From an uncultured Jannaschia sp. (GTDB lineage: Bacteria; Pseudomonadota; Alphaproteobacteria; Rhodobacterales; Rhodobacteraceae): a stretch of DNA of 64,000 nucleotides. This document shows positions 1 to 64,000 of this stretch, one piece after another. A program made the position numbers and the translations under genes. A model generated the notes under the pieces. That model made no database searches and was not told the origin of the DNA. It worked only from the letters and a program-made list of their open reading frames with translations. Where the stretch lies: contig NZ_CANLTQ010000013.1 in assembly GCF_947494025.1 (NCBI RefSeq), positions 1-64,000 of the forward strand, in the 5' to 3' direction. Numbering within the stretch: position 1 is the first letter of the stretch; each line of letters opens with the position of its first letter.

Positions 1-96
1 AAAGCCGCACTCGTCGCAACCGCCAGAAAGCTGCTCTGCACCCTCAACGCCATGCTCGCAGCAGGAACAGACTACACCCAGCAGACACCTGGCTAA
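1..96 (+). mobile_element. C-terminal end of an IS110-family transposase (cut by window edge)
   Basis: The first 31 codons, open from the window edge to a TAA, read KAALVATARKLLCTLNAML and then a short hydrophilic tail. The pattern K-A-L-V-A-x-x-R-K-L-L-x-x-L-N-A-M-L is the conserved carboxy-terminal helix of IS110/IS116/IS902 transposases, the DEDD enzymes that move elements without terminal inverted repeats. Only the tail is visible, so whether the element is complete outside the window is unknown. The next gene to the right is an ordinary chromosomal gene, so the element border lies within about 40 bases after the stop. Confidence 0.7.
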
Positions 97-139
97 GTAC
101 AGTTGCCGGGCGCCGGCGGGTTCCGCACGACCGGCGATA

Positions 140-523
140 TCAGAACGACGGGGCGATCCGGCCGCCGTCGATGGGCTCCAGGTCGAAGCCCGTGACCACC
201 ATGTCGGGATAGCGGAGAACGACGTCGCGGAAGGCCGCGTGGCGGGCGCGTGGCTCTGCCTGCTCCACGGGCATCGCGAAGGCGAAGCGCGCGAGGTGGC
301 GTCGGTAGACCTGTTCGTAGTGCCAGTACTGGTTCGGCGTCAGCGCGGCCTCTCCCTCGCGGCCGGCGAAGACGATTCGCATGCGCGCATCGCCTGCTCG
401 GGTCGTCGTCGGGCCGTCGTACCACGCATATCGCGGATCGAAGTCCCCGCTCAGGCCCAGCCGCTGCGCCCAGACCGGACCGGCCGCGGTCAGCGCGCAG
501 AGCAGCGCGATCACGCCCCTCAT
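140..523 (-). CDS. small secreted protein of unknown function
   Basis: A 127-residue protein. Residues 1-19 form a clear signal peptide (positive start, hydrophobic core, VWA|Q cleavage site), so the mature protein of about 108 residues should be periplasmic. The mature part is rich in aromatic and charged residues (RYAWYDGP, YWHYEQVYRRH) and has no cysteine or catalytic motif that I recognise. Its start overlaps the stop of the upstream CsbD-like gene (ATGA), so the two are probably co-translated. I do not recognise the family. Confidence 0.7.
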   Translation of the reverse strand: MRGVIALLCALTAAGPVWAQRLGLSGDFDPRYAWYDGPTTTRAGDARMRIVFAGREGEAALTPNQYWHYEQVYRRHLARFAFAMPVEQAEPRARHAAFRDVVLRYPDMVVTGFDLEPIDGGRIAPSF

Positions 524-867
524 CGGTCGCGTCCCATCGGGTTGGCCTCCCGGTCGTCGTCTCCGAATCGGCCATCGTCGGCGAGCGCGTCCTCGCCCTC
601 GGGAATGTAGCCGTCGCTTTCGCGGACCGCGGCATCGTCATGGGTCGGGTCGGCATAGGCATCCGCCGGCATCGGCCCGCCGAGGAACTCATGAAGCGCC
701 TGCTGCGCTTCGCCGGGCGAGGTCCCCTCGTGCGCCGCGATCAGCTTCGCGAGCTCGGCGGTGGAACCATCGGCGTCCTCGAGGTCGGAATCACTCAGTT
801 GCGGCCAACGGCTCATCAGCGCATCGCGGAACGGCACCCAGTCCTGTTCGAAATCCTGGCGGCTCAT
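520..867 (-). CDS. CsbD-like small stress protein
   Basis: A 115-residue acidic protein. Residues about 8-62 follow the CsbD/YjbJ pattern: W-x-x-F-x-x-x-L-x-x-x-W-x-x-L-S-D-x-D-L-E, then a helix with G-T-S-x-x-E-A (WPQLSDSDLED, HEGTSPGEAQQALHEF). The last 50 residues are an Asp/Glu/Gly-rich tail without structure signals. CsbD-like proteins are general-stress proteins of unknown mechanism. ATG is preceded by AGGAGGAC at good spacing on the minus strand. The downstream secreted-protein gene overlaps its stop by four bases. Family assignment is by pattern only. Confidence 0.6.
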   Translation of the reverse strand: MSRQDFEQDWVPFRDALMSRWPQLSDSDLEDADGSTAELAKLIAAHEGTSPGEAQQALHEFLGGPMPADAYADPTHDDAAVRESDGYIPEGEDALADDGRFGDDDREANPMGRDR

Positions 868-937
868 GCGGTCCTCCTGTGGTTGCGTGTCGGCAGAACG
901 CGTGCCGCGGATGGGGGTTCCTGCGCGGCGACCCGGT

Positions 938-1951
938 TCAGGCGTACATCTCGCGGAGGTCGACGGTGGAACGCACGCCGATCGCGTCGAAATCCCGGTC
1001 CAGAAACGCTTCGGCGGCTCCCGCGCCGGCTTTGCGGAGCTGGTGGATGACGACCGGGTTCGGCACGACCTTGGTCGCGACCGAAAGCTGCCGCATCAGG
1101 GGATCGTCGGCGATCATGTGGACGATCACGTCCTTCATGGAGCCTTCGGGTATCTTGCCGGAATGGACGAGACGTTGCACGAACTCGACCGCCCGCAACT
1201 CGCGCAGCAACGAGGTGTTGAAGCTGATCTCGTTGATCCGGTTCTGGATATCGCGCGCCGTTACCGGCAGCTCGGGCCGCTCCAGCGGATTGATGTTCAC
1301 GATCAGGATGTCGCGCGGCAGCGACCCGTCGAAGAGCGGAAACAGCGCCGGGTTGCCGGTATAGCCGCCGTCCCAATAGGCCTCCCCGTCGATCTCGACC
1401 GCCGGGAACAGCGTCGGCAGGCAGGTGGAGGCGAGGATGGCCTCCACCGTGATCGCGTCCCGCGTGAAGAGGCGGATCTTGCCAGTCCGCACGTTCGTCG
1501 CACAGATGTGGAACTCCGGACCGGATGCCGCGCAGACGGCGTCGAAGTCGAGTCCCGACAGGATTCGCCGCAGCGCGTCCTGGCTCATGCTGTTCGTCAT
1601 GTAGGGACTGACGGCCCGGCTGATCGCGTCGACGAACTGGTAGCCCGGCGACATCTCGGTGCCGTAGCTGACCGCCATCGGGGAGAAGGCCTCGAACCAG
1701 GGGCCCCAGACCTCGTCGGTGAGCGCGCCGACGCCGGTCCAGATCGCCTCCAGCCATTCGCGGGCGAGGTTGCGGCTGCCACGCGCGAGGCCGGCTTTCA
1801 CCGCCGCGCCGTTCAGCGCCCCGGCGGAGGTGCCGGAGATGCCCGCGATCTCGATGCGCTCGTCCGCGAGCAACCGGTCCAGCACGCCCCATGTGAACGC
1901 GCCATGCGCCCCGCCGCCCTGCAGCGCGAGGTTGATCCGCTTCGGCGTCAT
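938..1951 (-). CDS. patatin-like phospholipase
   Basis: A 337-residue patatin-family lipid acyl hydrolase. It carries the oxyanion loop GGGAHG (residues 12-17), the nucleophile elbow G-T-S-A-G with Ser42, and the aspartate of the Ser-Asp dyad in DGG at Asp194, all at the expected spacing. No signal peptide is visible, so it should be cytoplasmic. The ATG at 1951 overlaps the stop of the pentapeptide gene (ATGA); an open frame extends far upstream but would overlap that gene. Patatin proteins next to 3-hydroxybutyrate dehydrogenase are common in this order, which suggests a link to polyhydroxybutyrate or membrane lipid turnover; that link is inference. Confidence 0.9.
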   Translation of the reverse strand: MTPKRINLALQGGGAHGAFTWGVLDRLLADERIEIAGISGTSAGALNGAAVKAGLARGSRNLAREWLEAIWTGVGALTDEVWGPWFEAFSPMAVSYGTEMSPGYQFVDAISRAVSPYMTNSMSQDALRRILSGLDFDAVCAASGPEFHICATNVRTGKIRLFTRDAITVEAILASTCLPTLFPAVEIDGEAYWDGGYTGNPALFPLFDGSLPRDILIVNINPLERPELPVTARDIQNRINEISFNTSLLRELRAVEFVQRLVHSGKIPEGSMKDVIVHMIADDPLMRQLSVATKVVPNPVVIHQLRKAGAGAAEAFLDRDFDAIGVRSTVDLREMYA

Positions 1952-2310
1952 CCGTCCCGCCAGCGGGCCAGAAGGTCGGACACGGCGATGCCGTCGATCG
2001 TCATGCCCTCGATCTCGGCATTCGTGATGACGACCCCCGTCAGGTTCGCCGCGTCGATCGTCGCGCCCGCGAGGTTCACGTCGTGGAACCGCGCGCGACA
2101 AAGGTTGACGTTCTCGAAGGCGATGCCTTCCGCGTTCACGTCGTCCACCCGCGCAGCCTGCAGCTGACTGTCGGCCAGGATCGCATCCTTGAGGCTGACA
2201 CGGGTGAAGGTGGAGCCGTCGAGGAACTTGTCGGCAAGCTCGAGACGGTCGGGCAGGGCGCCGCCGTCCTCCTCGCCGGTGAACATGTCCTCGGTCACAA
2301 CGCGGTCCAT
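1948..2310 (-). CDS. pentapeptide-repeat protein
   Basis: A 120-residue protein whose residues 30-105 are five-residue repeats of the A(D/N)LxX type (VSLKDAILADSQLQAARV, FENVNLCRARFHDVNLAGAT), the signature of a right-handed quadrilateral beta-helix. Such domains act as protein-binding or DNA-mimic scaffolds; the role here is unknown. It overlaps the bdhA stop by 16 bases upstream and the patatin start by four downstream, so it sits in the middle of a tightly coupled three-gene operon. Confidence 0.8.
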   Translation of the reverse strand: MDRVVTEDMFTGEEDGGALPDRLELADKFLDGSTFTRVSLKDAILADSQLQAARVDDVNAEGIAFENVNLCRARFHDVNLAGATIDAANLTGVVITNAEIEGMTIDGIAVSDLLARWRDG

Positions 2311-3068
2311 CCGCCATCGACGCTGATCGTTGTGCCGGTGATCTGCGCCGCCGCGTCCGAGCAGAGGAACAGCGCCGTTCCGCCGAGCTGTTCCACCGTG
2401 GCGAATTCCTTGGAGGGCTGCCGGGCGAGAAGGACGTCACGGATCGCTGTTTCCCGATCCATGCCGTATTCCTTCATGGTGTCGGGGATCTGCCCCTCCA
2501 CCAGCGGGGTCATGACGTATCCGGGGCAGATCGCGTTGGCGGTGATCGGCTCCTCCGCCGTTTCCAGCGCCACGACCTTGGTCATGCCGACGATCCCGTG
2601 CTTCGCCGCGACATAGGCCGACTTGTAGGGCGAGGCCGTCAGCCCGTGGGCGGAGGCGATGTTGATGACCCGGCCCCAGCCGGCCTCGCGCATCATCGGC
2701 AGGGCCGCGGCCGTCGTGTGGAAGGCGGAGGACAGGTTGATCGCGATGATCGCGTCCCATTTCGCGGCCGGGAAATCCTGGATCGGCGCGACGTGCTGGA
2801 TGCCCGCATTGTTGACAAGCACGTCGCAGGCCCCGGCCCGCTCCACGAGCGACCGTGCCGCGTCGCCGTCCGACAGGTCGGCCTGGATGTAGCGGACGTT
2901 GACGCCGTGCGCCTTGGCCATGTCGGCGGCAAGGGCATGGTCTTCGTCGGTGTCGGTGTAGGAGTTCAGCACGACGTCGAGCCCGGCGGCCGCGAAGCTT
3001 TGGGCGACGCCCAGCCCGATTCCCGAATTCGATCCCGTCACGATGGCCGTCTTGCCCTCGAGCGACAT
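2295..3068 (-). CDS. bdhA: D-3-hydroxybutyrate dehydrogenase
   Basis: A 257-residue short-chain dehydrogenase that interconverts 3-hydroxybutyrate and acetoacetate with NAD, a step in use of polyhydroxybutyrate and ketone bodies. Seen: the cofactor loop T-G-S-N-S-G-I-G (11-18), NNAG (86-89), catalytic Ser139, Tyr152 and Lys156, and the C-terminal SVDGGW. The hydroxybutyrate-dehydrogenase features NNAGIQHV and the SAHGLTASPYKSAYVAAKHG block distinguish it from generic SDRs. ATG is preceded by GAAGAAGGGG. It is the first gene of the bdhA-pentapeptide-patatin operon. Confidence 0.93.
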   Translation of the reverse strand: MSLEGKTAIVTGSNSGIGLGVAQSFAAAGLDVVLNSYTDTDEDHALAADMAKAHGVNVRYIQADLSDGDAARSLVERAGACDVLVNNAGIQHVAPIQDFPAAKWDAIIAINLSSAFHTTAAALPMMREAGWGRVINIASAHGLTASPYKSAYVAAKHGIVGMTKVVALETAEEPITANAICPGYVMTPLVEGQIPDTMKEYGMDRETAIRDVLLARQPSKEFATVEQLGGTALFLCSDAAAQITGTTISVDGGWTAL

Positions 3069-3099
3069 ATCTGACCCCTTCTTCGATCATTCTCTATCG

Positions 3100-3121
3100 C
3101 TGCGGAGCATAGATGCCGCAG
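3100..3121. promoter_or_regulatory. inverted repeat upstream of bdhA
   Basis: A perfect six-base inverted repeat, CTGCGG and CCGCAG, separated by ten bases, lies 32-53 bases before the bdhA start. PHB-cycle regulators of the PhaR type bind CTGC-GCAG type sites, so an operator is possible, but the spacing differs from the usual short spacer and a simple hairpin cannot be excluded. Confidence 0.3.
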
Positions 3122-3448
3122 GTGCAAAGGAAAGAGGAGGGTTCTTCAGGGCAACCGGTCGGTGGGAACGCGACAAGGCCCGGCGGTCGTCGGTCGGCAA
3201 GCCGGGGGCGAAACGAACAGCTCGCGTGCCCGCCCCGATCGGTGCGGATCCGGTTGGCCTCCGCACGCCCTACGATATTTCCCCGATTTCAAGCATGCCG
3301 TGGTGGAACGCGGTCCTGGCGGCGGGCTTTCGCCGAGATCGCGCGAAGGCGGATGGACGCGGCCGGGAACTCGACTAGAGGAAGGGCGCAAGGTCCGACC
3401 AAGGCGCGGGACCCGGCAGCTGCCGGGCAAGACCTGTACCACAATGCC
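3122..3448. other. intergenic, no gene seen
   Basis: This stretch lies between the bdhA promoter side and the terminator of the candidate small RNA. Several open frames cross it on both strands, but none has a convincing ribosome-binding site or family resemblance, and their composition (Arg, Pro, Gly) is that of chance frames in GC-rich DNA. Confidence 0.5.
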
Positions 3449-3478
3449 AAAAAAAAACGCCGGCACGAGGCCGGCGTT
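3449..3478 (-). terminator. intrinsic terminator of the candidate small RNA
   Basis: On the minus strand, an eight-base stem (ACGCCGGC at 3457-3464 pairing with GCCGGCGT at 3470-3477, loop ACGAG) is followed by nine consecutive T (A at 3449-3457 on the plus strand). It can only serve a minus-strand transcript starting above 3478, where no protein gene ends. Confidence 0.8.
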
Positions 3479-3525
3479 CAGTCATTGAGGCAGGTTTCAT
3501 ACAGGCAAGAAACCTATCGAGCAGT
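3449..3525 (-). ncRNA. candidate small RNA, about 77 nt
   Basis: Read on the minus strand, the unit begins about seven bases after a TATATA -10 box and ends in an intrinsic terminator. Its 5' part folds as GGTTTC - 10-base loop - GAAACC (3488-3509); the middle is single-stranded; the 3' part is an eight-base GC stem (ACGCCGGC/GCCGGCGT, loop of five) followed by nine T. No ORF fits: the only frame through it runs through the terminator stem. Complete transcription signals with no coding capacity make this a good small-RNA candidate. I do not recognise the family. It is transcribed away from the divergent peptide-binding protein gene. Confidence 0.6.
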
Positions 3526-3531
3526 AATTCG

Positions 3532-3560
3532 TATATAGACGTTAACGTAACAGAGTCCAA
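3532..3560 (-). promoter_or_regulatory. housekeeping-type promoter of the small RNA with a palindrome in its spacer
   Basis: On the minus strand, TTGGAC (3560-3555) and TATATA (3537-3532) are separated by exactly 17 bases. The spacer holds the perfect ten-base palindrome ACGTTAACGT (3539-3548), which could be a repressor or activator site. The fit to the sigma-70 consensus is unusually good for GC-rich DNA. Confidence 0.6.
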
Positions 3561-3636
3561 GGAAATCTTTCGATCCCGGCGAACAAATACCTCTGATAAA
3601 GTTCAAATTGTACAGGCTGTTAGAAGGGGCAGAACA

Positions 3637-5466
3637 ATGCACCTCGATCGTTTCGCGCGAATCGCCCATCCGATTCGTTCACTCGCCATCGCTTTGATCC
3701 TAGGGGGATTCGCCGTCCGGGCAGGGGCCGACAGCCACGGGGTCGCCCTTTACGGGGCGCCCGCGCTGCCGCCGGATTACGAACACCTGCCTTACGTAAA
3801 CCCCGATGCGCCGAAAGGCGGAACCTTCACGGACGGACAGGTCGGCAGCTTCGACAGCCTCAATCCGCACATCCAGCAGGGTAACGTTCCCTGGCAGCTA
3901 CGCTTCCTCGCCTACGAGACACTGCTCGGCCGCTCCTACGACGAACCGTTCACGCTCTACACGCTCCTTGCGGATTCGGTGAAGGTGAACGACGCCAATA
4001 CCGAGATCACCTTCACGCTGAATCCTGACGCGCGGTTCTCGGACGGATCCCCCGTCACCGTCGACGACGTGATCTGGTCCTGGAACGTTCTGGGGCAGGA
4101 GGGGGCGAACGGTCGCTACCGGACGGCCTTTGCCAAGGTCTCCTCCGTGGAGAAGGTGGGCGAGCGCGGCATCCGCTTCGCTATCCCCGAACCGGATCGT
4201 GAGCTGCTGATGACGCTCGGCATGCGCCCCATCATGAAATCCGCGCCCTATGCCGGGGACGAGCGGTCCTTCTTCCGTTCCGGTCTCGACAACGTTCCCG
4301 TCACTTCGGCCCCCTATGTTATCTCCGACGTGGATGCCGGCCGCTTCGTCGAACTCGAACGCGACCCCGACTACTGGGGCGCCGATCTGCCGTTCCGGCA
4401 AGGCATGCACAACGTCGACACGATCCGGATGGAGTTCTTCGGCGACGCCACCGCGCATTTCGAGGCGTTCAAGGCCGGCGAACTCTCGTCCATGCGGGAG
4501 ACGAACGCCTCCGCCTGGGCGCGGAACTATGATTTTCCGGCAGTGCAGTCCGGCGAGGTCGTCCTGTCGGAAATCCCGCACGAGCGGCCCAGCGGGATGA
4601 CCGGGCTCGTGATGAACACCCGCCGCGCGCCCTTCGACGACTGGCGCGTGCGCGAGGCGATGATTCAGGCCTTCAATTTCGAATACGTCAACGCCGTCAT
4701 CAACGATGGCGCACAACCCCGGATCACATCCTACTTCTCGAACTCGCCCCTCGGCATGGAGCCGGGACCGGCGGGAGGACGCGTGGCCGAACTGCTCGAG
4801 CCGATGGCGCCGGATCTCCTGCCCGGCACGATCGAGGGTTACGCGCTGCCGCGAACGGAGGGGCAGGCCTCCGACCGTCGCGGTCTGCGCAGCGCGATGC
4901 GTCTTCTGGAGGACGCCGGCTACGAGGTCGAGGCCGGCGTGATGACAGGCCCGGACGGCCCGCTTTCCGTCGGCATCCTCGTCCCTAACGGCTCATCCGA
5001 GGTGCGGACGATCGTCGACATCTATCTCCAGTCGTTGAAACGCCTGGGCATCGACGCCCATGCCGTCTCCGTCGACAGCGCGCAGTTCACCGAACGCACG
5101 AACGCCTACGACTTCGACATGGTATGGTATTCCTGGGGCCTGTCGCTCAGCCCCGGCAACGAGCAGCTCGCCTATTGGGGGCCGAACGGCGTGGACCGGC
5201 CGGGGTCGCGCAACCTGATGGGGGCCGACGATCCGGCCATTGTCGCGATGATCGACGCCATGCTCACCTCCGAGACGCAGGAGGATTACATCGCCGCCGT
5301 CCGCGCGCTCGACCGGGTCTTGACCGCGGGGCGCTACGTCGTGCCGACCTGGTACAATCCCGTCAGCTGGATCGCGCACGATGCCGATCTGAAATATCCG
5401 GCCGACAACCTGCCGATCTACGGCGACTGGATCGACTTCCAACCCGACGTCTGGTGGTTCGACTAG
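3637..5466 (+). CDS. extracellular solute-binding protein, family 5 (YejA-like peptide binder)
   Basis: A 609-residue periplasmic binding protein of a peptide ABC transporter. A signal peptide covers about residues 1-31. The mature start HGVALYG...YVNPDAPKGGTF and the block FDSLNPHIQQG are typical of the YejA branch (microcin C / oligopeptide uptake), as is the GLVMNTRRAPFDDWRVREA segment. The length is normal. The start is preceded by AAGGGGC. The yejBEF permease and ATPase genes are not within reach, so it is an orphan here and must work with a transporter encoded elsewhere. The divergent small RNA shares its upstream region. Confidence 0.88.
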   Translation: MHLDRFARIAHPIRSLAIALILGGFAVRAGADSHGVALYGAPALPPDYEHLPYVNPDAPKGGTFTDGQVGSFDSLNPHIQQGNVPWQLRFLAYETLLGRSYDEPFTLYTLLADSVKVNDANTEITFTLNPDARFSDGSPVTVDDVIWSWNVLGQEGANGRYRTAFAKVSSVEKVGERGIRFAIPEPDRELLMTLGMRPIMKSAPYAGDERSFFRSGLDNVPVTSAPYVISDVDAGRFVELERDPDYWGADLPFRQGMHNVDTIRMEFFGDATAHFEAFKAGELSSMRETNASAWARNYDFPAVQSGEVVLSEIPHERPSGMTGLVMNTRRAPFDDWRVREAMIQAFNFEYVNAVINDGAQPRITSYFSNSPLGMEPGPAGGRVAELLEPMAPDLLPGTIEGYALPRTEGQASDRRGLRSAMRLLEDAGYEVEAGVMTGPDGPLSVGILVPNGSSEVRTIVDIYLQSLKRLGIDAHAVSVDSAQFTERTNAYDFDMVWYSWGLSLSPGNEQLAYWGPNGVDRPGSRNLMGADDPAIVAMIDAMLTSETQEDYIAAVRALDRVLTAGRYVVPTWYNPVSWIAHDADLKYPADNLPIYGDWIDFQPDVWWFD

Positions 5467-5507
5467 GCCGGTCGCCCGCGTTGCCGCCCTGCGAATCAGG
5501 TCGGTCG

Positions 5508-5783
5508 TCAGGTCCAATGCGGCAGGTCACCGCCCGGCAGCGCCGCCCGGGCGGCCGCGAAGGTGTCGGTGCTGTACCCGCGCGCGCGGCAGAAACCGGT
5601 GACCCAATCGTCGTCCAGCATGACGAAGTCGAGCACGGCGCCGAGAAAGGCCGGATCGCGGGCCCCCGCGACGATCGCGTCGCGGTCGGCGCCGGTCGTC
5701 GACTGGAACTGGTCCAGAAGCTCGGCCTCGGCCATCCAGCCCAACGCGTCTAGGGCGATGACGTCGGCATGATCCCGCTGCAT
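5508..5783 (-). CDS. DUF3572 family protein
   Basis: A 91-residue protein with the DUF3572 layout: an N-terminal ALDALGWMAEAELLDQF block, G-A-D-R-D-A-I in the middle, F-L-x-A-V-L-D-F-x-x-x-D-D near residue 60, and a final A-A-R-A-A-L-P. The function of the family is unknown. The ATG at 5783 has the ribosome site GAGGATTGGGGG ten bases before it; the longer frame begins with TTG and lacks one, so the shorter start is chosen. It is divergent from pleD, a pairing often seen in Rhodobacterales. Confidence 0.8.
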   Translation of the reverse strand: MQRDHADVIALDALGWMAEAELLDQFQSTTGADRDAIVAGARDPAFLGAVLDFVMLDDDWVTGFCRARGYSTDTFAAARAALPGGDLPHWT

Positions 5784-5828
5784 CGGCACGTCCCCCAATC
5801 CTCTCGAAACCAATTGTTAACCTTCATG

Positions 5829-5843
5829 ACCGATTAATTCGGT
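5829..5843. promoter_or_regulatory. palindrome between the DUF3572 gene and pleD
   Basis: ACCGA-TTAAT-TCGGT is a perfect five-base inverted repeat in an AT-rich intergenic region of 89 bases. Nearby is a GTTAAC element (5816-5821) that resembles a CtrA half site, but a second half site at the usual seven-base spacing is missing. It could regulate either divergent gene. Confidence 0.3.
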
Positions 5844-5872
5844 GAACAAAACAATAAGCCGCAGGTAACGGA

Positions 5873-7303
5873 ATGTCGGGTCGCATCCTCATCGTCGACG
5901 ACGTCGCAACGAACCGCATCGTTATGAAGGTGAAGCTTTCCGCGGCGCGCTACGAGGTCGTGCCCGCGTCGAGCGGTGCCGAGGCGCTCGCGATCGCGGA
6001 AGCCGGCGGCATCGACATCGTTATCATGGACATGATGATGCCCCAGATGAACGGCGCCGAGACCTGTCGCAGGCTGCGGGCGAATCCCGCGACCGCGACG
6101 ATCCCCGTGATCCTCGTGACCGCTTCGGAGGATATGCAGGCCCGGATGGAGGGGTTGTCGGCGGGGGCGGACGACTTCCTTTCGAAGCCGGTGGACGAAG
6201 TGGCGTTGCTGGCCCGGGTCCGGTCGCTGCTACGCGCCCGCGAGGAGGAGCGCGAGTTCGAGGCCCGCAGCAGCGCGCTTCTGGAGATGTCCACGCCCGT
6301 GGCGATGGGCTTCGCGGAAGCCGGCGGCCAGGCGGCGTTCCAGTCCGCGCCTTCCGTGGGGGGTGTCGGGGGGGGCCTGACCGACGGGCGGATCGCCATC
6401 GTCGGCGGGCCCGAATCGACATGGCTGCCGGTGCAGCGCGACCGTTTGCGCCCGCTTTTCCGCGAGACCGTGCGAATCGTCGCTCGCGACGCCGCGCTGG
6501 CGATGACGTCGGAGACGGCGCCGGACCTGTTCCTGATCGATGCCGATCTGGGCGGCCGCAACGACGGGCTGCGCCTGATGTCGGAGTTGCGCTCCCGCGC
6601 GGCTACCCGTCACGCGGCGTTCATCATCCTCTTGCCGCCGGGTGACAGCGAGCGCGCGGCGACGGCGCTCGACCTGGGCGCGGCCGATGTGGGCTACCAT
6701 CCGTTCCCGGTGGACGAGATTGCGATGCGCATCCGCACCCAGCTCGCCCGCAAGAAGCGGGCCGACAAGATGCGCGACACGCTCGACACGGGTCTGAAGC
6801 TCGCGGTGATCGATCCGCTGACGGGCCTGCACAACCGTCGCTACGGCCTGTCGCACCTGAACCGGGTGGCCGCGCGCTGCCGGGCACAGGGCATCCGCGC
6901 CGGCGTCGTGCTGATGGACATCGACCACTTCAAGCAGGTGAACGACACCTATGGGCACCCGGCGGGCGACGTCGTGCTGGCCAAGGTGGCCCAGACCCTC
7001 GACAACAGTCTGCGTCACGAGGACCTCGTGGCCCGGATCGGCGGCGAGGAGTTTCTTGCCATCCTGCCCGACACCGACATCAACCAGATGCGCTTCGTCG
7101 CGGAACGCCTGCGCAACGCCGTCGAGGAGCTGCGCATCGACGTCCCCGGCGGACAGGTCCTGCAAGTGACGCTCTCGATCGGCGTGGCGCTGCTGGAGGA
7201 TCGCGACGACGCGGCCAGCCGCGCGATGGAGACGGCGGACAAGGCGCTCTATTCGGCCAAGGGCGCCGGGCGCAACCGGGTGCGGATCGCCTCCGGCGCC
7301 TGA
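5873..7303 (+). CDS. pleD: diguanylate cyclase response regulator PleD
   Basis: A 476-residue protein with the PleD order REC-REC'-GGDEF. REC1 (residues 1-122) has the acidic pair DD (9-10), the phospho-acceptor Asp53 in MDMMMP, and Lys105. The second receiver (about 172-290) is adaptor-like: Asp223/Asp225 are present but the surroundings are degenerate. The cyclase active site is GGEEF (390-394), and the product-inhibition site RxxD is RHED (381-384), five residues before it. It makes c-di-GMP, which controls the switch from motile to sessile cells, when REC1 is phosphorylated. The kinase is not encoded nearby. Confidence 0.95.
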   Translation: MSGRILIVDDVATNRIVMKVKLSAARYEVVPASSGAEALAIAEAGGIDIVIMDMMMPQMNGAETCRRLRANPATATIPVILVTASEDMQARMEGLSAGADDFLSKPVDEVALLARVRSLLRAREEEREFEARSSALLEMSTPVAMGFAEAGGQAAFQSAPSVGGVGGGLTDGRIAIVGGPESTWLPVQRDRLRPLFRETVRIVARDAALAMTSETAPDLFLIDADLGGRNDGLRLMSELRSRAATRHAAFIILLPPGDSERAATALDLGAADVGYHPFPVDEIAMRIRTQLARKKRADKMRDTLDTGLKLAVIDPLTGLHNRRYGLSHLNRVAARCRAQGIRAGVVLMDIDHFKQVNDTYGHPAGDVVLAKVAQTLDNSLRHEDLVARIGGEEFLAILPDTDINQMRFVAERLRNAVEELRIDVPGGQVLQVTLSIGVALLEDRDDAASRAMETADKALYSAKGAGRNRVRIASGA

Positions 7304-8030
7304 GCCGCGGGTCGCCGCTGGCGTCGGCCGGTTCACGACGATTTCGGGGGATCTTGATCCCGATTCTCGCGAGCGCCGCTGCACCGTCATCGACGACTCG
7401 AATGCGGCCCGATCGAAGGGCTCCGAGCGCAGCGCCGCGGCAGCACGTCGAAGATGAGCGTGGTCCGTACCGCGCCGAAGCGGAACTCGTCGAGGAACGA
7501 GCCCGACGCGGCGATCCGCCCGCCGAGTCTCCTGCGAAAGAACAAGATTTTCGGTGGAACGGCCGCATGGCCGGGCGCCGCGACGATGCGCGCGCAAGGT
7601 TTCGGGAGCCGGCGCCGTGTCGCCGCAGGCCGCCCGAAGGAGCTCGTCGAGATCGTGCTCGCGTGTTCCGACGACACCAGCCATTTTCCGCTCGCCGCGT
7701 GGGGACAGGCTCCCGACCGCTCGCACCCAGCGTCGCCGCGATGTCCGGGGTCGAATGGGTCTTCGGCATCGCGAAGGACCACAACCTGCCGCTGCCGTTC
7801 GCGCAGCTAGGCCAGGGCCGCGCCCCGCGCTGCGCCGTTCCGCGGCGATCAGGCCCGCGAGCGCGAAGGGCGCGACGTCTGACGCTTCGCCCCGCCTCGT
7901 CGAGCGGGGCCTGTCGCCCGGCGTTCCATCGCGCAGATCGCCGAAAAGATGCGAACATGCGACCGCACCCGGCCAGACGCCTTTTCCGCGATGCATGCAT
8001 GTCCTAGCTACGGGATATTGGAGGATCGCG
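7304..8030. pseudogene. decayed stretch, possibly a former periplasmic metal-sensor gene
   Basis: No intact gene is convincing in this 0.7 kb. On the minus strand one frame carries fragments such as WVRAVGSLSPRGERKMAGVV (about 7.73 kb) and ALRSEPFDRAAFE (about 7.41 kb), in the order found in Spy/CpxP-like periplasmic heavy-metal sensor proteins, where a 'SPEDRR' block precedes a 'LRAEPFDPAAF' block. The sequence between them looks shifted between frames and has no clear start or signal peptide. I read it as a gene remnant with frameshifts; the resemblance is short and may be chance. Confidence 0.3.
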
Positions 8031-8444
8031 ATGACCGAGGCCCACACGAACCCGCAGGACGCGGATCGCCCCATGTCGCAGGCCGTCTGGCGCGGATGGC
8101 GGCGACGCTGCCCGAATTGCGGCGAGGGCGGGATATTCACCGGCTACCTGAAGGTGCGCGACGAATGCCCCCATTGCGGCGAATCCCTGCATCATCATCG
8201 GGCCGATGACGGGCCGCCCTACCTGACACTCCTGATCGTGGGGCATATCGTCGGGCCGGGGATGCTGTGGTATTTCGTCGCCTTCGAACCCGACCCCTAC
8301 AGCTTCATGGCGATCTTCATGGGCGCCTCCGTCGTCCTGTCGCTCTGGTTCCTGCCGCGGTTGAAGGGCGTGATCGTCGGCGTGCAATGGGCCGCGCGGA
8401 TGCACGGCTTCGGCCACGGCGACCCGCCGAGCGACCTGTCGTGA
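8031..8444 (+). CDS. DUF983 membrane protein with N-terminal zinc ribbon
   Basis: A 137-residue protein of the DUF983 family. Two CxxC knuckles (CPNCGEG at about residue 27 and CPHCGE at about 46) form a zinc ribbon in front of two transmembrane helices (about 62-82 and 86-106). The ATG at 8031 has GGAGG six bases upstream and is preferred to the much longer open frame. In some relatives DUF983 proteins sit near cytochrome oxidase or Nudix genes; the function is not established. The stop overlaps the GTG start of the Nudix gene. Confidence 0.85.
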   Translation: MTEAHTNPQDADRPMSQAVWRGWRRRCPNCGEGGIFTGYLKVRDECPHCGESLHHHRADDGPPYLTLLIVGHIVGPGMLWYFVAFEPDPYSFMAIFMGASVVLSLWFLPRLKGVIVGVQWAARMHGFGHGDPPSDLS

Positions 8445-9109
8445 GCGCACCGATCCGCGACGCGGCGAGCGTCGTGCTGCTGCGGCGCGGGGCGGCGGGG
8501 CCGGCCGTTCTGATGGGGCGGCGCGGGGCCGGGGCGGCGTTCATGCCGTCGAAATACGTCTTTCCCGGCGGCGCGGTGGACCCGGGCGATGCGGCGACCG
8601 TCTTCGCGCGACCGCCTGCCGGGCCGACCTGCGCCGCGCTTCTGGACCGGTCGGAAACGCCGCCCGAAGCGCTCGCCGCCGCCGCCATCCGCGAGCTTGC
8701 GGAGGAGACGGGGCAGGTGCTGGGCCGGCCCGGGTCGGGCTGCGACTGGCCCGGCTTCGCGGGTCTCGCCCCCGACGCGGCGCCGCTGCGCTTCGTGTTC
8801 CGCGCCGTCACGCCGCCGGGGCGGCCGCGCCGCTTCGACGCGCGGTTCTTTCTTGTCGACGCGGATGCGCTCGCGACCGATCCCGACGATCATTCGCGGG
8901 CCGAGGACGAGCTCGCGCACCTCCATTGGGTGCCGCTCGCGGCGGCCCGCGCGCTCGACATCCCCTTCATCACCGAAGTCGTGCTGGCCGAGGTCGCGGC
9001 CATCGCCGCCGGCGCCGTGCCGCAGGGCGTGCCGTTCTTCGACAATTCCGGCGAAACGTCGCTCTTCCGCAGGCTCAGGCCCGGAGCAGGACAAGCGCGA
9101 CCACGCTGA
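8441..9109 (+). CDS. Nudix hydrolase
   Basis: A 222-residue hydrolase of nucleoside-diphosphate-linked substrates. The Nudix box is present as E-x7-R-E-L-A-E-E-T-G-Q (EALAAAAIRELAEETGQ), but the glycine that normally opens the box is replaced (R-S-E-T-P-P-E), so it is slightly degenerate. PSKYVFPGGAVDPGD marks the first strand of the fold. The GTG start overlaps the DUF983 stop (GTGA), which supports co-translation. The 3' end overlaps by 35 bases the convergent exporter gene. The substrate cannot be told from the sequence. Confidence 0.85.
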   Translation: MSAPIRDAASVVLLRRGAAGPAVLMGRRGAGAAFMPSKYVFPGGAVDPGDAATVFARPPAGPTCAALLDRSETPPEALAAAAIRELAEETGQVLGRPGSGCDWPGFAGLAPDAAPLRFVFRAVTPPGRPRRFDARFFLVDADALATDPDDHSRAEDELAHLHWVPLAAARALDIPFITEVVLAEVAAIAAGAVPQGVPFFDNSGETSLFRRLRPGAGQARPR

Positions 9110-9968
9110 GGCTGACGAGGACGATGGCCAGAAGCTCCCGCCGCGAGAAGCGCTCGCCCAGCACCAGCCAGGAGATCGCGAGCGACAGGATCAGCTCCAC
9201 CTGCCCGACGGCGTTCACATAGGCCGCGTTCTGAAGCGTGTAGGCGGTGAACCAGCCCAGCGAGCCGAGCATCGACGTCGCGCCCACGAGCGCGGTCGCC
9301 CGCCAGCGCCGGAACACCGCGACGAGGCCCCCCCGGTCCCGCCAAAGGAGCCACAGGCCGAGCAGGATCGTCTGCACCAGCGTCACGAGGCAGAGCGTCA
9401 CCGCCGCCCGCAGGATCGCGGCCTCCGCGTCCACGAGGAGCGAGGCGCCCCGGTAGCCCACCGCCGAGACCGAGAAGAACGCGCCGGAGGCGAGGCCCAG
9501 GGCGGAGGCGCGGTTGAAGACCTGCCAGCCCCCGTCCGCCGGCACGGAAAGGACCAGGACGCCCACGAGACCGACCGACATCGCCGCGAGATCCGCGAGC
9601 GTCACCGTCTCGCCCAGCACCAGGAAACCCGTCGCCGCCGTCATCAGCACCGTGACCTTGGAGAAGGCGATCCCGACCGCGAAATTGCGCCGCGCGAACA
9701 GAGCCACCACGCAGATCGTGGCGAGGATCTGCGCGATCCCGCCCGTCACGGCATAGGGCCAGAAGCCCGGTGCGATGCCGGGCAACGCGCCGCCTCGCGC
9801 CACGACCCAGACGAGGAGGCCGAGCGCGATGGCCCCCGGTGCGTAGACGAAGCGCGCGAAGGTCGCGGCGGCTGGCGACAGGCCCCCGACCGAGAGCCGC
9901 TTCTGCAGAAGAAAGCGCAGCGCCTGGACGGACGCGGCGAGGAGCGTGGCGGCGACCCAGAGCGACAT
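9075..9968 (-). CDS. EamA/DMT-family transporter
   Basis: A 297-residue protein with ten hydrophobic segments arranged as two EamA repeats of about 140 residues (the first ends near VLVLSVPADG, the second near VALVLLRA). It belongs to the drug/metabolite exporter superfamily, inner membrane; the substrate is unknown. The 3' end overlaps the Nudix gene tail to tail, so no shared terminator exists between them. Confidence 0.87.
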   Translation of the reverse strand: MSLWVAATLLAASVQALRFLLQKRLSVGGLSPAAATFARFVYAPGAIALGLLVWVVARGGALPGIAPGFWPYAVTGGIAQILATICVVALFARRNFAVGIAFSKVTVLMTAATGFLVLGETVTLADLAAMSVGLVGVLVLSVPADGGWQVFNRASALGLASGAFFSVSAVGYRGASLLVDAEAAILRAAVTLCLVTLVQTILLGLWLLWRDRGGLVAVFRRWRATALVGATSMLGSLGWFTAYTLQNAAYVNAVGQVELILSLAISWLVLGERFSRRELLAIVLVSLSVVALVLLRA

Positions 9969-10110
9969 GCGCGTTCCTCTGGCATGCGGGGCGCGGCGTG
10001 CGCCAGTCCCGACCGGCGAGCCGCGGGCCGGGCGGCCGCATTCCTCTCTGGCCGCGTTCTCGGCTTCGGTGCTACGCAGGCGTAAAGCCTGTGAAGGGGA
10101 GGGGGACCGA

Positions 10111-12402
10111 ATGAGCGAACGCGACAGCGACGAACACCACGCGGCGCAGCGGAAGGCCGCGCTCGACTATCACCAGTTCCCGAAGCCCGGAAAGCTCGAG
10201 ATTCGCGCGACCAAGCCGCTGGCCAACGGCCGCGACCTGTCGCGCGCCTATTCGCCCGGCGTGGCCGAAGCCTGCACGGCGATCCAGGCGGATCCGGACC
10301 GCGCCGCCGATTACACCGCGCGCGGCAACCTCGTGGCCGTCGTCACCAACGGCACCGCGGTGCTGGGCCTCGGCGATATCGGCGCGCTCGCCTCCAAGCC
10401 GGTGATGGAGGGCAAGGCCGTGCTCTTCAAGAAGTTCGCCGGGATCGACTGCTTCGACATCGAACTGAAGGAGACGGACCCGGAGCGTCTGGCCGACATC
10501 GTCTGCGCGCTCGAGCCGACCTTCGGCGCGATCAACCTCGAGGATATCAAGGCCCCCGACTGCTTCGTGGTCGAAAAGCTCTGCCGCGAGCGGATGAACA
10601 TTCCCGTCTTCCACGACGACCAGCACGGCACCGCCATCGTGGTGGGTGCCGCCGCGCTGAACGCGCTGCGCCTGACCGAGCGCCGGTGGGAGGACATCAA
10701 GGTCGTCTCCACCGGGGGCGGGGCGGCGGGGATCGCCTGCCTCAACATGCTCCTGACGCTCGGCGTGCGCCGGGAGAACGTGTATCTGCTCGACTTGCAC
10801 GGCCTCGTCCACGAGGGGCGGGAGACGGACATGACGTCCCAGAAGGCCGCCTTCGCGCAGCCCGGCCCGTTGCGCGGGCTCGGCGACGTGATCGAAGGGG
10901 CGGACCTGTTCCTCGGGCTGTCCGGGCCGAACGTGCTGACGGCGGAGATGGTGTCGAAGATGGCGCCGCGCCCGATCATCTTCGCGCTGGCCAACCCGAA
11001 CCCGGAGATCGCCTACGACGTCGCCAAGGCCGCCGCGCCCGACGCGCTGATCGCGACGGGGCGGAGCGACTACCCGAACCAGGTCAACAACGTCCTGTGC
11101 TTCCCCTTCATCTTCCGCGGCGCGCTCGACGTGGCGGCGACGGAGATCAACGAGGCGATGAAGGTCGGCTGCGTCGAGGGGATCGCCGCGCTCGCCCGCG
11201 CCACGACCTCCGCGGAGGCCGCCGCCGCCTATCAGGGCGAGCAGCTCACCTTCGGCACCGAATACCTGATCCCCAAGCCCTTCGATCCGCGTCTGATGGG
11301 CGTGGTCGCCGCCTCCGTCGCCGGGGCCGCGATGGAATCCGGCGTGGCCCGTCGGCCGATCGAGGATCTGGCGGCCTACAAGGCCAATCTGGACGCCTCG
11401 GTCTTCAAGTCCGCGATGATCATGCGCCCGGTCTTCGCCGCGGCCGGCAAGGCGCAACGCCGTATCGTCTTCGCCGAGGGCGAGGACGAGCGCGTGCTCC
11501 GCACCGCGCAGGCCATGACCGAGGAGATGACGGACATCCCGATCCTGATCGGGCGTCCGGAGGTCATCGCCACCCGCATCGCGCGCGCGGGCCTTTCCCT
11601 CGACCCGGAGACCAGCCTCGAGATCGTCAACCCCGAGAGCGACCGGCGCTACCGCGACTACTGGGAGACCTACCACGCGCTGATGGCCCGGCGCGGGGTC
11701 GCGCCCGACATCGCGCGGGCGATCATGCGCACCAACACCACCGCCATCGGCGCGGTCATGGTCGCGCGCGGCGAGGCCGACAGCCTGATCTGCGGCACGT
11801 TCGGGCAGTTCCTGTGGCACCTGCGCTACGTGACGGAGGTGCTGGGGCAGGGCGGCCTGCACCCCGTGGGCGCGATGTCGCTGATGATCCTGGAGGACGG
11901 GCCGCTCTACATCGCCGACACGCATGTGCATGCCCGCCCCACCCCCGAGCAGGTGGCCGAGACCGTCGTGGCCTGCGCCCGCCATGTCCGCCGCTTCGGG
12001 ATCGAGCCGCGCGTAGCGCTCTGCTCGGCCTCGCAGTTCGGCAACCTCGACACCGAGAGCGGCCGGACGATGCGGGCGGCGCTGGCGCGTCTCGACGCGA
12101 TGCGCCTCGACTTCCAGTACGAGGGCGAGATGAACGCGGACGTGGCACTCGATGCCGAGCTGCGCGCGCGGTTCCTGCCGAACGGCCGGATGGACGGGCC
12201 GGCCAACGTTCTCGTCTTCGCGTCCACCGACGCGGCGGGGGCCACGCGCAACATCCTGAAGGCTCGGGCCAACGGTCTGGAGGTCGGGCCGCTCTTGATG
12301 GGGATGGGCAACAAGGCCCATATCGTGACGCCTTCCGTCACCACGCGGGGCCTGTTGAACGTCACCGCGCTGGCGGGCATGCCAGTGGACGATTACGGCT
12401 AG
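10111..12402 (+). CDS. maeB: NADP-dependent malic enzyme with phosphotransacetylase-like domain
   Basis: A 763-residue enzyme that oxidatively decarboxylates malate to pyruvate with NADP. The malic domains are at residues 1-430 ([61 protein letters not shown]), and a phosphate-acetyltransferase-like domain fills about 440-763 ([17 protein letters not shown]). The C-terminal domain normally lacks catalysis and serves allosteric control by acetyl-CoA. The ATG at 10111 has a GGGGAGGGGG ribosome site; the open frame extends upstream but without homology. With pyruvate carboxylase at 38 kb it links the C4 and C3 pools. Confidence 0.95.
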
Positions 12403-12468
12403 GCGGATCGCGGTTCGGGGGCGCGTCGTCCGTGTCGGCTCCGGACCGCATCGTGGCGGCCCATCGGG

Positions 12469-12497
12469 TTGACGCGTCGCGGCGATCTCTGGAATAG
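12469..12497 (+). promoter_or_regulatory. possible promoter for the following membrane-protein gene
   Basis: TTGACG (12469-12474) and AATAGG, 18 bases apart, lie about 85 bases before the next start. A CCGCGCG/CGCGCGG inverted repeat (12520-12538) lies between them and the gene. The -35 box is good and the -10 box poor. Confidence 0.3.
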
Positions 12498-12581
12498 GGC
12501 CCCCTCGCAGAAACCGGGACCGCGCGTTCCACGCGCGGCCTCCGGTCCGCCCTCAGCTCCGTCCGGAAGGCCGTCTTCACC

Positions 12582-13256
12582 ATGATCCACCGGCGCATGT
12601 CCGCCGCGACCGAGGCCGCGCTCTGTGTCGTCACCTGCTCCGCCGTCGCCGCGGCCGCTATTGGCGGCGACCTCGCGACCTTGTCCGGGGGCGAAACGCT
12701 GACGCGCGAGGGCGGCAGCGTCGAAGCGCTCTCGATGCTGGGTTACCTAGCGGCCATCGTCCTCTATCTTCTGAAAAGCGCGAGGCCGTTCTGGCCAGTC
12801 CCGGCGACGCTTCTGTTCATGGCGGCGCGCGAGTTCGACGCCGACAAGCGGTTCACCAGCGAAGGCATCCTGAGCACCAAGATCCTGTTCTACGACACGC
12901 CGGTCTGGGAGAAGGCCGTGGCCCTCCTCGTCTGGGCCGCGCTGGCGATCACGCTGATCGCGCTGATGCGCGGCCGGTGGCCTGCTCTTGTCGCCGCGCT
13001 CAAACGCGGCGTGCCCTGGGCGCTGGCCTTCGCGACCGGGTTCGTGCTTGCCGGGTTCAGCAAGCTCATCGACGGGCTGGCACGAAAGCTCGCACCCTGG
13101 GGGATCGCCGTGCCGGGCGACGTGAACCGGATCGCGGGGACACTGGAGGAATGGCTCGAACTGCTGATCCCGGTCGCGTTCATGGTCGCGATCCTTCTGC
13201 GCGACCTGCCGCGCGGCGGAGAAAGACGGCCGACCGCGCCGGGGCGGAACGCCTGA
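12582..13256 (+). CDS. integral membrane protein of unknown function
   Basis: A 224-residue protein with about five hydrophobic helices (near residues 8-30, 47-65, 104-128, 144-166 and 190-208). Between helices 2 and 3 is a conserved-looking aqueous loop with AAREFDADKRFTSEGILSTK. I do not recognise a named family. GGAAGG lies about 11 bases before the ATG. It stands alone between maeB and a minus-strand gene. Confidence 0.7.
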   Translation: MIHRRMSAATEAALCVVTCSAVAAAAIGGDLATLSGGETLTREGGSVEALSMLGYLAAIVLYLLKSARPFWPVPATLLFMAAREFDADKRFTSEGILSTKILFYDTPVWEKAVALLVWAALAITLIALMRGRWPALVAALKRGVPWALAFATGFVLAGFSKLIDGLARKLAPWGIAVPGDVNRIAGTLEEWLELLIPVAFMVAILLRDLPRGGERRPTAPGRNA

Positions 13257-13272
13257 CCAGCCGACCCCCGAC

Positions 13273-13356
13273 TCAGGCCTTCTCGACCTCGGAGCCGGTC
13301 GCGGAGCCGTTGCCCCACGCCCGCTTCGCCTTGCCGTCTTCCTCGTGGCCGGTCAT
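13273..13356 (-). CDS. possible 27-residue protein
   Basis: A short frame (MTGHEEDGKAKRAWGNGSAT...) begins with ATG ten bases after GGAGG and ends in TGA just before the convergent membrane-protein gene. It is highly charged and glycine-rich and has no recognisable family. It lies 74 bases downstream of the two-helix membrane-protein gene on the same strand. Existence is uncertain. Confidence 0.25.
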   Translation of the reverse strand: MTGHEEDGKAKRAWGNGSATGSEVEKA

Positions 13357-13430
13357 CGCCGCGCGCCTCCGCTTGCCGCCGGGACGACCGGGCAGCGCGG
13401 AACATGGCGTCGCTGTCTCCGTCGGCACGT

Positions 13431-13646
13431 TCAGCCGAGGATGACGCCCGTCACCACCAGCATCAGCCCGATCGCGGACACCGCGAGCGCCCCGAGATTG
13501 AGCGCGACCAGCCGCCGGAGCCGCGCCTCCATCGCCGGACCCTCGAGCCCTTCGCGGCGGGCGCGGAGCGCGACGAGGATGCACCAGACGAGCCCGCCCA
13601 GCCCCGCCAGCGTCAGCGCCGCGCCGATCCAGATCATTGCCGTCAT
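13431..13646 (-). CDS. small two-helix membrane protein
   Basis: A 71-residue protein with two transmembrane helices (about 5-26 and 48-69) linked by a basic cytoplasmic loop (LRARREGLEGPAMEARLRR). Such small proteins next to the gapR gene are common in Rhodobacterales; the function is unknown. It is divergent from gapR with 77 bases between. Confidence 0.7.
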   Translation of the reverse strand: MTAMIWIGAALTLAGLGGLVWCILVALRARREGLEGPAMEARLRRLVALNLGALAVSAIGLMLVVTGVILG

Positions 13647-13723
13647 CCGCGCATCCTCCCGCGTTGCATCGCGTCCCGCCCGGCGCTACCGAAGGCGCTC
13701 GATACGGGCAAGAGGAGCAGAGC

Positions 13724-14008
13724 ATGGCCGAACCCCAACGCGCGGATGCGGAGAACAGCGGGCCCGCCGACACCTATCGCGTCACCGCCGACGAGCTCCG
13801 GCAGTTCATCGAGCGGGTCGAGCGGCTGGAGCAGGAAAAGAAGGATATCGCCGAACAGGTCAAGGAGGTCATGGCCGAGGCCAAGGGGCGCGGCTACGAC
13901 ACCAAGGTCATGCGCAAGGTCATCGCGCTTCGCCGACGCGAGCCCGACGACATCGCCGAGGAGGAGGCGGTGCTCGAGATGTACCGCGAGGCTCTCGGCA
14001 TGACGTGA
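13724..14008 (+). CDS. gapR: GapR-family nucleoid-associated protein (DUF2312)
   Basis: A 94-residue protein. Residues 19-94 match the DUF2312/GapR pattern: ADELRQFIERVERLEQEKK, then EVMAEAKGRGYDTKVMRKVI and a final EEAVLEMYREALGM. In Caulobacter GapR clamps overtwisted DNA ahead of replication and transcription forks and stimulates type II topoisomerases. The ATG at 13724 follows AGAGGAG and gives the family length; the longer frame adds an unrelated N-terminus. Confidence 0.9.
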   Translation: MAEPQRADAENSGPADTYRVTADELRQFIERVERLEQEKKDIAEQVKEVMAEAKGRGYDTKVMRKVIALRRREPDDIAEEEAVLEMYREALGMT

Positions 14009-14017
14009 GACAGGGCC

Positions 14018-14884
14018 TCAGGGCGCGAGGAACGTCACGTCGTCGCGCGCCCTGATCCGCGCCACGTCGGCCTCGTAGAGATTCGAGAGCCCGGCGATCA
14101 TCTCCTCTGACCAGTCGGGCTGCGCGATCTCGGGTTCGATTTGCGCGGCGTCGGCGTGGCGCACGAGAAAGGCCGAGGCCGTCTTGCGCCAGGTGGAACG
14201 GTCGGCTGTGGGATTGTCTTTCAGATAGGCCTCGAAGCTGCGGAACCCCTCGGAGGTCATCACCTGCCGCAGGATCGCGTCCTCCCCCGCTAACGGTATG
14301 TCGACACCCGAGACGGCGCGGAGGATTTCGGGCCAGATCAGCGGCAGATCCTCGTTGCACCACACCGTCAGCGCCGCGTCCGAGCAGACCGCGCGAATGG
14401 CGTCCACGACCGCCGACCAGCGCAGGCTGGCAAGGTCGACCCCGTCGAGGAAGTCGCCGAAATCCTCGAAGGAGGACGCCTCGAAGAGCGCCGGCACATG
14501 CGTCGCGGGATTCCGGATCGCGAGAAAGAACGCCACCCGGTCGCGCGGAAAGACATCCTGAAGAAGCGCGGTGCGCGCATCCGCCTCGGGGTAGAGGTCA
14601 GGCCCTTCGAGCGCGGTGGCGTAGGTCGACAGGAACCCCTCGTAGCTCAGGACCATCCGTCGCGCGCGCGTCCCGTCGAGGAGGCTGTCGCGCAGCGGCT
14701 CCGCGTTGGGCGGGAAGGCATCGTCGGGACGGGCGGCGAAAACGCGGCGGATCGCCGGGCGCACCCGGGCCCCCGGGGGAACGACGACGCCCCGTGTCGC
14801 GAGGACGTCCGCGTTCCGCGACAATGTCCGCAGGATCAGATCCTCGTCCGTGCAATGCGCGCCGAGATGGATGGCGATGTCCAA
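14018..14884 (-). CDS. sulfotransferase-like hypothetical protein
   Basis: A 288-residue cytoplasmic protein. It opens MDIAIHLGAHCTDEDLILRT, a pattern of Rhodobacterales proteins that resemble P-loop sulfotransferases in layout (short first strand, later AIRNPATHVPALFEA where the 3'-phosphate site would lie), but the P-loop GxxRSGTT is absent. Enzymatic activity is therefore doubtful. It is convergent with gapR and divergent from the permease gene. Confidence 0.65.
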   Translation of the reverse strand: MDIAIHLGAHCTDEDLILRTLSRNADVLATRGVVVPPGARVRPAIRRVFAARPDDAFPPNAEPLRDSLLDGTRARRMVLSYEGFLSTYATALEGPDLYPEADARTALLQDVFPRDRVAFFLAIRNPATHVPALFEASSFEDFGDFLDGVDLASLRWSAVVDAIRAVCSDAALTVWCNEDLPLIWPEILRAVSGVDIPLAGEDAILRQVMTSEGFRSFEAYLKDNPTADRSTWRKTASAFLVRHADAAQIEPEIAQPDWSEEMIAGLSNLYEADVARIRARDDVTFLAP

Positions 14885-14971
14885 CCTTGAAAGCCTCTCG
14901 ATGAACTCCGTCGGGGAGCCTAGCCGGGCCCCGCTGGACAGGCAAACGCCGATCCTCTAGCGCCTCGACCC

Positions 14972-16636
14972 ATGTCCGACCGAAACACTCGGGGCGTTCC
15001 TGCGCCGTTTTCCGCATCCGCGCCGGATCTCTGGTCGGTCGGCGCCCTCGCGATCGCGGCCCTCGTGCTGGTGCCGATCGTCGCGGTGTTCTGGCTGGCG
15101 GCGAACCCGACGGAGAATGTCTGGCCGCACCTCGCGGCGACGGTGCTGCCGCGCTACCTTTCCACCACGCTCGTGCTGATGGCGGGGGTGGGCGTTCTGA
15201 CCGCGGCGATCGGCACGGGGGCGGCGTGGCTGGTGGCGATGCACGACTTCCCGGGACGCCGGGTGCTTGCTTCCGCGCTTCTGATGCCCCTCGCCATCCC
15301 GGCCTATGTGGGGGCCTACGCGCTCGTCGATTTCCTCGACTATGCGGGTCCGGTGCAAACCATATTGCGCGCGTCCTTCGGCTGGACGAGCGCGGCGGAG
15401 TACGCGTTCCCCGATATCCGTTCGCTGCCCTCGGCCATGCTTGTCCTGTCCTTGTCGCTCTACCCGTATGTGTACCTGCTCGCCCGCGCGGCCTTTTCCG
15501 AGCAGTCGGGTGCCGGATTCGAGGTGGCCGCCGCGCTCGGCGCGGGGGCGTGGCGGCGGTTCTGGCGCGTGGGCTTGCCGCTCGCGCGGCCCGCCATCGC
15601 GGCGGGCGTGGCGGTCGCGATGATGGAGACGGTCAACGATTTCGGCACGGTGGACTTCTTCGGCGTGCAGACGCTGACGACCGGCATCTTCTCGACCTGG
15701 CTTTCGGGCGGGAACGCGGGCGGGGCGGCGCAGATCGCCTGCGTCGTCCTCGTCCTGATCGCCGCGCTCGTCTGGATCGAGCGGCAATCCCGCCGCCGCC
15801 GCCGCTTCTGGCAGGCGGCGCGCGCGCAACGGCCGGTGGCCCGGCAGCGGCTCGAGGGCGGCGCGGCCTGGGGCGCCGCGCTCGCCTGCCTCCTGCCGGC
15901 GCTGGGCGGGTTCGTCTTTCCGGCCTCCGTCATGGGCTGGCACGCGCTGGTGGCGGCCGACGGGTGGCTCGCGCCCGGCCTCCTTCGCGCGATCGGCAAC
16001 ACCCTGACCGTGGCGGGGGCGGCGGCGGTGCTGACGGTCGGGCTCGCGCTTTTCATGACCTACGGCGTGCGGATGGCGGGCCGGACCCTGCCGCGCCTCC
16101 TGTTGCCGGTGACGACGGTGGGCTATGCCGCGCCCGGGGCGGTGCTGGGCCTCGGCGTCCTGATTCCGATGGCCGCGCTCGACAACCGGGTGGCCGACGC
16201 GGTGCTCGCGCTGACGGGTCACGATCCGGGGCTGATCCTGACCGGCTCCTGGGCGGCGCTGGCCTTCGCCTATGTGGTGCGCTTCTTCGCGATCGGGCAG
16301 GGGGCGGCGGACGCCGCGCTGGGGCGCATCCCGCCGTCGCTGCCGATGGCGGCGCGGGCGCTCGGACGCGGGCCGGGGGGCGTGCTGGCGGCGGTCCACC
16401 TGCCGCTTATGCGCGGCTCGGTCGCGATGGCGCTGCTGCTCGTCTTCGTGGACGGCATGAAGGAGCTGCCCGCGACGCTTCTTCTGCGCCCCTTCGGCTT
16501 CGACACGCTGGCCACGCGGGTGCACGACCAGGCGAGCCTCGAGCGGCTTTCGCAGGCCGCGCCGGCCGCGCTCGTGATTACGGCGGTCGGGCTCGTGGCG
16601 GTGCTCTTGCTCGCGCGGGCGGACGCGGCTAGATGA
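14972..16636 (+). CDS. ABC transporter permease, Fe(III)/thiamine type
   Basis: A 554-residue inner-membrane protein with about 12 hydrophobic helices in two homologous halves, each with an EAA-type loop (AAALGAGAWRRFWRVGLPLARPA near residue 190 and AARALGRGPGGVLAAVHLPL near 460). This is the fused permease layout of FbpB/SfuB iron uptake systems. The matching ATPase and ferric-binding protein are not next to it; a tRNA follows nine bases after the stop. The substrate is assigned by family only. Confidence 0.87.
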   Translation: MSDRNTRGVPAPFSASAPDLWSVGALAIAALVLVPIVAVFWLAANPTENVWPHLAATVLPRYLSTTLVLMAGVGVLTAAIGTGAAWLVAMHDFPGRRVLASALLMPLAIPAYVGAYALVDFLDYAGPVQTILRASFGWTSAAEYAFPDIRSLPSAMLVLSLSLYPYVYLLARAAFSEQSGAGFEVAAALGAGAWRRFWRVGLPLARPAIAAGVAVAMMETVNDFGTVDFFGVQTLTTGIFSTWLSGGNAGGAAQIACVVLVLIAALVWIERQSRRRRRFWQAARAQRPVARQRLEGGAAWGAALACLLPALGGFVFPASVMGWHALVAADGWLAPGLLRAIGNTLTVAGAAAVLTVGLALFMTYGVRMAGRTLPRLLLPVTTVGYAAPGAVLGLGVLIPMAALDNRVADAVLALTGHDPGLILTGSWAALAFAYVVRFFAIGQGAADAALGRIPPSLPMAARALGRGPGGVLAAVHLPLMRGSVAMALLLVFVDGMKELPATLLLRPFGFDTLATRVHDQASLERLSQAAPAALVITAVGLVAVLLLARADAAR

Positions 16637-16645
16637 AAGCGGTAT

Positions 16646-16718
16646 GCCCCTATAGCTCAGCTGGTAGAGCAACTGATTTGTAATCAGTAGGTCCGCGGTT
16701 CGAGTCCGTGTGGGGGCA
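16646..16718 (+). tRNA. tRNA-Thr (UGU)
   Basis: A complete cloverleaf: acceptor GCCCCTA/TGGGGGC with one T-G pair, D arm AGCTCAGCTGGTAGAGC, anticodon stem CTGAT/ATCAG with loop TTTGTAA (anticodon TGT), and T arm GGTTCGAGTCC. CCA is not encoded (ACCG follows). It starts nine bases after the permease stop, so it may be co-transcribed or have its promoter inside that gene. Confidence 0.95.
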
Positions 16719-16779
16719 CCGCCTTTTCCCTATGTGCGCCTCGCGCAACCCGAGCCGATACCGCCTGCGGCGTATAAAA

Positions 16780-16794
16780 ACGAGACTGTCTCGT
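16780..16794. repeat. small inverted repeat after tRNA-Thr
   Basis: ACGAGA-CTG-TCTCGT forms a six-base stem 62 bases after the tRNA and 54 before the next gene. It lacks a T tract on either side, so it is a weak terminator or an operator at best. Confidence 0.3.
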
Positions 16795-16847
16795 GATTTG
16801 CCTGCCGCGCTTTCTATCTGCTACGGTGAGGGAGAGGTGGCCCATTC

Positions 16848-19067
16848 ATGACGCGCGACACGCACGATCCGCGGGACGCGGCTCCGGATGCGCCGAAGAC
16901 GGCCGGATCGGGCGTCGCGTCGCCGAAGCGCTCCCCGAGGGTGGAGGGGTGGACGCGACGGGGCGGCAACTTCGAGCGGCGGCTGGCCGAGGCGCGGGCG
17001 AAGCGCGCCAAAAAGATCGGAAAGGGACCGTCCGGGAACGCCGCCACGCGCCCCGTACTGGATATCGCCGCGACGCTGGCCGGAGGAGCGGTGCCAAATA
17101 CCGGGGCGCGCAACGGCCCGGGCGCGGCTGCGTCCGTTCCCGGCGTCCATGCGGCTTCAGAAGCCGCACCCCCGAAATTGCCGGCCGCCGACGCGGCGCG
17201 CGATCGCCCGATGCGCCGGTTCGCGATTGCCGGGCTCGCGCTTTTTGGTGTGGCGGGATTGGCGATCGGGATCGGTCTGCATGGGCAGCCGGAGACCGTG
17301 GTGCCGGACGTTTCCCGCGGGGCGACAGGGCCGGCTCTGATCACCGTCGGTCCGGGCGCGTCCCGCGCGGCGCGGGACGCCGCGCCTTCGTCGCTTACGG
17401 AGGTCGCCGCGTTGTCGTCGCCGCAAAGCGCCGAGGCGCTGCCCCTCGTCGGCTCCCGTCTGCCGGAGGCGCGTACGGTTCGCGAGATCGCGGGCTCCCG
17501 CCCGGTCGAGCCGTCCGCCGCGGCGGGCTTCGCGCCGTCTCCTTCCTTGCCGGCTCGGTCTGCGCCCCCCACCGTTCCGCGATTCGCCGAACGTGACATC
17601 CCGGGCAGTGCGCTTCCCCCGATCACGAAAGCGAACGACGCTCCGGGAGCGATGGCGTTCGGTGGGTCCGCCCGTCCCGGCATTCTCGTGGCAGGCGAGT
17701 TCACCAAACGGCCCGAGCCTGTGCGACGGCCAAAGCTGACGGATACCGTCGCTGCGCCGCGACCGAATCATTCGATGCCGGTCAGGCCAGATGCGCGGGT
17801 CGCGGAACGCCCTCCCGTATCTGCGATGGCACCGCCCGAAACGATGCGGGCGCGATCGGTCGTTGAGGGTGTCGACGCACCGCAGTCGGGGGCACGTCCC
17901 GTCAATGCGAGCATCGTCGTGGCGACGCTCGTGGGACAGCGGACGGCCGCGCTTCCGGATCCCATCGCAACGGCACGCGACGCGGCGCCGGACAGGCTCC
18001 TGTCGCGCTTGGGGTGGCCGCCGACCGGCGACGCGCCGCTTCCGACGGCTATCCGATCGGCGCCTCCTCAAACAGCGACGCCCGGTGGATTCGGGGCGCC
18101 GGCGACGATCCGGAACGCGTCGTTGGTCGCGATGGCGTCGGTCGAAACGTCCGATCTGCCGCCGCTTGCAGCACGGCAGAGTGATCTGGCTCGACAGGGC
18201 TTCGCAGCCGACCGGCCGGTTCGCGCTCCCGCGGCCAGACCATCGCCCTCGGTCCGCTTCCGCGCCCCGACGATGACCGCTCCAGTGGCCGACGCGAGGG
18301 TTGAGCCCCGCATGGCCCGTTCGGACGGCTTCGCTCGCACGGGAGCCGCCATCGCGCCACGCCGGCCGGAGGCGGCGCCTGTGCGTCCGGCGCCTGTGCT
18401 CGACGTCATGCGGGACGCGCGTCCGGTCCCGAACACGCGGCCCCAGACGAGTTTCGTCGTCTCGGATCTTGGCGCAGCCCCGGCCCGGGTGGACGCGGCC
18501 CGGCCGCGCCCGGCGCGGGAGCTTGCCGTCCCGGCGTCGCGACCGGACCTCGTCGCGAGCCCCGCGCCGGAAATGAATCGACCGGCCCCCGAACCGGCGG
18601 ACCGCATCGCCGCGCGGGGGCACGGTCCGACATTCGGCCCGTCGGATCGCGACACAGAAGTAGACGCTCTGCTGCGGGTCGCGGCGGGGCGGCCCGATCT
18701 GGGGCGGCTGTCGAAACCGGCCACGCTGACCGGGCCGGAGAACCCCTTTTCCTGCATTGCCTGCGCGATGCCGCCGCCTTTCGGGTCGATCCCCGACGTC
18801 GCAGTGATCGTCGCGGAGGGCGCGGGGGACGCGTCGGACTACCTCGAGCACCTCCGGTCCTACGGCTTCCGCCGGATCGAGACGCGGCGCGCGCGATTGC
18901 CTGTCGCGCAGCCGCAGGTCCGGTATTTCCGCGCGGCGGATGCCGGCACGGCCCAGGCCCTTGCCGAGCAGGTCAGCGCGGAGCTGGTCGACCTGACCTG
19001 GTTCCTGCCGACGCCGGACGGCGGGTTGATCGAGATTCTGCTGTCGGAGGATTTCCAGCGGCATTGA
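16848..19067 (+). CDS. large disordered single-span envelope protein with C-terminal folded domain
   Basis: A 739-residue protein. Residues 1-122 are basic and cytoplasmic, one transmembrane helix lies at about 125-145, and residues 146-620 are a low-complexity Ala/Pro/Arg/Val region, likely unfolded in the periplasm. The last 110 residues look folded: an FSCIAC motif, then VAVIVAEGAGDASDYLEHL and VRYFRAADAGTAQALAEQV, a layout like the LytR_C / SPOR type of cell-wall domain. The Sel1 protein two genes on ends in a similar segment. The stop overlaps a TTG, and the next gene follows closely. Exact function unknown. Confidence 0.7.
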   Translation: MTRDTHDPRDAAPDAPKTAGSGVASPKRSPRVEGWTRRGGNFERRLAEARAKRAKKIGKGPSGNAATRPVLDIAATLAGGAVPNTGARNGPGAAASVPGVHAASEAAPPKLPAADAARDRPMRRFAIAGLALFGVAGLAIGIGLHGQPETVVPDVSRGATGPALITVGPGASRAARDAAPSSLTEVAALSSPQSAEALPLVGSRLPEARTVREIAGSRPVEPSAAAGFAPSPSLPARSAPPTVPRFAERDIPGSALPPITKANDAPGAMAFGGSARPGILVAGEFTKRPEPVRRPKLTDTVAAPRPNHSMPVRPDARVAERPPVSAMAPPETMRARSVVEGVDAPQSGARPVNASIVVATLVGQRTAALPDPIATARDAAPDRLLSRLGWPPTGDAPLPTAIRSAPPQTATPGGFGAPATIRNASLVAMASVETSDLPPLAARQSDLARQGFAADRPVRAPAARPSPSVRFRAPTMTAPVADARVEPRMARSDGFARTGAAIAPRRPEAAPVRPAPVLDVMRDARPVPNTRPQTSFVVSDLGAAPARVDAARPRPARELAVPASRPDLVASPAPEMNRPAPEPADRIAARGHGPTFGPSDRDTEVDALLRVAAGRPDLGRLSKPATLTGPENPFSCIACAMPPPFGSIPDVAVIVAEGAGDASDYLEHLRSYGFRRIETRRARLPVAQPQVRYFRAADAGTAQALAEQVSAELVDLTWFLPTPDGGLIEILLSEDFQRH

Positions 19068-19132
19068 AGTCGCCGCAAACGTTTTCACCGTTTCCACGTT
19101 CGTTCGATATAGATCTTGAAAAGGTCCGTTCC

Positions 19133-19555
19133 TTGAAACGATTTAGCAAAGCCGTCCCCGTCGCGATCGCTGCGGTCTCCCCGCCTTTTGCCGCCGCCTC
19201 ACAGGATGCCGGAAGCGCGACGCGCGGTCAGAAAACCTTCCGGGCCTCGACGCGGATGCGCGCGAGCGGGCGGGCCGTATCCGAACGGCCTCGGGTTTGT
19301 TCCGATGCAGGAAGCGTGCGCGTCCGGGCGGACCGATCCGACGCCCTCGACACGGCGACGCGCGCTTTCCGCAGGGATGACCCCTGTGTGACGATCATCG
19401 CGGGCGGGGCGGACACGATCGGCACGTTCGCGACGCAGGGCATCCCGGTCGAACGCCCGCAGGTCTCGGGTCGCGGCAACAGGGAGCTCCCGGTCGATAC
19501 CGGCGGCGACGTGCCGGAGCCCGGGAACCGCGTGGTGGAGATCAGCTGGCGGTGA
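19133..19555 (+). CDS. small secreted protein in the envelope cluster
   Basis: A 140-residue protein read from a TTG at 19133 that has AAAGG eight bases upstream and opens a signal peptide (LKRFSKAVPVAIAAV, cleavage near FAAA). The longer frame from 19064 would hide this signal. The mature part is basic, with two cysteines about 60 residues apart, and no family is recognised. Its stop overlaps the GTG of the Sel1 gene (GTGA), which argues that it is a real gene despite its unusual composition. Confidence 0.5.
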   Translation: MKRFSKAVPVAIAAVSPPFAAASQDAGSATRGQKTFRASTRMRASGRAVSERPRVCSDAGSVRVRADRSDALDTATRAFRRDDPCVTIIAGGADTIGTFATQGIPVERPQVSGRGNRELPVDTGGDVPEPGNRVVEISWR

Positions 19556-20664
19556 CGCGGGGCTTCGGACCGCTGCTCCGCGCAAGCCTTCTTGCGCTGG
19601 CGTTCCTGCCGGGCCCGGGGCGGGCGCAGACCGGGGCTTCGGCCTATGCGGCGGAGGATTACGCGGCGGCGGCGGAACTCTGGCGGGCGGAGGCGCGAGA
19701 CGGATCGGTGGAGGCGATGCTGGGTCTTGCCCGTCTGGCCGATCGCGGCCTCGGGCTGCCGCGCGATCCGGAGCAGGCGTTCGACTGGTACCTCCGTGCG
19801 GCGGAAGCCGGGTCCGCCGAGGCGCAGTTCAACCTGGGCGTTCTATACGACATCGGCACCGGAACGGCGCGGGACGCGGGCGAGGCGACGCTCTGGTACA
19901 CGCGCGCGGCGCTGCGCGGCAATCCGCAGGCGCAATACAATCTCGGCCTGATCTATTCGTTCGGCGCGGCGGGTGCGAAGAGCGACGCGGTTGCCGCGGC
20001 CTGGTTCGAAGCGGCAGCCGACGAATTGCCCGCCGCGCACGACAAGCTCGACGAGCTGTCACGGGACAACGCGCCGTCCGGCGACCTCACCCCCCCCGAG
20101 CTTCGGTTCGCCGATCTGGGCCCGGAGGGATTGGAGCTCGTCTGGGTGGACACGGGAGGAAGCCCTTCGGAATTCCTTGTCGAGATCGTGGACGTACCGG
20201 AACCGGGGGAGACGTTCGCCGCGCCGCGCCTGCTGCGCCGTACGTCCTTGTCGGGACTGCTCGACCCGTCGGAGGCGTCCGGCGACCTTCTCGTCGCGCG
20301 GGTCAGCGCGCTCGGGACCGATGGGGAGAGCTATGCCGCCTCCGACTGGGCGGGCGGCGCGGCCGGCCCGGCCGGCCGGGCGAGGCTTCAGGTGGATGCC
20401 GGCGACGCCCGTGCGGTCCGGCTCGCCGAACTGGTCGCGGCGGACCTCGCGTCCGGCGGGATCTGGGCGCGGATCGAGACGGCGGATGCGGCGGCCCCGG
20501 GCGGCCGCTCGGGCGTCCGCTACGGCTGGCGCGAGGATGCCGCGCTCGCACGCGCAGTGACCACGCTGATCCCGGTCCTGACCGAGGCCGACGCGACCTT
20601 CGTGCCCGATGCGGATCTGCTGCCGGGCGAGATCGCGATCCGGATCGCCGGTTCCCGATCCTGA
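19552..20664 (+). CDS. Sel1-repeat periplasmic protein
   Basis: A 370-residue protein with a signal peptide (to about residue 25, GRA|QTG). Three to four Sel1 repeats fill residues 30-165 (AEAGSAEAQFNLGVLYDIGTG, ALRGNPQAQYNLGLIYSFG), helical protein-binding repeats. Residues 280-370 form a second domain with GVRYGWREDAALARAVTTL and a closing PGEIAIRI, similar in layout to the end of the 739-residue protein upstream. Sel1 proteins act as envelope assembly or signalling adaptors; the partner may be that neighbour. Confidence 0.75.
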   Translation: MTRGFGPLLRASLLALAFLPGPGRAQTGASAYAAEDYAAAAELWRAEARDGSVEAMLGLARLADRGLGLPRDPEQAFDWYLRAAEAGSAEAQFNLGVLYDIGTGTARDAGEATLWYTRAALRGNPQAQYNLGLIYSFGAAGAKSDAVAAAWFEAAADELPAAHDKLDELSRDNAPSGDLTPPELRFADLGPEGLELVWVDTGGSPSEFLVEIVDVPEPGETFAAPRLLRRTSLSGLLDPSEASGDLLVARVSALGTDGESYAASDWAGGAAGPAGRARLQVDAGDARAVRLAELVAADLASGGIWARIETADAAAPGGRSGVRYGWREDAALARAVTTLIPVLTEADATFVPDADLLPGEIAIRIAGSRS

Positions 20665-20722
20665 GGCGCGGACCGGGAACCGGGCAGAGACGTCCGGCGT
20701 CTTGTCCGAAGGAGGTACTTGC

Positions 20723-21118
20723 GTGACACCGGACATGACCGCACGGCTTGACCGTCTGGATCGCCTCGCCCGCAACATGGACAGCCGCTACCGCATTCCG
20801 GGGACCGGTATCCGCTTCGGCTGGGACTCGATCCTCGGGCTGGTCCCGGGGCTCGGCGACGTGGCCTCGCTCGGCCCGGCCGGCTTCATCTGGCTGGAGG
20901 CGCACCGGATGGGCGTGCCCAATTCGGTCAAGGCGCGCATGGCCGCCAATATCGGCATCGACTGGATCGTCGGCTCGGTTCCGCTGGTGGGCGATCTGCT
21001 CGATGTCGGGCTCAAGGCCAACCGGCGCAACGTCGCTCTCCTGCGGGAGCATTTCGCGTCGTCGGACGGCAGGCCCGCGACGGAGGCGCGAACCGACACG
21101 CTGGTTTCCTGGCAATGA
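20723..21118 (+). CDS. DUF4112 membrane protein
   Basis: A 131-residue protein of the DUF4112 family: RLDRLARNMDSRYRIPGTGIRFGWDSILGLVPGLGD followed by two hydrophobic helices and DWIVGSVPLVGDLLDV. The twin 'G-x-x-P-x-x-G-D' motifs are the family signature. The function is unknown. GTG at 20723 follows GGAGG by seven bases. Its stop overlaps the YihY start (ATGA). Confidence 0.85.
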   Translation: MTPDMTARLDRLDRLARNMDSRYRIPGTGIRFGWDSILGLVPGLGDVASLGPAGFIWLEAHRMGVPNSVKARMAANIGIDWIVGSVPLVGDLLDVGLKANRRNVALLREHFASSDGRPATEARTDTLVSWQ

Positions 21119-22098
21119 GCGTCGCCCGAAGCACCCGGGAGATCGCGCGCGCGGAGCCGGACCGGGGGCGCGACGCCAAGCGGCCGTCGTCGATCCCCTG
21201 GCGGGGGTGGAAGGACATCTTCTTCCGCGTCGCCGGGCAGGTCGCGAAGGATCACGTCGGTCTGGTCGCCGCCGGCATCGCCTTCTACGGCCTGCTTGCG
21301 ATCTTTCCGGCCATCACCGCGCTGATGGCAATCGCCGGTCTCCTCTACCAGCCGCAGGAACTCGTGGGCGCGCTCGAGGGCATCTCCTCCGTCGTGCCGC
21401 CGGATGTGAGCCGCATCCTGCTCGACCAGGCGATGCAGGTGGCGGGCACCCAGCAGAGCGGGCTGACGCTCGGCCTGATCCTCGGTCTGGCGCTGGCGCT
21501 CTGGTCTGCCTCGATCGGGGTAGGCAGTCTGATCGAGGGGCTCAACATGGCTTACGACGAGCGCGAGACCCGTAGCTACGTCATCCTCAAGCTCCAGACG
21601 ATCGTGATGACCTTCATCATGATCATCGCCGTCATCGTCGCCGCGTTGATGATGATCGCGCTGCCGGTCGCGCTGTCCTTCCTCGCCATTGCGCCCTGGC
21701 TCGAGCGGGTGATCCAGATCCTCGCCTACATCCCGATGGCGCTCGTCTTCGTCGGCGGCGTGGTCGCCTTCTATCGGTGGGGGCCCGACCGGAACCCCGC
21801 CAAGCTGCGCTGGCTCACCCCCGGCGCGCTGGTGGCGAGCGGGGTGTGGCTGATCGTGTCGATCGGGTTCTCGATCTACGTGCAGAACTTCTCGAGCTAC
21901 AACGAGACCTTCGGCTCGCTCGCCGGGGTGATCGTCATGTTGATGTGGATGTGGCTCTCGGCCTACGTGATCCTGATGGGGGCGGAGCTCAATTCCGAGA
22001 TCGAGGCGCAGACGGCGCGCGATTCCACGATCGGACAGCGGGAGCCCATGGGCGAGCGGAACGCGGTAAAGGCGGATGAGCTTGGCCCCGCGCGGTGA
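21115..22098 (+). CDS. YihY/BrkB-family inner-membrane protein
   Basis: A 327-residue protein with six transmembrane helices and the YihY hallmarks: HVGLVAAGIAFYGLLAIFPA near residue 45, SIGVGSLIEGLNMAYDERETRS, and a final WMWLSAYVILMGAELNSEIE. The family was once called ribonuclease BN, wrongly; its transport role is not settled. It overlaps the previous gene by four bases and the AI-2E gene by 23, forming a three-gene membrane operon. Confidence 0.9.
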   Translation: MSVARSTREIARAEPDRGRDAKRPSSIPWRGWKDIFFRVAGQVAKDHVGLVAAGIAFYGLLAIFPAITALMAIAGLLYQPQELVGALEGISSVVPPDVSRILLDQAMQVAGTQQSGLTLGLILGLALALWSASIGVGSLIEGLNMAYDERETRSYVILKLQTIVMTFIMIIAVIVAALMMIALPVALSFLAIAPWLERVIQILAYIPMALVFVGGVVAFYRWGPDRNPAKLRWLTPGALVASGVWLIVSIGFSIYVQNFSSYNETFGSLAGVIVMLMWMWLSAYVILMGAELNSEIEAQTARDSTIGQREPMGERNAVKADELGPAR

Positions 22099-23242
22099 AC
22101 CCCGGGACATTCCGCGCGAGCCCGGCGGCATCGCCGCGCTTCCGCAGCTGCCGCCCGTCAAAAAACAGCGTCATCCCCTCGTCGTTCCGGTCACCGGGAT
22201 CTTCCTGCTCCTGCTCGTGCAGGCCCTGGTCTTCGCTTCCCCGTTCCTGATCCCGGTCACCAGCGCGGTGCTGGGCTACTTCATCCTCAACGCGCCCCGA
22301 CGGGGGCTCAGCAAGCTGGGCATCCCCGCCCCGGTCTCGGCGGGGATCTTCACGCTGACGATCGGTCTGGCGCTGGTAATGGGCGCGGTGATGCTGAGCA
22401 CGCCGGTAACGAGGTTCGTCGGCGACATCCCGCACCTCATCGACGAGATGGTCGGCATGGTATCCGGACCGGGCGGCATCTTCGAGTCGATCTCGGAAGC
22501 GGCCGAGGCGACCGAGCGCGCGCTGGAGGACGAGGACGAGCGCCCGATGCGGGTGGAGGTCGTCGACAGTTCCGGCATCGCCACCTCGGTCGCCACCATC
22601 GCGCCGGGATTGCTGAGCCAGGTCGTCTTCGCGATGTGTCTGCTGTTCTTCCTCGTGGCATCGGGCGACCTGTTCATCCAGAAGGCCGTGCAGGTCGCGG
22701 ACCGGTTCGAGGACAAGAAGAACACCGTCCGCACCGTCCACACGATCGAGAAGCGGCTGGGCAACTACCTTGGCGCCATCACGCTGATCAATATCGGGCT
22801 CGGCCTGTGCATCGGTCTCGGCATGTGGTGGTGGGGCCTGCCGTCGCCCTGGCTGATCGGATTGATGGCCGCCACGCTCAACTTCATTCCCTTTGTCGGC
22901 GCGGTCGTTGGCTCGGCTATCGCGGGCATCATCGGCTTCGTGTCGTTCGGCGATCCCTGGCCGGCGCTCGGCGCGTTCGCGACCTATTACGGCATGACCT
23001 CGCTGGAGGGGCAGCTGATCACGCCGGCCCTGGTCGGGCAGCGGCTGCGCCTCAACATCGTGATGGTGTTCCTGTCGGTCGCGTTCTTCGCCTGGATCTG
23101 GTCGGTGATGGGCATGGTCTTCGCCGTGCCGCTGCTGATCGTGGTGAAGGTCGTCTGCGACAGCATCCCGAAGTTCCGCAAGGTCGGCCTTTTTCTCGGC
23201 GACGCGGAAGGCTTCCAGCCCGGGGAATCGCGCTCCGACTGA
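22076..23242 (+). CDS. AI-2E family transporter (TqsA/PerM-like)
   Basis: A 388-residue inner-membrane protein of the AI-2E/UPF0118 family. There are seven to eight helices, with a soluble insertion at about 120-165 rich in Glu/Asp (ATERALEDEDERPMRVEVVD). The conserved GLPSPWLIGLMAATLNFIPFVG block lies near residue 260, and QLITPALVGQRL follows. Some members move autoinducer-2, others act as Na+/H+ antiporters; which applies here cannot be told. The start lies inside the YihY gene, with AAAGG upstream. Confidence 0.88.
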   Translation: MSLAPRGEPRDIPREPGGIAALPQLPPVKKQRHPLVVPVTGIFLLLLVQALVFASPFLIPVTSAVLGYFILNAPRRGLSKLGIPAPVSAGIFTLTIGLALVMGAVMLSTPVTRFVGDIPHLIDEMVGMVSGPGGIFESISEAAEATERALEDEDERPMRVEVVDSSGIATSVATIAPGLLSQVVFAMCLLFFLVASGDLFIQKAVQVADRFEDKKNTVRTVHTIEKRLGNYLGAITLINIGLGLCIGLGMWWWGLPSPWLIGLMAATLNFIPFVGAVVGSAIAGIIGFVSFGDPWPALGAFATYYGMTSLEGQLITPALVGQRLRLNIVMVFLSVAFFAWIWSVMGMVFAVPLLIVVKVVCDSIPKFRKVGLFLGDAEGFQPGESRSD

Positions 23243-23358
23243 CCCCGCGTCGGGTGCGGGCCCGGCGCGAAACCGGTTGCGGCATGGATGTGGTTCGATA
23301 ACCTGCGCGCGAGGACGCCGCGGGGGAACGGGGACGTCCGACCTGAAGGGAGATAGGG

Positions 23359-24315
23359 ATGACCGACACGTTTCGCGCGCTTCTGACCGGTGCGGCCATG
23401 TTCACGGCCGGTGCGGCCGGCGCGGCCGAATGCATCGCGCCCGCCAATCCGGGCGGCGGCTGGGACTTCACCTGCCGGCAGATCGGCAAGATCATGTACG
23501 ACATCGGGGCGGTCGAGCAGCCCGTGCAGGTCACCAACATGGCCGGTGCCGGCGGCGGGCTGGCCTTTCAGACCGTCGTGAACGAGCGCAACGAGGACGA
23601 GGACCTGATGGTCGCGGCCTCCGTGGCGACCGTCACCCGGCTCGCGCAGAACGCCTATGGCGGCTCCACTTCGGATCAGGTGCGCTTCGTGGGCGCGATC
23701 GGCGCCGATCCGGGGGTCATCGTCGTCGCCGCCGACAGCCCGTTCCAGAGCCTGACCGACATGCTCGACGCGATCGAGGCGGACCCGTCTTCCGTTTCCT
23801 TCGCCGGCGGGTCCGCGGCGGGCGGGTTCGATCACCTGAAGGTGCTGCAACTGGCGCAGGCCCACGGGGTCGAGGACCTCCGTTCGATCAAGTATATCGG
23901 CGTCGATGGCGGGGCCGACGCGATCACCCAGACCATTGGCGGCTTCACCGATGGAATGACCGGGGACATGTCCGAGATCGTGGGCTTCATCGAATCGGGC
24001 GAGGTGCGCGCGTTGGCCGTCCTGTCCGACGAGAGGATCGAGGGGTTCGACATCCCCACGGCGATCGAGCAGGGCGTCGACATGACGGGCGTGAACTGGC
24101 GCGGCCTTTATGTTCCGGGCGGCATCTCCGACGAGCGCTTCGCGGAATGGGCCGACAAGCTGCGCGCCGTGGCCGAAAGCGAGGAATGGCAGCAGGCGAT
24201 GGTCAACAACGGTCTGGCCCCGTTCACGAGCGTCGGCGACGAGTTCCAGTCATTCGTGGACGAGAGCATCGAAAGCCAGGCCGAGCTGTCGCGCGAGATC
24301 GGCATCATCCAGTGA
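23359..24315 (+). CDS. tctC: tripartite tricarboxylate transporter substrate-binding protein
   Basis: A 318-residue periplasmic binding protein of the TctC/Bug family. The signal peptide ends near residue 22 (GAA|AEC). The mature protein begins ECIAPANPGGGWDFTCRQIGK, the TctC start that positions the ligand carboxylates, and later has the AGGGLAF and GGSAAGGFDHL loops. It delivers a small organic acid to TctAB. It is the first gene of tctC-tctB-tctA-atuA-DUF4387. AAGGGAG precedes the ATG. No TctDE two-component genes are nearby. Confidence 0.92.
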   Translation: MTDTFRALLTGAAMFTAGAAGAAECIAPANPGGGWDFTCRQIGKIMYDIGAVEQPVQVTNMAGAGGGLAFQTVVNERNEDEDLMVAASVATVTRLAQNAYGGSTSDQVRFVGAIGADPGVIVVAADSPFQSLTDMLDAIEADPSSVSFAGGSAAGGFDHLKVLQLAQAHGVEDLRSIKYIGVDGGADAITQTIGGFTDGMTGDMSEIVGFIESGEVRALAVLSDERIEGFDIPTAIEQGVDMTGVNWRGLYVPGGISDERFAEWADKLRAVAESEEWQQAMVNNGLAPFTSVGDEFQSFVDESIESQAELSREIGIIQ

Positions 24316-24385
24316 ACGCCCCGGGGAACGCGGCCGGCGGCGGCCGGCCCGGGGAGCATCCGGCCGCCCGCGGGGGCGCGTCCGG

Positions 24386-24835
24386 ATGACCGGCCCGGCG
24401 GGAAAAGGCGACCGCATCTTCGGGGCGGTCGTCATCCTCGGCGCCGTGGCCTACGGCGCCGCCGCGCTCAAGTTGCAGGTCGGGTTCATGACCGATCCGG
24501 TCGGCGCCAAGACCTTTCCGCTTCTGGTCGCGGGCGTGTCGGTCATCTGCGGACTGGTCATGGTGCTGAAGCCGGATCCCGATCCTGACGCCCCCGATGG
24601 CGGGACATGGGCCCGGCTCGCCATCGCGGTGGCGACGCTCGTGGCCTATGCCTACGCCTTGCGACCGCTGGGCTTCCTTTTGCCCACGACGGTCGCCGCC
24701 GCGATCCTGAGTTACCTCATCGAGCCCCGCCCGCGCTATGCGGCGCTGGCGGGGCTGGGCCTCGCGGTCGGGCTTTTCGTCCTGTTCCGCTTCGTGCTGG
24801 GTCTCGGGCTCGTCGCCTGGCCCCGGGGGCTCTGA
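24386..24835 (+). CDS. tctB: tripartite tricarboxylate transporter small membrane subunit
   Basis: A 149-residue protein with four transmembrane helices and the TctB opening (DRIFGAVVILGAVAYGAAALKL..FMTDPVGAKTFPLLV). It pairs with TctA to form the membrane unit. The ATG at 24386 is the first in-frame start giving family length. The tctA GTG follows one base after its stop. Confidence 0.92.
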   Translation: MTGPAGKGDRIFGAVVILGAVAYGAAALKLQVGFMTDPVGAKTFPLLVAGVSVICGLVMVLKPDPDPDAPDGGTWARLAIAVATLVAYAYALRPLGFLLPTTVAAAILSYLIEPRPRYAALAGLGLAVGLFVLFRFVLGLGLVAWPRGL

Positions 24836-24836
24836 G

Positions 24837-26357
24837 GTGGATATCCTTTCGAACCTCGCGCTCGGCTTTTCCGTGGCATTGTCACCCTGGACGCTGTTCC
24901 TCTCGGTCGTCGGATGCTTCATCGGCACGATCGTGGGCGCGCTGCCGGGGCTCGGGCCGTCGAACGGCGTGGCGCTGCTGATTCCCATCACCTTCACGAT
25001 GGGCCTCGACGCGACCGCGGCACTGGTCCTGCTCACCTCGGTCTATTACGGCGCGATGTACGGGGGGCGGATCAGCTCGATCCTCCTCAACATCCCCGGC
25101 GACGAGCCTGCGATGATGACCACGCTCGACGGCTACCCGATGGCGCGATCCGGCCGGGCGGGGGATGCGCTGGTGATCTCGGGGGTGGCCTCCTTCGTCG
25201 GCGCCCTGTTCGCGACGGCGGCGCTCGCGCTGGTGGCACCGCTGCTCGCCCGGGTGGCATATCTTTTCGGACCCGCAGAGTACTTCGCGCTCTACCTCCT
25301 TGCCTTCTCGACCCTGGGCGGCATCGCCTCGAAGAACCAGGCCAAGGCCGCGCTCGCCTCCGCCATCGGGCTCGGCATCGCGATGATCGGGCTCGACAAT
25401 TCTTCCGGCTTCATGCGCTTCACCGGGGGCAACCTCCACCTCGCCGACGGGGTGGATTTCCTCGTGGCGATCGTCGGCCTCTTCGCGGTCTCGGAGGTCT
25501 TCGTCTTCATCGAAAGCCACGGCAGGGGCAGTGCCATCGGCGTCAAGCTCGACCGGGTGACGGTGCCCTGGCGGGAGCTGTGGGCGACCCGCTGGACGAT
25601 GCTGCGCGCCTCGGTGCTGGGCTTCGTCGCGGGCGTGCTGCCCGGCGCGGGCGCGTCGCTGGGCTCGTTCCTCACCTACATGATGGAGAAGTCCATCGCC
25701 GGGGCCAAAGGCGGCTTCGGCACCGGAGTCGCGAAGGGCGTGGCCGCGCCCGAGGCCGGCAACAACGCCGCGGCCGGCGGCGCGCTCGTTCCGATGCTGA
25801 CGCTGGGCGTGCCCGGTTCGGGGACGACGGCGGTTCTGCTCGCGGTACTGATGACGCTCAACATCACGCCGGGGCCGACCCTTTTCGCCAACAACCCCGA
25901 CGTGGTCTGGGGATTGATCGCGTCGCTGCTGATCGCGAACTTCGTCCTGCTCGCCATGAACGTCCCGATGGTGAAGGTCTTCGTCCGCGTCCTGTCGGTG
26001 CCGCCGCAGCTTCTGCTGCCGGGCGTGATGATGGTCAGTTTCGTGGGGATCTACTCGTTGACGGGGAGCTATTTCGATCTGCTCCTGATGGTCGTGTTCG
26101 GCATCATGGGCTGGCTCTTCCGCAAGCTCGACATACCCACCGTTCCCGTGATCCTGGGCATTCTGCTCGGCAATGCGATGGAGAACAACCTGCGTCGGGC
26201 GATGACGCTGTCGGACGGGGACGTGACCTTCCTGTTCTCCTCCGGCATTGCTATCGGTCTATGGATCGCGGCGGTGCTGGGCTTCGTCGCGCCCCTGTTC
26301 CTGCGGCGCGTCCTGCGCCGGCCCGAGGTGCCCGACCATGCCAGACCGGCAGACTAG
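24837..26357 (+). CDS. tctA: tripartite tricarboxylate transporter large permease
   Basis: A 506-residue permease with about 12 helices. The TctA signatures are visible: GALPGLGPSNGVALLIP (residues about 36-52), YYGAMYGGRISSILLNIPGDE, and in the second half the related GVLPGAGASLGSFLTYM and VPMLTLGVPGSGTTAVLL. It moves the acid captured by TctC with a cation gradient. GTG at 24837 gives normal length. Its end overlaps the AtuA gene by 20 bases. Confidence 0.94.
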   Translation: MDILSNLALGFSVALSPWTLFLSVVGCFIGTIVGALPGLGPSNGVALLIPITFTMGLDATAALVLLTSVYYGAMYGGRISSILLNIPGDEPAMMTTLDGYPMARSGRAGDALVISGVASFVGALFATAALALVAPLLARVAYLFGPAEYFALYLLAFSTLGGIASKNQAKAALASAIGLGIAMIGLDNSSGFMRFTGGNLHLADGVDFLVAIVGLFAVSEVFVFIESHGRGSAIGVKLDRVTVPWRELWATRWTMLRASVLGFVAGVLPGAGASLGSFLTYMMEKSIAGAKGGFGTGVAKGVAAPEAGNNAAAGGALVPMLTLGVPGSGTTAVLLAVLMTLNITPGPTLFANNPDVVWGLIASLLIANFVLLAMNVPMVKVFVRVLSVPPQLLLPGVMMVSFVGIYSLTGSYFDLLLMVVFGIMGWLFRKLDIPTVPVILGILLGNAMENNLRRAMTLSDGDVTFLFSSGIAIGLWIAAVLGFVAPLFLRRVLRRPEVPDHARPAD

Positions 26358-27687
26358 AATCCTCGTTCCCGCCGGCGCGCTCGGCCTCGGCTGGGACGAG
26401 GCCGCGCTGGAGGCGGGGCTCGCCCGGGCGCCGGATCTCATCGCCATCGACGGCGGCTCGACCGATAGCGGGCCGGCCTATCTGGGCCGGGGCGTCAGCA
26501 AGTATTCCCGCGCGCAGACCAAGGCCGAATGGGCCGCCCTGATCGACGCGCGCGCGCGGGCGGGCTGCCCCCTCGTCGTCGGCACGGCGGGAACCTGCGG
26601 CGCGGGGGCGGCGGTGGACTGGCTGCTGTCGATCACGCGGGAGGTGCTGGCGGAATCGGGCCGCCACGCGAAGATCGCCGTCCTCTACTGCGACCGTGAT
26701 CCCGGCGCGCTCGCCGCGGCGTGGGACCGCGTCGCGCCGCTTCCCGGCGCGCCCGAGGTGACGGCCGAGGACGTGGCGACCTGCACCAACGTCGTCGCGT
26801 TGGCCGGGGTGGAGCAGGTGCAGGCGGCCCTCGCCACGGGGGCGGACATCGTTATCTGCGGACGCACGACCGACACCGCCATCCTCGCGGCACTTCCCAT
26901 CGCGCGGGGCGGCCATTCCGGCGCGGCGTGGCATGGGGCCAAGGTCGGCGAATGCGGCGCTCTCTGCTGCACGCATCCCGACACGGGCGTCATCGAGATC
27001 CTGTTCGACGCGACCGGGTTCACCGTGACGCCGATGGCCGGGATCTCCCGCGCGACGCCGCAGACTGTCGCGGCGCATCTCCTCTACGAGAACAGCGACC
27101 CGATCATCCTGCACGAACCCGGCGGTTTTCTCGACGTCACGCGCTCTACCTACCGGGCCGCAGGCGACCGCGCCGTGCGGGTGGAGGGCAGCGAGTGGGT
27201 GCCCGGCACCTATGCCGTGAAGCTCGAAGGCGCGCGGGTGGCGGGCCATGGCATCATGTCGCTCGTTCTGGTGCGCGACCCGCGCTACGTGCGCGCGATC
27301 GACGAATGGTGCATCTCGCTCGAGGCTCGGGCGCGGCGCCGGATCGGGCAGCGGATGGGCGACGTGGCCTACGACCTCGAGTTGCGGCGTATTGGTGTCG
27401 ACGCGACGCTCGGCGCGCGGGAGCCGGACCGGGCGGTGCCGAACGAGGTCGGCGTGATGGCGCAGGTGGTGGCGCCCGACGCGGATGTGGCGCGCGAGGT
27501 CGCGAAGGTCGTCAATCCGCTCCTCCTGCATCATCCGCTGACCGAGGAAGAGCCGATGCCCACCTTCGCCTTTCCGTTCTCGCCGCCCGAGGTGGATCTC
27601 GGCCCGCAATACGAGTTCGTCTTCCATCACGTCCTGTCGCTCGACGATCCGATGGACGGGTTCCGAATCGAGGTCGTCGATGTCTGA
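26338..27687 (+). CDS. AtuA/DUF1446 family protein
   Basis: A 449-residue protein of the acyclic-terpene-utilisation AtuA family (DUF1446). It opens ILVPAGALGLGWDEAALEAGLA and DLIAIDGGSTDSGPAYLG, followed by GTAGTCGAG and GADIVICGRTTDTA, blocks shared across the family. AtuA is needed for citronellol growth in Pseudomonas, but its reaction is unknown, and most homologues sit with DUF4387 near organic-acid transporters, as here. Overlap with tctA upstream (20 bases) and DUF4387 downstream (8 bases) indicates one operon. Confidence 0.87.
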   Translation: MPDRQTRILVPAGALGLGWDEAALEAGLARAPDLIAIDGGSTDSGPAYLGRGVSKYSRAQTKAEWAALIDARARAGCPLVVGTAGTCGAGAAVDWLLSITREVLAESGRHAKIAVLYCDRDPGALAAAWDRVAPLPGAPEVTAEDVATCTNVVALAGVEQVQAALATGADIVICGRTTDTAILAALPIARGGHSGAAWHGAKVGECGALCCTHPDTGVIEILFDATGFTVTPMAGISRATPQTVAAHLLYENSDPIILHEPGGFLDVTRSTYRAAGDRAVRVEGSEWVPGTYAVKLEGARVAGHGIMSLVLVRDPRYVRAIDEWCISLEARARRRIGQRMGDVAYDLELRRIGVDATLGAREPDRAVPNEVGVMAQVVAPDADVAREVAKVVNPLLLHHPLTEEEPMPTFAFPFSPPEVDLGPQYEFVFHHVLSLDDPMDGFRIEVVDV

Positions 27688-27970
27688 GGAGCTGGGCCGA
27701 CTCGCGCGTATCCGGTCCAAGAATGCCGGACCGTTCTGGCTGACGATCGACATTTTCTGTTCGGAGACGAGCTACGGCCGAGTCAGCGCCATTCCGACGG
27801 AGACTTTCGCCGCCCGGCTCGCCGCGCCGGATCTTCGGCGCTTCGACCTGCCGGACCTGCATGTTGTAAAGCTGAGCCTGCCGCGCCCCGAGATACAGGG
27901 GAGCCTTCGCGACCGGGACATGCACGGGGCGGCGATGGCGCAGGTACTCGCCGCGATGGCGGTGGGTTAA
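27680..27970 (+). CDS. DUF4387 family protein
   Basis: A 96-residue protein with the DUF4387 signature RLARIRSKNAGPFWLTIDIFC near the start and LSLPRPEIQGSLRDRDMHGAA near the end. It is the standard small partner of AtuA/DUF1446 proteins and may be a subunit of the same enzyme; no reaction is known. It overlaps the AtuA gene by eight bases and closes the operon. Confidence 0.87.
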   Translation: MSEELGRLARIRSKNAGPFWLTIDIFCSETSYGRVSAIPTETFAARLAAPDLRRFDLPDLHVVKLSLPRPEIQGSLRDRDMHGAAMAQVLAAMAVG

Positions 27971-28053
27971 AGCTTTCCGCGACTTCGCGAAATCGTGAGA
28001 ATACCGACGGGCGACGATGGCGTTCCCCAAATCCGGATGCCGGCGTCCGGAAT

Positions 28054-28236
28054 TTCGACCAACTTGCCGAGGTCTTGGGCGCCATCTGCAATCTCTCCAC
28101 ACCCGACGAATGCTGGAACGACCTCGCAGATGCCGTTCGTCATGCAGGCGAGGCGGACATGTATGTTCCCAGGGTACGGCGTCGGTCTGCCTCGTCGGCC
28201 ATGAGACGCGCCGAAGCGCGATGTGACGCGTCCTGA
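28054..28236 (+). mobile_element. probable C-terminal remnant of an IS630-type transposase
   Basis: A frame without a start reads FDQLAEVLGAICNLSTPDEC, then W-N-D-L-A-D-A-V-R-H-A-G, and ends in TGA. IS630-family transposases end with a similar 'LGxxCxLxTPxECxNYFxxAGY' block. There is no transposase core upstream (the DUF4387 gene ends 83 bases away), so only a scrap remains. The bases from 27971 to 28308 hold nothing else that I can support. Confidence 0.4.
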
Positions 28237-28308
28237 CTGGAAAACCACCTACCGGCGCCGAGGATGCCCGTCCGCATCATCTACCGAATACGTTCACGGA
28301 GGGGGTGT

Positions 28309-28392
28309 TGGTGGGCGACCCTGGAATCGAACCAGGCGTGCGTCTCCGCGAGGGAGTTACAGTCCCCTGCCACACCTTGCGGCCTGTCGCCC
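28309..28392 (-). tRNA. tRNA-Tyr (GUA)
   Basis: On the minus strand, a class II tRNA: acceptor GGGCGAC/GTCGCCC, anticodon stem GGGAC...with loop CTGTAAC (anticodon GTA), a long variable arm (GCGGAGACGC), T arm CCTGGTTCGATTCCAGG, and an encoded CCA at 28311-28309. The class II arm and GTA anticodon identify tyrosine. Confidence 0.95.
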
Positions 28393-28490
28393 AACGGTGG
28401 ACCGGATAGCCGCCGCTCCGGGTGGGGTCAAGCGGTGTTGTGGCTCTGTGTGCAAGCGGCGATAAGCGCCGGAAACCAACAGGGGGTCGC

Positions 28491-29273
28491 ATGGCGCAGA
28501 AGCCGAAATGGGTCGTCGCGAAGGAGCAGGAGCGACGGGCCGGGGCGCGCGAGACGCTCTGGCTCTTCGGGCTGCACGCGGTGCGTGACGCGCTGGCCAA
28601 TCCGATGCGCGACCGGTTGCGCCTCGTCCTGACGAAGAACGCCGCCGACCGGCTCGGCGAGGCGGTTCCAGCCTCGGGCATGGAGCCGGAGATCGTCGAT
28701 CCGCGGAAGTTTCCCGTCCCCCTCGATCCGGGTTCCGTCCACCAGGGGGCCGCGCTCGAGGTGCGTCCGCTCGATTGGGGCCGGCTGGAGGACGTGGCCC
28801 GCCCCGGCGGCGATGCGCCGCTTCTCGTCCTTCTCGACCGGGTGACCGATCCGCACAATGCGGGCGCGATCCTGAGGTCGGCGGAAGTGTTCGGCGCGCG
28901 GGCGGTCATCGCGCCGAGCCGCCATTCCGTACCGGAAACGGGGGCACTGGCCAAGACGGCGTCGGGTGCGCTCGAGCGGCAGCCCTACCTCCGGATCGGC
29001 AATCTCGGCGACGCGATGGAGCGGCTGGCGGGACTGGGCTACACGCTCGTCGGTCTCGACGGCGAAGCGGAGGAAACGTTGACCGATGTGGCGACGGGGC
29101 TTGTCACGACCCCCACAGCCATCGTCCTCGGGGCGGAAGGGCCGGGATTGCGGGACCGGACCCGGTCGCTTTGCCACCGCATGACGCGCGTCCACGCGAG
29201 CGGAACGTTCGGGTCGCTCAACGTGTCCAACGCCGCTGCCGTCGCTCTTTTCGCTTTGTCTATCGGGCGTTGA
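28491..29273 (+). CDS. rlmB: 23S rRNA (guanosine-2'-O)-methyltransferase RlmB
   Basis: A 260-residue SPOUT methyltransferase that methylates the ribose of a conserved guanosine in the peptidyl-transferase region of 23S rRNA. An N-terminal substrate-binding domain (LFGLHAVRDALANPMRD) is followed by the knotted catalytic domain with RVTDPHNAGAILRSAEVFGA, VLGAEGPGLRD and SLNVSNAAAVALF, the three SPOUT motifs. The ATG at 28491 follows AGGGGG. It is divergent from tRNA-Tyr and ends before a strong terminator. Confidence 0.93.
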   Translation: MAQKPKWVVAKEQERRAGARETLWLFGLHAVRDALANPMRDRLRLVLTKNAADRLGEAVPASGMEPEIVDPRKFPVPLDPGSVHQGAALEVRPLDWGRLEDVARPGGDAPLLVLLDRVTDPHNAGAILRSAEVFGARAVIAPSRHSVPETGALAKTASGALERQPYLRIGNLGDAMERLAGLGYTLVGLDGEAEETLTDVATGLVTTPTAIVLGAEGPGLRDRTRSLCHRMTRVHASGTFGSLNVSNAAAVALFALSIGR

Positions 29274-29409
29274 ACGAAAAATGGATGGTGGCAGAAGAAA
29301 ATGCCGATCGCAAGGGAACTCCTTGCTTGCAAGTCTGTTGTCCTTGTGTCTGAGGAAGGCGAGATTGGAACTTTCGCACTTCTGTTCACTGTCCCTCGTT
29401 CCATAACTT

Positions 29410-29443
29410 GGGCCCGCGTCTTCGATGCCGCGGGCCCTTTTTT
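29410..29443 (+). terminator. intrinsic terminator downstream of rlmB
   Basis: GGGCCCGCG (29410-29418) pairs perfectly with CGCGGGCCC (29429-29437) across a ten-base loop and is followed by six T. It lies 137 bases after rlmB and ends only 18 bases before the next start codon, so the next gene must start transcription at or inside it, or depend on read-through. Confidence 0.88.
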
Positions 29444-29444
29444 C

Positions 29445-29450
29445 TATGAT
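29445..29450 (+). promoter_or_regulatory. possible -10 box giving a nearly leaderless mRNA
   Basis: TATGAT sits directly behind the terminator T tract and 11 bases before the ATG at 29462. If used, transcription would begin within about five bases of the start codon. No good -35 is visible because that position falls inside the terminator stem, and no Shine-Dalgarno site precedes the ATG, which fits a leaderless transcript. Confidence 0.35.
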
Positions 29451-29461
29451 TTGGTGCATCA

Positions 29462-29884
29462 ATGGCCGACCTTTCAGACGATGATCTCCGCGACCTTCTC
29501 GCGCGTGCTCGTCGCTTCGCCTGTGTCGGGGCGTCCGCGAACCCCGCGCGCCCGAGCCATTACGTATCGCGGTACCTCATCGCACAGGGCTACGACGTCG
29601 TGCCCGTCAATCCGGGCCTTGCCGGGCAGGTCGTGTTCGGCCGCCAGGCGGTCGGGTCGCTTTCGGAGATCAAAGGGCCTGTCGATGTGCTCGACGTGTT
29701 CCGCCGGTCGGAGGCGGTGTCCGATCTGGTCCGCGACGCGCTGGCGACATTGCCCGCCCTTCAATGCGTCTGGCTGCAACTCGGCGTCTTTTCGGACGAA
29801 GCCGTGGAGATGTGCCGCGAGGCGGGGGTCGGTTTCGTACAGGACCGCTGTCCCAAGATCGAGCATGCGCGTCTGATCGCCTAG
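29462..29884 (+). CDS. CoA-binding domain protein (YccU type)
   Basis: A 140-residue single-domain Rossmann protein of the CoA_binding_2 family: FACVGASANPARPSHYVSRY (nucleotide loop), GYDVVPVNPG, VDVLDVFRRSE and a late CPKIEHARL. Family members bind CoA and are small relatives of the succinyl-CoA synthetase alpha domain; the role is unknown. No ribosome site is visible upstream. Confidence 0.85.
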   Translation: MADLSDDDLRDLLARARRFACVGASANPARPSHYVSRYLIAQGYDVVPVNPGLAGQVVFGRQAVGSLSEIKGPVDVLDVFRRSEAVSDLVRDALATLPALQCVWLQLGVFSDEAVEMCREAGVGFVQDRCPKIEHARLIA

Positions 29885-29905
29885 TCCTGCCGGACACGAA
29901 AAGGC

Positions 29906-29923
29906 CCGCCGCTTTCGCGACGG
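29906..29923. terminator. weak shared terminator between convergent genes
   Basis: CCGCCGC-TTTC-GCGACGG forms a seven-pair stem with one mismatch, with AAAA on the left and a T-rich stretch (TCTTCTT) on the right, so it could stop transcription from both sides. Confidence 0.4.
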
Positions 29924-29948
29924 ACCGTCTTCTTACCGTATGCCGCGC

Positions 29949-31151
29949 TCAGCCCTCGTATGCGGGCAGCTGCTCCAGTTGCTCCTCGGTCGCGTCGATG
30001 TAGATGCGCATGTCGTTCTCGCCCTGCAGGATCTGCAGGTTGTCGAACGGCACCTCGACCTGCTTCTCGCCGAGACCGAGGAAGCCGCCAACGTCCACGA
30101 TCGCGCTGTCAAGCTTGCCGTCGTCGCTTACCAGCAATTCACCGATCTCGCCCACGCGCTCGTCCTCCGGGCCGTAGACAGCCGCGCCTGTCACGTCGTC
30201 GGCGGTCAGCTGGTCATAGCCGATCACCTGATAGCCCTCGCGTTCCATCATCGGCGCGGGCATCAGGCCGGCCGTGCCAGCCGCCGCCATATCGCCTTCG
30301 GGGGCCATCGTCGCGTCGTCCTGCGCCATTTCGGTCTCGCCGCCGGTCATCTCGGTCGCGGTTTCGTCCACGGTGGCCTCGACCTCGTTTCCGGCCTCCG
30401 CCATCTCGTCGCCCGCATTCTCCATGGCCGTCTCGGCTTCGCCGCCGGCCTCGGCCAGCTCTGTCTCGACGTTCTCCAGGGTGGCTTCGGCCTCGTCTCC
30501 GGCCTCTGCCATCTCGGCCCCGGCGTCTTCCACGGCGCCTTCGGCTTCCGTCTCAGCCATGTTCACGGCATCGCGGGCCTCCTCGGGCTCCATTCCGTCG
30601 GCGATCAGCGCGGATTCCTCCGGGTCCATGCTCGGATCGGAATTGCCGCCCGTCACCAGCGTCGAGCCAGCCTGCGTGTCCATGCCGGTGCCCTGCGTGG
30701 CGTTCATCGCGCCGGTCTCGAGGCCGGCGGCACTCGTCGGTTCCTGAAACTCGGGGGCGTTCTCAAGGTCTTCCTGCGTGCCCTGCATCACGATGAAGTA
30801 GTCGCTTGCCGCCTCGCCGTCGGACACGAATTGCAGGTCGTCCATGTTCACGGCAACGGTGCGCTCGCCGATGCCGAGAAAGCCGCCGATATCGACGAGG
30901 ACCGCGTCGATCTCGCCCGAATTGCCCAGCACGATGTCCGAGATCTCGCCGACGTCGTTCCAGTCCTGGCCTTGGCCGGCGGTGATGTCGACCTCGGTCT
31001 CGGAGACGTAAAGGCGCGATCCCATGAGGTCGGACCCCCGGACGGAGTCGCCCTCGATGGCGGAGACGAACGGGCCGGTTGCCGCATCCTGGGCGGTGGC
31101 GGGGACGGCAAGGGCCATAGCGATGGCCGTAGACGCGAACAGCGTTTTCAT
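29949..31151 (-). CDS. periplasmic protein with two PRC-barrel domains and an acidic repeat linker
   Basis: A 400-residue protein with a signal peptide (to residue 20, ATA|QDA). A PRC-barrel lies at each end, about 28-125 and 305-395; both carry the same kind of block, e.g. VDIGGFLGIGERTVAVNMDD and VDVGGFLGLGEKQVEVPFD. Between them is a Glu/Ala-rich stretch with repeats of about 19 residues (AEMAEAGDEAEAT, TELAEAGGEAETA, DEMAEAGNEVEAT), likely helical. PRC-barrels bind proteins or RNA; here the location is the periplasm. AAGGAA precedes the ATG at 31151. Confidence 0.85.
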   Translation of the reverse strand: MKTLFASTAIAMALAVPATAQDAATGPFVSAIEGDSVRGSDLMGSRLYVSETEVDITAGQGQDWNDVGEISDIVLGNSGEIDAVLVDIGGFLGIGERTVAVNMDDLQFVSDGEAASDYFIVMQGTQEDLENAPEFQEPTSAAGLETGAMNATQGTGMDTQAGSTLVTGGNSDPSMDPEESALIADGMEPEEARDAVNMAETEAEGAVEDAGAEMAEAGDEAEATLENVETELAEAGGEAETAMENAGDEMAEAGNEVEATVDETATEMTGGETEMAQDDATMAPEGDMAAAGTAGLMPAPMMEREGYQVIGYDQLTADDVTGAAVYGPEDERVGEIGELLVSDDGKLDSAIVDVGGFLGLGEKQVEVPFDNLQILQGENDMRIYIDATEEQLEQLPAYEG

Positions 31152-31367
31152 CGGGAGTTCCTTTCGTTGCTGCGGTGACCTGCGTGCAGGCGGATTGGCT
31201 AGGCAACACGCAGGGAAGCGCGAAGGTTCCGAAACCGGAATGCCGTTTCGCTTTCTTTTCCGGAACATGCACACCGAAGCGGTGCGAAGCACCCCTGTGC
31301 CACGTCTTGGGCCGTCTCAGACGTCGAAGCGACGCATCGAGAAACGTTCGCCAGAAAGACCAGAGAT

Positions 31368-31691
31368 TCAGGACGTGCCGCGCGAGGCCCGTTCGTCCAG
31401 CCCCGACCGCCCGCTCCGGCGGTCGAGTTCTGCCAGGACGTCGGCCAGATCCACGTCCCGGGCCGCCAGCATCACGCAGAAATGGTAGAGGACATCCGCT
31501 CCCTCGCGGGTCAGGGCCTCGCGGTCGCCGCGTGCTGCCTCGATGATCGCCTCCACGGCCTCCTCGCCGAATTTCTCCGCGCATTTCGCAGGACCCTTGG
31601 CGAGAAGCTTCGCGGTCCAGCTGCTGTCGGGGTCCGCATCGCGGCGGGCGGCAATGGTCTGCCAAAGGGCGTCGAGCGCATGCATGCTCAT
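31368..31691 (-). CDS. hisE: phosphoribosyl-ATP pyrophosphatase
   Basis: A 107-residue MazG-like enzyme for the second step of histidine synthesis, PRATP to PRAMP. Seen: the helix [24 protein letters not shown] with the EExxE metal-binding pattern, then the second acidic helix [19 protein letters not shown]. The ATG at 31691 overlaps the hisF stop (ATGA). It is the last gene of the his run; the hisI half is encoded elsewhere. Confidence 0.93.
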
Positions 31692-32449
31692 TCCATCCGC
31701 ATGGGGATGCCGGCCGCGGCCATGTGGGCCTTCGCCTCGGCAATCGTGTGGGTGCCGAAATGGAAGATCGACGCGGCGAGCACGGCGGAGGCCCGGCCTT
31801 CCGTTACGCCCGCCACGAGATGGTCGAGCGTGCCCACGCCGCCCGAGGCGATCACCGGGATCGGCAGGGCATCGGCGACGGCCCGGGTCAGGGGCAGGTT
31901 GAACCCCGCCTTGGTTCCGTCGCGATCCATCGAAGTGAGGAGGATCTCGCCCGCCCCCCGCTCCGCCGCCAGCCGGGCGAAGGCCACCGCGTCGATCCCG
32001 GTCTTCCGCCGGCCGCCATGGGTAAAGATCTCCCACTTGTCCGGCGCCACCGTGCGCGCGTCGATGGCGCAGACGATGCACTGGCTGCCGAACTTGTCCG
32101 CCGCCCGGGCGAGCACGTCGGGGTCGGCCACGGCGGCGGAGTTGAAGCTGACCTTGTCGGCCCCCGCCAGCAGCAGGTCGCGCACGTTTTCCACCGTCCG
32201 GACGCCGCCGCCGATGGTCAGCGGCATGAAGCACGCTTCCGCCGTCCGGGTAACGAGGTCGTACATCGTGCCGCGGTTTTCGTGCGTGGCGTGGATGTCG
32301 AGGAAGCAAAGCTCGTCGGCGCCGGCCGCGTCATAGGCGCGCGCCGATTCCACCGGGTCGCCCGCGTCGCGCAGGTCGACGAAGTTCACGCCCTTGACCA
32401 CGCGCCCGTCGGCCACGTCGAGACAGGGAATGATGCGCGTCTTCAGCAT
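31688..32449 (-). CDS. hisF: imidazole glycerol phosphate synthase, cyclase subunit
   Basis: A 253-residue TIM barrel that joins PRFAR and ammonia to give imidazole glycerol phosphate and AICAR, together with HisH. The catalytic aspartates are Asp11 ([10 protein letters not shown]) and the one in [10 protein letters not shown], near residue 130; GGGVRT and ASGGVG are the phosphate loops. The ATG at 32449 gives the standard length; the frame extends upstream without homology. It overlaps hisE by four bases. Confidence 0.96.
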
Positions 32450-32519
32450 GGGCGGGGTTCTGGCCGGGTTTCGCGAGCGGGGCAAGGGCTTGGCGGTTCG
32501 GGGACGGCCCCCGTCGCCA

Positions 32520-32762
32520 TCAGCCCCGGACAACCCGCCGGATCGCCGCCGCCAGAAGCCAGACCCCGCCGGCGAGAAGGAGCGCTTGCGCCAGAAGGGT
32601 CAGATGGGCGATCGCGAAGCGCGCGGGGACCGAGACGATGCAGACGACGAGGTCGAACGGTCGACTGCAATCCAGCGTGCCCAGCGACCATTCGAACCAC
32701 AGATCGATGAGAAGCGCCCCGAAGCCGAGCGCGATGAGTGCCGCGGGGTAGCGCAGCCTCAC
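32520..32762 (-). CDS. small two-helix membrane protein between hisA and hisF
   Basis: An 80-residue protein with two transmembrane helices (about 8-24 and 50-72) and two cysteines in the loop between ([10 protein letters not shown]). Its ATG overlaps the hisA stop (ATGA), so it is translated with hisA. Membrane proteins of this kind recur inside the his cluster of Rhodobacterales; no function is known. Confidence 0.72.
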
Positions 32763-33481
32763 GCCGTCTTCAGCGCCGCCAGAGCCGCCCGGAGGTCGAT
32801 CGCCCCGTCGTAGAGCGCGCGGCCGGAGATCGCCCCGGCAATGGAGCCGGTCGCCTTCAGGCGTTCAAGATCCGCGAGCGAGGACACGCCGCCCGAGGCG
32901 ATTACCGGAATCGACACCGCCTCGGCCAAGGCCCGCGTCGCTTCGACGTTCGGGCCGCCCATCGCGCCGTCGCGGTCGATGTCGGTATAGACGATCGCCG
33001 CCACGCCGGCATCCTCGAAACGCCGGGCGAGGTCGGAGGCCATCACGTCCGTCTCCTCCGCCCAGCCGCGCGTGGCTACCCGGCCCGCGCGGGCGTCGAT
33101 GCCGACGGCGACCTGTCCGGGGAACGCGGCCGCCGCCTGCCGCACGAGGTCCGGCTCCTCGACCGCCGCGGTGCCGAGGATCACGCGCGCCAAACCCTTG
33201 GCGAGCCATGCTTCGATCGTGGCCATGTCGCGGATGCCGCCACCCAGCTGCGCGGGAACGTCGATGGCCGCGAGGATCTCCTCCACCGCCGTGGCGTTCA
33301 CCGGCTGGCCGGCGAAGGCCCCGTTCAGGTCGACGAGGTGGATCCAGTCGCAGCCCGCGTCCTGGAAGATGCGCGCCTGCGCGGCCGGATTGTCGTTGAA
33401 GATCGTCGCGCTTTCCATCTCGCCGTGGAGCAGGCGCACGGCCTGCCCGTCCTTCAGGTCGATCGCGGGGTAAAGGATCAT
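32759..33481 (-). CDS. hisA: ProFAR isomerase
   Basis: A 240-residue TIM barrel that isomerises ProFAR to PRFAR. The catalytic Asp lies in [11 protein letters not shown] (residue 8) and the second in VYTDIDRDG (near 128); phosphate loops are LGGGIRD and ASGGVSS. The ATG at 33481 follows AGGAG and gives the family length. It overlaps the small membrane gene downstream. Confidence 0.95.
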
Positions 33482-33714
33482 GGGGGACGCTCCTGTCTTG
33501 CGCGCGCTCAATGCCCGACCCGGACACGATGGGAAAGACCGTCACGGCGGATCGGAAACGCGGGCGGGGTCAGGTGTCGACGGACATCGCCTCGACGCTC
33601 CGCATTCCCGGGCTTCGACGCGCTTCGTGTCGCCCGCTCAAACGGTCACGTCCGAACGGCCGGGCTGAGGTTCGCCGGAACCGGGGTGCTGCGTGCGGAG
33701 CCCGTATGCGGGGG

Positions 33715-34353
33715 TCAGGGCGCCCAACGAAGAAAATTCGCGATCAGGCGCAGACCGGTCCGCTGGCTCTTTTCCGGGTGGAACTGCGTGCCGACGACAT
33801 TGCCGCGCGCGACGATCGCGGTCACGTCGCCGCCGTATTCCACATGGGCAAGCCGGTCGGACGGCGTGTCGACAGACATCTGGTAGGAGTGGACGAAATA
33901 GGCGTGATCGCCTGTGGCCACGCCGTCGAGGACCGGATGCGCCTCGGTCACGACAAGGTCGTTCCATCCCATATGCGGCACCTTCAGCGCAGGGTCGGAG
34001 GGCACGATCCGCTTCACTGTTCCGGGGATCACATCGAAGCCCGCGACCTCCTCGTATTCGCGCCCCTTCGAGGCGAGCATCTGCATGCCGACGCAGATGC
34101 CGAGAAAGGGCAGGGCGCGCGGGCCGATCGCCTCCAGCAATGCCCCCTCCAGCCCGTCGAAGCCCTTCAGGCCCCGGCGGCAGGCCGGAAACGCGCCGTC
34201 GCCCGGCAGGACGACGCGATCGGCCCGAACCACGTCCTCGGGGCGGGAGGACACCAGGATCTCCCCCGCATCCGTTTCCCGCGCCATTCGCTCGAAGGCC
34301 TTCCGCGCGGAATGCAGGTTGCCACTGTCGTAATCGACGAGAACGGTCCGCAT
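33715..34353 (-). CDS. hisH: imidazole glycerol phosphate synthase, glutaminase subunit
   Basis: A 212-residue class I glutaminase that supplies ammonia to HisF. The nucleophile is the cysteine in FLGICVGMQML (near residue 85), and the His-Glu pair is in FHPEKSQ near the C-terminus. PHMGWNDL is also typical. It starts two bases after the hisB stop. A 233-base gap with no gene separates it from hisA downstream. Confidence 0.95.
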   Translation of the reverse strand: MRTVLVDYDSGNLHSARKAFERMARETDAGEILVSSRPEDVVRADRVVLPGDGAFPACRRGLKGFDGLEGALLEAIGPRALPFLGICVGMQMLASKGREYEEVAGFDVIPGTVKRIVPSDPALKVPHMGWNDLVVTEAHPVLDGVATGDHAYFVHSYQMSVDTPSDRLAHVEYGGDVTAIVARGNVVGTQFHPEKSQRTGLRLIANFLRWAP

Positions 34354-34355
34354 GG

Positions 34356-34943
34356 TCAGAGCGATCCCTTGGTCGACGGGATCGCATCGGACTTCCGCGG
34401 ATCGGTCTCCAGCGCATCGCGCAGGGCGCGGGCGACCGCCTTGAACGCGGCCTCCGCGACGTGGTGCGCGTTCACGCCGCGCAGGCCGTCGACATGCATC
34501 GTGATGCCCCCGTGGGTCGCGAAGGCCTGAAAGAATTCGCGCACGAGCTCGGTGTCGAAACTCCTGATCTGCGGCGCCGACATCTCGACGTGCCAGGCGA
34601 GATAGGGCCGCCCCGACAGGTCGAGCGCGGCGCGGACCAACGCGTCGTCCATCGGCAGGAGGCACGCGCCGTAGCGGCGGATGCCGCGCTTGTCGCCCAT
34701 GGCCCGCGTGAGCGCCTGACCGATCGCGATGCCGGTATCCTCGACCGTATGGTGGTCGTCGATATGCAGGTCTCCGTCGCAGCGCACCGTCAGGTCGATC
34801 AGCGCGTGGCGCGCCAGCTGGTCGAGCATGTGGTCGAAGAAGCCCACACCCGTCCGGTTGTCGTAGGCGCCGGTCCCATCGAGGTCGAGCGTGACTTCGA
34901 TATCGGTTTCGGCGGTCTTGCGGGCGATGGTGGCCGTGCGCAT
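34356..34943 (-). CDS. hisB: imidazoleglycerol-phosphate dehydratase
   Basis: A 195-residue manganese enzyme that dehydrates imidazole glycerol phosphate. Both metal-binding repeats are visible: [12 protein letters not shown] / [17 protein letters not shown] and the second [20 protein letters not shown]. The ATG at 34943 follows GAGGAG. It is the first gene of the hisB-hisH-hisA-(small TM)-hisF-hisE run. Confidence 0.96.
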
Positions 34944-35058
34944 CGGCGGCTCCTCGGAAGTCGGTCGCGGCCCCCTTAACCCGACGGACGGAGGCCGGAA
35001 AGGGCGGGAAACGACGAAGGCCCCCGACAAGGTGCCGGGGGCCTTTCGAGGTCCGAAA

Positions 35059-35133
35059 TGGAGCGGGCGATGAGATTCGAACTCACGACCCTTACCTTGG
35101 CAAGGTAATGCTCTACCCCTGAGCTACGCCCGC
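35059..35133 (-). tRNA. tRNA-Gly (GCC)
   Basis: On the minus strand: acceptor GCGGGCG/CGCCCGC, D arm GTAGCTCAGGGGTAGAGC, anticodon stem ACCTT/AAGGT with GCC in the loop, T arm GTGAGTTCGAATCTCAT, and an encoded CCA. The cloverleaf is complete. Confidence 0.95.
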
Positions 35134-35214
35134 CCGTTTCGGTGCGCGTCAGATAGGAAAACGCTGCAGGGCGTGCAAGCGGAAAATCCCGGCTCCGTGC
35201 GTTATTCCCAGGCG

Positions 35215-35454
35215 GCCCCCCGGTCCCCCGCTTCTGCGGCCGCAGGCCGCTCGCCATGACGTTGTCGATCGCGAAGACGCCACCGCCGCCGCTTTGCGTC
35301 AGGTCCGTGCCGAAGCCGAGCGCGGCGCCCGTTGCTCATCGGCCGCGCGGCGAACAGGGCGAGGGCTGTGATACCGGCGGTCAGCACAACGTGGTCGATG
35401 GAGACCGCGCCCTCGCTCCGCCCGGAGGAAGCGGCGGCGCGGGGCGGGGCGCAT
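35215..35454 (-). pseudogene. frameshifted Flp-pilin-like gene
   Basis: Three frames on the minus strand, read in turn, give a plausible pilin-like protein: MRPAPRRRFLRAE, then GAVSIDHVVLTAGITALALF, then ALGFGTDLTQSGGGGVFAID. Small Rhodobacterales pilin-like proteins have the layout 'RRFLxDExGAVTVDWVVLTA', which the first two pieces match. At least two single-base shifts (near 35415 and 35330) and no stop at the expected end mean it cannot be made intact. The rest of 35134-35536 has no other gene. Confidence 0.42.
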
Positions 35455-35536
35455 GATCGGGCAGAGGCGGGCCGGGCTTCCGATCAGGGACCGATCCCGG
35501 CGCGAGCGCGGCAGGGATCGGGCGAGGAGCGGTCGG

Positions 35537-38500
35537 TCAGCCGAGCTCCACCAGCAGGTCCTTCGCGTCGATCTGCGCGCCGGGCGTGACATTGACCGCG
35601 GACACCGTCGCGTCGCGGTCGGCGTGCAGGCCCGTTTCCATCTTCATCGCCTCGATGGTGAGCAGCAGGTCGCCCTTGCGCACCGTCGCTCCGGTCTGCG
35701 CCGCGACGGAGGCCACGACGCCCGGCATCGGCGCGCCGACATGGTCGGGATTGCCCATGTCGGCCTTGGGCCGCTTGGTCTGGGTTCCCACGACCTTGCG
35801 GTCGGCGACGCGGACGGTGCGCGGTTGACCGTTCAGTTCGAAGAAGACGCGGACCTCGCCGTCCTCGTTGGTCTCGCCCGCGGCGACGCAGCGAATCTCC
35901 AGCGTCTTGCCGGGGTCGATCTCGGCGAAGGTCTCGTCGCCCGGCTCCATTCCATAGAAGAAGACCGGCGTCGTCAGCGCGCGAACGGGGCCGTAGGTCT
36001 GGTGACGCTCGGCGTAGTCGGTGAAGACCTTGGGATACATCAGGTAGCCGTTCAGATCCTCGTCGTCGATCTTCTGGTCGAGCTTCGCGGACAGCTCCGC
36101 GCGCACCACCTCCAGATCGACCGGCTCGAGATGCTTGCCCGGGCGTTCGGTCAACGGCGACTCGCCCTTCAGGACCTTCTTCTGCAACGCCATGGGCCAG
36201 CCGCCGGGGGGCTGACCGAGATTGCCGCGCATCATGTCCACGACCGAGTCGGGCCACGAGACCTCGACCTTCGGGTCGAGCACCTGCGCCACGGAAAGGC
36301 CCTGGCTCACCATCATCAGCGCCATGTCGCCCACCACCTTGGAGGACGGCGTGACCTTCACGATGTCGCCGAACATCCGGTTCACGTCGGCATACATCTG
36401 CGCCACCTCGTGCCAGCGCGCCTCGAGCCCCATGGAGCGGGCCTGCGCCTTGAGGTTTGTGAACTGCCCGCCGGGCATCTCGTGCAGGTAGACCTCCGAG
36501 GACGGCGCCTGCATCCCGCTTTCGAAGGCGAGGTACTGCTTGCGGACAAGCTCCCAGTAATCCGACATCCGCCGGACCGCCTCCTCGTCGAGGCCGGGGT
36601 CGCGCGGGTCGTCCTTGAGGGCGGCGAGGATCGTGCCGAAGGTCGCCTGGCTCGTGTTGCCGGACAGCGCGTCCATCGCCACGTCGGCCGCGTCCACGCC
36701 CGCCTCGGTCGCGGCGAGGATCGTGGCGCAGGCGATGCCGGCCGTGTCGTGGGTATGGAAATGGATCGGCAGGCCGATCTCGTCCTTGAGCGCGCGGAAG
36801 AGCTGTCGCGCCGCGGCGGGCTTCAGAAGGCCCGCCATGTCCTTCACGCCGAGCACGTGGGCGCCCGCCGCCTCGAGCTCCTTCGCCATGCCGATATAAT
36901 ACTTGAGGTCGTATTTCGCGCGGTCGGGGTCGAGCAGGTCGCCGGTATAGCAGACCGTCCCCTCGCAGACGCGCCCCGTCTCGATCACCGCGTCCATCGC
37001 CACGCGCATGTTCTCGACCCAGTTGAGCGAATCGAACACGCGGAACACGTCCACCCCGGTCTCGGCCGCCTGCCGCACGAAACTGCCGACCACGTTGTCG
37101 GGGTAGTTCGTGTAGCCCACGCCGTTCGACGCGCGCAGCAGCATCTGCGTCAGCAGGTTCGGCATCGCGGCCCGGAGCTCGCGCAGCCGCTGCCACGGGC
37201 ATTCCTGCAGGAAGCGGTAGGCCACGTCGAAGGTCGCGCCGCCCCAGCATTCGACGGAGAACAGCTCCGGCAGGTTCGTGGCGTAGGCCGGCGCGGAGCG
37301 GACCATGTCGATGGAGCGCATCCGCGTGGCCAGAAGCGACTGGTGCCCGTCGCGCATGGTCGTGTCGGTCAGCAGAAGCCGGTCCTGCGCCAGCATCCAG
37401 CGGGCCAGGCCCTCCGCGCCCTCGCGGTCCAGTATCTGTTTGGTGCCGTCGGGCGGCGCGTCGCAGCGCCGCTCGGGCGCGGTCGGCGCGCGCTGGTCGG
37501 CGGGCGGGCGCGGCCGGCCCGCCGTTTCAGGATGCCCGTTGACGGAGATGTCGGCGATGTAGGTGAGGATCCTGGTCGCCCGGTCGCGCTGCACCGGGAA
37601 GTCGAAGAGCTCCGGCGTCTCGTCGATGAACCGGGTCGAGTATTCGTAGCTCAGGAATTTCGGATGCCGCAGCAGGTTCACCACGAAGGGGATGTTCGTG
37701 GAAACGCCGCGGATGCGGAACTCGCGCAGGGCCCGGTCCATCCGCTTGATCGCGGCCTCCGGCGTGCGCGCCCAGGCGGTCACCTTGGTGAGGAGCGAGT
37801 CATAGTAGCGGGTGATCACCGCCCCCGAATAGGCGGTGCCTCCGTCGAGGCGGATGCCCATGCCGGTGGCGGAGCGGTAGGTGGTGATGCGGCCGTAATC
37901 GGGAATGAAGTTGTTCTGCGGATCCTCGGTGGTGACCCGGCACTGCACCGCGTGGCCGTCGAGCTGCACGTCGTATTGCGACGCGACGCCGGTCGCTTCC
38001 ATCAGGGACTTGCCTTCGGCGATGAGGATCTGGGCGCGCACGATGTCGATGCCGGTGACCTCCTCGGTGACGGTATGCTCGACCTGCACGCGGGGGTTCA
38101 CTTCGATGAAGTAGAACTGGCCCGAATCCATATCCATCAGGAACTCGACCGTGCCCGCGCATTCGTAGGCGACGTGCTCGCAGATTTTCTTGCCGAGCGC
38201 GCAGACCTGTTCGCGCTGCGTCTCCGACAGATAGGGCGCGGGCGCGCGTTCCACGACCTTCTGGTTGCGTCGCTGCACGGAGCAGTCGCGCTCGTAGAGG
38301 TGGTAGATGTTGCCATGCGCGTCGCCGAGGATCTGCACCTCGACGTGGCGGGCGCGGGTGATCATCCTTTCGAGATAGCCCGCGCCATTGCCGAAGGCGG
38401 CCTCCGCCTCGCGCCGGCCTTCGAGGACCTTTTCCGCCAGCTCGTCCTCCGACGCGATCGGCCGCATGCCGCGCCCGCCGCCGCCCCAGCTCGCCTTCAG

Positions 38501-38977
38501 CATCAGCGGGTAGCCGATCCCGGCGGCCTCGGCGCGGATGGCGTCCATGTCGTCGCCCAGAACCTCGGTCGCGGGGATGACCGGCACGCCCGCCTCGACC
38601 GCGACGCGCCGCGCGCTCGCCTTGTCGCCGAGCGCGCGCATCGTGTCGGCCTTCGGGCCGATGAAGGCGATGCCGGCAGCGGCGCAGGCATCGACGAAAT
38701 CGGGGTTCTCCGACAGCAGGCCGTAGCCCGGATGGATCGCGTCGGCGCCGCAGGCCTTCGCGACGCGGATGATCTCCCCGATGGACAGGTAGGCCGCGAC
38801 GGGCCCGAGCCCTTCGCCGATCCGGTAGGCCTCGTCCGCCTTGAAGCGGTGGAGGCTCAGCTTGTCCTCCTCGGCATAGACGGCAACCGTGCGCTTGCCC
38901 ATCTCGTTGGCGGCACGCATGACGCGGATCGCGATCTCTCCGCGATTGGCGATCAGAATCTTTCCGAAATCGGCCAT
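35537..38977 (-). CDS. pyc: pyruvate carboxylase
   Basis: A 1146-residue biotin enzyme that carboxylates pyruvate to oxaloacetate, refilling the TCA cycle. Domains in order: biotin carboxylase (1-460, ILIANRGEIAIRVMRAANEM, ATP grasp with KASWGGGGRGM), carboxyltransferase (about 530-830, TTMRDGHQSLLATRMRS, HFHTHDTAG), the PYC/tetramerisation region, and a biotinyl domain (about 1075-1146) with the acceptor lysine in EAMKMETG. The length is full for the alpha4 form. AAAGGA precedes the ATG. It stands alone as an operon. Confidence 0.97.
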   Translation of the reverse strand: MADFGKILIANRGEIAIRVMRAANEMGKRTVAVYAEEDKLSLHRFKADEAYRIGEGLGPVAAYLSIGEIIRVAKACGADAIHPGYGLLSENPDFVDACAAAGIAFIGPKADTMRALGDKASARRVAVEAGVPVIPATEVLGDDMDAIRAEAAGIGYPLMLKASWGGGGRGMRPIASEDELAEKVLEGRREAEAAFGNGAGYLERMITRARHVEVQILGDAHGNIYHLYERDCSVQRRNQKVVERAPAPYLSETQREQVCALGKKICEHVAYECAGTVEFLMDMDSGQFYFIEVNPRVQVEHTVTEEVTGIDIVRAQILIAEGKSLMEATGVASQYDVQLDGHAVQCRVTTEDPQNNFIPDYGRITTYRSATGMGIRLDGGTAYSGAVITRYYDSLLTKVTAWARTPEAAIKRMDRALREFRIRGVSTNIPFVVNLLRHPKFLSYEYSTRFIDETPELFDFPVQRDRATRILTYIADISVNGHPETAGRPRPPADQRAPTAPERRCDAPPDGTKQILDREGAEGLARWMLAQDRLLLTDTTMRDGHQSLLATRMRSIDMVRSAPAYATNLPELFSVECWGGATFDVAYRFLQECPWQRLRELRAAMPNLLTQMLLRASNGVGYTNYPDNVVGSFVRQAAETGVDVFRVFDSLNWVENMRVAMDAVIETGRVCEGTVCYTGDLLDPDRAKYDLKYYIGMAKELEAAGAHVLGVKDMAGLLKPAAARQLFRALKDEIGLPIHFHTHDTAGIACATILAATEAGVDAADVAMDALSGNTSQATFGTILAALKDDPRDPGLDEEAVRRMSDYWELVRKQYLAFESGMQAPSSEVYLHEMPGGQFTNLKAQARSMGLEARWHEVAQMYADVNRMFGDIVKVTPSSKVVGDMALMMVSQGLSVAQVLDPKVEVSWPDSVVDMMRGNLGQPPGGWPMALQKKVLKGESPLTERPGKHLEPVDLEVVRAELSAKLDQKIDDEDLNGYLMYPKVFTDYAERHQTYGPVRALTTPVFFYGMEPGDETFAEIDPGKTLEIRCVAAGETNEDGEVRVFFELNGQPRTVRVADRKVVGTQTKRPKADMGNPDHVGAPMPGVVASVAAQTGATVRKGDLLLTIEAMKMETGLHADRDATVSAVNVTPGAQIDAKDLLVELG

Positions 38978-39489
38978 GCGAAATCCTTTCGTCTGGTTCC
39001 CCGGGCACCCGGTCGCATCCCGACGCTATTCTTCGCGCTGCAATGCGGCAATAGTGTCCCGTTCGAAGCTGCCCGGCTGCATCACGCTCCGATCCCACCC
39101 CTCATGTGCGAAGGTCCGGCCGAACTCGACGATCGTCGTGTCGATAGGCGCAATCCGGGCGAGCCGGCGGTCGCCGAGGCCCGGACGGGAAGAGCATCGT
39201 GAGGATGACCCTGCGCGCCGCCGGCGCGCCCGGATGGACGAAGATCCGCGCGGCGCGATTGTGGACAAAGCGTGTAACCCGTTGCGCGAAGATTGCCCGG
39301 ATCCCGATCCATCGCTTGATCCGGCACGAGCGAGGAGGAGCGAAGCCTCCGCCGATTCTGTTCCCGCGAGCCGATAACCGCTCCGTGCGGCCGTTTGCCG
39401 CCGGCTCCCGGAAAGCTGTGCGGATCGGGATGCGAACGCAAGGCGAACACGGGGTTCCGTTCCGCGGCCGGGCGTCCTATCCTTGGTTA
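38978..39489. other. intergenic region between pyc and the helicase gene
   Basis: This 0.5 kb holds the divergent upstream regions of both genes. Open frames on both strands (one minus-strand frame ends GSFERDTIAALQREE near 39.03 kb) have no ribosome site or recognised family, so I call no gene. No clear promoter pair stands out. Confidence 0.4.
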
Positions 39490-41907
39490 ATGATGCACGA
39501 TGATTCCGACGCGATGCAAGCCGCCAGCCTGTCCGCCCGTGCCATGGCCGCCCGGCCCGCCCCCTATCTCCAGGGGCTGAATCCGGCGCAGCTCCGGGCG
39601 GTGGAAACGCTCGACGGGCCCGTTCTCATGCTCGCCGGCGCGGGCACCGGCAAGACCCGCGCGCTGACCGCGCGGATCGCGCACCTGATGGCGCAGGGCC
39701 AAGCCCGGCCGAACGAGATTCTCGCCGTGACCTTCACCAACAAGGCCGCGCGGGAAATGCGCGAGCGGGTCGGCGCGATGATGGGGGAGGCGGCCGAGGG
39801 GATGCCGTGGCTCGGCACCTTCCACTCGATCTGCGTCAAGCTCCTCCGCCGCCATGCGGAGCTCGTCGGTCGCGAGATCACGGCCGGGGGCGCGCCGCGC
39901 GAGCTGCACCTGCGCTCGAACTTCACGATTCTCGACACCGACGATCAGCTTCGTCTCCTGAAGCAGCTCATCACCGCGGCCGGGATCGACGAGAAGCGCT
40001 GGCCGCCACGGATGCTGGCCGGCATCCTCGACAATTGGAAGAACCGCGCCTGGACGCCCGACAAGATCCCCGCGCACGAGGTGCAGGCCTTCGACGGCAA
40101 GGGCGTGGCGCTCTACCGCGCCTATCAGGACCGTCTGCTGACGCTGAACGCGGTCGATTTCGGTGATTTGCTCCTGCACGTCATCGACATCTTCCAACGG
40201 CACGAGGACGTGCTCTCGCAGTATCGCCGCTGGTTCCGCTACATCCTCGTCGACGAGTACCAAGACACGAACGTCGCGCAATATCTCTGGCTCCGCCTGC
40301 TCGCGGGCGGCCACCGCAACATCTGCTGCGTCGGCGACGACGACCAGTCGATCTACGGCTGGCGCGGTGCCGAGGTGGGAAACATCCTGCGCTTCGAGAA
40401 GGATTTCGAGGGGGCGGAGATCATCCGGCTGGAGCAGAACTACCGCTCCACCCCCCATATCCTCGCCGCCGCCTCGGGCGTGATCGCGGGCAACAAGGGC
40501 CGGCTCGGCAAGACGCTCTGGACGGAGGCCGAGGAGGGCGAGAAGGTCCGCCTGATCGGCCATTGGGATGGCGACGAGGAGGCGCGCTGGATCGGCGAGG
40601 AAGCCGAGGCGATGACCCGCGGCACCCGCGGCATGGCGCCGGTCTCGCTCGACGACATGGCGATCCTCGTGCGCGCGGCCCACCAGATGCGCGCCTTCGA
40701 GGACCGGTTCCTGACCATCGGCCTGCCCTATCGCGTGATCGGCGGCCCGCGTTTTTACGAACGGCTCGAGATCCGCGACGCGATGGCCTATTTCCGCCTC
40801 GTGGTCAGCCCCGACGACGACCTTGCCTTCGAGCGGATCGTCAATACGCCGAAGCGGGGGCTGGGCGACAAGGCGCAGCAGAACATTCAGGTCATGGCCC
40901 GGTCGAACGGCGTGTCGCTGCTGGAAGGCGCCAGGCTTTGCGTGCGGACGAAGACGATCGGCGGCAAGGGCGGCGCGGCGCTGGGGGAGCTCGTCGACGG
41001 GCTCGACCGTTGGCGCGCGGAGATGCTCGACGGCCGCGACCACATCCGGCTGGCCGAGGAGGTCCTGGACGAATCCGGCTATACCGGCTTCTGGCAGAAC
41101 GAAAAGACGCCCGAGGCGCCGGGTCGGCTCGAGAACCTGAAGGAGCTCGTCAAGGCGCTGGAGGGCTTCGAGAACCTCCAGGGCTTCCTCGAGCATGTCT
41201 CGCTCATCATGGACAACGAGTCCGAGGTCGAGGAGCCGAAGATCACGCTGATGACGCTCCACGCGGCAAAGGGGCTCGAGTTTCCCGCGGTGTTCCTGCC
41301 CGGCTGGGAGGACGGCCTCTTTCCCTCGCAGCGCGCGATGGACGAGACCGGCGTGAAGGGTCTCGAGGAAGAGCGGCGGCTTGCCTATGTCGGCATCACC
41401 CGCGCCGAGCGGATCGCCACGATCAGCTTCGCCGCCAACCGCCGCGTCTACGGACAATGGCAATCCGCGCTGCCTTCGCGCTTCATCGACGAATTGCCGA
41501 CCGACCATGTCGAGGTGCTGACCCCGCCCGGCCTCTACGGCGGCGGCTTCGGCGCGACGGGGATGGCCGCGGCACAGCAGGCCGGGATGGCGGGCGGCGT
41601 CGAATCGTCGATGCCCGAGAAGGCGGCCTCGGCCGACGTCTACAACTCCCCCGGCTGGCGGCGGCTGCAGGCGAACGCGGCCCGTCCGATCCGGCAACCG
41701 GCGGAGGCGAAGAACCTCGTGATCGACGCGACCGCCGTCAGCGCCTTCGGTGTGGGCGAGCGCGTGTTCCACACGAAGTTCGGTTACGGCGAGGTCATGG
41801 GGGTGGAGGGCGACAAGCTCGAGGTCGCCTTCGACAAGGCCGGCACCAAGAAGATCGTCGGCCGCTTCCTTCTTCCGGCCGATCAGGCAGGCGAGGTGCC
41901 GTTCTGA
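39490..41907 (+). CDS. uvrD: UvrD/PcrA-type ATP-dependent DNA helicase
   Basis: An 805-residue superfamily 1A helicase that unwinds DNA 3' to 5' in nucleotide excision and mismatch repair. Motifs: Q motif LNPAQLRAVE, Walker A AGAGTGKT (about residues 54-61), Ia FTNKAAREMRERV, Walker B LVDEYQDTN, III GDDDQSIYGWRGA, IV EQNYRS, V TLHAAKGLEFPAVFLPG, VI LAYVGITRA. The C-terminal region ends with a tudor-like GERVFHTKFGYGEVMGVEGDKLEVAF. The ATG at 39490 is followed by a second ATG; neither has a good ribosome site, so the start is less certain than the gene. Confidence 0.94.
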   Translation: MMHDDSDAMQAASLSARAMAARPAPYLQGLNPAQLRAVETLDGPVLMLAGAGTGKTRALTARIAHLMAQGQARPNEILAVTFTNKAAREMRERVGAMMGEAAEGMPWLGTFHSICVKLLRRHAELVGREITAGGAPRELHLRSNFTILDTDDQLRLLKQLITAAGIDEKRWPPRMLAGILDNWKNRAWTPDKIPAHEVQAFDGKGVALYRAYQDRLLTLNAVDFGDLLLHVIDIFQRHEDVLSQYRRWFRYILVDEYQDTNVAQYLWLRLLAGGHRNICCVGDDDQSIYGWRGAEVGNILRFEKDFEGAEIIRLEQNYRSTPHILAAASGVIAGNKGRLGKTLWTEAEEGEKVRLIGHWDGDEEARWIGEEAEAMTRGTRGMAPVSLDDMAILVRAAHQMRAFEDRFLTIGLPYRVIGGPRFYERLEIRDAMAYFRLVVSPDDDLAFERIVNTPKRGLGDKAQQNIQVMARSNGVSLLEGARLCVRTKTIGGKGGAALGELVDGLDRWRAEMLDGRDHIRLAEEVLDESGYTGFWQNEKTPEAPGRLENLKELVKALEGFENLQGFLEHVSLIMDNESEVEEPKITLMTLHAAKGLEFPAVFLPGWEDGLFPSQRAMDETGVKGLEEERRLAYVGITRAERIATISFAANRRVYGQWQSALPSRFIDELPTDHVEVLTPPGLYGGGFGATGMAAAQQAGMAGGVESSMPEKAASADVYNSPGWRRLQANAARPIRQPAEAKNLVIDATAVSAFGVGERVFHTKFGYGEVMGVEGDKLEVAFDKAGTKKIVGRFLLPADQAGEVPF

Positions 41908-42269
41908 AGCGTGGCGGCCGGAGGGCGTATCGCCCCCGGAGCCTCGGGCCGGATCGCCCTCGTCGTTGCGATCCGTCAGCTTCGGCTCGGTGAAGGATCG
42001 CCGCGCGATCGCGGGACGAAGCGGTCACCTCGCCGCACCGAAGGCAAGCGTATCGCGTGGAATGGTCGTTACTGACACGACTCGAATCGGATCAAGATGA
42101 ATCCGCGACCGTCCAACGTTGCAGGTCTTCGAATGCCCGCTGTCGATCCGGGGCGTCCCGAGTGCGATCCGTCGCGGTAGCCGTTATGCGGCGCAGCCAG
42201 AATCCCGAGGCGTCTTCGGCTTTCCGGGAACCTGCCGAGCAACGTTCGGCAGAACCGGAACGCCAAACG
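41908..42269. other. intergenic region after uvrD
   Basis: A short GGGCG-TAT-CGCCC hairpin follows the helicase stop but lacks a T tract. The rest, up to the terminator of the minus-strand hairpin array, has only chance frames. Confidence 0.4.
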
Positions 42270-42308
42270 AAAAAACGGCGATGCCCAAGGGAGGAAAGGC
42301 ACCGCCGT
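42270..42308 (-). terminator. last array hairpin, doubling as intrinsic terminator
   Basis: ACGGCG-A-TGCC (42275-42285) pairs with GGCA-C-CGCCGT (42298-42308), ten pairs with one mismatch, around a loop that carries the eighth UCCUCCC; six T follow on the minus strand (A at 42270-42275). This ends the DUF1127/array transcript. Confidence 0.85.
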
Positions 42309-42633
42309 CTCTTCTGTGGCGACCACCCCTAGGGAGGAGGTAGGGCGGCCCGCCGGTCCGACGATCGCCAAGGGAGGAGAGGCGACCGACGAAACTTTGT
42401 CGGGAACGTCCGAACATCGGTTCGGGGTTCCCGGAAATCTGTCGAAGGGCCCCGACGACGCCCAAGGGAGGAGAGGACGCCGCCGGTTCCTTCTGTGACC
42501 CAGCCCCCAGGGAGGAAAGGGGCGAGGGTCTCATCCGGCCCCAAGGGAGGAGGAAGAGCCGGAATTTAATGCGGCGGACGGATCAGGGAGGAGATCGCCG
42601 CCGCAACCCCAAACCCGCGAGGGAGGACGCGGG
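42270..42633 (-). ncRNA. array of eight anti-Shine-Dalgarno hairpins (CcsR / 'cuckoo' RNA type)
   Basis: The plus strand carries GGGAGGA eight times, at 42289, 42332, 42372, 42466, 42510, 42545, 42586 and 42621. On the minus strand each reads UCCUCCC, and most sit in a hairpin loop: CCCGCG/CGCGGG around copy 8, GATC plus a seven-pair GCGGCGG/CCGCCGC stem around copy 7, CCGGC/GCCGG around copy 6, GCCCC/GGGGC around copy 5, CGCC/GGCG around copy 3. They follow a DUF1127 gene directly. In Rhodobacter sphaeroides a DUF1127 gene (CcaF1) is co-transcribed with four homologous RNAs, CcsR1-4, each with two such loops; eight loops here match four units. Exact processing sites cannot be seen. Confidence 0.8.
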
Positions 42634-42645
42634 CCCGGAGTGTTC

Positions 42646-42867
42646 TTATTGTCCGTAGGCCGCCTCGAGCGAGATGGCCCGAATGGAGGCCCGGCTGATG
42701 CCGAGATCCGCCAGGTCGCGGTCCGACAATGCCGAAAGCTCCTTCTGCGTGGTGCGATACACGCGGCGCTTCGCCAGCTCGGCGCGCATGCCATTGAGGC
42801 GGGCCGCGATGTTGCCGCGCAACAGGGAGCCAAAACTGGACGTCGAACCGTTGATTGCGTATGCCAT
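42646..42867 (-). CDS. DUF1127 protein (CcaF1-like)
   Basis: A 73-residue basic protein. The C-terminal DUF1127 motif is AKRRVYRTTQKELSALSDRD followed by LADLGISRASI, ending EAAYGQ. The Rhodobacter homologue CcaF1 is a small RNA-binding protein that affects maturation and turnover of the CcsR RNAs and other transcripts under oxidative stress. The ATG at 42867 follows AAAAGGAAA; the longer frame has no ribosome site. The stop is 12 bases before the first hairpin of the array, so both are on one transcript. Confidence 0.9.
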   Translation of the reverse strand: MAYAINGSTSSFGSLLRGNIAARLNGMRAELAKRRVYRTTQKELSALSDRDLADLGISRASIRAISLEAAYGQ

Positions 42868-42951
42868 GTTCGTTTCCTTTTCTCGAAGCCGCTCGCTCCG
42901 TTGTCCTTCCGGCCCCATTGCCGGTCGGGGTGTCCGTTTGCGTTGACTGAG

Positions 42952-42979
42952 AGATGGCGCTGATGCTGCGGTTGCACAA
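42952..42979 (-). promoter_or_regulatory. possible RpoH-type promoter of the DUF1127/array operon
   Basis: On the minus strand TTGTGC (42979-42974) and CCATCT (42957-42952) are 16 bases apart, about 85 bases before the DUF1127 start. A TTG -35 with a CCATnT -10 is the heat-shock sigma pattern; the Rhodobacter ccaF1-ccsR operon is known to depend on RpoHI/RpoHII. The -35 lies in a TTGTGCAA palindrome. Confidence 0.45.
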
Positions 42980-43066
42980 CGAACGATGTTTCAATGCTGC
43001 CATGCAGCAAACGCATGACGGCTTAACGGCGTTTGAGTTCCCGGCGTCCGACCTAGTTCCCCCGGA

Positions 43067-44257
43067 ATGAGTGCGCTCTCCCATCCCGGTTTCCGGGCCT
43101 ACTTCATCGCCGCCGTTCCGTTGACGCAGGCCCGCTGGGCGCAGCGGGTCACACTGGGTTGGCTCGCATGGCAGGTTTCGGGTTCGGCGCCCTTTGTGGG
43201 GCTGATTGCGGCGCTGGGCCTCGCCCCGTTGATCTTCGCCGGACCGGTCTTTGGCGTGCTGGTGGACCGGGCCGAGATCCGCCGGGCCCTCCTGTTCACC
43301 TCCGGAACGATGTGCGTCCTTCTTGCCGTGACCGCCATGCTGGCCGCGGCGGGGCTTGGCCGGGCGACCCTCGTGGCCGTCGCGCTCATGACCGGTTTCG
43401 TCACCGCCGCGCACGATCCGGTGCGAATGTCGCTCGCCCCGCGGCTGGTGCCCAAGGCGGACGTGCCGAATGTCATCGCGCTCACGGCGCTGAATTTCAA
43501 CATGGCCCGCATGATCGCTCCGGTCCTGACCGGCCTGGCCCTTGCCACGTTCGGACCTGTGGCGACACTTTGGATATCGTCGATCCTGTACATGCCGATG
43601 CTGCTCGCGACGCGCTGGATGCACCCCAGGCCCTTGCCGGCGGATCAGGGCCGAACCAGCGTTCGCGAGGGAATCGCCGAGGGTCTCCGCTACGTCGCCA
43701 CCCATCCCGTTGCGCGGGAGGCGATGGTGCTGACCGGCGCGATCGCGCTCCTTGTCCGCGCTTACCTCGAATTGCTGCCGGTCATGGCCGAAGGCGTGCA
43801 CGATCGCGGCGCGGAGGGGTTGGGCGTTCTGACCGCCGCGGCGGGGTTCGGCGCGCTCGTCGCCGCGGTCGCGAAAGCGGCGGGCGCGGGGCAGGGCGGT
43901 ATCGCCCCGATCACCCGGCTGACGCTCGTCCTGGGGGTTCTGGCGGTCGCGCTGGTCGGCCTGTCGGAGGATTGGTGGGTCACGCTGGGCTGGACGGCGG
44001 TGCTGGGCTTCGCCTCGACCTTTTCGGGCGTCGGCTTGCAGGCGGCCGTGCAGGAGGAGCTGCCGGACGCGCTGCGCGGACGCGTCATGTCGCTCTGGGC
44101 CGTTGTCGGCATCGGTGCCGTCGCGTTCGGCTCGGGGCTGCTCGGCTGGGGCGCCGGGTTCTTCGGCCTGCCGCGCGTGCTTCTCGTCGCCGGGCTTCTC
44201 GGCGCCGCGGCGACCGGGTGGCTGGCCTTGTCATCGCGGGGCGGCCGGGCCACGTAA
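43067..44257 (+). CDS. MFS transporter
   Basis: A 396-residue protein with 12 transmembrane helices of the EntS/MFS_3 branch of the major facilitator superfamily (FVGLIAALGLAPLIFAGPVFGVLVDRAEIRRAL between helices 2 and 3 is the motif A region with D-R). Family members export siderophores or drugs; the substrate here is unknown. It is divergent from the DUF1127 operon and ends 21 bases before the apbC start. Confidence 0.85.
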   Translation: MSALSHPGFRAYFIAAVPLTQARWAQRVTLGWLAWQVSGSAPFVGLIAALGLAPLIFAGPVFGVLVDRAEIRRALLFTSGTMCVLLAVTAMLAAAGLGRATLVAVALMTGFVTAAHDPVRMSLAPRLVPKADVPNVIALTALNFNMARMIAPVLTGLALATFGPVATLWISSILYMPMLLATRWMHPRPLPADQGRTSVREGIAEGLRYVATHPVAREAMVLTGAIALLVRAYLELLPVMAEGVHDRGAEGLGVLTAAAGFGALVAAVAKAAGAGQGGIAPITRLTLVLGVLAVALVGLSEDWWVTLGWTAVLGFASTFSGVGLQAAVQEELPDALRGRVMSLWAVVGIGAVAFGSGLLGWGAGFFGLPRVLLVAGLLGAAATGWLALSSRGGRAT

Positions 44258-44278
44258 CCCGCGAAGGAGGCCCACGCC

Positions 44279-45358
44279 ATGTCAGTCACCCGCGAGGACG
44301 TCACCCGGATCCTGTCGCAAATCGCCACCCCGGACGGCGGCGACCTTGTGTCGTCGGACATGATCCGGGCGCTGGTCGTCGATGGCGGCCACGTGCGCTT
44401 CGTGATCGAGGTCCCCTCGGCCGAGATCGCCCGCGTCTCCGAGCCGCTGCGCGCCGCCGCGGAGGCCGCCGTCACCCGTTTGCCGGGTGCCGAACGGGTG
44501 CAGGCGGTGCTGACCGCCCCGACCTCCGAGAAGGCGCCGCCCTCGCTCAAGGTCGGCGGTCACCCGAAACCGCAGGAGGGCCCCATGCGCGTGCCCGGCG
44601 TCGCGCGCGTGATCGCCATCGCCTCCGGCAAGGGCGGCGTCGGCAAGTCCACGATCAGCTCCAACCTCGCCGTCGCGCTGGCGCGGCAGGGACGCAAGGT
44701 CGGGCTTCTGGACGCCGACATCTACGGACCGAGCCAGCCCAGGATGATGGGGGTGAGCCAGCGTCCCGCCTCGCCCGACGGCAAGCGCATCCTGCCGCTC
44801 GAGGCGCATGGCGTCACGATGATGTCGATCGGGCTCATGCTGCCGGAGGACAAGGCCGTCGTCTGGCGCGGTCCGATGCTGATGGGGGCGCTGCAGCAGA
44901 TGCTGGGGCAGGTGGACTGGACCTACCATGCCGGCGGGCCGCTCGACGTGCTCATCGTCGACCTGCCGCCCGGCACTGGCGACGTGCAGCTCACGCTTTG
45001 CACCAAGGCCGTGGTCGACGGCGCCATCGTCGTGTCGACGCCGCAGGACGTCTCCCTTCTGGACGCGCGAAAGGCGCTCGACATGTTCGCGACGGTCAAG
45101 ACGCCCGTTCTGGGCCTGATCGAGAACATGTCGCTGTTCCATTGTCCGCATTGCGGCCAGGAGACGCATATCTTCGGACATGGCGGCGTCGCGACCGAGG
45201 CGAAGCGGCTGGGCCTGCCGTTCCTCGGCGCGCTGCCGATCGACCTCGACACCCGAGTGGCGGGAGACGAGGGCCGGCCGGTGGCGTCCGGGTCCGGCGC
45301 GATGGCGGACGCGTTCGCGGCGCTGGCCCGGCGCATGGTCGAAGACGGGCTCGCCTGA
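44279..45358 (+). CDS. apbC: Mrp/NBP35-type iron-sulfur cluster carrier ATPase
   Basis: A 359-residue protein that carries and transfers 4Fe-4S clusters. An N-terminal MIP18/DUF59 domain (residues 1-85) is followed by the deviant Walker A loop ASGKGGVGKST (about 117-127), the switch motif LLDADIYGPSQPRM, DLPPGTGDVQL and the CPHCG pair (near 288) that binds the cluster between two subunits. GGAGG lies before the ATG. Confidence 0.94.
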   Translation: MSVTREDVTRILSQIATPDGGDLVSSDMIRALVVDGGHVRFVIEVPSAEIARVSEPLRAAAEAAVTRLPGAERVQAVLTAPTSEKAPPSLKVGGHPKPQEGPMRVPGVARVIAIASGKGGVGKSTISSNLAVALARQGRKVGLLDADIYGPSQPRMMGVSQRPASPDGKRILPLEAHGVTMMSIGLMLPEDKAVVWRGPMLMGALQQMLGQVDWTYHAGGPLDVLIVDLPPGTGDVQLTLCTKAVVDGAIVVSTPQDVSLLDARKALDMFATVKTPVLGLIENMSLFHCPHCGQETHIFGHGGVATEAKRLGLPFLGALPIDLDTRVAGDEGRPVASGSGAMADAFAALARRMVEDGLA

Positions 45359-45665
45359 TCCGACGGCAGGATCCGCTGCCTGCCGGCGCCGTTCGTGCCG
45401 CGAGCGATCCGGTCATGCCCCTCCATGCCCCGTGATGCCCATGTCGCGGTTTGGCGACCGCGGGGCGAGGCGAAGGCATGTCGAAAGAATCGGTTCCGGG
45501 ACAAGAGGTGTGGCAACCCGGTCACATCCCGATCACGGCTTCGCGATTCGCGCGTGTGGCATCGGGGTCGGGAGCCCTCTGGAATCCCTCGGATTCCGTC
45601 CTGCGAACCCGCCCGGATCCGTCTTGCCTGCGCGATTCCCGATCGGTTAATAATTGGTAAACAGG

Positions 45666-45744
45666 TCCGGGCCAAGATGGGGATTATCTGGGAGCGGGCT
45701 TGTGGAACAATGCCGAGGGAGGCCCGGACTGTCCCCATATCTTG
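45666..45744 (+). ncRNA. pseudoknot-capable inverted repeats
   Basis: TCCGGGCC (45666-45673) is complementary to GGCCCGGA (45721-45728), and CAAGATGGGGA (45673-45683) to TCCCC-AT-ATCTTG (45732-45744). The two helices interleave, so they can form either a pseudoknot or two exclusive folds. Strand is assumed from the direction of mraZ. An AT-rich AATAAT box lies about ten bases upstream. Confidence 0.4.
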
Positions 45745-45811
45745 AGGGTTTTGCCCGTCTGGAGGCCTCATGATGTGCCCGAAAAACTTCTCCACATATT
45801 CCTCCACACGC

Positions 45812-45820
45812 TGTGGATAA
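45812..45820 (-). promoter_or_regulatory. single perfect DnaA box
   Basis: TGTGGATAA is the reverse complement of TTATCCACA, the strict DnaA 9-mer. It stands alone, so it argues for DnaA control of the region rather than an origin. Confidence 0.45.
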
Positions 45821-45824
45821 GAAA

Positions 45825-45849
45825 AGTGGCTTGGAGTGGCATGAGGGGG
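45825..45849 (+). promoter_or_regulatory. three MraZ-like boxes at 10-base spacing
   Basis: AGTGG, AGTGG and GGGGG occur at 45825, 45835 and 45845, each five bases apart from the next. MraZ represses its own operon by binding TGGG-type repeats with this 10-base period. The distance to the mraZ start (about 340 bases) is longer than usual. Confidence 0.45.
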
Positions 45850-46080
45850 CTTCCCAGACCGCGCCTCTCATGGCATCAAGTCCTCACAGAGCACGGGGAG
45901 GAAAGAGGCGGAGACCTCAGACCCCTAAAACCCAAATGAGGCAGGTCAAAACAGGCACCCCCCACATACGTCTCTGGACGACAAGGCTCCGAGGCGCGCT
46001 AATCGGACATCCCCTACTGTGACAGCGCGCCGCGGACGCCCCGATAGGACCATCTGACGGGTCCGTTCGACGGGGAAATA

Positions 46081-46117
46081 GGGCGGACCGGGTTGGCAGA
46101 CCCCGGTTCGCCCTTTT
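46081..46117 (+). terminator. intrinsic terminator upstream of mraZ
   Basis: GGGCG-GA-CCGGG (46081-46092) pairs with CCCGG-TT-CGCCC (46102-46113), 12 pairs around a nine-base loop, followed by TTTTCTGT. It ends 74 bases before the mraZ start and would stop any transcript coming from the leader region. Confidence 0.8.
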
Positions 46118-46190
46118 CTGTCGCGCGCCCTTCCTCGGGCGTGCGCGGCGAAACCAACGGGCCGTCGGGCGGCTCAGGCGAGGAGCGGTC

Positions 46191-46697
46191 TTGAAGCAGC
46201 GCTTCACCAGCACGAGCACCCACAAGGTGGACGCGAAGGGCCGGGTCTCCATCCCCGCCGAGTTCCGTCGCGTGCTGGACCGTGGGGACCCCGACCGCGA
46301 TCCCGGCACCAATCCGCGTGTCCATGTCCTCTACGGCGACCCGCGGGAGCCCTGGCTCACCTGCCATTCGATGGCCTCGTTCGAGGAAATCGCCGATCTC
46401 CTCGACGAGATGGAGGAGAACGACCCGCTCCTGCCGGCGCTCAACGCCTATTACTTCCGCCATGCCGACACGCTGACCATCGACGACAGCGGCCGCCTGA
46501 TCCTGTCGAAATCGCTGCGCGACCGCGTCGGCGTCGACGGGGAGGCCGTTTTCGCCGGCATGGGCAAGACCTTCCGCATCCATTCGCCGGACGCGCCGCA
46601 GGAATCGGTGGATCCGCTCGCCGCGCTTCTCGGCACGCTGCCCGAGGGCACGTCGATCGCGAGCCTCCTGCCGCGCAAGCGCCGGCCGGTGGACTGA
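46191..46697 (+). CDS. mraZ: division/cell-wall cluster regulator MraZ
   Basis: A 168-residue transcription factor with two SpoVT/AbrB-like domains: FTSTSTHKVDAKGRVSIPAEFR at the start and the second near YYFRHADTLTIDDSGRLIL. It forms a ring and represses the dcw operon it heads. The start is a TTG (LKQRF, matching the family M-R-Q-R-F) with GAGGAG upstream. rsmH follows three bases after the stop. Confidence 0.95.
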   Translation: MKQRFTSTSTHKVDAKGRVSIPAEFRRVLDRGDPDRDPGTNPRVHVLYGDPREPWLTCHSMASFEEIADLLDEMEENDPLLPALNAYYFRHADTLTIDDSGRLILSKSLRDRVGVDGEAVFAGMGKTFRIHSPDAPQESVDPLAALLGTLPEGTSIASLLPRKRRPVD

Positions 46698-46700
46698 ACG

Positions 46701-47684
46701 ATGGCCGGCTCCGACGCACCCCATGTCCCCGTCCTCCTCGACGCGATCCTTGAAGCGGTAACGCCGGTGCGCGGCATCTGGCTCGACGGCACGATGGGGG
46801 CGGGCGGCTATGCGCGGGGGCTTCTGGACGCGGGCGCGGACAGGATCGTGGGCCTCGACCGGGATCCGCTCGCGCACCGGATGGCCCGCGACTGGGCAAG
46901 AAGCTACTCGGAGGATCGCGTGACGCTGGTGCAGGACGTGTTCTCGAACATGGATGCGGCGGCGCATGACCTCGACGGCGTCGTGCTCGACCTCGGCGTT
47001 TCCTCCATGCAGCTCGACGAGGCCGATCGCGGCTTCTCCTTTCTGCGCGACGGACCGCTCGACATGCGGATGGGGGATGCTGGCCCGAATGCGGCCGAAC
47101 TCGTCAACACGCTGCCCGAGGGGACGCTCGCGGACATCCTGCACCGCTACGGCGAGGAGCGGGCGGCACGGCGCATCGCCCGCGCCATCGTGCGTCGCCG
47201 GACGGAGGCGCCCTTCGCGACGACCGCGGATCTGGCCGAGACCGTCGCGGGCTGCCTGCCGCGCGCGAAGCCCGGCCAGTCGCATCCCGCCACGCGCAGC
47301 TTCCAGGCGATCCGCATCGCCGTGAACGACGAGTTCGGAGAGCTGGCCGAGGGGCTTTCGGCGGCCGAGCGCGCGCTCGCCCCCGGTGGCTGGCTCGCCG
47401 TCGTGACCTTCCATTCGGTCGAGGACCGCGCGGTCAAGCGCTTCCTCGCCGATCGCGCCGATGCCGGCGGCGGGGGCAGCCGGCACGCCCCCGTGCGCGA
47501 GGCCCGCAAGCCGGCCTTCGCCGTGACGCACAAGGCGATCGCCCCGAGCGAGGCAGAGGTCGCGCGCAACCCGCGCGCCCGTTCCGCCCGGCTGCGCCTC
47601 GCCCGCCGAACCGACGCGCCCGCAGGCTCCGTGCCGCGCCGGGCGCTCGGCCTGCCCGATCCCGTACGACTGGAGGCGAATTGA
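46701..47684 (+). CDS. rsmH: 16S rRNA (cytosine-1402-N4)-methyltransferase
   Basis: A 327-residue SAM enzyme that methylates C1402 in the ribosomal P site. It begins [33 protein letters not shown], has [20 protein letters not shown], the [15 protein letters not shown] block and the late [14 protein letters not shown]. Length is typical. The stop overlaps the ftsL start by one base (TGATG). Confidence 0.96.
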
Positions 47685-48121
47685 TGCGCGGTCTGATCTA
47701 CGCCCTGTCGATCTGTGCGGTGATCGGCCTCGCCTTCTGGGCCTACGGTTCGGGCTACGGGACCCGCGCGCTTGAGCGTCAGGTGGCCCGGCTCGAGCGC
47801 GACATCGGCACCCGGCACCAGGAGCTTTCCATGCTGCGCGCCGAATGGGCCTACCTGAACCGCCCCGACCGCCTCCACGAGCTGGCCGAGATGAACTTCG
47901 AGCTGCTGGGCCTCGTGCCCCTGTCCGCCGACCATTTCGCCCAGACCGATCAGGTCGCCTATCCCGCCACGACCGGCCCGCGCGAGCTGGGCTTCGACTG
48001 GGCGTCCCGCGCGCTGGAGACGGAGATCGACGGGGTGATCGTGATGAACCACCGGCCGGGGGAGGAGCGCGATCCCGTCGCGCCGCCCGCCCCGGCCCGC
48101 GATGGAGAGCAGCTGCCGTGA
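47684..48121 (+). CDS. ftsL: cell division protein FtsL
   Basis: A 145-residue bitopic protein: a short N-terminus, one transmembrane helix (about 4-22), a periplasmic coiled coil (GTRALERQVARLERDIGTRH...LHELAEMNFELL) and a disordered proline-rich tail. It joins FtsB and FtsQ to activate FtsI/FtsW septal synthesis. Identification rests on position and layout, since FtsL sequences diverge strongly. The ATG at 47684 has GGAGG upstream. The stop overlaps the ftsI GTG. Confidence 0.88.
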   Translation: MRGLIYALSICAVIGLAFWAYGSGYGTRALERQVARLERDIGTRHQELSMLRAEWAYLNRPDRLHELAEMNFELLGLVPLSADHFAQTDQVAYPATTGPRELGFDWASRALETEIDGVIVMNHRPGEERDPVAPPAPARDGEQLP

Positions 48122-49908
48122 GACTTCCGTTCAGCCGCCGGCGCGTCGTCGCCACCGACCCCTTCGTGCCCGTCACGCCCACGGTCGCGCCGCCGCGCTC
48201 CGCCCCCGTGCGCGAGAATCCCGAGAAGACCCGCCGGCGGGCGGAACGCCGGATCAAGTTCACGGCGATCTGCTTCGTCTTCGGCTTTTCCGTGATCGGC
48301 GCGAAGATGGGCGCGATCTCCGCCTCCGAGGCGCACGAGCCCGCGACGGGGGGGCTCGCCGGGGCGGGGATCGTTTCCGAGCGCGCCGACATCACCGACC
48401 GCGAGGGGCGGGTGCTCGCCACGAACGTGTCGGCCACCGCGCTCTACGCGCAGCCGCACAAGATGGTCGATCCCGCTGCCGCCGCCGAGGGGCTGGCCAG
48501 CGTGTTTCCCGGCATGGATGCCGAGACCTGGGCACGCCGCTTCACTTCGGGCTCCAAGTTCTACTGGCTCAAGGGAAACATCTCGCCCGAGCAGCAGCAG
48601 GCCGTGTTCGACCTGGGCGAGCCGGGCCTTCTGTTCGGGCGCCGGGAGATGCGGGTTTATCCGAACGGCCCCCTGGCCGCGCATGTCCTGGGCGGCGCGC
48701 GCTACGGCGAGCAGGACGTCCGCGCCGCCGAGATCCGGGGCGTGGCCGGCGTGGAGGCGGTCTTCGACGAGTATCTCGGCGACCCCGCCCGCGAGGGCGC
48801 GCCGCTGCGCCTGTCGCTCGACCTTTCGGTGCAGACCGCTGTGGAGCGGGTGCTGGCTTCGGGCATGGACCTGATGGGAGCCAAAGGCGCCGCCGCCATC
48901 CTGATGGACGCGCGGACGGGCGAGATCGTCTCGATGGCGAGCTTGCCGGATTTCGACCCGAACGACCGCCCCCAGATCCTCGTCGAAGGGGACCGGGGCG
49001 ACGACCCGCTCTTCAACCGCGCGGTACAGGGCGTCTACGAGCTCGGCTCCACCTTCAAGATCTTCGCCGTCGCGCAGTCGCTCGAGCTCGGCCTGACAAA
49101 TGCCGCCACGATGATCGACACGTCGGGTCCGCTACGCGTCAACCGCTTCCCGATCCGCGACTTCCACGATTACGGACCGCGCCTGTCGGTCACCGACGTG
49201 ATCGTCGAATCCTCGAACCGGGGCACGGCGCGCATGGCGCTCGACATCGGGGCGGCGCGTCAACAGGCGTTCCTCGAATCGCTCGGCTTCTTCGCCCCGA
49301 CGCCGGTGGAGCTGACCGAGGCGCCGGGCGCGAAGCCCATCGTTCCCACGCGCTGGCCCGACATCACGACGGCCACCGTCAGCTACGGCCACGGCCTTTC
49401 GGCCTCGCCGCTGCACCTCGCCACCGCCTATGCCTCGCTTCTCGGCGGGGGCACGCGGGTCACGCCCACGATCCTCGCGCGCGAAACCCCGCCGGAGCCC
49501 GGCCCCCGCATCGTCGCCCCGCGTGTCTCGGCGGAGGCACGCCACATGCTGCGTCAGGTGGTGACGCGCGGCACCGCCTCGCTCGCGGAGGTCGAGGGCT
49601 ACCGCGTCGGCGGCAAGACCGGCACCGCCGACAAGCCGAGCCCGACGGGGGGCTATTACAACGACAAGGTCATCACGACGTTCGCCGGCGTCTTCCCCGC
49701 GCAGGACCCCGCCTACGTCCTCGTCGTGACCCTCGACGAGCCGGAGATCGAGGCGGCGGGCGAGGCGCGGCGGACCGCCGGCTGGACCGCGGTGCCGGTC
49801 GCCGCCGAGATCGTTCGCCGGATTGCCCCCCTTCTTGGCTTGCGGCCCGATTTCGATGCCGGTTCGGAGGCGTTCGGCGCCTATCTGGCCAGCGCGACCG
49901 GGCAGTGA
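48118..49908 (+). CDS. ftsI: septal peptidoglycan transpeptidase FtsI (PBP3)
   Basis: A 596-residue class B penicillin-binding protein that crosslinks septal peptidoglycan. One transmembrane helix (about 47-63) is followed by the PBP dimer domain (ERADITDREGRVLATNVSA) and the transpeptidase domain with the nucleophile motif STFK (ELGSTFKIF), SSN (VESSNRGTA) and KTG (VGGKTGTADKPS). The GTG at 48118 overlaps the ftsL stop and gives normal length. Confidence 0.95.
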   Translation: MRLPFSRRRVVATDPFVPVTPTVAPPRSAPVRENPEKTRRRAERRIKFTAICFVFGFSVIGAKMGAISASEAHEPATGGLAGAGIVSERADITDREGRVLATNVSATALYAQPHKMVDPAAAAEGLASVFPGMDAETWARRFTSGSKFYWLKGNISPEQQQAVFDLGEPGLLFGRREMRVYPNGPLAAHVLGGARYGEQDVRAAEIRGVAGVEAVFDEYLGDPAREGAPLRLSLDLSVQTAVERVLASGMDLMGAKGAAAILMDARTGEIVSMASLPDFDPNDRPQILVEGDRGDDPLFNRAVQGVYELGSTFKIFAVAQSLELGLTNAATMIDTSGPLRVNRFPIRDFHDYGPRLSVTDVIVESSNRGTARMALDIGAARQQAFLESLGFFAPTPVELTEAPGAKPIVPTRWPDITTATVSYGHGLSASPLHLATAYASLLGGGTRVTPTILARETPPEPGPRIVAPRVSAEARHMLRQVVTRGTASLAEVEGYRVGGKTGTADKPSPTGGYYNDKVITTFAGVFPAQDPAYVLVVTLDEPEIEAAGEARRTAGWTAVPVAAEIVRRIAPLLGLRPDFDAGSEAFGAYLASATGQ

Positions 49909-49958
49909 TGGACGCGCGCGACGGGCCGCGCTAGGCCCGCCGGCGGGAGACAGAACCG

Positions 49959-51410
49959 ATGCAGAAGCTTCTTTCCGAGCTTGGCCTGACCGGCCCCGCG
50001 GACCTCGCCGTGACGGGTCTCGCCGTGGATAACCGCAAGGTCCGCGCGGGCGACCTCTTCGCCGCGCTGCCCGGCCACGCAACCCACGGCGCGCGATTCG
50101 CGGCCGACGCGTTGGCCCGGGGGGCGCGTGCGATCCTGACCGATCCGGCCGGCGCGCGGATGATCCCCGCGGACGCCCCGGCCGTGGTGGTGGAGGATCC
50201 GCGCGCCGCGCTCGCCTTCGCCGCCGCGCTCATGGCCGGCAGCCAGCCCGAGCTGATGGTCGCGGTGACGGGGACCAACGGCAAGACCAGCGTGGCGAGC
50301 TTCACCCGCCAGATCTGGGAAGCGCTCGGTCTCGCCGCGGCCAATATCGGCACGACCGGGGTGGAGGGCGCGTTCCACGCCCCGGCGCTCCACACCACGC
50401 CCGAACCCATCACGCTGCACGCGCTTCTGGCCGAGATGGCGGCCTTCGGCGTGACCCACGCGGCGATGGAGGCGTCGTCCCACGGGCTCGATCAGCGGCG
50501 GCTCGAGGCGGTCCGTCTCGCCGCGGCGGGCTTCACCAACCTGACGCAGGATCACCTCGATTACCACGGCGACATGGGGAGCTACTTCGCCGCCAAGGCG
50601 GGCCTGTTCGACCGCGTGCTGCCCGGCGACGGGATCGCGGTGGTCAATCTCGACGACCCGCGCGGCCCCGACCTCGCCGCCGCCTGCGAGAGCCGGGGAC
50701 AGGAGGTGATCGGCGTCGGCCGCAACGAAGCCGCGCGCCTGCGCCTGACGGGCCAGCGCTTCGACACGACCGGGCAGGAGGTTCTGTTCCGCTGGCAGGG
50801 GCAGGCCCACAATGCGCGCCTCGATCTGATCGGCGGCTTCCAGACGGCCAACGCCCTTGTGGCGGCCGGTCTCGTGATCGCGGGGGGCGAGGCGCCGGAG
50901 GCGGTCTTCGCCGCCCTGCCGCGGCTCGAAGGCGTCCGGGGCCGGATGCAGCTCGCCGCCCGACGCGAGAGCGGGGCCGCCATCTTCGTCGACTACGCCC
51001 ACACGCCCGATGCCGTGGCCACCGCGCTCGCCGCGCTGCGCCCGCATGTGATGGGCCGGATTGTCGCCCTCGTCGGTGCCGGCGGCGACCGCGACCGGGG
51101 CAAGCGGCCGCTGATGGGCCGGGCGGCCGCCGCGCATGCCGACGTGGTCATCGTGAGCGACGACAATCCCCGCGGCGAGGACCCTGCGGCGATCCGCCGG
51201 GCGGTCCGCGAGGGCGCGCCCGACGCGACGGAGATCGGCGACCGGGCGGAGGCCATCCTTTGCGGCGCCGGCATGCTGGAGCCGGGCGACGCGCTCCTCG
51301 TCATGGGCAAGGGGCACGAGACCGGGCAGATCGTGGGCGACATGGTGCTGCCCTTCGACGATGCGGAGCAGGCGTCGATCTCGGTGGCGGCGCTGGAGGG
51401 ACGGGCATGA
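49959..51410 (+). CDS. murE: UDP-MurNAc-dipeptide: meso-diaminopimelate ligase
   Basis: A 483-residue Mur ligase that adds the third amino acid to the peptidoglycan precursor. The ATP loop GTNGKTS is at residues 105-111, the UDP-MurNAc part is SRxV-like DNRKVRAGDLFAALPG, and DDNPRGEDP near residue 407 is the specificity motif for diaminopimelate. It ends in ATGA overlap with murF. A 50-base gap separates it from ftsI. Confidence 0.96.
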   Translation: MQKLLSELGLTGPADLAVTGLAVDNRKVRAGDLFAALPGHATHGARFAADALARGARAILTDPAGARMIPADAPAVVVEDPRAALAFAAALMAGSQPELMVAVTGTNGKTSVASFTRQIWEALGLAAANIGTTGVEGAFHAPALHTTPEPITLHALLAEMAAFGVTHAAMEASSHGLDQRRLEAVRLAAAGFTNLTQDHLDYHGDMGSYFAAKAGLFDRVLPGDGIAVVNLDDPRGPDLAAACESRGQEVIGVGRNEAARLRLTGQRFDTTGQEVLFRWQGQAHNARLDLIGGFQTANALVAAGLVIAGGEAPEAVFAALPRLEGVRGRMQLAARRESGAAIFVDYAHTPDAVATALAALRPHVMGRIVALVGAGGDRDRGKRPLMGRAAAAHADVVIVSDDNPRGEDPAAIRRAVREGAPDATEIGDRAEAILCGAGMLEPGDALLVMGKGHETGQIVGDMVLPFDDAEQASISVAALEGRA

Positions 51411-52795
51411 GCCTCTGGACGGCGGCCGACGCCGCCGACGCCACGGGGGGACGCGCGCAGGGCGACTGGGTGGCGGGACCGCTCGCCATCGACAGCCGGG
51501 CGATCTGGCCCGGCGAGATGTTCGTGGCGCTGAACGCGGTGCGCGACGGGCACGACTACGTCCGCGCCGCGCTCGCGGCGGGCGCGGCGGCCGCTCTGGT
51601 GTCGCGGGTGCCCGAAGGGTGCGAGGACGCGCCCCTTCTCGTCGTCGACGACGTCCAAGCCGCGCTCGAGGCGCTCGGCCGGGCCGGCCGCGCCCGCACC
51701 GCGGCGCGTCTCGTCGCCGTCACCGGCAGCGTCGGCAAGACCTCCACGAAGGACATGCTGCGCCACGTGCTCGCCGCGCAGGGCGTCACCCACGCCGCGA
51801 TCAAGTCCTACAACAACCATTGGGGCGTGCCGCTGACACTCGCGAACATGCCGCGGGAATGCCAGTACGGCATCGTCGAGATCGGCATGAACCACCCGGG
51901 CGAGATCGCGCCGCTCGTTCGGCTCGCCGCCCCGGACGTGGCGGTGGTGACGAATGTCGGGCCCGTCCATCTGGAGGCGTTCCCGGACGGGCTCGCGGGC
52001 ATCGCGCGGGAAAAGGCGTCAATCTTCGAGGGGCTTGGGCCCGGCGGCACGGCGATCTGGAGCGCCGATACCGAAATGACGGATATTCTGGCGCAACCGG
52101 GGGGCGTGTCCTTCGGTCGGGCGGAACACGCCGTCTGGCGGATCGTGGAGGTCAACGCCAATGCCGACAGCACGACCTGCGCGGCGGCGACGCCGCTGGG
52201 CGACATGATGCTGCGGATCGGCGCGCCCGGCGCGCATTTCGCCCCCAACGCGATGGCGGTGCTGGCCGCCGTTCACGCGCTCGGCGGCGATGTGGCGCGC
52301 GCGGCGCTGCGCCTTGCCGACTGGACCCCGTCCGAGGGCCGCGGCCGCCGGCATGCGGTGATGCTGCACCCGGACGCCCCGCCCGTCGACCTGATCGACG
52401 ACAGCTACAACGCCAACCCGTCGAGCGTCGGCGCCGCGCTCGATTTGCTCGCCACGACCGAGGTGCCCCGGCGCGCGCGGCGGATCGCGATCCTGGGCGA
52501 CATGCGCGAGCTCGGCCCCACCGGGCCGTCCCTGCATCGCGCGCTCGCCCGGCATCCGGCGATCGAGCGGATCGACGTCGTGCACACGGTCGGTCCGCTA
52601 ATGCGGGGCCTGCACGATGCGCTCGATCCGAACCAGCGCGGCCATCACGAGGCCGATGCGACGCGGATGGCCCGCCACCTGCGCGAGATGGTCCGGCCCG
52701 GCGACGCGATCCTCGTGAAGGGCTCCCTGTCGATGCGGATGACGATGCTGGTCGACGGGCTTCGCGCCCTGGGCGAGACCGAACGGAAGGCCTGA
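51407..52795 (+). CDS. murF: UDP-MurNAc-tripeptide: D-Ala-D-Ala ligase
   Basis: A 462-residue Mur ligase that adds D-Ala-D-Ala. The ATP loop is GSVGKTST (107-114), followed by KSYNNHWGVPLTLANMP and IGMNHPGEI, the MurF blocks, and DDSYNANPSS near residue 330. The ATG at 51407 overlaps the murE stop; longer in-frame starts upstream lie inside murE. Confidence 0.96.
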   Translation: MSLWTAADAADATGGRAQGDWVAGPLAIDSRAIWPGEMFVALNAVRDGHDYVRAALAAGAAAALVSRVPEGCEDAPLLVVDDVQAALEALGRAGRARTAARLVAVTGSVGKTSTKDMLRHVLAAQGVTHAAIKSYNNHWGVPLTLANMPRECQYGIVEIGMNHPGEIAPLVRLAAPDVAVVTNVGPVHLEAFPDGLAGIAREKASIFEGLGPGGTAIWSADTEMTDILAQPGGVSFGRAEHAVWRIVEVNANADSTTCAAATPLGDMMLRIGAPGAHFAPNAMAVLAAVHALGGDVARAALRLADWTPSEGRGRRHAVMLHPDAPPVDLIDDSYNANPSSVGAALDLLATTEVPRRARRIAILGDMRELGPTGPSLHRALARHPAIERIDVVHTVGPLMRGLHDALDPNQRGHHEADATRMARHLREMVRPGDAILVKGSLSMRMTMLVDGLRALGETERKA

Positions 52796-52798
52796 GAG

Positions 52799-53881
52799 AT
52801 GTTCTACTGGCTCACCACATTCTCGGACGGCGGAGGTGTGTTCAACCTCTTCAACTACATCACCGTCCGGGCGGGCGGCGCTTTTTTCACCGCGCTCATC
52901 TTCGGGTTCCTGTTCGGCCGGCCGCTGATCGACCTGCTTCGCAAGCGGCAGCGGCGCGGGCAGCCGATCCGCACGGACGGGCCGCAGACGCATTTCGTCA
53001 AGGCCGGCACGCCGACCATGGGGGGCGTGCTGATCCTCGGGGCGGTGACGGTGGCGACGCTGATGTTCGGGCGGCTCGACAACGCCTATGTCTGGCTCGT
53101 CCTCGGCGTCACGATCTGCTTCGGCGCGATCGGTTTCGTCGACGACTACGCGAAGGTCAGCGCCGGCAACACCCACGGCGTGCCTGGCCGGGTGCGGCTG
53201 GGGCTCGGGTTCCTGATCGGCCTCGTCGCCGCGCTCGTGGCGCTCTTCGTCCATCCCGCGGAGCTCGAGGCGCAACTCGCCGTCCCGGTCTTCAAGAACG
53301 TGCTTCTGAACCTGTCGTGGTTCTACCTGCCCTTCGTGATGCTGGTCATCGTGGGCTCCGCCAACGCGGTGAACCTGACCGACGGGCTCGACGGGCTCGC
53401 CATCATGCCGGTGATGATCGCGGCCGGAACGCTGGGCGTGATCTCCTACGCCGTGGGGCGGGTCGACTTCACCGATTATCTCGAGGTCCATTACGTGCCG
53501 GGCACGGGGGAGCTTCTGATCTTCTGCGCTGGGCTCATCGGCGGAGGGCTCGGCTTCCTGTGGTACAACGCGCCGCCCGCGGCGGTGTTCATGGGGGACA
53601 CGGGGTCGCTCGCGCTCGGCGGCGCGCTCGGCACGATCGCGGTCGTCACCAAGCACGAGCTGGTCTGGGCGATCATCGGCGGCCTTTTCGTGGTGGAGGC
53701 GCTGTCGGTCATCATTCAGGTCGCCTACTTCAAGTCGACGGGCAAGCGGGTCTTCCTGATGGCGCCGATCCACCACCATTTCGAGAAGAAGGGCTGGGCC
53801 GAGCCGCAGGTGGTGATCCGGTTCTGGATCATCGCGCTGATCCTCGCGCTGATCGGCCTCGCCACGCTGAAGGTGCGGTAA
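52799..53881 (+). CDS. mraY: phospho-MurNAc-pentapeptide transferase
   Basis: A 360-residue inner-membrane enzyme that links the soluble precursor to undecaprenyl phosphate, making lipid I. Ten transmembrane helices. Catalytic aspartates are in GFVDDYAKV and in [10 protein letters not shown], and the histidine-rich [13 protein letters not shown] loop is present. It starts three bases after the murF stop. Confidence 0.97.
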
Positions 53882-53888
53882 GGTCGCC

Positions 53889-54122
53889 GTGAAGCTCCTC
53901 GCTCGCTATCTCGGCCGGCGCACCTCGCGCGCGCGACCGCCGCTCTCGCTGGCCGAAACGGCGGCACGGTGGGGCGCGGCGGCCTTGCTCGTCGGCGCGG
54001 CGATCCTCGCGATCCCCGTCGTGCAGGGCTACCTCGAGGGACCGCGCTTTCCGGTACTGGAGCCGTCGCCCTGGGAGGCATTGAAGCAGATGGGACGCGA
54101 GATGCGGATGAACGCGGAATGA
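53889..54122 (+). CDS. small single-span protein between mraY and murD
   Basis: A 77-residue protein from a GTG: a basic cytoplasmic start ([13 protein letters not shown]), one transmembrane helix (about 27-46) and a short periplasmic tail ([19 protein letters not shown]). It lies where most bacteria have mraY directly followed by murD. Its stop overlaps the murD ATG (ATGA), which supports translation. No family is recognised; a role in divisome or lipid II steps is only suggested by context. Confidence 0.65.
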
Positions 54123-55507
54123 TCCCGGTGCCGGGATTCGCCGGCGCGACGGTGGCCGTGCTGGGCCTCGGGCGCTCGGGCCTGACGGCGGCGCGCGCGC
54201 TCCGGGCGGGCGGGGCGGAGGTCGTCGCCTGGGACGACGGGCCGGCCGGCCGGGCGGCGGCGGAGGCCGAGGGCTTCACGATTCGCGATCTCGCGCGACC
54301 CGAAGCGCTCGAAGGGGTCGTCACCCTCATCACGTCCCCCGGCATCCCGCATCTTTATCCCGCGCCGCATCCGGCGATCCGCGCCGCCTGGGACGCGGGC
54401 GTGACCGTGGACAACGACATCGGCCTGTTCTTCCGCTCGTTGGGCCGGGACGGCGCGCCGCCCCGGACGGTCGCGATCACCGGGTCGAACGGCAAGTCCA
54501 CCACCTCCGCGCTGCTGCACCACATCCTGACCCATGCGGGGCGCACCGCCCATCTCGCCGGAAATATCGGGCGCGGGGTGCTCGACCTCGACCCGCCGGG
54601 AGAGGAGGATGTGGTCGTGCTGGAGCTGTCGAGCTACCAGACCGAACTCGCCCGCTCGCTGACGCCCGACATCGCGGTGCTGACCAACCTTTCCCCCGAC
54701 CATCTCGACCGCCACGCGGGGCCGGGGGGATACTTCGCCGCCAAGCGCCGCCTTTTCGCGGAGGGCGGGCCGGACCGTGCCGTGGTCGGCGTGGACGAGG
54801 ACGAGGGGCGGTTCCTCGCCAACCAGATGCAGGAGGCGCCCGGCGACGACCGCGTCATCCGCATCTCCACCGGTAGGCTTTCCGGCGCGGGCTGGCGCGT
54901 CACGGCACGGAAGGGCTGGCTCGCCGAACATCGCAAGGAACGGCAGATCGCGAGCGTGGATCTGCGCGATGTGGCCGGCCTGCCGGGACGGCACAACCAC
55001 CAGAATGCCTGCGCCGCCTGGGCCGCTTCCCGTGCCCTTGGCCTCGCCCCGCGCGAGATCGAGGCGGGGCTGCGCTCCTATCCCGGCCTGCCGCATCGTT
55101 CGCAACGGGTCGCGGAGCGGGGCGGGGTGGCCTTCGTCAACGATTCCAAGGCCACCAACGTGGACGCCGCCGCGCAGGCGCTACAGGCCTTCGACCGCAT
55201 CCGCTGGATCTGCGGCGGGCTGATGAAGGAGGGCGGGCTCGGCGGATTGCGGCCGCATCTGGGCCATGTCGTCCGCGCCTATGTGATCGGGCGCGAGGCC
55301 GAGGCCTTCGCGCTGGCCCTCGGACCGGGGGTGGAGGCGGTGATCTGCACGGACATGGCCACGGCCGTCGCACGCGCCGCGGCGGACGCGCAGCCGGGGG
55401 AGACGGTTCTTTTGGCCCCCGCGGCGGCGAGCTTCGACCAGTACGACAACTTCGAACGGCGGGGCGAGGATTTCGCGGCGCGGGTGGGCGCGCTCGGACC
55501 GGCCTGA
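54119..55507 (+). CDS. murD: UDP-MurNAc-L-Ala: D-Glu ligase
   Basis: A 462-residue Mur ligase that adds D-glutamate. An N-terminal Rossmann domain ([19 protein letters not shown]) is followed by the ATP loop [18 protein letters not shown] and [20 protein letters not shown]. The ATG at 54119 overlaps the previous small gene. It is the last dcw gene in the window; ftsW and murG do not follow directly. Confidence 0.96.
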
Positions 55508-55635
55508 CCGAAACGCAGCGGGCAGGCGGGACCGTCGCTTTTGCGCGAACCCGCGAGGCCCCGCGCGCGTTGGTCACGGAGATCAGGGCGCCGCGTTCCG
55601 CGCGCGGGCCCACAACGTATCGAGGAGAGATTGCC

Positions 55636-55902
55636 ATGCCCCTGTCCAGCATTCGAGTCGAGGACGAACTCTTCGTGAAGGACGGCGAAACCGGCATCGG
55701 AGCCGTGCGCGACGTGAAGCCGGACCGCCTGATCGTGTATATCGAGGGCTACGGCGAGATCGAGATCGGGCCGGACCACATTGCCGATGCCCATGATGGC
55801 AAGGTCATGCTCCGCGTCGACCGCCTGCCCTCGGACCTGCAGGAGCGGATCGACCACGTGCACGACGCCGAATACCGCCGCCCCTCCGACAGCACGGCCT
55901 GA
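55636..55902 (+). CDS. small PRC-barrel-like protein
   Basis: An 88-residue acidic protein, mostly beta strands: VEDELFVKDGETGIGAVRDV, then DRLIVYIEGYGEIEIGPDHI. The layout resembles DUF2171/PRC-barrel single-domain proteins. The ATG at 55636 follows GAGGAGAG. It stands alone between murD and the convergent DUF502 gene; no function is known. Confidence 0.7.
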   Translation: MPLSSIRVEDELFVKDGETGIGAVRDVKPDRLIVYIEGYGEIEIGPDHIADAHDGKVMLRVDRLPSDLQERIDHVHDAEYRRPSDSTA

Positions 55903-56002
55903 GGTCGCGGAGCAGGGCAATGTGGCACGGGCGACGCCTTTCGCCTAACCGACGAAGCGGAACGCGCGTCCGCAGCGAGAGACCGTCCGCCCGGTAGCGT
56001 CG

Positions 56003-56713
56003 TCAGTCCGCGGGTTCGAGATCGGGCACCCGGTCCCGGGCCCCCTTCTCGCCCGGATAGACGAGACCGGCCGAGATCACGAGCTTGGCCGCGTCCTCCA
56101 CGCTCATGTCGAGGATCACCACGTCGTCTTCGGGGACGAGCAGCAGAAAGCCCGAGGTCGGGTTCGGTGTTGTGGGAAGGAAGATCGACAGCATGGGAAC
56201 CTCCGCCCGCGCGGCGATCTCGCCCTTGGCGGTTGTCGAGACGAAGCCGATCGCCCAGATGCCGCGACGGGGATATTCCACGAGGCAGGCCTGCTCGAAG
56301 CTCGACTGGTCTTGCGCGAGGATCGTCTCGGCGATCTGCTTCAGGCCCCCGTAGACGGAGCGGACGATCGGCATGGTCTGCACGAGGTTTTCCGCGAAGC
56401 GCAGAATCGAGCGGCCGATGATGCCCTTTGCCGCCCAACCCACGATGAGTGTGAAGAGGAGAAAGAACCCCACGCCGATCCCGCGGATGTCGAGGTCGAG
56501 GCCGAATTTCTGCAGGAGCCAGATATCGGGACGGTATCGCGCCGGCACGAAGGGCAGGACCCAGCCGTCGATCCAGCCGATCACCGACCAGATGAGCCAG
56601 AACGTCAGCCCGATCGGCGCGATCACGATCAGGCCGGTGAGGAAATTGTTCCTCAGCCGGGCGAACAGGCCGGGACGCGGCGGGCGCGATGGCGTTTCGT
56701 CGCCGAGTTGCAT
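56003..56713 (-). CDS. DUF502 membrane protein
   Basis: A 236-residue protein of the DUF502 family: an N-terminal transmembrane helix (NNFLTGLIVIAPIGLTFWLIW), a second one near 75-95 (GIGVGFFLLFTLIVGW), then a soluble part with NLVQTMPIVRSVYGGLKQI and LPTTPNPTSGFLLLVPEDDV, which mark the family. The function is unknown. The ATG at 56713 is preferred to a longer frame from 56776 because the extra residues do not resemble the family; the ribosome site is weak either way. Confidence 0.85.
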   Translation of the reverse strand: MQLGDETPSRPPRPGLFARLRNNFLTGLIVIAPIGLTFWLIWSVIGWIDGWVLPFVPARYRPDIWLLQKFGLDLDIRGIGVGFFLLFTLIVGWAAKGIIGRSILRFAENLVQTMPIVRSVYGGLKQIAETILAQDQSSFEQACLVEYPRRGIWAIGFVSTTAKGEIAARAEVPMLSIFLPTTPNPTSGFLLLVPEDDVVILDMSVEDAAKLVISAGLVYPGEKGARDRVPDLEPAD

Positions 56714-56854
56714 GGAAAAATCGTTCCGTGTGGTGCCGCCCCGACATAGGACGGGCGCGGAGCGCGAACAAGCCATTGGACACGCGCCCGTCGAGCCGTC
56801 GCGCCGCGCCGTCGCCGCGGTCGGTTCGGTGCCAGCGACACCGGCGGGGCGCGA

Positions 56855-57727
56855 TCAGTAGGTGTCGCCCGATACGTAGGTCGCCGCGGCCTCGAGCGCG
56901 CGATCGAGCGCCTGGGCCACGTTCATTCCCTGCGTCTCCGCCGCGATGTGGGCGGCCATGAACGTGTCCCCGGCCCCCGTGACGCGCGTCACCATCACCT
57001 CGCGCGGGGCGCGCGTCTCGACGCCGCCCGGATGCGCGCAGGCGGCGAGCCGGGGGCCGTCCGTCACCAGCGCACGGTGAAGGCCGCGCGCACGCAGGGC
57101 CTCCGCCGCCCGCGCCGCATCGTCCTGCGGCGCGTGGAGCAGGAGCCCGGCCTCCTCGAGATTGACGTAGAGCGTGGCGGAGGGGTGTTCGAGGAACGGC
57201 AGCAGCCGCTCCGCCTTGCCCGGCGAGGCGGGAGCGAGGCGCAGGTCGGCCTGGCGCAGGTCGGCCCGCTCCGCGATCCGCGCGAGGAGGTCCTGCGTCA
57301 GGTTGCCGTCCACCGCGATCGGGCCGCGGAAGGCCGGTCCGTCGAGCGGGCGCAGCACCTTCTCCCCCGCCGCCTCGAGCGAATGCGCGTCGGCGATGGC
57401 GGCGATCAGGCCGTTTCCGCCCTCGACCGCCATGTAGATGTCGGTGGGCAGGTCCTCGGAGCGGTAGAGCGTTTCGGTGACGAGGCCGAGCCGTTCGAGC
57501 GCCGCGACGAGTTCGTCGCCCGCCGCGTCGCGTCCCACGCAGGACAGGAGCGCCGGCGTCATCCCGTAGGCGCGCGCGGCCATCGCGATGTTGAGCGCCA
57601 CCCCGCCGGGCAGGCGCACGATGCGGCCCGGCACGTCCGAGCCGCGTTCCATATGGGCGTTGGACCGGCCGATCACGTCCCACAGGACGGAGCCGATGCA
57701 AAGGATGTCGGGGGTCGCGGCGCTCAT
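56855..57727 (-). CDS. PfkB-family sugar kinase, possibly pseudouridine kinase
   Basis: A 290-residue ribokinase-type enzyme: DILCIGSVLWDVIGRS and LPGGVALNIAMAARAYG at the substrate end and the catalytic TRVTGAGDTFMAAHIA with the base Asp near residue 249. The N-terminal pattern resembles pseudouridine kinases, but the usual psuG glycosidase partner is not adjacent, so the substrate stays open. It starts 40 bases after the M48 protease gene on the same strand. Confidence 0.85.
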   Translation of the reverse strand: MSAATPDILCIGSVLWDVIGRSNAHMERGSDVPGRIVRLPGGVALNIAMAARAYGMTPALLSCVGRDAAGDELVAALERLGLVTETLYRSEDLPTDIYMAVEGGNGLIAAIADAHSLEAAGEKVLRPLDGPAFRGPIAVDGNLTQDLLARIAERADLRQADLRLAPASPGKAERLLPFLEHPSATLYVNLEEAGLLLHAPQDDAARAAEALRARGLHRALVTDGPRLAACAHPGGVETRAPREVMVTRVTGAGDTFMAAHIAAETQGMNVAQALDRALEAAATYVSGDTY

Positions 57728-57767
57728 GCCCCGGATCTGCCGGAGCGGACGGCCCGCGTCCAGAGGC

Positions 57768-58457
57768 TCAGCCCTCGATCCGCCAGCGCGCTTCGTTCGC
57801 CTCGATCGCCGCGATCCGCTCCTCGCTCTTGGGATGGCTCAGGAGCCAGGCCGGCATGCCGCGCCCGCCCGCGCCGTGCATCTTGTCGAGCTTGCGGAAC
57901 AGCGATTTCTGCGGCTCGGTCCCGATGCCCGACTTGACGAGAAGCGCGCTGGCATAGGCGTCGGCCTCGTACTCGTCCTGCCGCGACAGCCGCGCGGCGA
58001 CGAGCGAGGCGAGCGCGTTCGCGAGCATCGGTCCGATCCCGGGGATGACCCGGCCGAGCACGCCCATCAGCACCACGCGGATCGCGTTCTGGCCCGAGAA
58101 GTCGATGAGCCGCCGACGCGAATGGCCGAGCGCGACATGGCCCAGCTCGTGCGCCACGACGCTCGCCAGCTCTTCCGCGGTGACGCCGCCGGTCTTGAAC
58201 TTGTCGAGGAACCCGCGCGTGAGGAAGATGCGTCCGTCCGGTGCGGCGAGCCCGTTCACTGGCTGCACCTCGTGCACGTTCACCTTGATCCGCGGCACGT
58301 CGAGCACCTTCGCCATCCGTCCGAACACCGCGTCGAGATGCGTGTCGCGGAGCGGGGTGGAGGATTCGTTCATCTCGCGCTTCAGGCGCCAGGCGGAGAA
58401 GAACCACATGACGAGCCCGTAGCCGAGCGCGAGAAGGAGGGCGGGAAGCTTCAGCAT
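57768..58457 (-). CDS. M48-family zinc metalloprotease
   Basis: A 229-residue Ste24/HtpX-like protease. One N-terminal hydrophobic helix (2-22), zinc site HELGHVALGH (HExxH near residue 105) with the third ligand in DEYEADAYA, and a second hydrophobic stretch near 124-155. Membrane-linked M48 proteases degrade damaged membrane proteins. A set of three regularly spaced half-sites lies 80-115 bases upstream of its start. Confidence 0.88.
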   Translation of the reverse strand: MLKLPALLLALGYGLVMWFFSAWRLKREMNESSTPLRDTHLDAVFGRMAKVLDVPRIKVNVHEVQPVNGLAAPDGRIFLTRGFLDKFKTGGVTAEELASVVAHELGHVALGHSRRRLIDFSGQNAIRVVLMGVLGRVIPGIGPMLANALASLVAARLSRQDEYEADAYASALLVKSGIGTEPQKSLFRKLDKMHGAGGRGMPAWLLSHPKSEERIAAIEANEARWRIEG

Positions 58458-58536
58458 CGTCCGACATATGGGGCCGGCGGCGCGCGAAGGGAACAGGGCG
58501 GGGCGTCGCGGGACGCGCCTGCGGATGAAAGGCGCA

Positions 58537-58572
58537 ATTCGTCAAGGAGATTGACGAATACACGATTCGTCA
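58537..58572. promoter_or_regulatory. three alternating half-sites every 14 bases
   Basis: ATTCGTCAA (58537), TTGACGAAT (58551) and ATTCGTCA (58565) follow each other in alternating direction with five-base gaps, giving two overlapping perfect inverted repeats. The site lies between the VWA gene end and the M48 protease start, and has no T tract, so an operator is more likely than a terminator. Confidence 0.55.
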
Positions 58573-58628
58573 GGGCGCAAGGATCGGCGCCGGCGCTTCG
58601 TCGACGGGCCCGACGGATACGCCATCCC

Positions 58629-59813
58629 TCAGCGGGTCAGCAGCCGCATCCCCCGCGCCAGCCCCTCGAGCGTCATCGGCACCATCCGGCCCTCGAAGAT
58701 CTCGCGGATCATCCCGACCGACTGCGTGTGGTCCCAGTGTTCGCGCGGCAGCGGGTTGATCCAGAGGTTGCGGCTCCACTGCGCGCGCGCCCGTTCGAGC
58801 CAGATCTGCCCCGCCTCCGGGTTCCAGTGCTCGTTGGCGCCGCCCGGCACGGCGATCTCGTAGGGCGACATGGCGGCGTCGCCCACGAAGATGCAGCGGT
58901 AGTCGGGCCCATAGGTGTTGAACACCTCCCGCGTCGGCGTGACCGCGCTCCACCGCCGGCGATTGTCGCGCCATACGCCGTCGTAAAGGCAATTATGAAA
59001 GTAGAAATGCTCCATCGTGCGGAACTCGGTCCGGGCGGCGGAGAACAGCTCCGCCACGACTTTCACATACGGGTCCATCGAGCCGCCGACATCGAGGAAA
59101 AGAAGCAGCTTCACCGCGTTCCGCCGCTCGGGCCGGGTCTTGACGTCGAGGTAGCCGGCCTTCGCCGTGGAGCGGATCGTGCCGTCGAGGTCGAGCTCAT
59201 CGGCCGCGCCCTCCCGCGCCCAGGCGCGCAGGCGTTTCAGCGCGACCTTGATGTTGCGCGTTCCGAGCTCGACATTGTCGTCGAGGTTGCGGAACTCGCG
59301 CCGGTCCCAGACCTTTACCGCCCGTTGGTGCCGGCTCCGGTCCTGGCCGACGCGGACGCCTTCCGCGTTGTAGCCGTAGGCGCCGAACGGGGAGGTTCCG
59401 GCGGTGCCGATCCATCGGGAGCCGCCTTGATGGCGATCGTGCTGGTCGCGCAGCCGTTCGCGCAGCGTCGCCATCAGCGTGTCGAAGCCGCCCGCCGCCG
59501 CGATTCCGGCCCGCTCCTCCGGGGTCAGGTGAAGCTCCGCCTGCTTCGCGAGCCAGTCGGCCGGCAGGTCGACGGCCTCGAGCATGGCGTCGACGGAGAC
59601 CTGCTCGAGTCCTTCGAACGCCTGGGCGAAGGAGCGGTCGAAGCGGTCGATGTGCCGCTCGTCCTTCACCAGCGTGGCACGGGCGAGGTAGTAGAAGCCC
59701 TCCACGTCGCAGGTGACGAGGCCCGCGGCCATGCCGTCGAGAAAGGCCAGATGCTCGCGCAGCGAGACGGGGACGCCGGCGGCCCTGAGGAGTTCGAAGA
59801 AGCGCAGGAACAT
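58629..59813 (-). CDS. CoxE-like VWA-domain protein
   Basis: A 394-residue cytoplasmic protein of the CoxE/DUF1429-like VWA group: FLRFFELLRAAGVPVSLREHLAFLDGMAAG at the start and a VWA domain at about 210-394 whose metal site reads LFLDVGGSMDPY, a known variant of DxSxS. Such proteins work with MoxR-type AAA+ ATPases as metal-insertion or activation chaperones. The MoxR gene of this window lies 3 kb upstream on the same strand. GGGAGG precedes the ATG. Confidence 0.85.
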   Translation of the reverse strand: MFLRFFELLRAAGVPVSLREHLAFLDGMAAGLVTCDVEGFYYLARATLVKDERHIDRFDRSFAQAFEGLEQVSVDAMLEAVDLPADWLAKQAELHLTPEERAGIAAAGGFDTLMATLRERLRDQHDRHQGGSRWIGTAGTSPFGAYGYNAEGVRVGQDRSRHQRAVKVWDRREFRNLDDNVELGTRNIKVALKRLRAWAREGAADELDLDGTIRSTAKAGYLDVKTRPERRNAVKLLLFLDVGGSMDPYVKVVAELFSAARTEFRTMEHFYFHNCLYDGVWRDNRRRWSAVTPTREVFNTYGPDYRCIFVGDAAMSPYEIAVPGGANEHWNPEAGQIWLERARAQWSRNLWINPLPREHWDHTQSVGMIREIFEGRMVPMTLEGLARGMRLLTR

Positions 59814-59825
59814 CGCGCCTCCCGG

Positions 59826-59987
59826 TCAGAGCCGGACGAGCACGAGCAGCGCGAGATAGCCCAGAAGCCCGCCGATCACCGCCCAGACCGCCGCGTATTG
59901 CGCGATGTCGAAGCCGTTGCCCCGCCGGCGCCGGGCTGTGAACGCGCCGAGCACGGCGCCGAGAAGAGCGGTGAGGAGGGGCAGCAT
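59826..59987 (-). CDS. 53-residue two-helix membrane protein
   Basis: A short frame reads MLPLLTALLGAVLGAFTA, then RRRRGNGFDIAQYAAVWAVI and a second helix ending LLVLVRL. Two transmembrane helices flank a basic loop. It fills the gap between the DUF2927 gene (stop nine bases upstream) and the VWA gene (start 12 bases downstream) on the same strand, which supports it although no ribosome site is clear. Confidence 0.65.
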   Translation of the reverse strand: MLPLLTALLGAVLGAFTARRRRGNGFDIAQYAAVWAVIGGLLGYLALLVLVRL

Positions 59988-59996
59988 GGCCGCGCT

Positions 59997-61361
59997 TTAC
60001 GCCGCCGGACGCAGGCTCGCAACCTCGGCCGTCTGCCGAAGCAGCACGGCGTCGCCCCAGGCGTAGCGGCCCCAGGCGAGTCCCTCGCGCCGTACCGCGC
60101 GCGCCTCGACGACATCGCCCAGCATCCCGATCGCCTCCGCCCGCATCAACAGGAGCGTGGCGAGAAGCGCCGCGTTCTGCCCGCCACGGGCCGCGGGGAT
60201 CGCGCGGTCAAGCGCCGGCAGCGCGACGTCCGCCTGACCCGAGGAAAGCGCGAAGGCCACCATTTGCACCGTGATCTGCGCCGTCTGGAGGCCTTCGCCG
60301 AAAGCGCGTTCGTAGGCCCTTTCGGCCGCGAGGAATGCGGCCACGGCCTCGTCGCCGTCGAGCGACAGGGCGGCGCGGCCGCGGGCGAGATGGGACATCG
60401 CGAGCCGCCCGTCGCCCCAGCCGGCCGTCTCCGCCATCGTCACGGCGCGCCGCGCGTCGGTCAGCCGCGTCGCGTCGGCGCCGCCGGGGTCGAGCGCGCC
60501 GCGAAGGGCTGCGGTCCAGCCCGGATCGGATTCCGCGATCGCGGGCCCGTCGCCGTCCCGCCCACGGGGATTTATCTCGGCAAGGATCGCCGGCAGGCGC
60601 GCGGCGACCGCGGCGGAAGACATGCCGGAGGCGAGTCGGGGATCGTAGGTCGCCCGCAGGATCGTCATGTCGTACTCCGTGAGCGCGACATGCATGTTGT
60701 CGTCGTTGAAAACCGAATGCGGCAGGCGGTAAAGGTCGTTGAGCGGCCCGAGTGCCTGCGCCAGCTCCTCGTGCAGGCAGTCACGGATCTCCTGCGGGCT
60801 CACGTCGGCGGGAAGGAACACGCTGGTGCGGCTGCGCGTCGCGAGGGTCGTCCAGTCGACGGCGTCGGATCTGCGCCGGGCGAGGTAATCGGCCCAGCCG
60901 CTGACCCGCGGCACCACGAAGCAGGCCGCGCCGGGGACGTGCCGCGCAAGCGTTGCGCGGGGAAGGACGCTCACGGTGATCGACGCCTTTTTCCCCGGTT
61001 CCGCCCGGTCGATCTCGATTCCCGCCTCCGTCCGGAGCCGTTCGAGAAGGTCGTCGAGGTCGGGGTCGAGCGTCGGCGGGAGCGGGCCCCGTCCCTCCAC
61101 CGCGACGGTGACCGGCCCCTCGAACCGGGTGAAGGTGTCGAGGCGCACCCCGGTTTCCAGCCGGAAGCTGAGCGCCATGAAATCCCGTGCGAGTTGCGCG
61201 TTCGGCTGGATCGGAACGGGCAGGTCCGGCGTGCCGGTGAAGCGGCGCGGCGGCGGCAGGTCCGCCCGCTCCGCCATCACCGCCCCGCGCGTGGCCTGCG
61301 GCGCGGCGGGGGCGCAGGCGGCCAGCACCATGACGGCGAGGGTGGAGAGCGTCCGCCGCAT
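59997..61361 (-). CDS. DUF2927 lipoprotein
   Basis: A 454-residue protein with a lipoprotein signal (lipobox L-A-A-C at residues 13-16). DUF2927 covers about 60-260: RFEGPVTVAVEGRGP, CFVVPRVSG, and EIRDCLHEELAQALGPLNDL, a zinc-protease-like helix (HEExxQ). The C-terminal half is helical and tetratricopeptide-like. The role is unknown. The ATG at 61361 overlaps the GNAT stop by one base. Confidence 0.85.
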   Translation of the reverse strand: MRRTLSTLAVMVLAACAPAAPQATRGAVMAERADLPPPRRFTGTPDLPVPIQPNAQLARDFMALSFRLETGVRLDTFTRFEGPVTVAVEGRGPLPPTLDPDLDDLLERLRTEAGIEIDRAEPGKKASITVSVLPRATLARHVPGAACFVVPRVSGWADYLARRRSDAVDWTTLATRSRTSVFLPADVSPQEIRDCLHEELAQALGPLNDLYRLPHSVFNDDNMHVALTEYDMTILRATYDPRLASGMSSAAVAARLPAILAEINPRGRDGDGPAIAESDPGWTAALRGALDPGGADATRLTDARRAVTMAETAGWGDGRLAMSHLARGRAALSLDGDEAVAAFLAAERAYERAFGEGLQTAQITVQMVAFALSSGQADVALPALDRAIPAARGGQNAALLATLLLMRAEAIGMLGDVVEARAVRREGLAWGRYAWGDAVLLRQTAEVASLRPAA

Positions 61362-61816
61362 CAGCCGGGTCGGTCGTAGCGGATGAAGGGAGTGCGGTGG
61401 CCGATCCGGTCGTAGAGCATCCGGCCCGCGTAGTTGAACTCCTGCGTGAGCCAGTAGACCTTCGGACAGCCCTGCCGGTCGGCGTCGGCGTAGACCGCCT
61501 CGATCAGCCGCCGCGCCACGCCGCGTCCGCGCGCCTCGGGGGTCGTGAAGAGGTCCTGCAGATAGATCACGCCCTCGGGCCGCCACATATGCGGATGCCG
61601 CACCCAGTGGACGAGGCCCACCGCCGTCGCCCCGGACCAGGCGATCAGGCCGGAGAAGCTGGCCGGGTCGTCCGAGACGAGACGGGCAAAGGCGGTGTCG
61701 TGGACGGGCTCGGGCAGGCGCGTCTCGTAGAAGTCGAGATAGCCGGTCCAGAGCTCGCCCCAGATCACCCGGTCGGAGACCGTCACCGGCCGGAGCTCGA
61801 TCGCAAGTCTGTCCAT
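61361..61816 (-). CDS. GNAT-family N-acetyltransferase
   Basis: A 151-residue acetyltransferase. The acetyl-CoA loop is seen in YLQDLFTTPEARGRGVARRL (R-G-R-G-V-A) and the C-terminal part in YWLTQEFNYAGRMLYDRIG. The ATG at 61816 gives the family length; a longer frame adds 39 residues without homology. It heads the GNAT-DUF2927-small TM-VWA series. Confidence 0.85.
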   Translation of the reverse strand: MDRLAIELRPVTVSDRVIWGELWTGYLDFYETRLPEPVHDTAFARLVSDDPASFSGLIAWSGATAVGLVHWVRHPHMWRPEGVIYLQDLFTTPEARGRGVARRLIEAVYADADRQGCPKVYWLTQEFNYAGRMLYDRIGHRTPFIRYDRPG

Positions 61817-62084
61817 ACCTGTCCGTTCGCATCTTCGTGCGTCGGCGTCGATTCTGGGCGGCGAATGTGGTGACTTTGCGGCGGGCCCCCGCCGATTGAC
61901 GATATTGTATTGCATGGCCGCGGGCCCGGGCACGGCAGGCCGTTACTACTGAAGACCCGTCAATCCGGAGTGGTCGCGAAACCGGCCGAGGTTTCCCTTG
62001 GGCCGTCAGTGACGCGCGGGGATGCCTCGCGTTGTCTGTATGCGGACTCGATAAGATGCTGACGCGAGCTTCCGGAGGAACGGG

Positions 62085-62993
62085 ATGGCTCTGGTCAAGC
62101 TGGACTCGCCGATCTTCATCGTTGAAGCGGGTCGCTCGGGAGCCACGCTGGTCCAGGCCCTATTGGGGGCTCATCCCCAGGTCGCGGTTCCACCGGAAAC
62201 GCGCTTCATGAAGATGGCGGATCGGTTCGGTGCCGCAACGCACGACGCACCGGCCGACCCGGCGGCATTCTGGACACATCTGATCGGTTGGCCGCGGTTT
62301 CACGATCCGGGTTTAGCGCCGGAGGAGGTCGCCCGGCGGGCCGATCCGGTCGACGGCGCAACGTTCCGCGACACCTTCGCGGCAATGCTCGCCACCTGCG
62401 CGGCGCAGGCCGGAAAACGGCGGGCCGGTGCGAAGACTCCGGGGCATTACCGATACTGGCGGCGCCTTCCCGAATGGTTTCCCGACGCCCGCATCTTGCC
62501 CGTGCGGCAAGACCCGAGGGCCGTGGCCGCTTCCGCTCTGGAGACACCCTGGGGGAAGGAGAGCCGGAGGCGATGCACGATCCACGGATAACCATGGTCG
62601 GCTACGAGGAACTGATCGCGTCACCATTCGCGGTTCTCGAGCGGATATGTCATGCGCCTGATCTGGACATCGACCCGGCCATGCGGGACGGACGGGCGGC
62701 ACCCCCCGGGGCCCGCGCCGAGCGGACGCAGGCATCGTGGAAGGAATGGCGCGCGCGTCACGAAGGCGCGGCGCGCGCACCGATCAGTTCGGCCAGTCTC
62801 GGGAAATGGCGAGAGAAGCTCGGTCCGCTGGAGCTCGCGGTCATCGAGGCGATCTGCGATGAGGGAATGGTGCAGCAGGGCGACCATCGCGAAAGCTCCG
62901 CGGTGATGCGCAGACAGGCAGGGCGCTTGGGGCGGGCGATGCTGTCGCTGTCGGATGCCGGGATCGCGCTTCGCCGACTCTGGCGCGCGGCGC

Positions 62994-63013
<20 letters not shown>
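62085..63013 (+). pseudogene. broken sulfotransferase gene
   Basis: The first part (62085 to about 62565) encodes a sulfotransferase start: IFIVEAGRSGATLVQALLGA (5' phosphosulfate loop), then PETRFM and ILPVRQDPRAVAASAL (3' phosphate loop). The frame then shifts: the matching C-terminal part (MVGYEELIASPFAVLERICH) continues in another frame from about 62575 to 63013. Intact relatives have about 30 more residues between these blocks, so a short deletion with a frameshift is likely. The N-terminal piece alone would end at 62591. Confidence 0.7.
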
Positions 63014-63833
<820 letters not shown>

Positions 63834-64000
63834 TCCGCGGCCTCGCCCGACATCGTTTCCCGCGCAGTAACAGCCGCCTCCGGCGGAGCCAACAGGACCC
63901 CCGCAGGGGCGTGACATCGCGGGCGCGCTCCTGTAAGCGCCCGCCATAAGCGCCGGATATGGAGGTCCGCCTCGGACCCGCCCCCAACGAGCCGGCCCGA

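Follow-up and report, generated by a model that had tools for sequence, protein, structure and literature searches.

A DUF1127 operon of Jannaschia with eight anti-Shine-Dalgarno hairpins and a conserved EcfG-type sequence inside the array

The window, a stretch of 64,000 nucleotides from an uncultured Jannaschia sp., carries on its minus strand a gene for a small DUF1127 protein followed by eight tandem copies of TCCTCCC, each in the loop of a predicted hairpin (Table 1). The array of anti-Shine-Dalgarno (aSD) motifs spans 42289-42627, 339 bases in total, downstream of the gene. The genome groups with 19 further Jannaschia genomes in a genome search, and among the best 80 of 239 relatives of the DUF1127 protein the closest named ones are those of Jannaschia; relatives are present in all 20 Jannaschia genomes examined. 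Four DUF1127 genes reside in the genome of the window, and the other three have no adjacent run of motifs: two motifs lie far apart beside one gene (L002), none beside the second (L003), and two on the strand of the third, but upstream of it (L004).

Table 1. Features of the DUF1127 locus, in order of transcription; on the minus strand each TCCTCCC starts at the higher coordinate of the motif range
Feature	Coordinates	Strand	Details
Upstream box TGCTGCATGGCAGCATTG	42992..43009	-	candidate operator or upstream promoter element
RpoH-type promoter sequence TTGTGC-N16-CCATCT	42952..42979	-	motif match
ccaF1-like gene, 73 aa, DUF1127	42646..42867	-	PF06568, 43.6-43.9 bits, cut-off 23.3
aSD hairpin 1	42606..42641	-	motif 42621-42627; 14 pairs, motif 7/7 unpaired
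aSD hairpin 2	42570..42605	-	motif 42586-42592; 13 pairs, motif unpaired
aSD hairpin 3	42534..42563	-	motif 42545-42551; 9 pairs, motif unpaired
aSD hairpin 4	42497..42530	-	motif 42510-42516; 11 pairs, motif unpaired
aSD hairpin 5	42444..42493	-	motif 42466-42472; 17 pairs, motif unpaired
Putative internal EcfG-type promoter	42405..42431	-	-35 GGAAC 42427-42431; -10 CGTT 42405-42408
Distal three-loop unit with terminator, alpha-r14-like	42269..42397	-	full-length RF02344 match
aSD hairpin 6	42357..42393	-	motif 42372-42378; 12 pairs, motif unpaired
aSD hairpin 7	42318..42354	-	motif 42332-42338; 12 pairs, motif unpaired
aSD hairpin 8	42269..42314	-	motif 42289-42295; 18 pairs; T6 at 42270-42275

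The motifs are concentrated at this locus. CCTCCC is rarer than expected in the window (31 occurrences vs. 61.8), and eight of the 31 lie inside the array. Genome-wide, the pattern TCCTCCC-N24..54-TCCTCCC gave 10 matches, six of which are the array, and its reversed control two; searches with two-motif and three-motif patterns found no second array in this genome.

In the minimum-energy fold all eight motifs are fully unpaired, within hairpins of 9-18 pairs. The 379-nt stretch folded has a z of -7.41, and none of 100 shuffles was equally stable. A ninth hairpin, free of the motif (42401-42433), lies in a gap of 94 nt between loops 5 and 6. Hairpin 8 and the six T that follow it likely form an intrinsic terminator, as judged from the predicted fold; a generic scan for sigma-70 promoters and terminators returned nothing, the terminator scan taking loops of 3-8, and the loop of hairpin 8 measuring 10. 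Much of this had been read correctly in a preliminary description of the locus: the DUF1127 reading frame, the eight copies within 340 bases (as GGGAGGA on the plus strand), the inverted repeats that frame most of them, and the hairpin of the last loop with its six T; the folding proposed there as a check bears it out. Other details need amendment. The distance from stop codon to first loop motif is 18 bases, not 12. Of copies 2 and 4 in plus-strand order, both called weak, the former (42332) is the weakest of the eight (z -1.7), the latter (42466) is not weak (z -3.2). The gap, said to split copies 3 and 4, is real, and is properly placed between the fifth and sixth loops in transcription order.

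Loops and gene are kept together. Arrays of at least four exact loops follow the DUF1127 gene in 20/20 Jannaschia genomes. Of 239 relatives the best 80 named DUF1127 loci were kept: two or more tandem loops lie close downstream in 72, a single one in three, and no loop within 150 nt of the stop codon, the distance beyond which a locus was scored as array-free, in five; two of these five (L056 and L064) feature two motifs farther downstream. The control strand carried 0.025 motifs, and upstream sequence 0.05, per up to 1500 nt. The covariance model CcsR1 (RF02791) matched in 205/248 genomes of the family at E 0.001, the Rfam gathering cut-off being passed in 10/248, and in 1/14 control genomes, below the cut-off. 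Given the 72/80 loci and the 205/248 genomes, the association of DUF1127 gene and array is family-wide, and the conservation of the loops in relatives that keep the gene, to which the preliminary description had looked, is borne out. Motif copies per array reach 15: seven loci (L038, L060, L078, L086, L105, L113 and L114) carry 13-15 exact aSD motifs behind the DUF1127 gene, e.g. in Vannielia, Kandeliimicrobium and Paracoccus, and exceed the cuckoo motif as described, with 2-4 hairpins (PMC4504443).

The hairpins were monitored loop by loop in the 20 Jannaschia genomes. Compared with shuffles of their flanks, 137 of 138 loops (one, too near to the stop codon, was dropped) had a mean z of -3.49, and 82% fell below -2. 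Nine genomes have eight exact loops; covariation was assessed in seven of them, leaving aside G003 and G014, whose spacing differs. Hairpins made of a loop and its own flanks were more stable than those combining flanks of different species in 280/336 comparisons (mean -20.1 vs. -14.9 kcal/mol), the gain being smallest for hairpin 2 (-18.6 vs. -17.0 kcal/mol), and the 5' flanks are only 0.39-0.74 identical across these genomes. Stems covary, staying paired while their sequence drifts, and the loop sequence is fixed. GC-rich tandem palindromes after a gene, the last one probably a terminator, might also be repeated terminators or REP-like mobile palindromes devoid of regulatory role; such an origin is very improbable, as the stems differ from one another and covary across species around a fixed loop, the place after the DUF1127 gene is kept in 20/20 Jannaschia genomes, and the two- and three-motif patterns revealed no further array in the genome.

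Upstream of the gene, the pattern TTGTGC-N15..17-CCA recurs in 18/20 Jannaschia genomes, and in the remaining two (G006 and G014) CCA is off by one base. CCCAT in the -10 region is a sequence we take to be RpoH-like. The conserved feature of RpoHI/HII promoters is TTG in the -35 region (PMC3441632), and the ccaF1-CcsR operon of R. sphaeroides has a promoter of the RpoHI/RpoHII class (PMC10253847); a promoter sequence of the RpoH type, as supposed earlier, is in place. An element of the same kind precedes the CcsR-type locus L168. The promoter spacer TTGTGCAnnnGCAGCA recurs in other genera. The box TGCTGCATGGCAGCATTG, which directly precedes the RpoH-type promoter, has close counterparts at the same position in the other upstream regions of Jannaschia listed, and the pattern TGCNGCATRGCRGCATTG of this box occurs once in the whole genome.

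By its sequence, the locus is the Jannaschia orthologue of the CcaF1-CcsR ('cuckoo', CIN1) operon. DUF1127 gene, loops and RpoH-type promoter sequence support this family assignment, which the preliminary description had also made. It had further presented the locus as lying outside the described Rhodobacter case; as a new setting this is not supported, the CcaF1-CcsR operon being the CIN1 locus already described across alphaproteobacteria (PMC10253847). At curated cut-offs Rfam detected two tRNAs only in the window, and the weaker matches reported here come from E-value mode. In the covariance-model search suggested earlier, CcsR1 did match the locus (33.6 bits, E 3.1e-6), but the gathering cut-off of 65.3 was not reached.

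The layout of the array differs from that of CcsR-type loci. Loops are spaced 35, 41, 35, 44, 94, 40 and 43 in the window, and 39, 65, 38, 66, 38, 64 and 37 in L168, a locus over the CcsR1 cut-off in which the loops form four pairs, as they do in L169 and L172; in the seven remaining loci above the cut-off, of ten in all, loops number 8-14 and are mostly paired. Array spacings were listed for loci other than L001-L015, L042 and L043, and a second listing covers loci other than L005-L015, L034 and L042. The pattern of five loops, gap and three loops is common to six more Jannaschia genomes with eight exact loops (G012, G006, G013, G019, G001 and G009). The anatomy suggests units of 5 + 3, not four two-loop RNAs. 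Because the spacing is of this kind, unlike the pairs of L168, the four processed two-loop RNAs of the preliminary description are unsupported; it had noted the gap but not the element inside. The unpaired 5 + 3 layout is no bar to membership in the wider CIN1/cuckoo group, as hairpin number varies there (PMC3927594, PMC4504443). Even spacing of loops as such is found also in Yoonia-type arrays, and is thus not special to Jannaschia.

Operon identity and mode of action taken together, the locus is read as the Jannaschia form of the CcaF1-CcsR (CIN1) stress operon, with a probability of about 0.85. The RpoH-type promoter would transcribe a small RNA-binding DUF1127 protein and, as 3' UTR, the eight hairpins, whose UCCUCCC loops copy the anti-Shine-Dalgarno tail of 16S rRNA. 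The hairpins would be freed as sRNAs by cleavage, a step that RNase E and CcaF1 carry out in Rhodobacter, and would mask the Shine-Dalgarno sites of target mRNAs; CcaF1 is reported to be involved in the RNase E maturation of CcsR RNAs (PMC10253847). The sequence of the loop would be decisive, and stems that merely present the loop could drift yet stay paired. An EcfG-type promoter sequence, conserved in the gap, splits the Jannaschia array 5 + 3, and the three distal loops with the terminator could be made alone, as an alpha-r14-like sRNA, in the general stress response. Transcription from either promoter, processing, and Shine-Dalgarno masking are steps we infer.

The gap element of the window has 18 bases between GGAAC and CGTT, i.e. 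GGAAC-N19-GTT, and is a perfect inverted repeat, the same bases forming the ninth hairpin. In Sphingomonas melonis the published EcfG motif reads GGAAC-N17-20-GTT (PMC6599016). Of the 20 Jannaschia genomes, 13 have GGAAC-N17..19-GTT in the gap. Outside the genus, once aSD stems are masked, it is found in one (L107) of 61 arrays with at least three loops; the unmasked count is 13/61, and 12 of these hold an aSD motif in the spacer. In 20 further loci of the family, apart from the 61, one site has no aSD motif (L173) and another has one in its spacer (L178).

The element was first spotted by eye. The initial pattern, GGAAC-N15..19-[CT]GTT, gave 12/20 genomes; GGAAC-N17..19-GTT gave 14/20, reduced to 13 by removal of G009, where the match is an aSD stem. 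The counts exclude similar sites in G002, past its final aSD loop, and in G010, past its last counted loop, and the gap alignment covers 14/20 genomes, chosen by hand. In both the longest gaps and the whole masked arrays, the dyad is the commonest combination of 5-mer and 3-mer at its spacing (13/20 each). When spacers from 5 to 41 were scanned it ranked first, tied at 13 with TCCCT-CGG at spacing 5-7, which is a piece of the aSD loop plus its stem, and shuffled arrays predict 0.33 genomes with the dyad vs. 14 observed, unmasked. These scans reuse the same sequences, and are a check on selective reading rather than independent data. In a midpoint-rooted tree built from the nepR region, genomes with the element are scattered and seven lack it, so the element is possibly ancestral in Jannaschia. 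The uncounted site of G002 (locus L140) is a GGAAC-N17-GTT located 433 nt past the stop codon, after the last exact aSD loop; the terminator-like hairpin that follows it carries no aSD motif and resembles a distal unit stripped of its loops.

Dyads of this sort can be read as DNA or as RNA. In all 13 gaps with AAC-N17..19-GTT, GG precedes AAC although the pattern did not impose it, and the pairing partner, CC after GTT, is found in 4/13 only. Spacers had a mean z of -0.49 against shuffles, two of the 13 with p < 0.05, vs. -3.49 for the aSD hairpins, a rough contrast since the shuffles differ. The spacer test alone is indecisive, as nepR promoters are near-palindromic themselves (mean z -0.98). 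Because GG is kept in 13/13 gaps, CC in 4/13, and the spacers are little structured, the evidence favours a sequence read as DNA. Alternatively, the locus could be a plain CcsR orthologue with one promoter, its gap no more than a spacer that contains either a structural hairpin or a cleavage site for RNase E, and GGAAC..GTT a stem left behind after loss of its aSD loop. The perfect inverted repeat into which the dyad of the window folds fits such a history, as do the 12/61 non-Jannaschia arrays in which a true aSD loop sits on a GGAACC..GTT stem, so that stems can yield the dyad. The 13 cases are moreover not fully independent, equal-length spacers being 0.40 identical vs. 0.29 expected. A lost hairpin accounts poorly for a GG that persists where its CC partner does not, for spacers so little structured, and for a dyad that stays while aSD stems drift in sequence; one promoter with a plain spacer is nevertheless a serious contender, at rather less than an even chance. 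Single aSD hairpins with a near-fixed GGAACC..GTT stem were observed in Yoonia, Loktanella, Nioella and other Rhodobacteraceae (L050, L055, L062, L065, L067, L076, L081, L089, L094, L070, L071 and L115); in Jannaschia stems drift instead.

GGAAC might also act at the RNA level, e.g. as a site for CcaF1 or another protein that sets cleavage between loops 5 and 6. In favour, the element occupies a transcribed spacer flanked by hairpins, and CcaF1 shares in the RNase E maturation of CcsR RNAs (PMC10253847). Yet GTT follows at a nearly constant 17-19 bases and pairing is not conserved, which is the shape of a promoter; in other genera 60/61 masked arrays lack the element, with the DUF1127 gene retained. 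An RNA signal is improbable.

The general-stress system to which an EcfG promoter would answer is present. NepR scores over its cut-off in 20/20 Jannaschia genomes (50 bits in that of the window), and GGAAC-N17/18-GTT precedes nepR in 19/20. In the genome of the window PhyR (358 bits, cut-off 240) is encoded divergently from nepR, and an ECF sigma gene (325 bits, cut-off 270) follows nepR; the sigma factor is taken as EcfG because of this position. Many of the Jannaschia nepR promoters (L125, L148-L166) are near-palindromic, GGAACC..GGTTC. This would be expected if one sequence served both nepR and phyR, the divergence of which was observed in L125.

Whether the gap element is a working EcfG promoter is, on sequence grounds, a matter of even odds. 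Seven of the 20 genomes have no element in the gap, which counts against it. At N19 the window has the longest spacing seen, one base more than the maximum among the nepR promoters detected (17 or 18), and its copy is a perfect inverted repeat. GGAAC-N17..19-GTTC also has many single matches genome-wide (153, and 63 with the reversed control). Transcription from a promoter of this class would begin 7-9 nt past GTT. At that distance begins the distal full-length match to alpha-r14 (RF02344) in 11/12 genomes, 8 nt in the window. The count refers to 12 of the 13 genomes with the element, the distal match being taken where there are two, as G014 has no alpha-r14 match; in the exception, G003, the match begins 42 nt from GTT, and four loops follow the gap. 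The geometry of the array and the 7-9 nt are one constraint, and are therefore counted as one piece of evidence, not two. Over loops 6-8 of the window alpha-r14 scores 48.8 bits (E 1e-7, full model), below the cut-off of 58.8, as is the best score in Jannaschia (58.0 bits). Five of the seven genomes without the element (G005, G009, G010, G016 and G018) keep an alpha-r14 match, so the three-loop match is independent of the element.

A second, EcfG-driven three-loop sRNA is predicted in Jannaschia on these grounds, with the chances evenly balanced. One array might thereby serve two stress programmes, RpoH yielding the DUF1127 protein with eight loops, EcfG a free three-loop sRNA of the alpha-r14 type without the protein, a proposal that we hold at about one chance in two. 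The operon type is a known stress regulator; what is new is the conserved internal EcfG-type sequence in the Jannaschia gap. No earlier link of EcfG to DUF1127 or aSD sRNA loci was recognised in the titles and abstract openings of mainly non-subscription literature; one article treats both DUF1127 and EcfG, and does not link them in the portion drawn on here (PMC10673084). An internal promoter would link two sigma programmes, RpoH and EcfG, and two sRNA families, CcsR and alpha-r14, and is directly testable. If it works, different stresses would produce different ratios of RNA-binding protein to aSD RNAs. Gain or loss of the internal promoter would then connect free-standing alpha-r14 sRNAs and CcsR operons as the two extremes of a single family.

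The locus has the same build as ccaF1-CcsR1-4 of R. sphaeroides (RF02791): the DUF1127 gene comes first, an RpoH-type promoter sequence precedes it, and tandem aSD loops end in a likely terminator at the distal side. The CcsR-type locus L168 features eight loops, like the window. In contrast with the CcsR type, here represented by L168, L169 and L172 and not by the R. sphaeroides record, the window has five evenly spaced loops, a gap, and three loops. The putative promoter GGAAC-N17..19-GTT of the gap fits both the published EcfG motif and the nepR promoters of Jannaschia, but lies within a 3' UTR array rather than before a gene. The distal unit shares with the alpha-r14, NfeR1 and SmelA075 sRNAs (RF02344) three hairpins with an aSD motif in each loop. 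NfeR1 is reported to have a sigma-70 promoter of its own (PMC10746234, PMC7143759), whereas the unit of the window is the tail of a DUF1127 operon, located behind an EcfG-type sequence.
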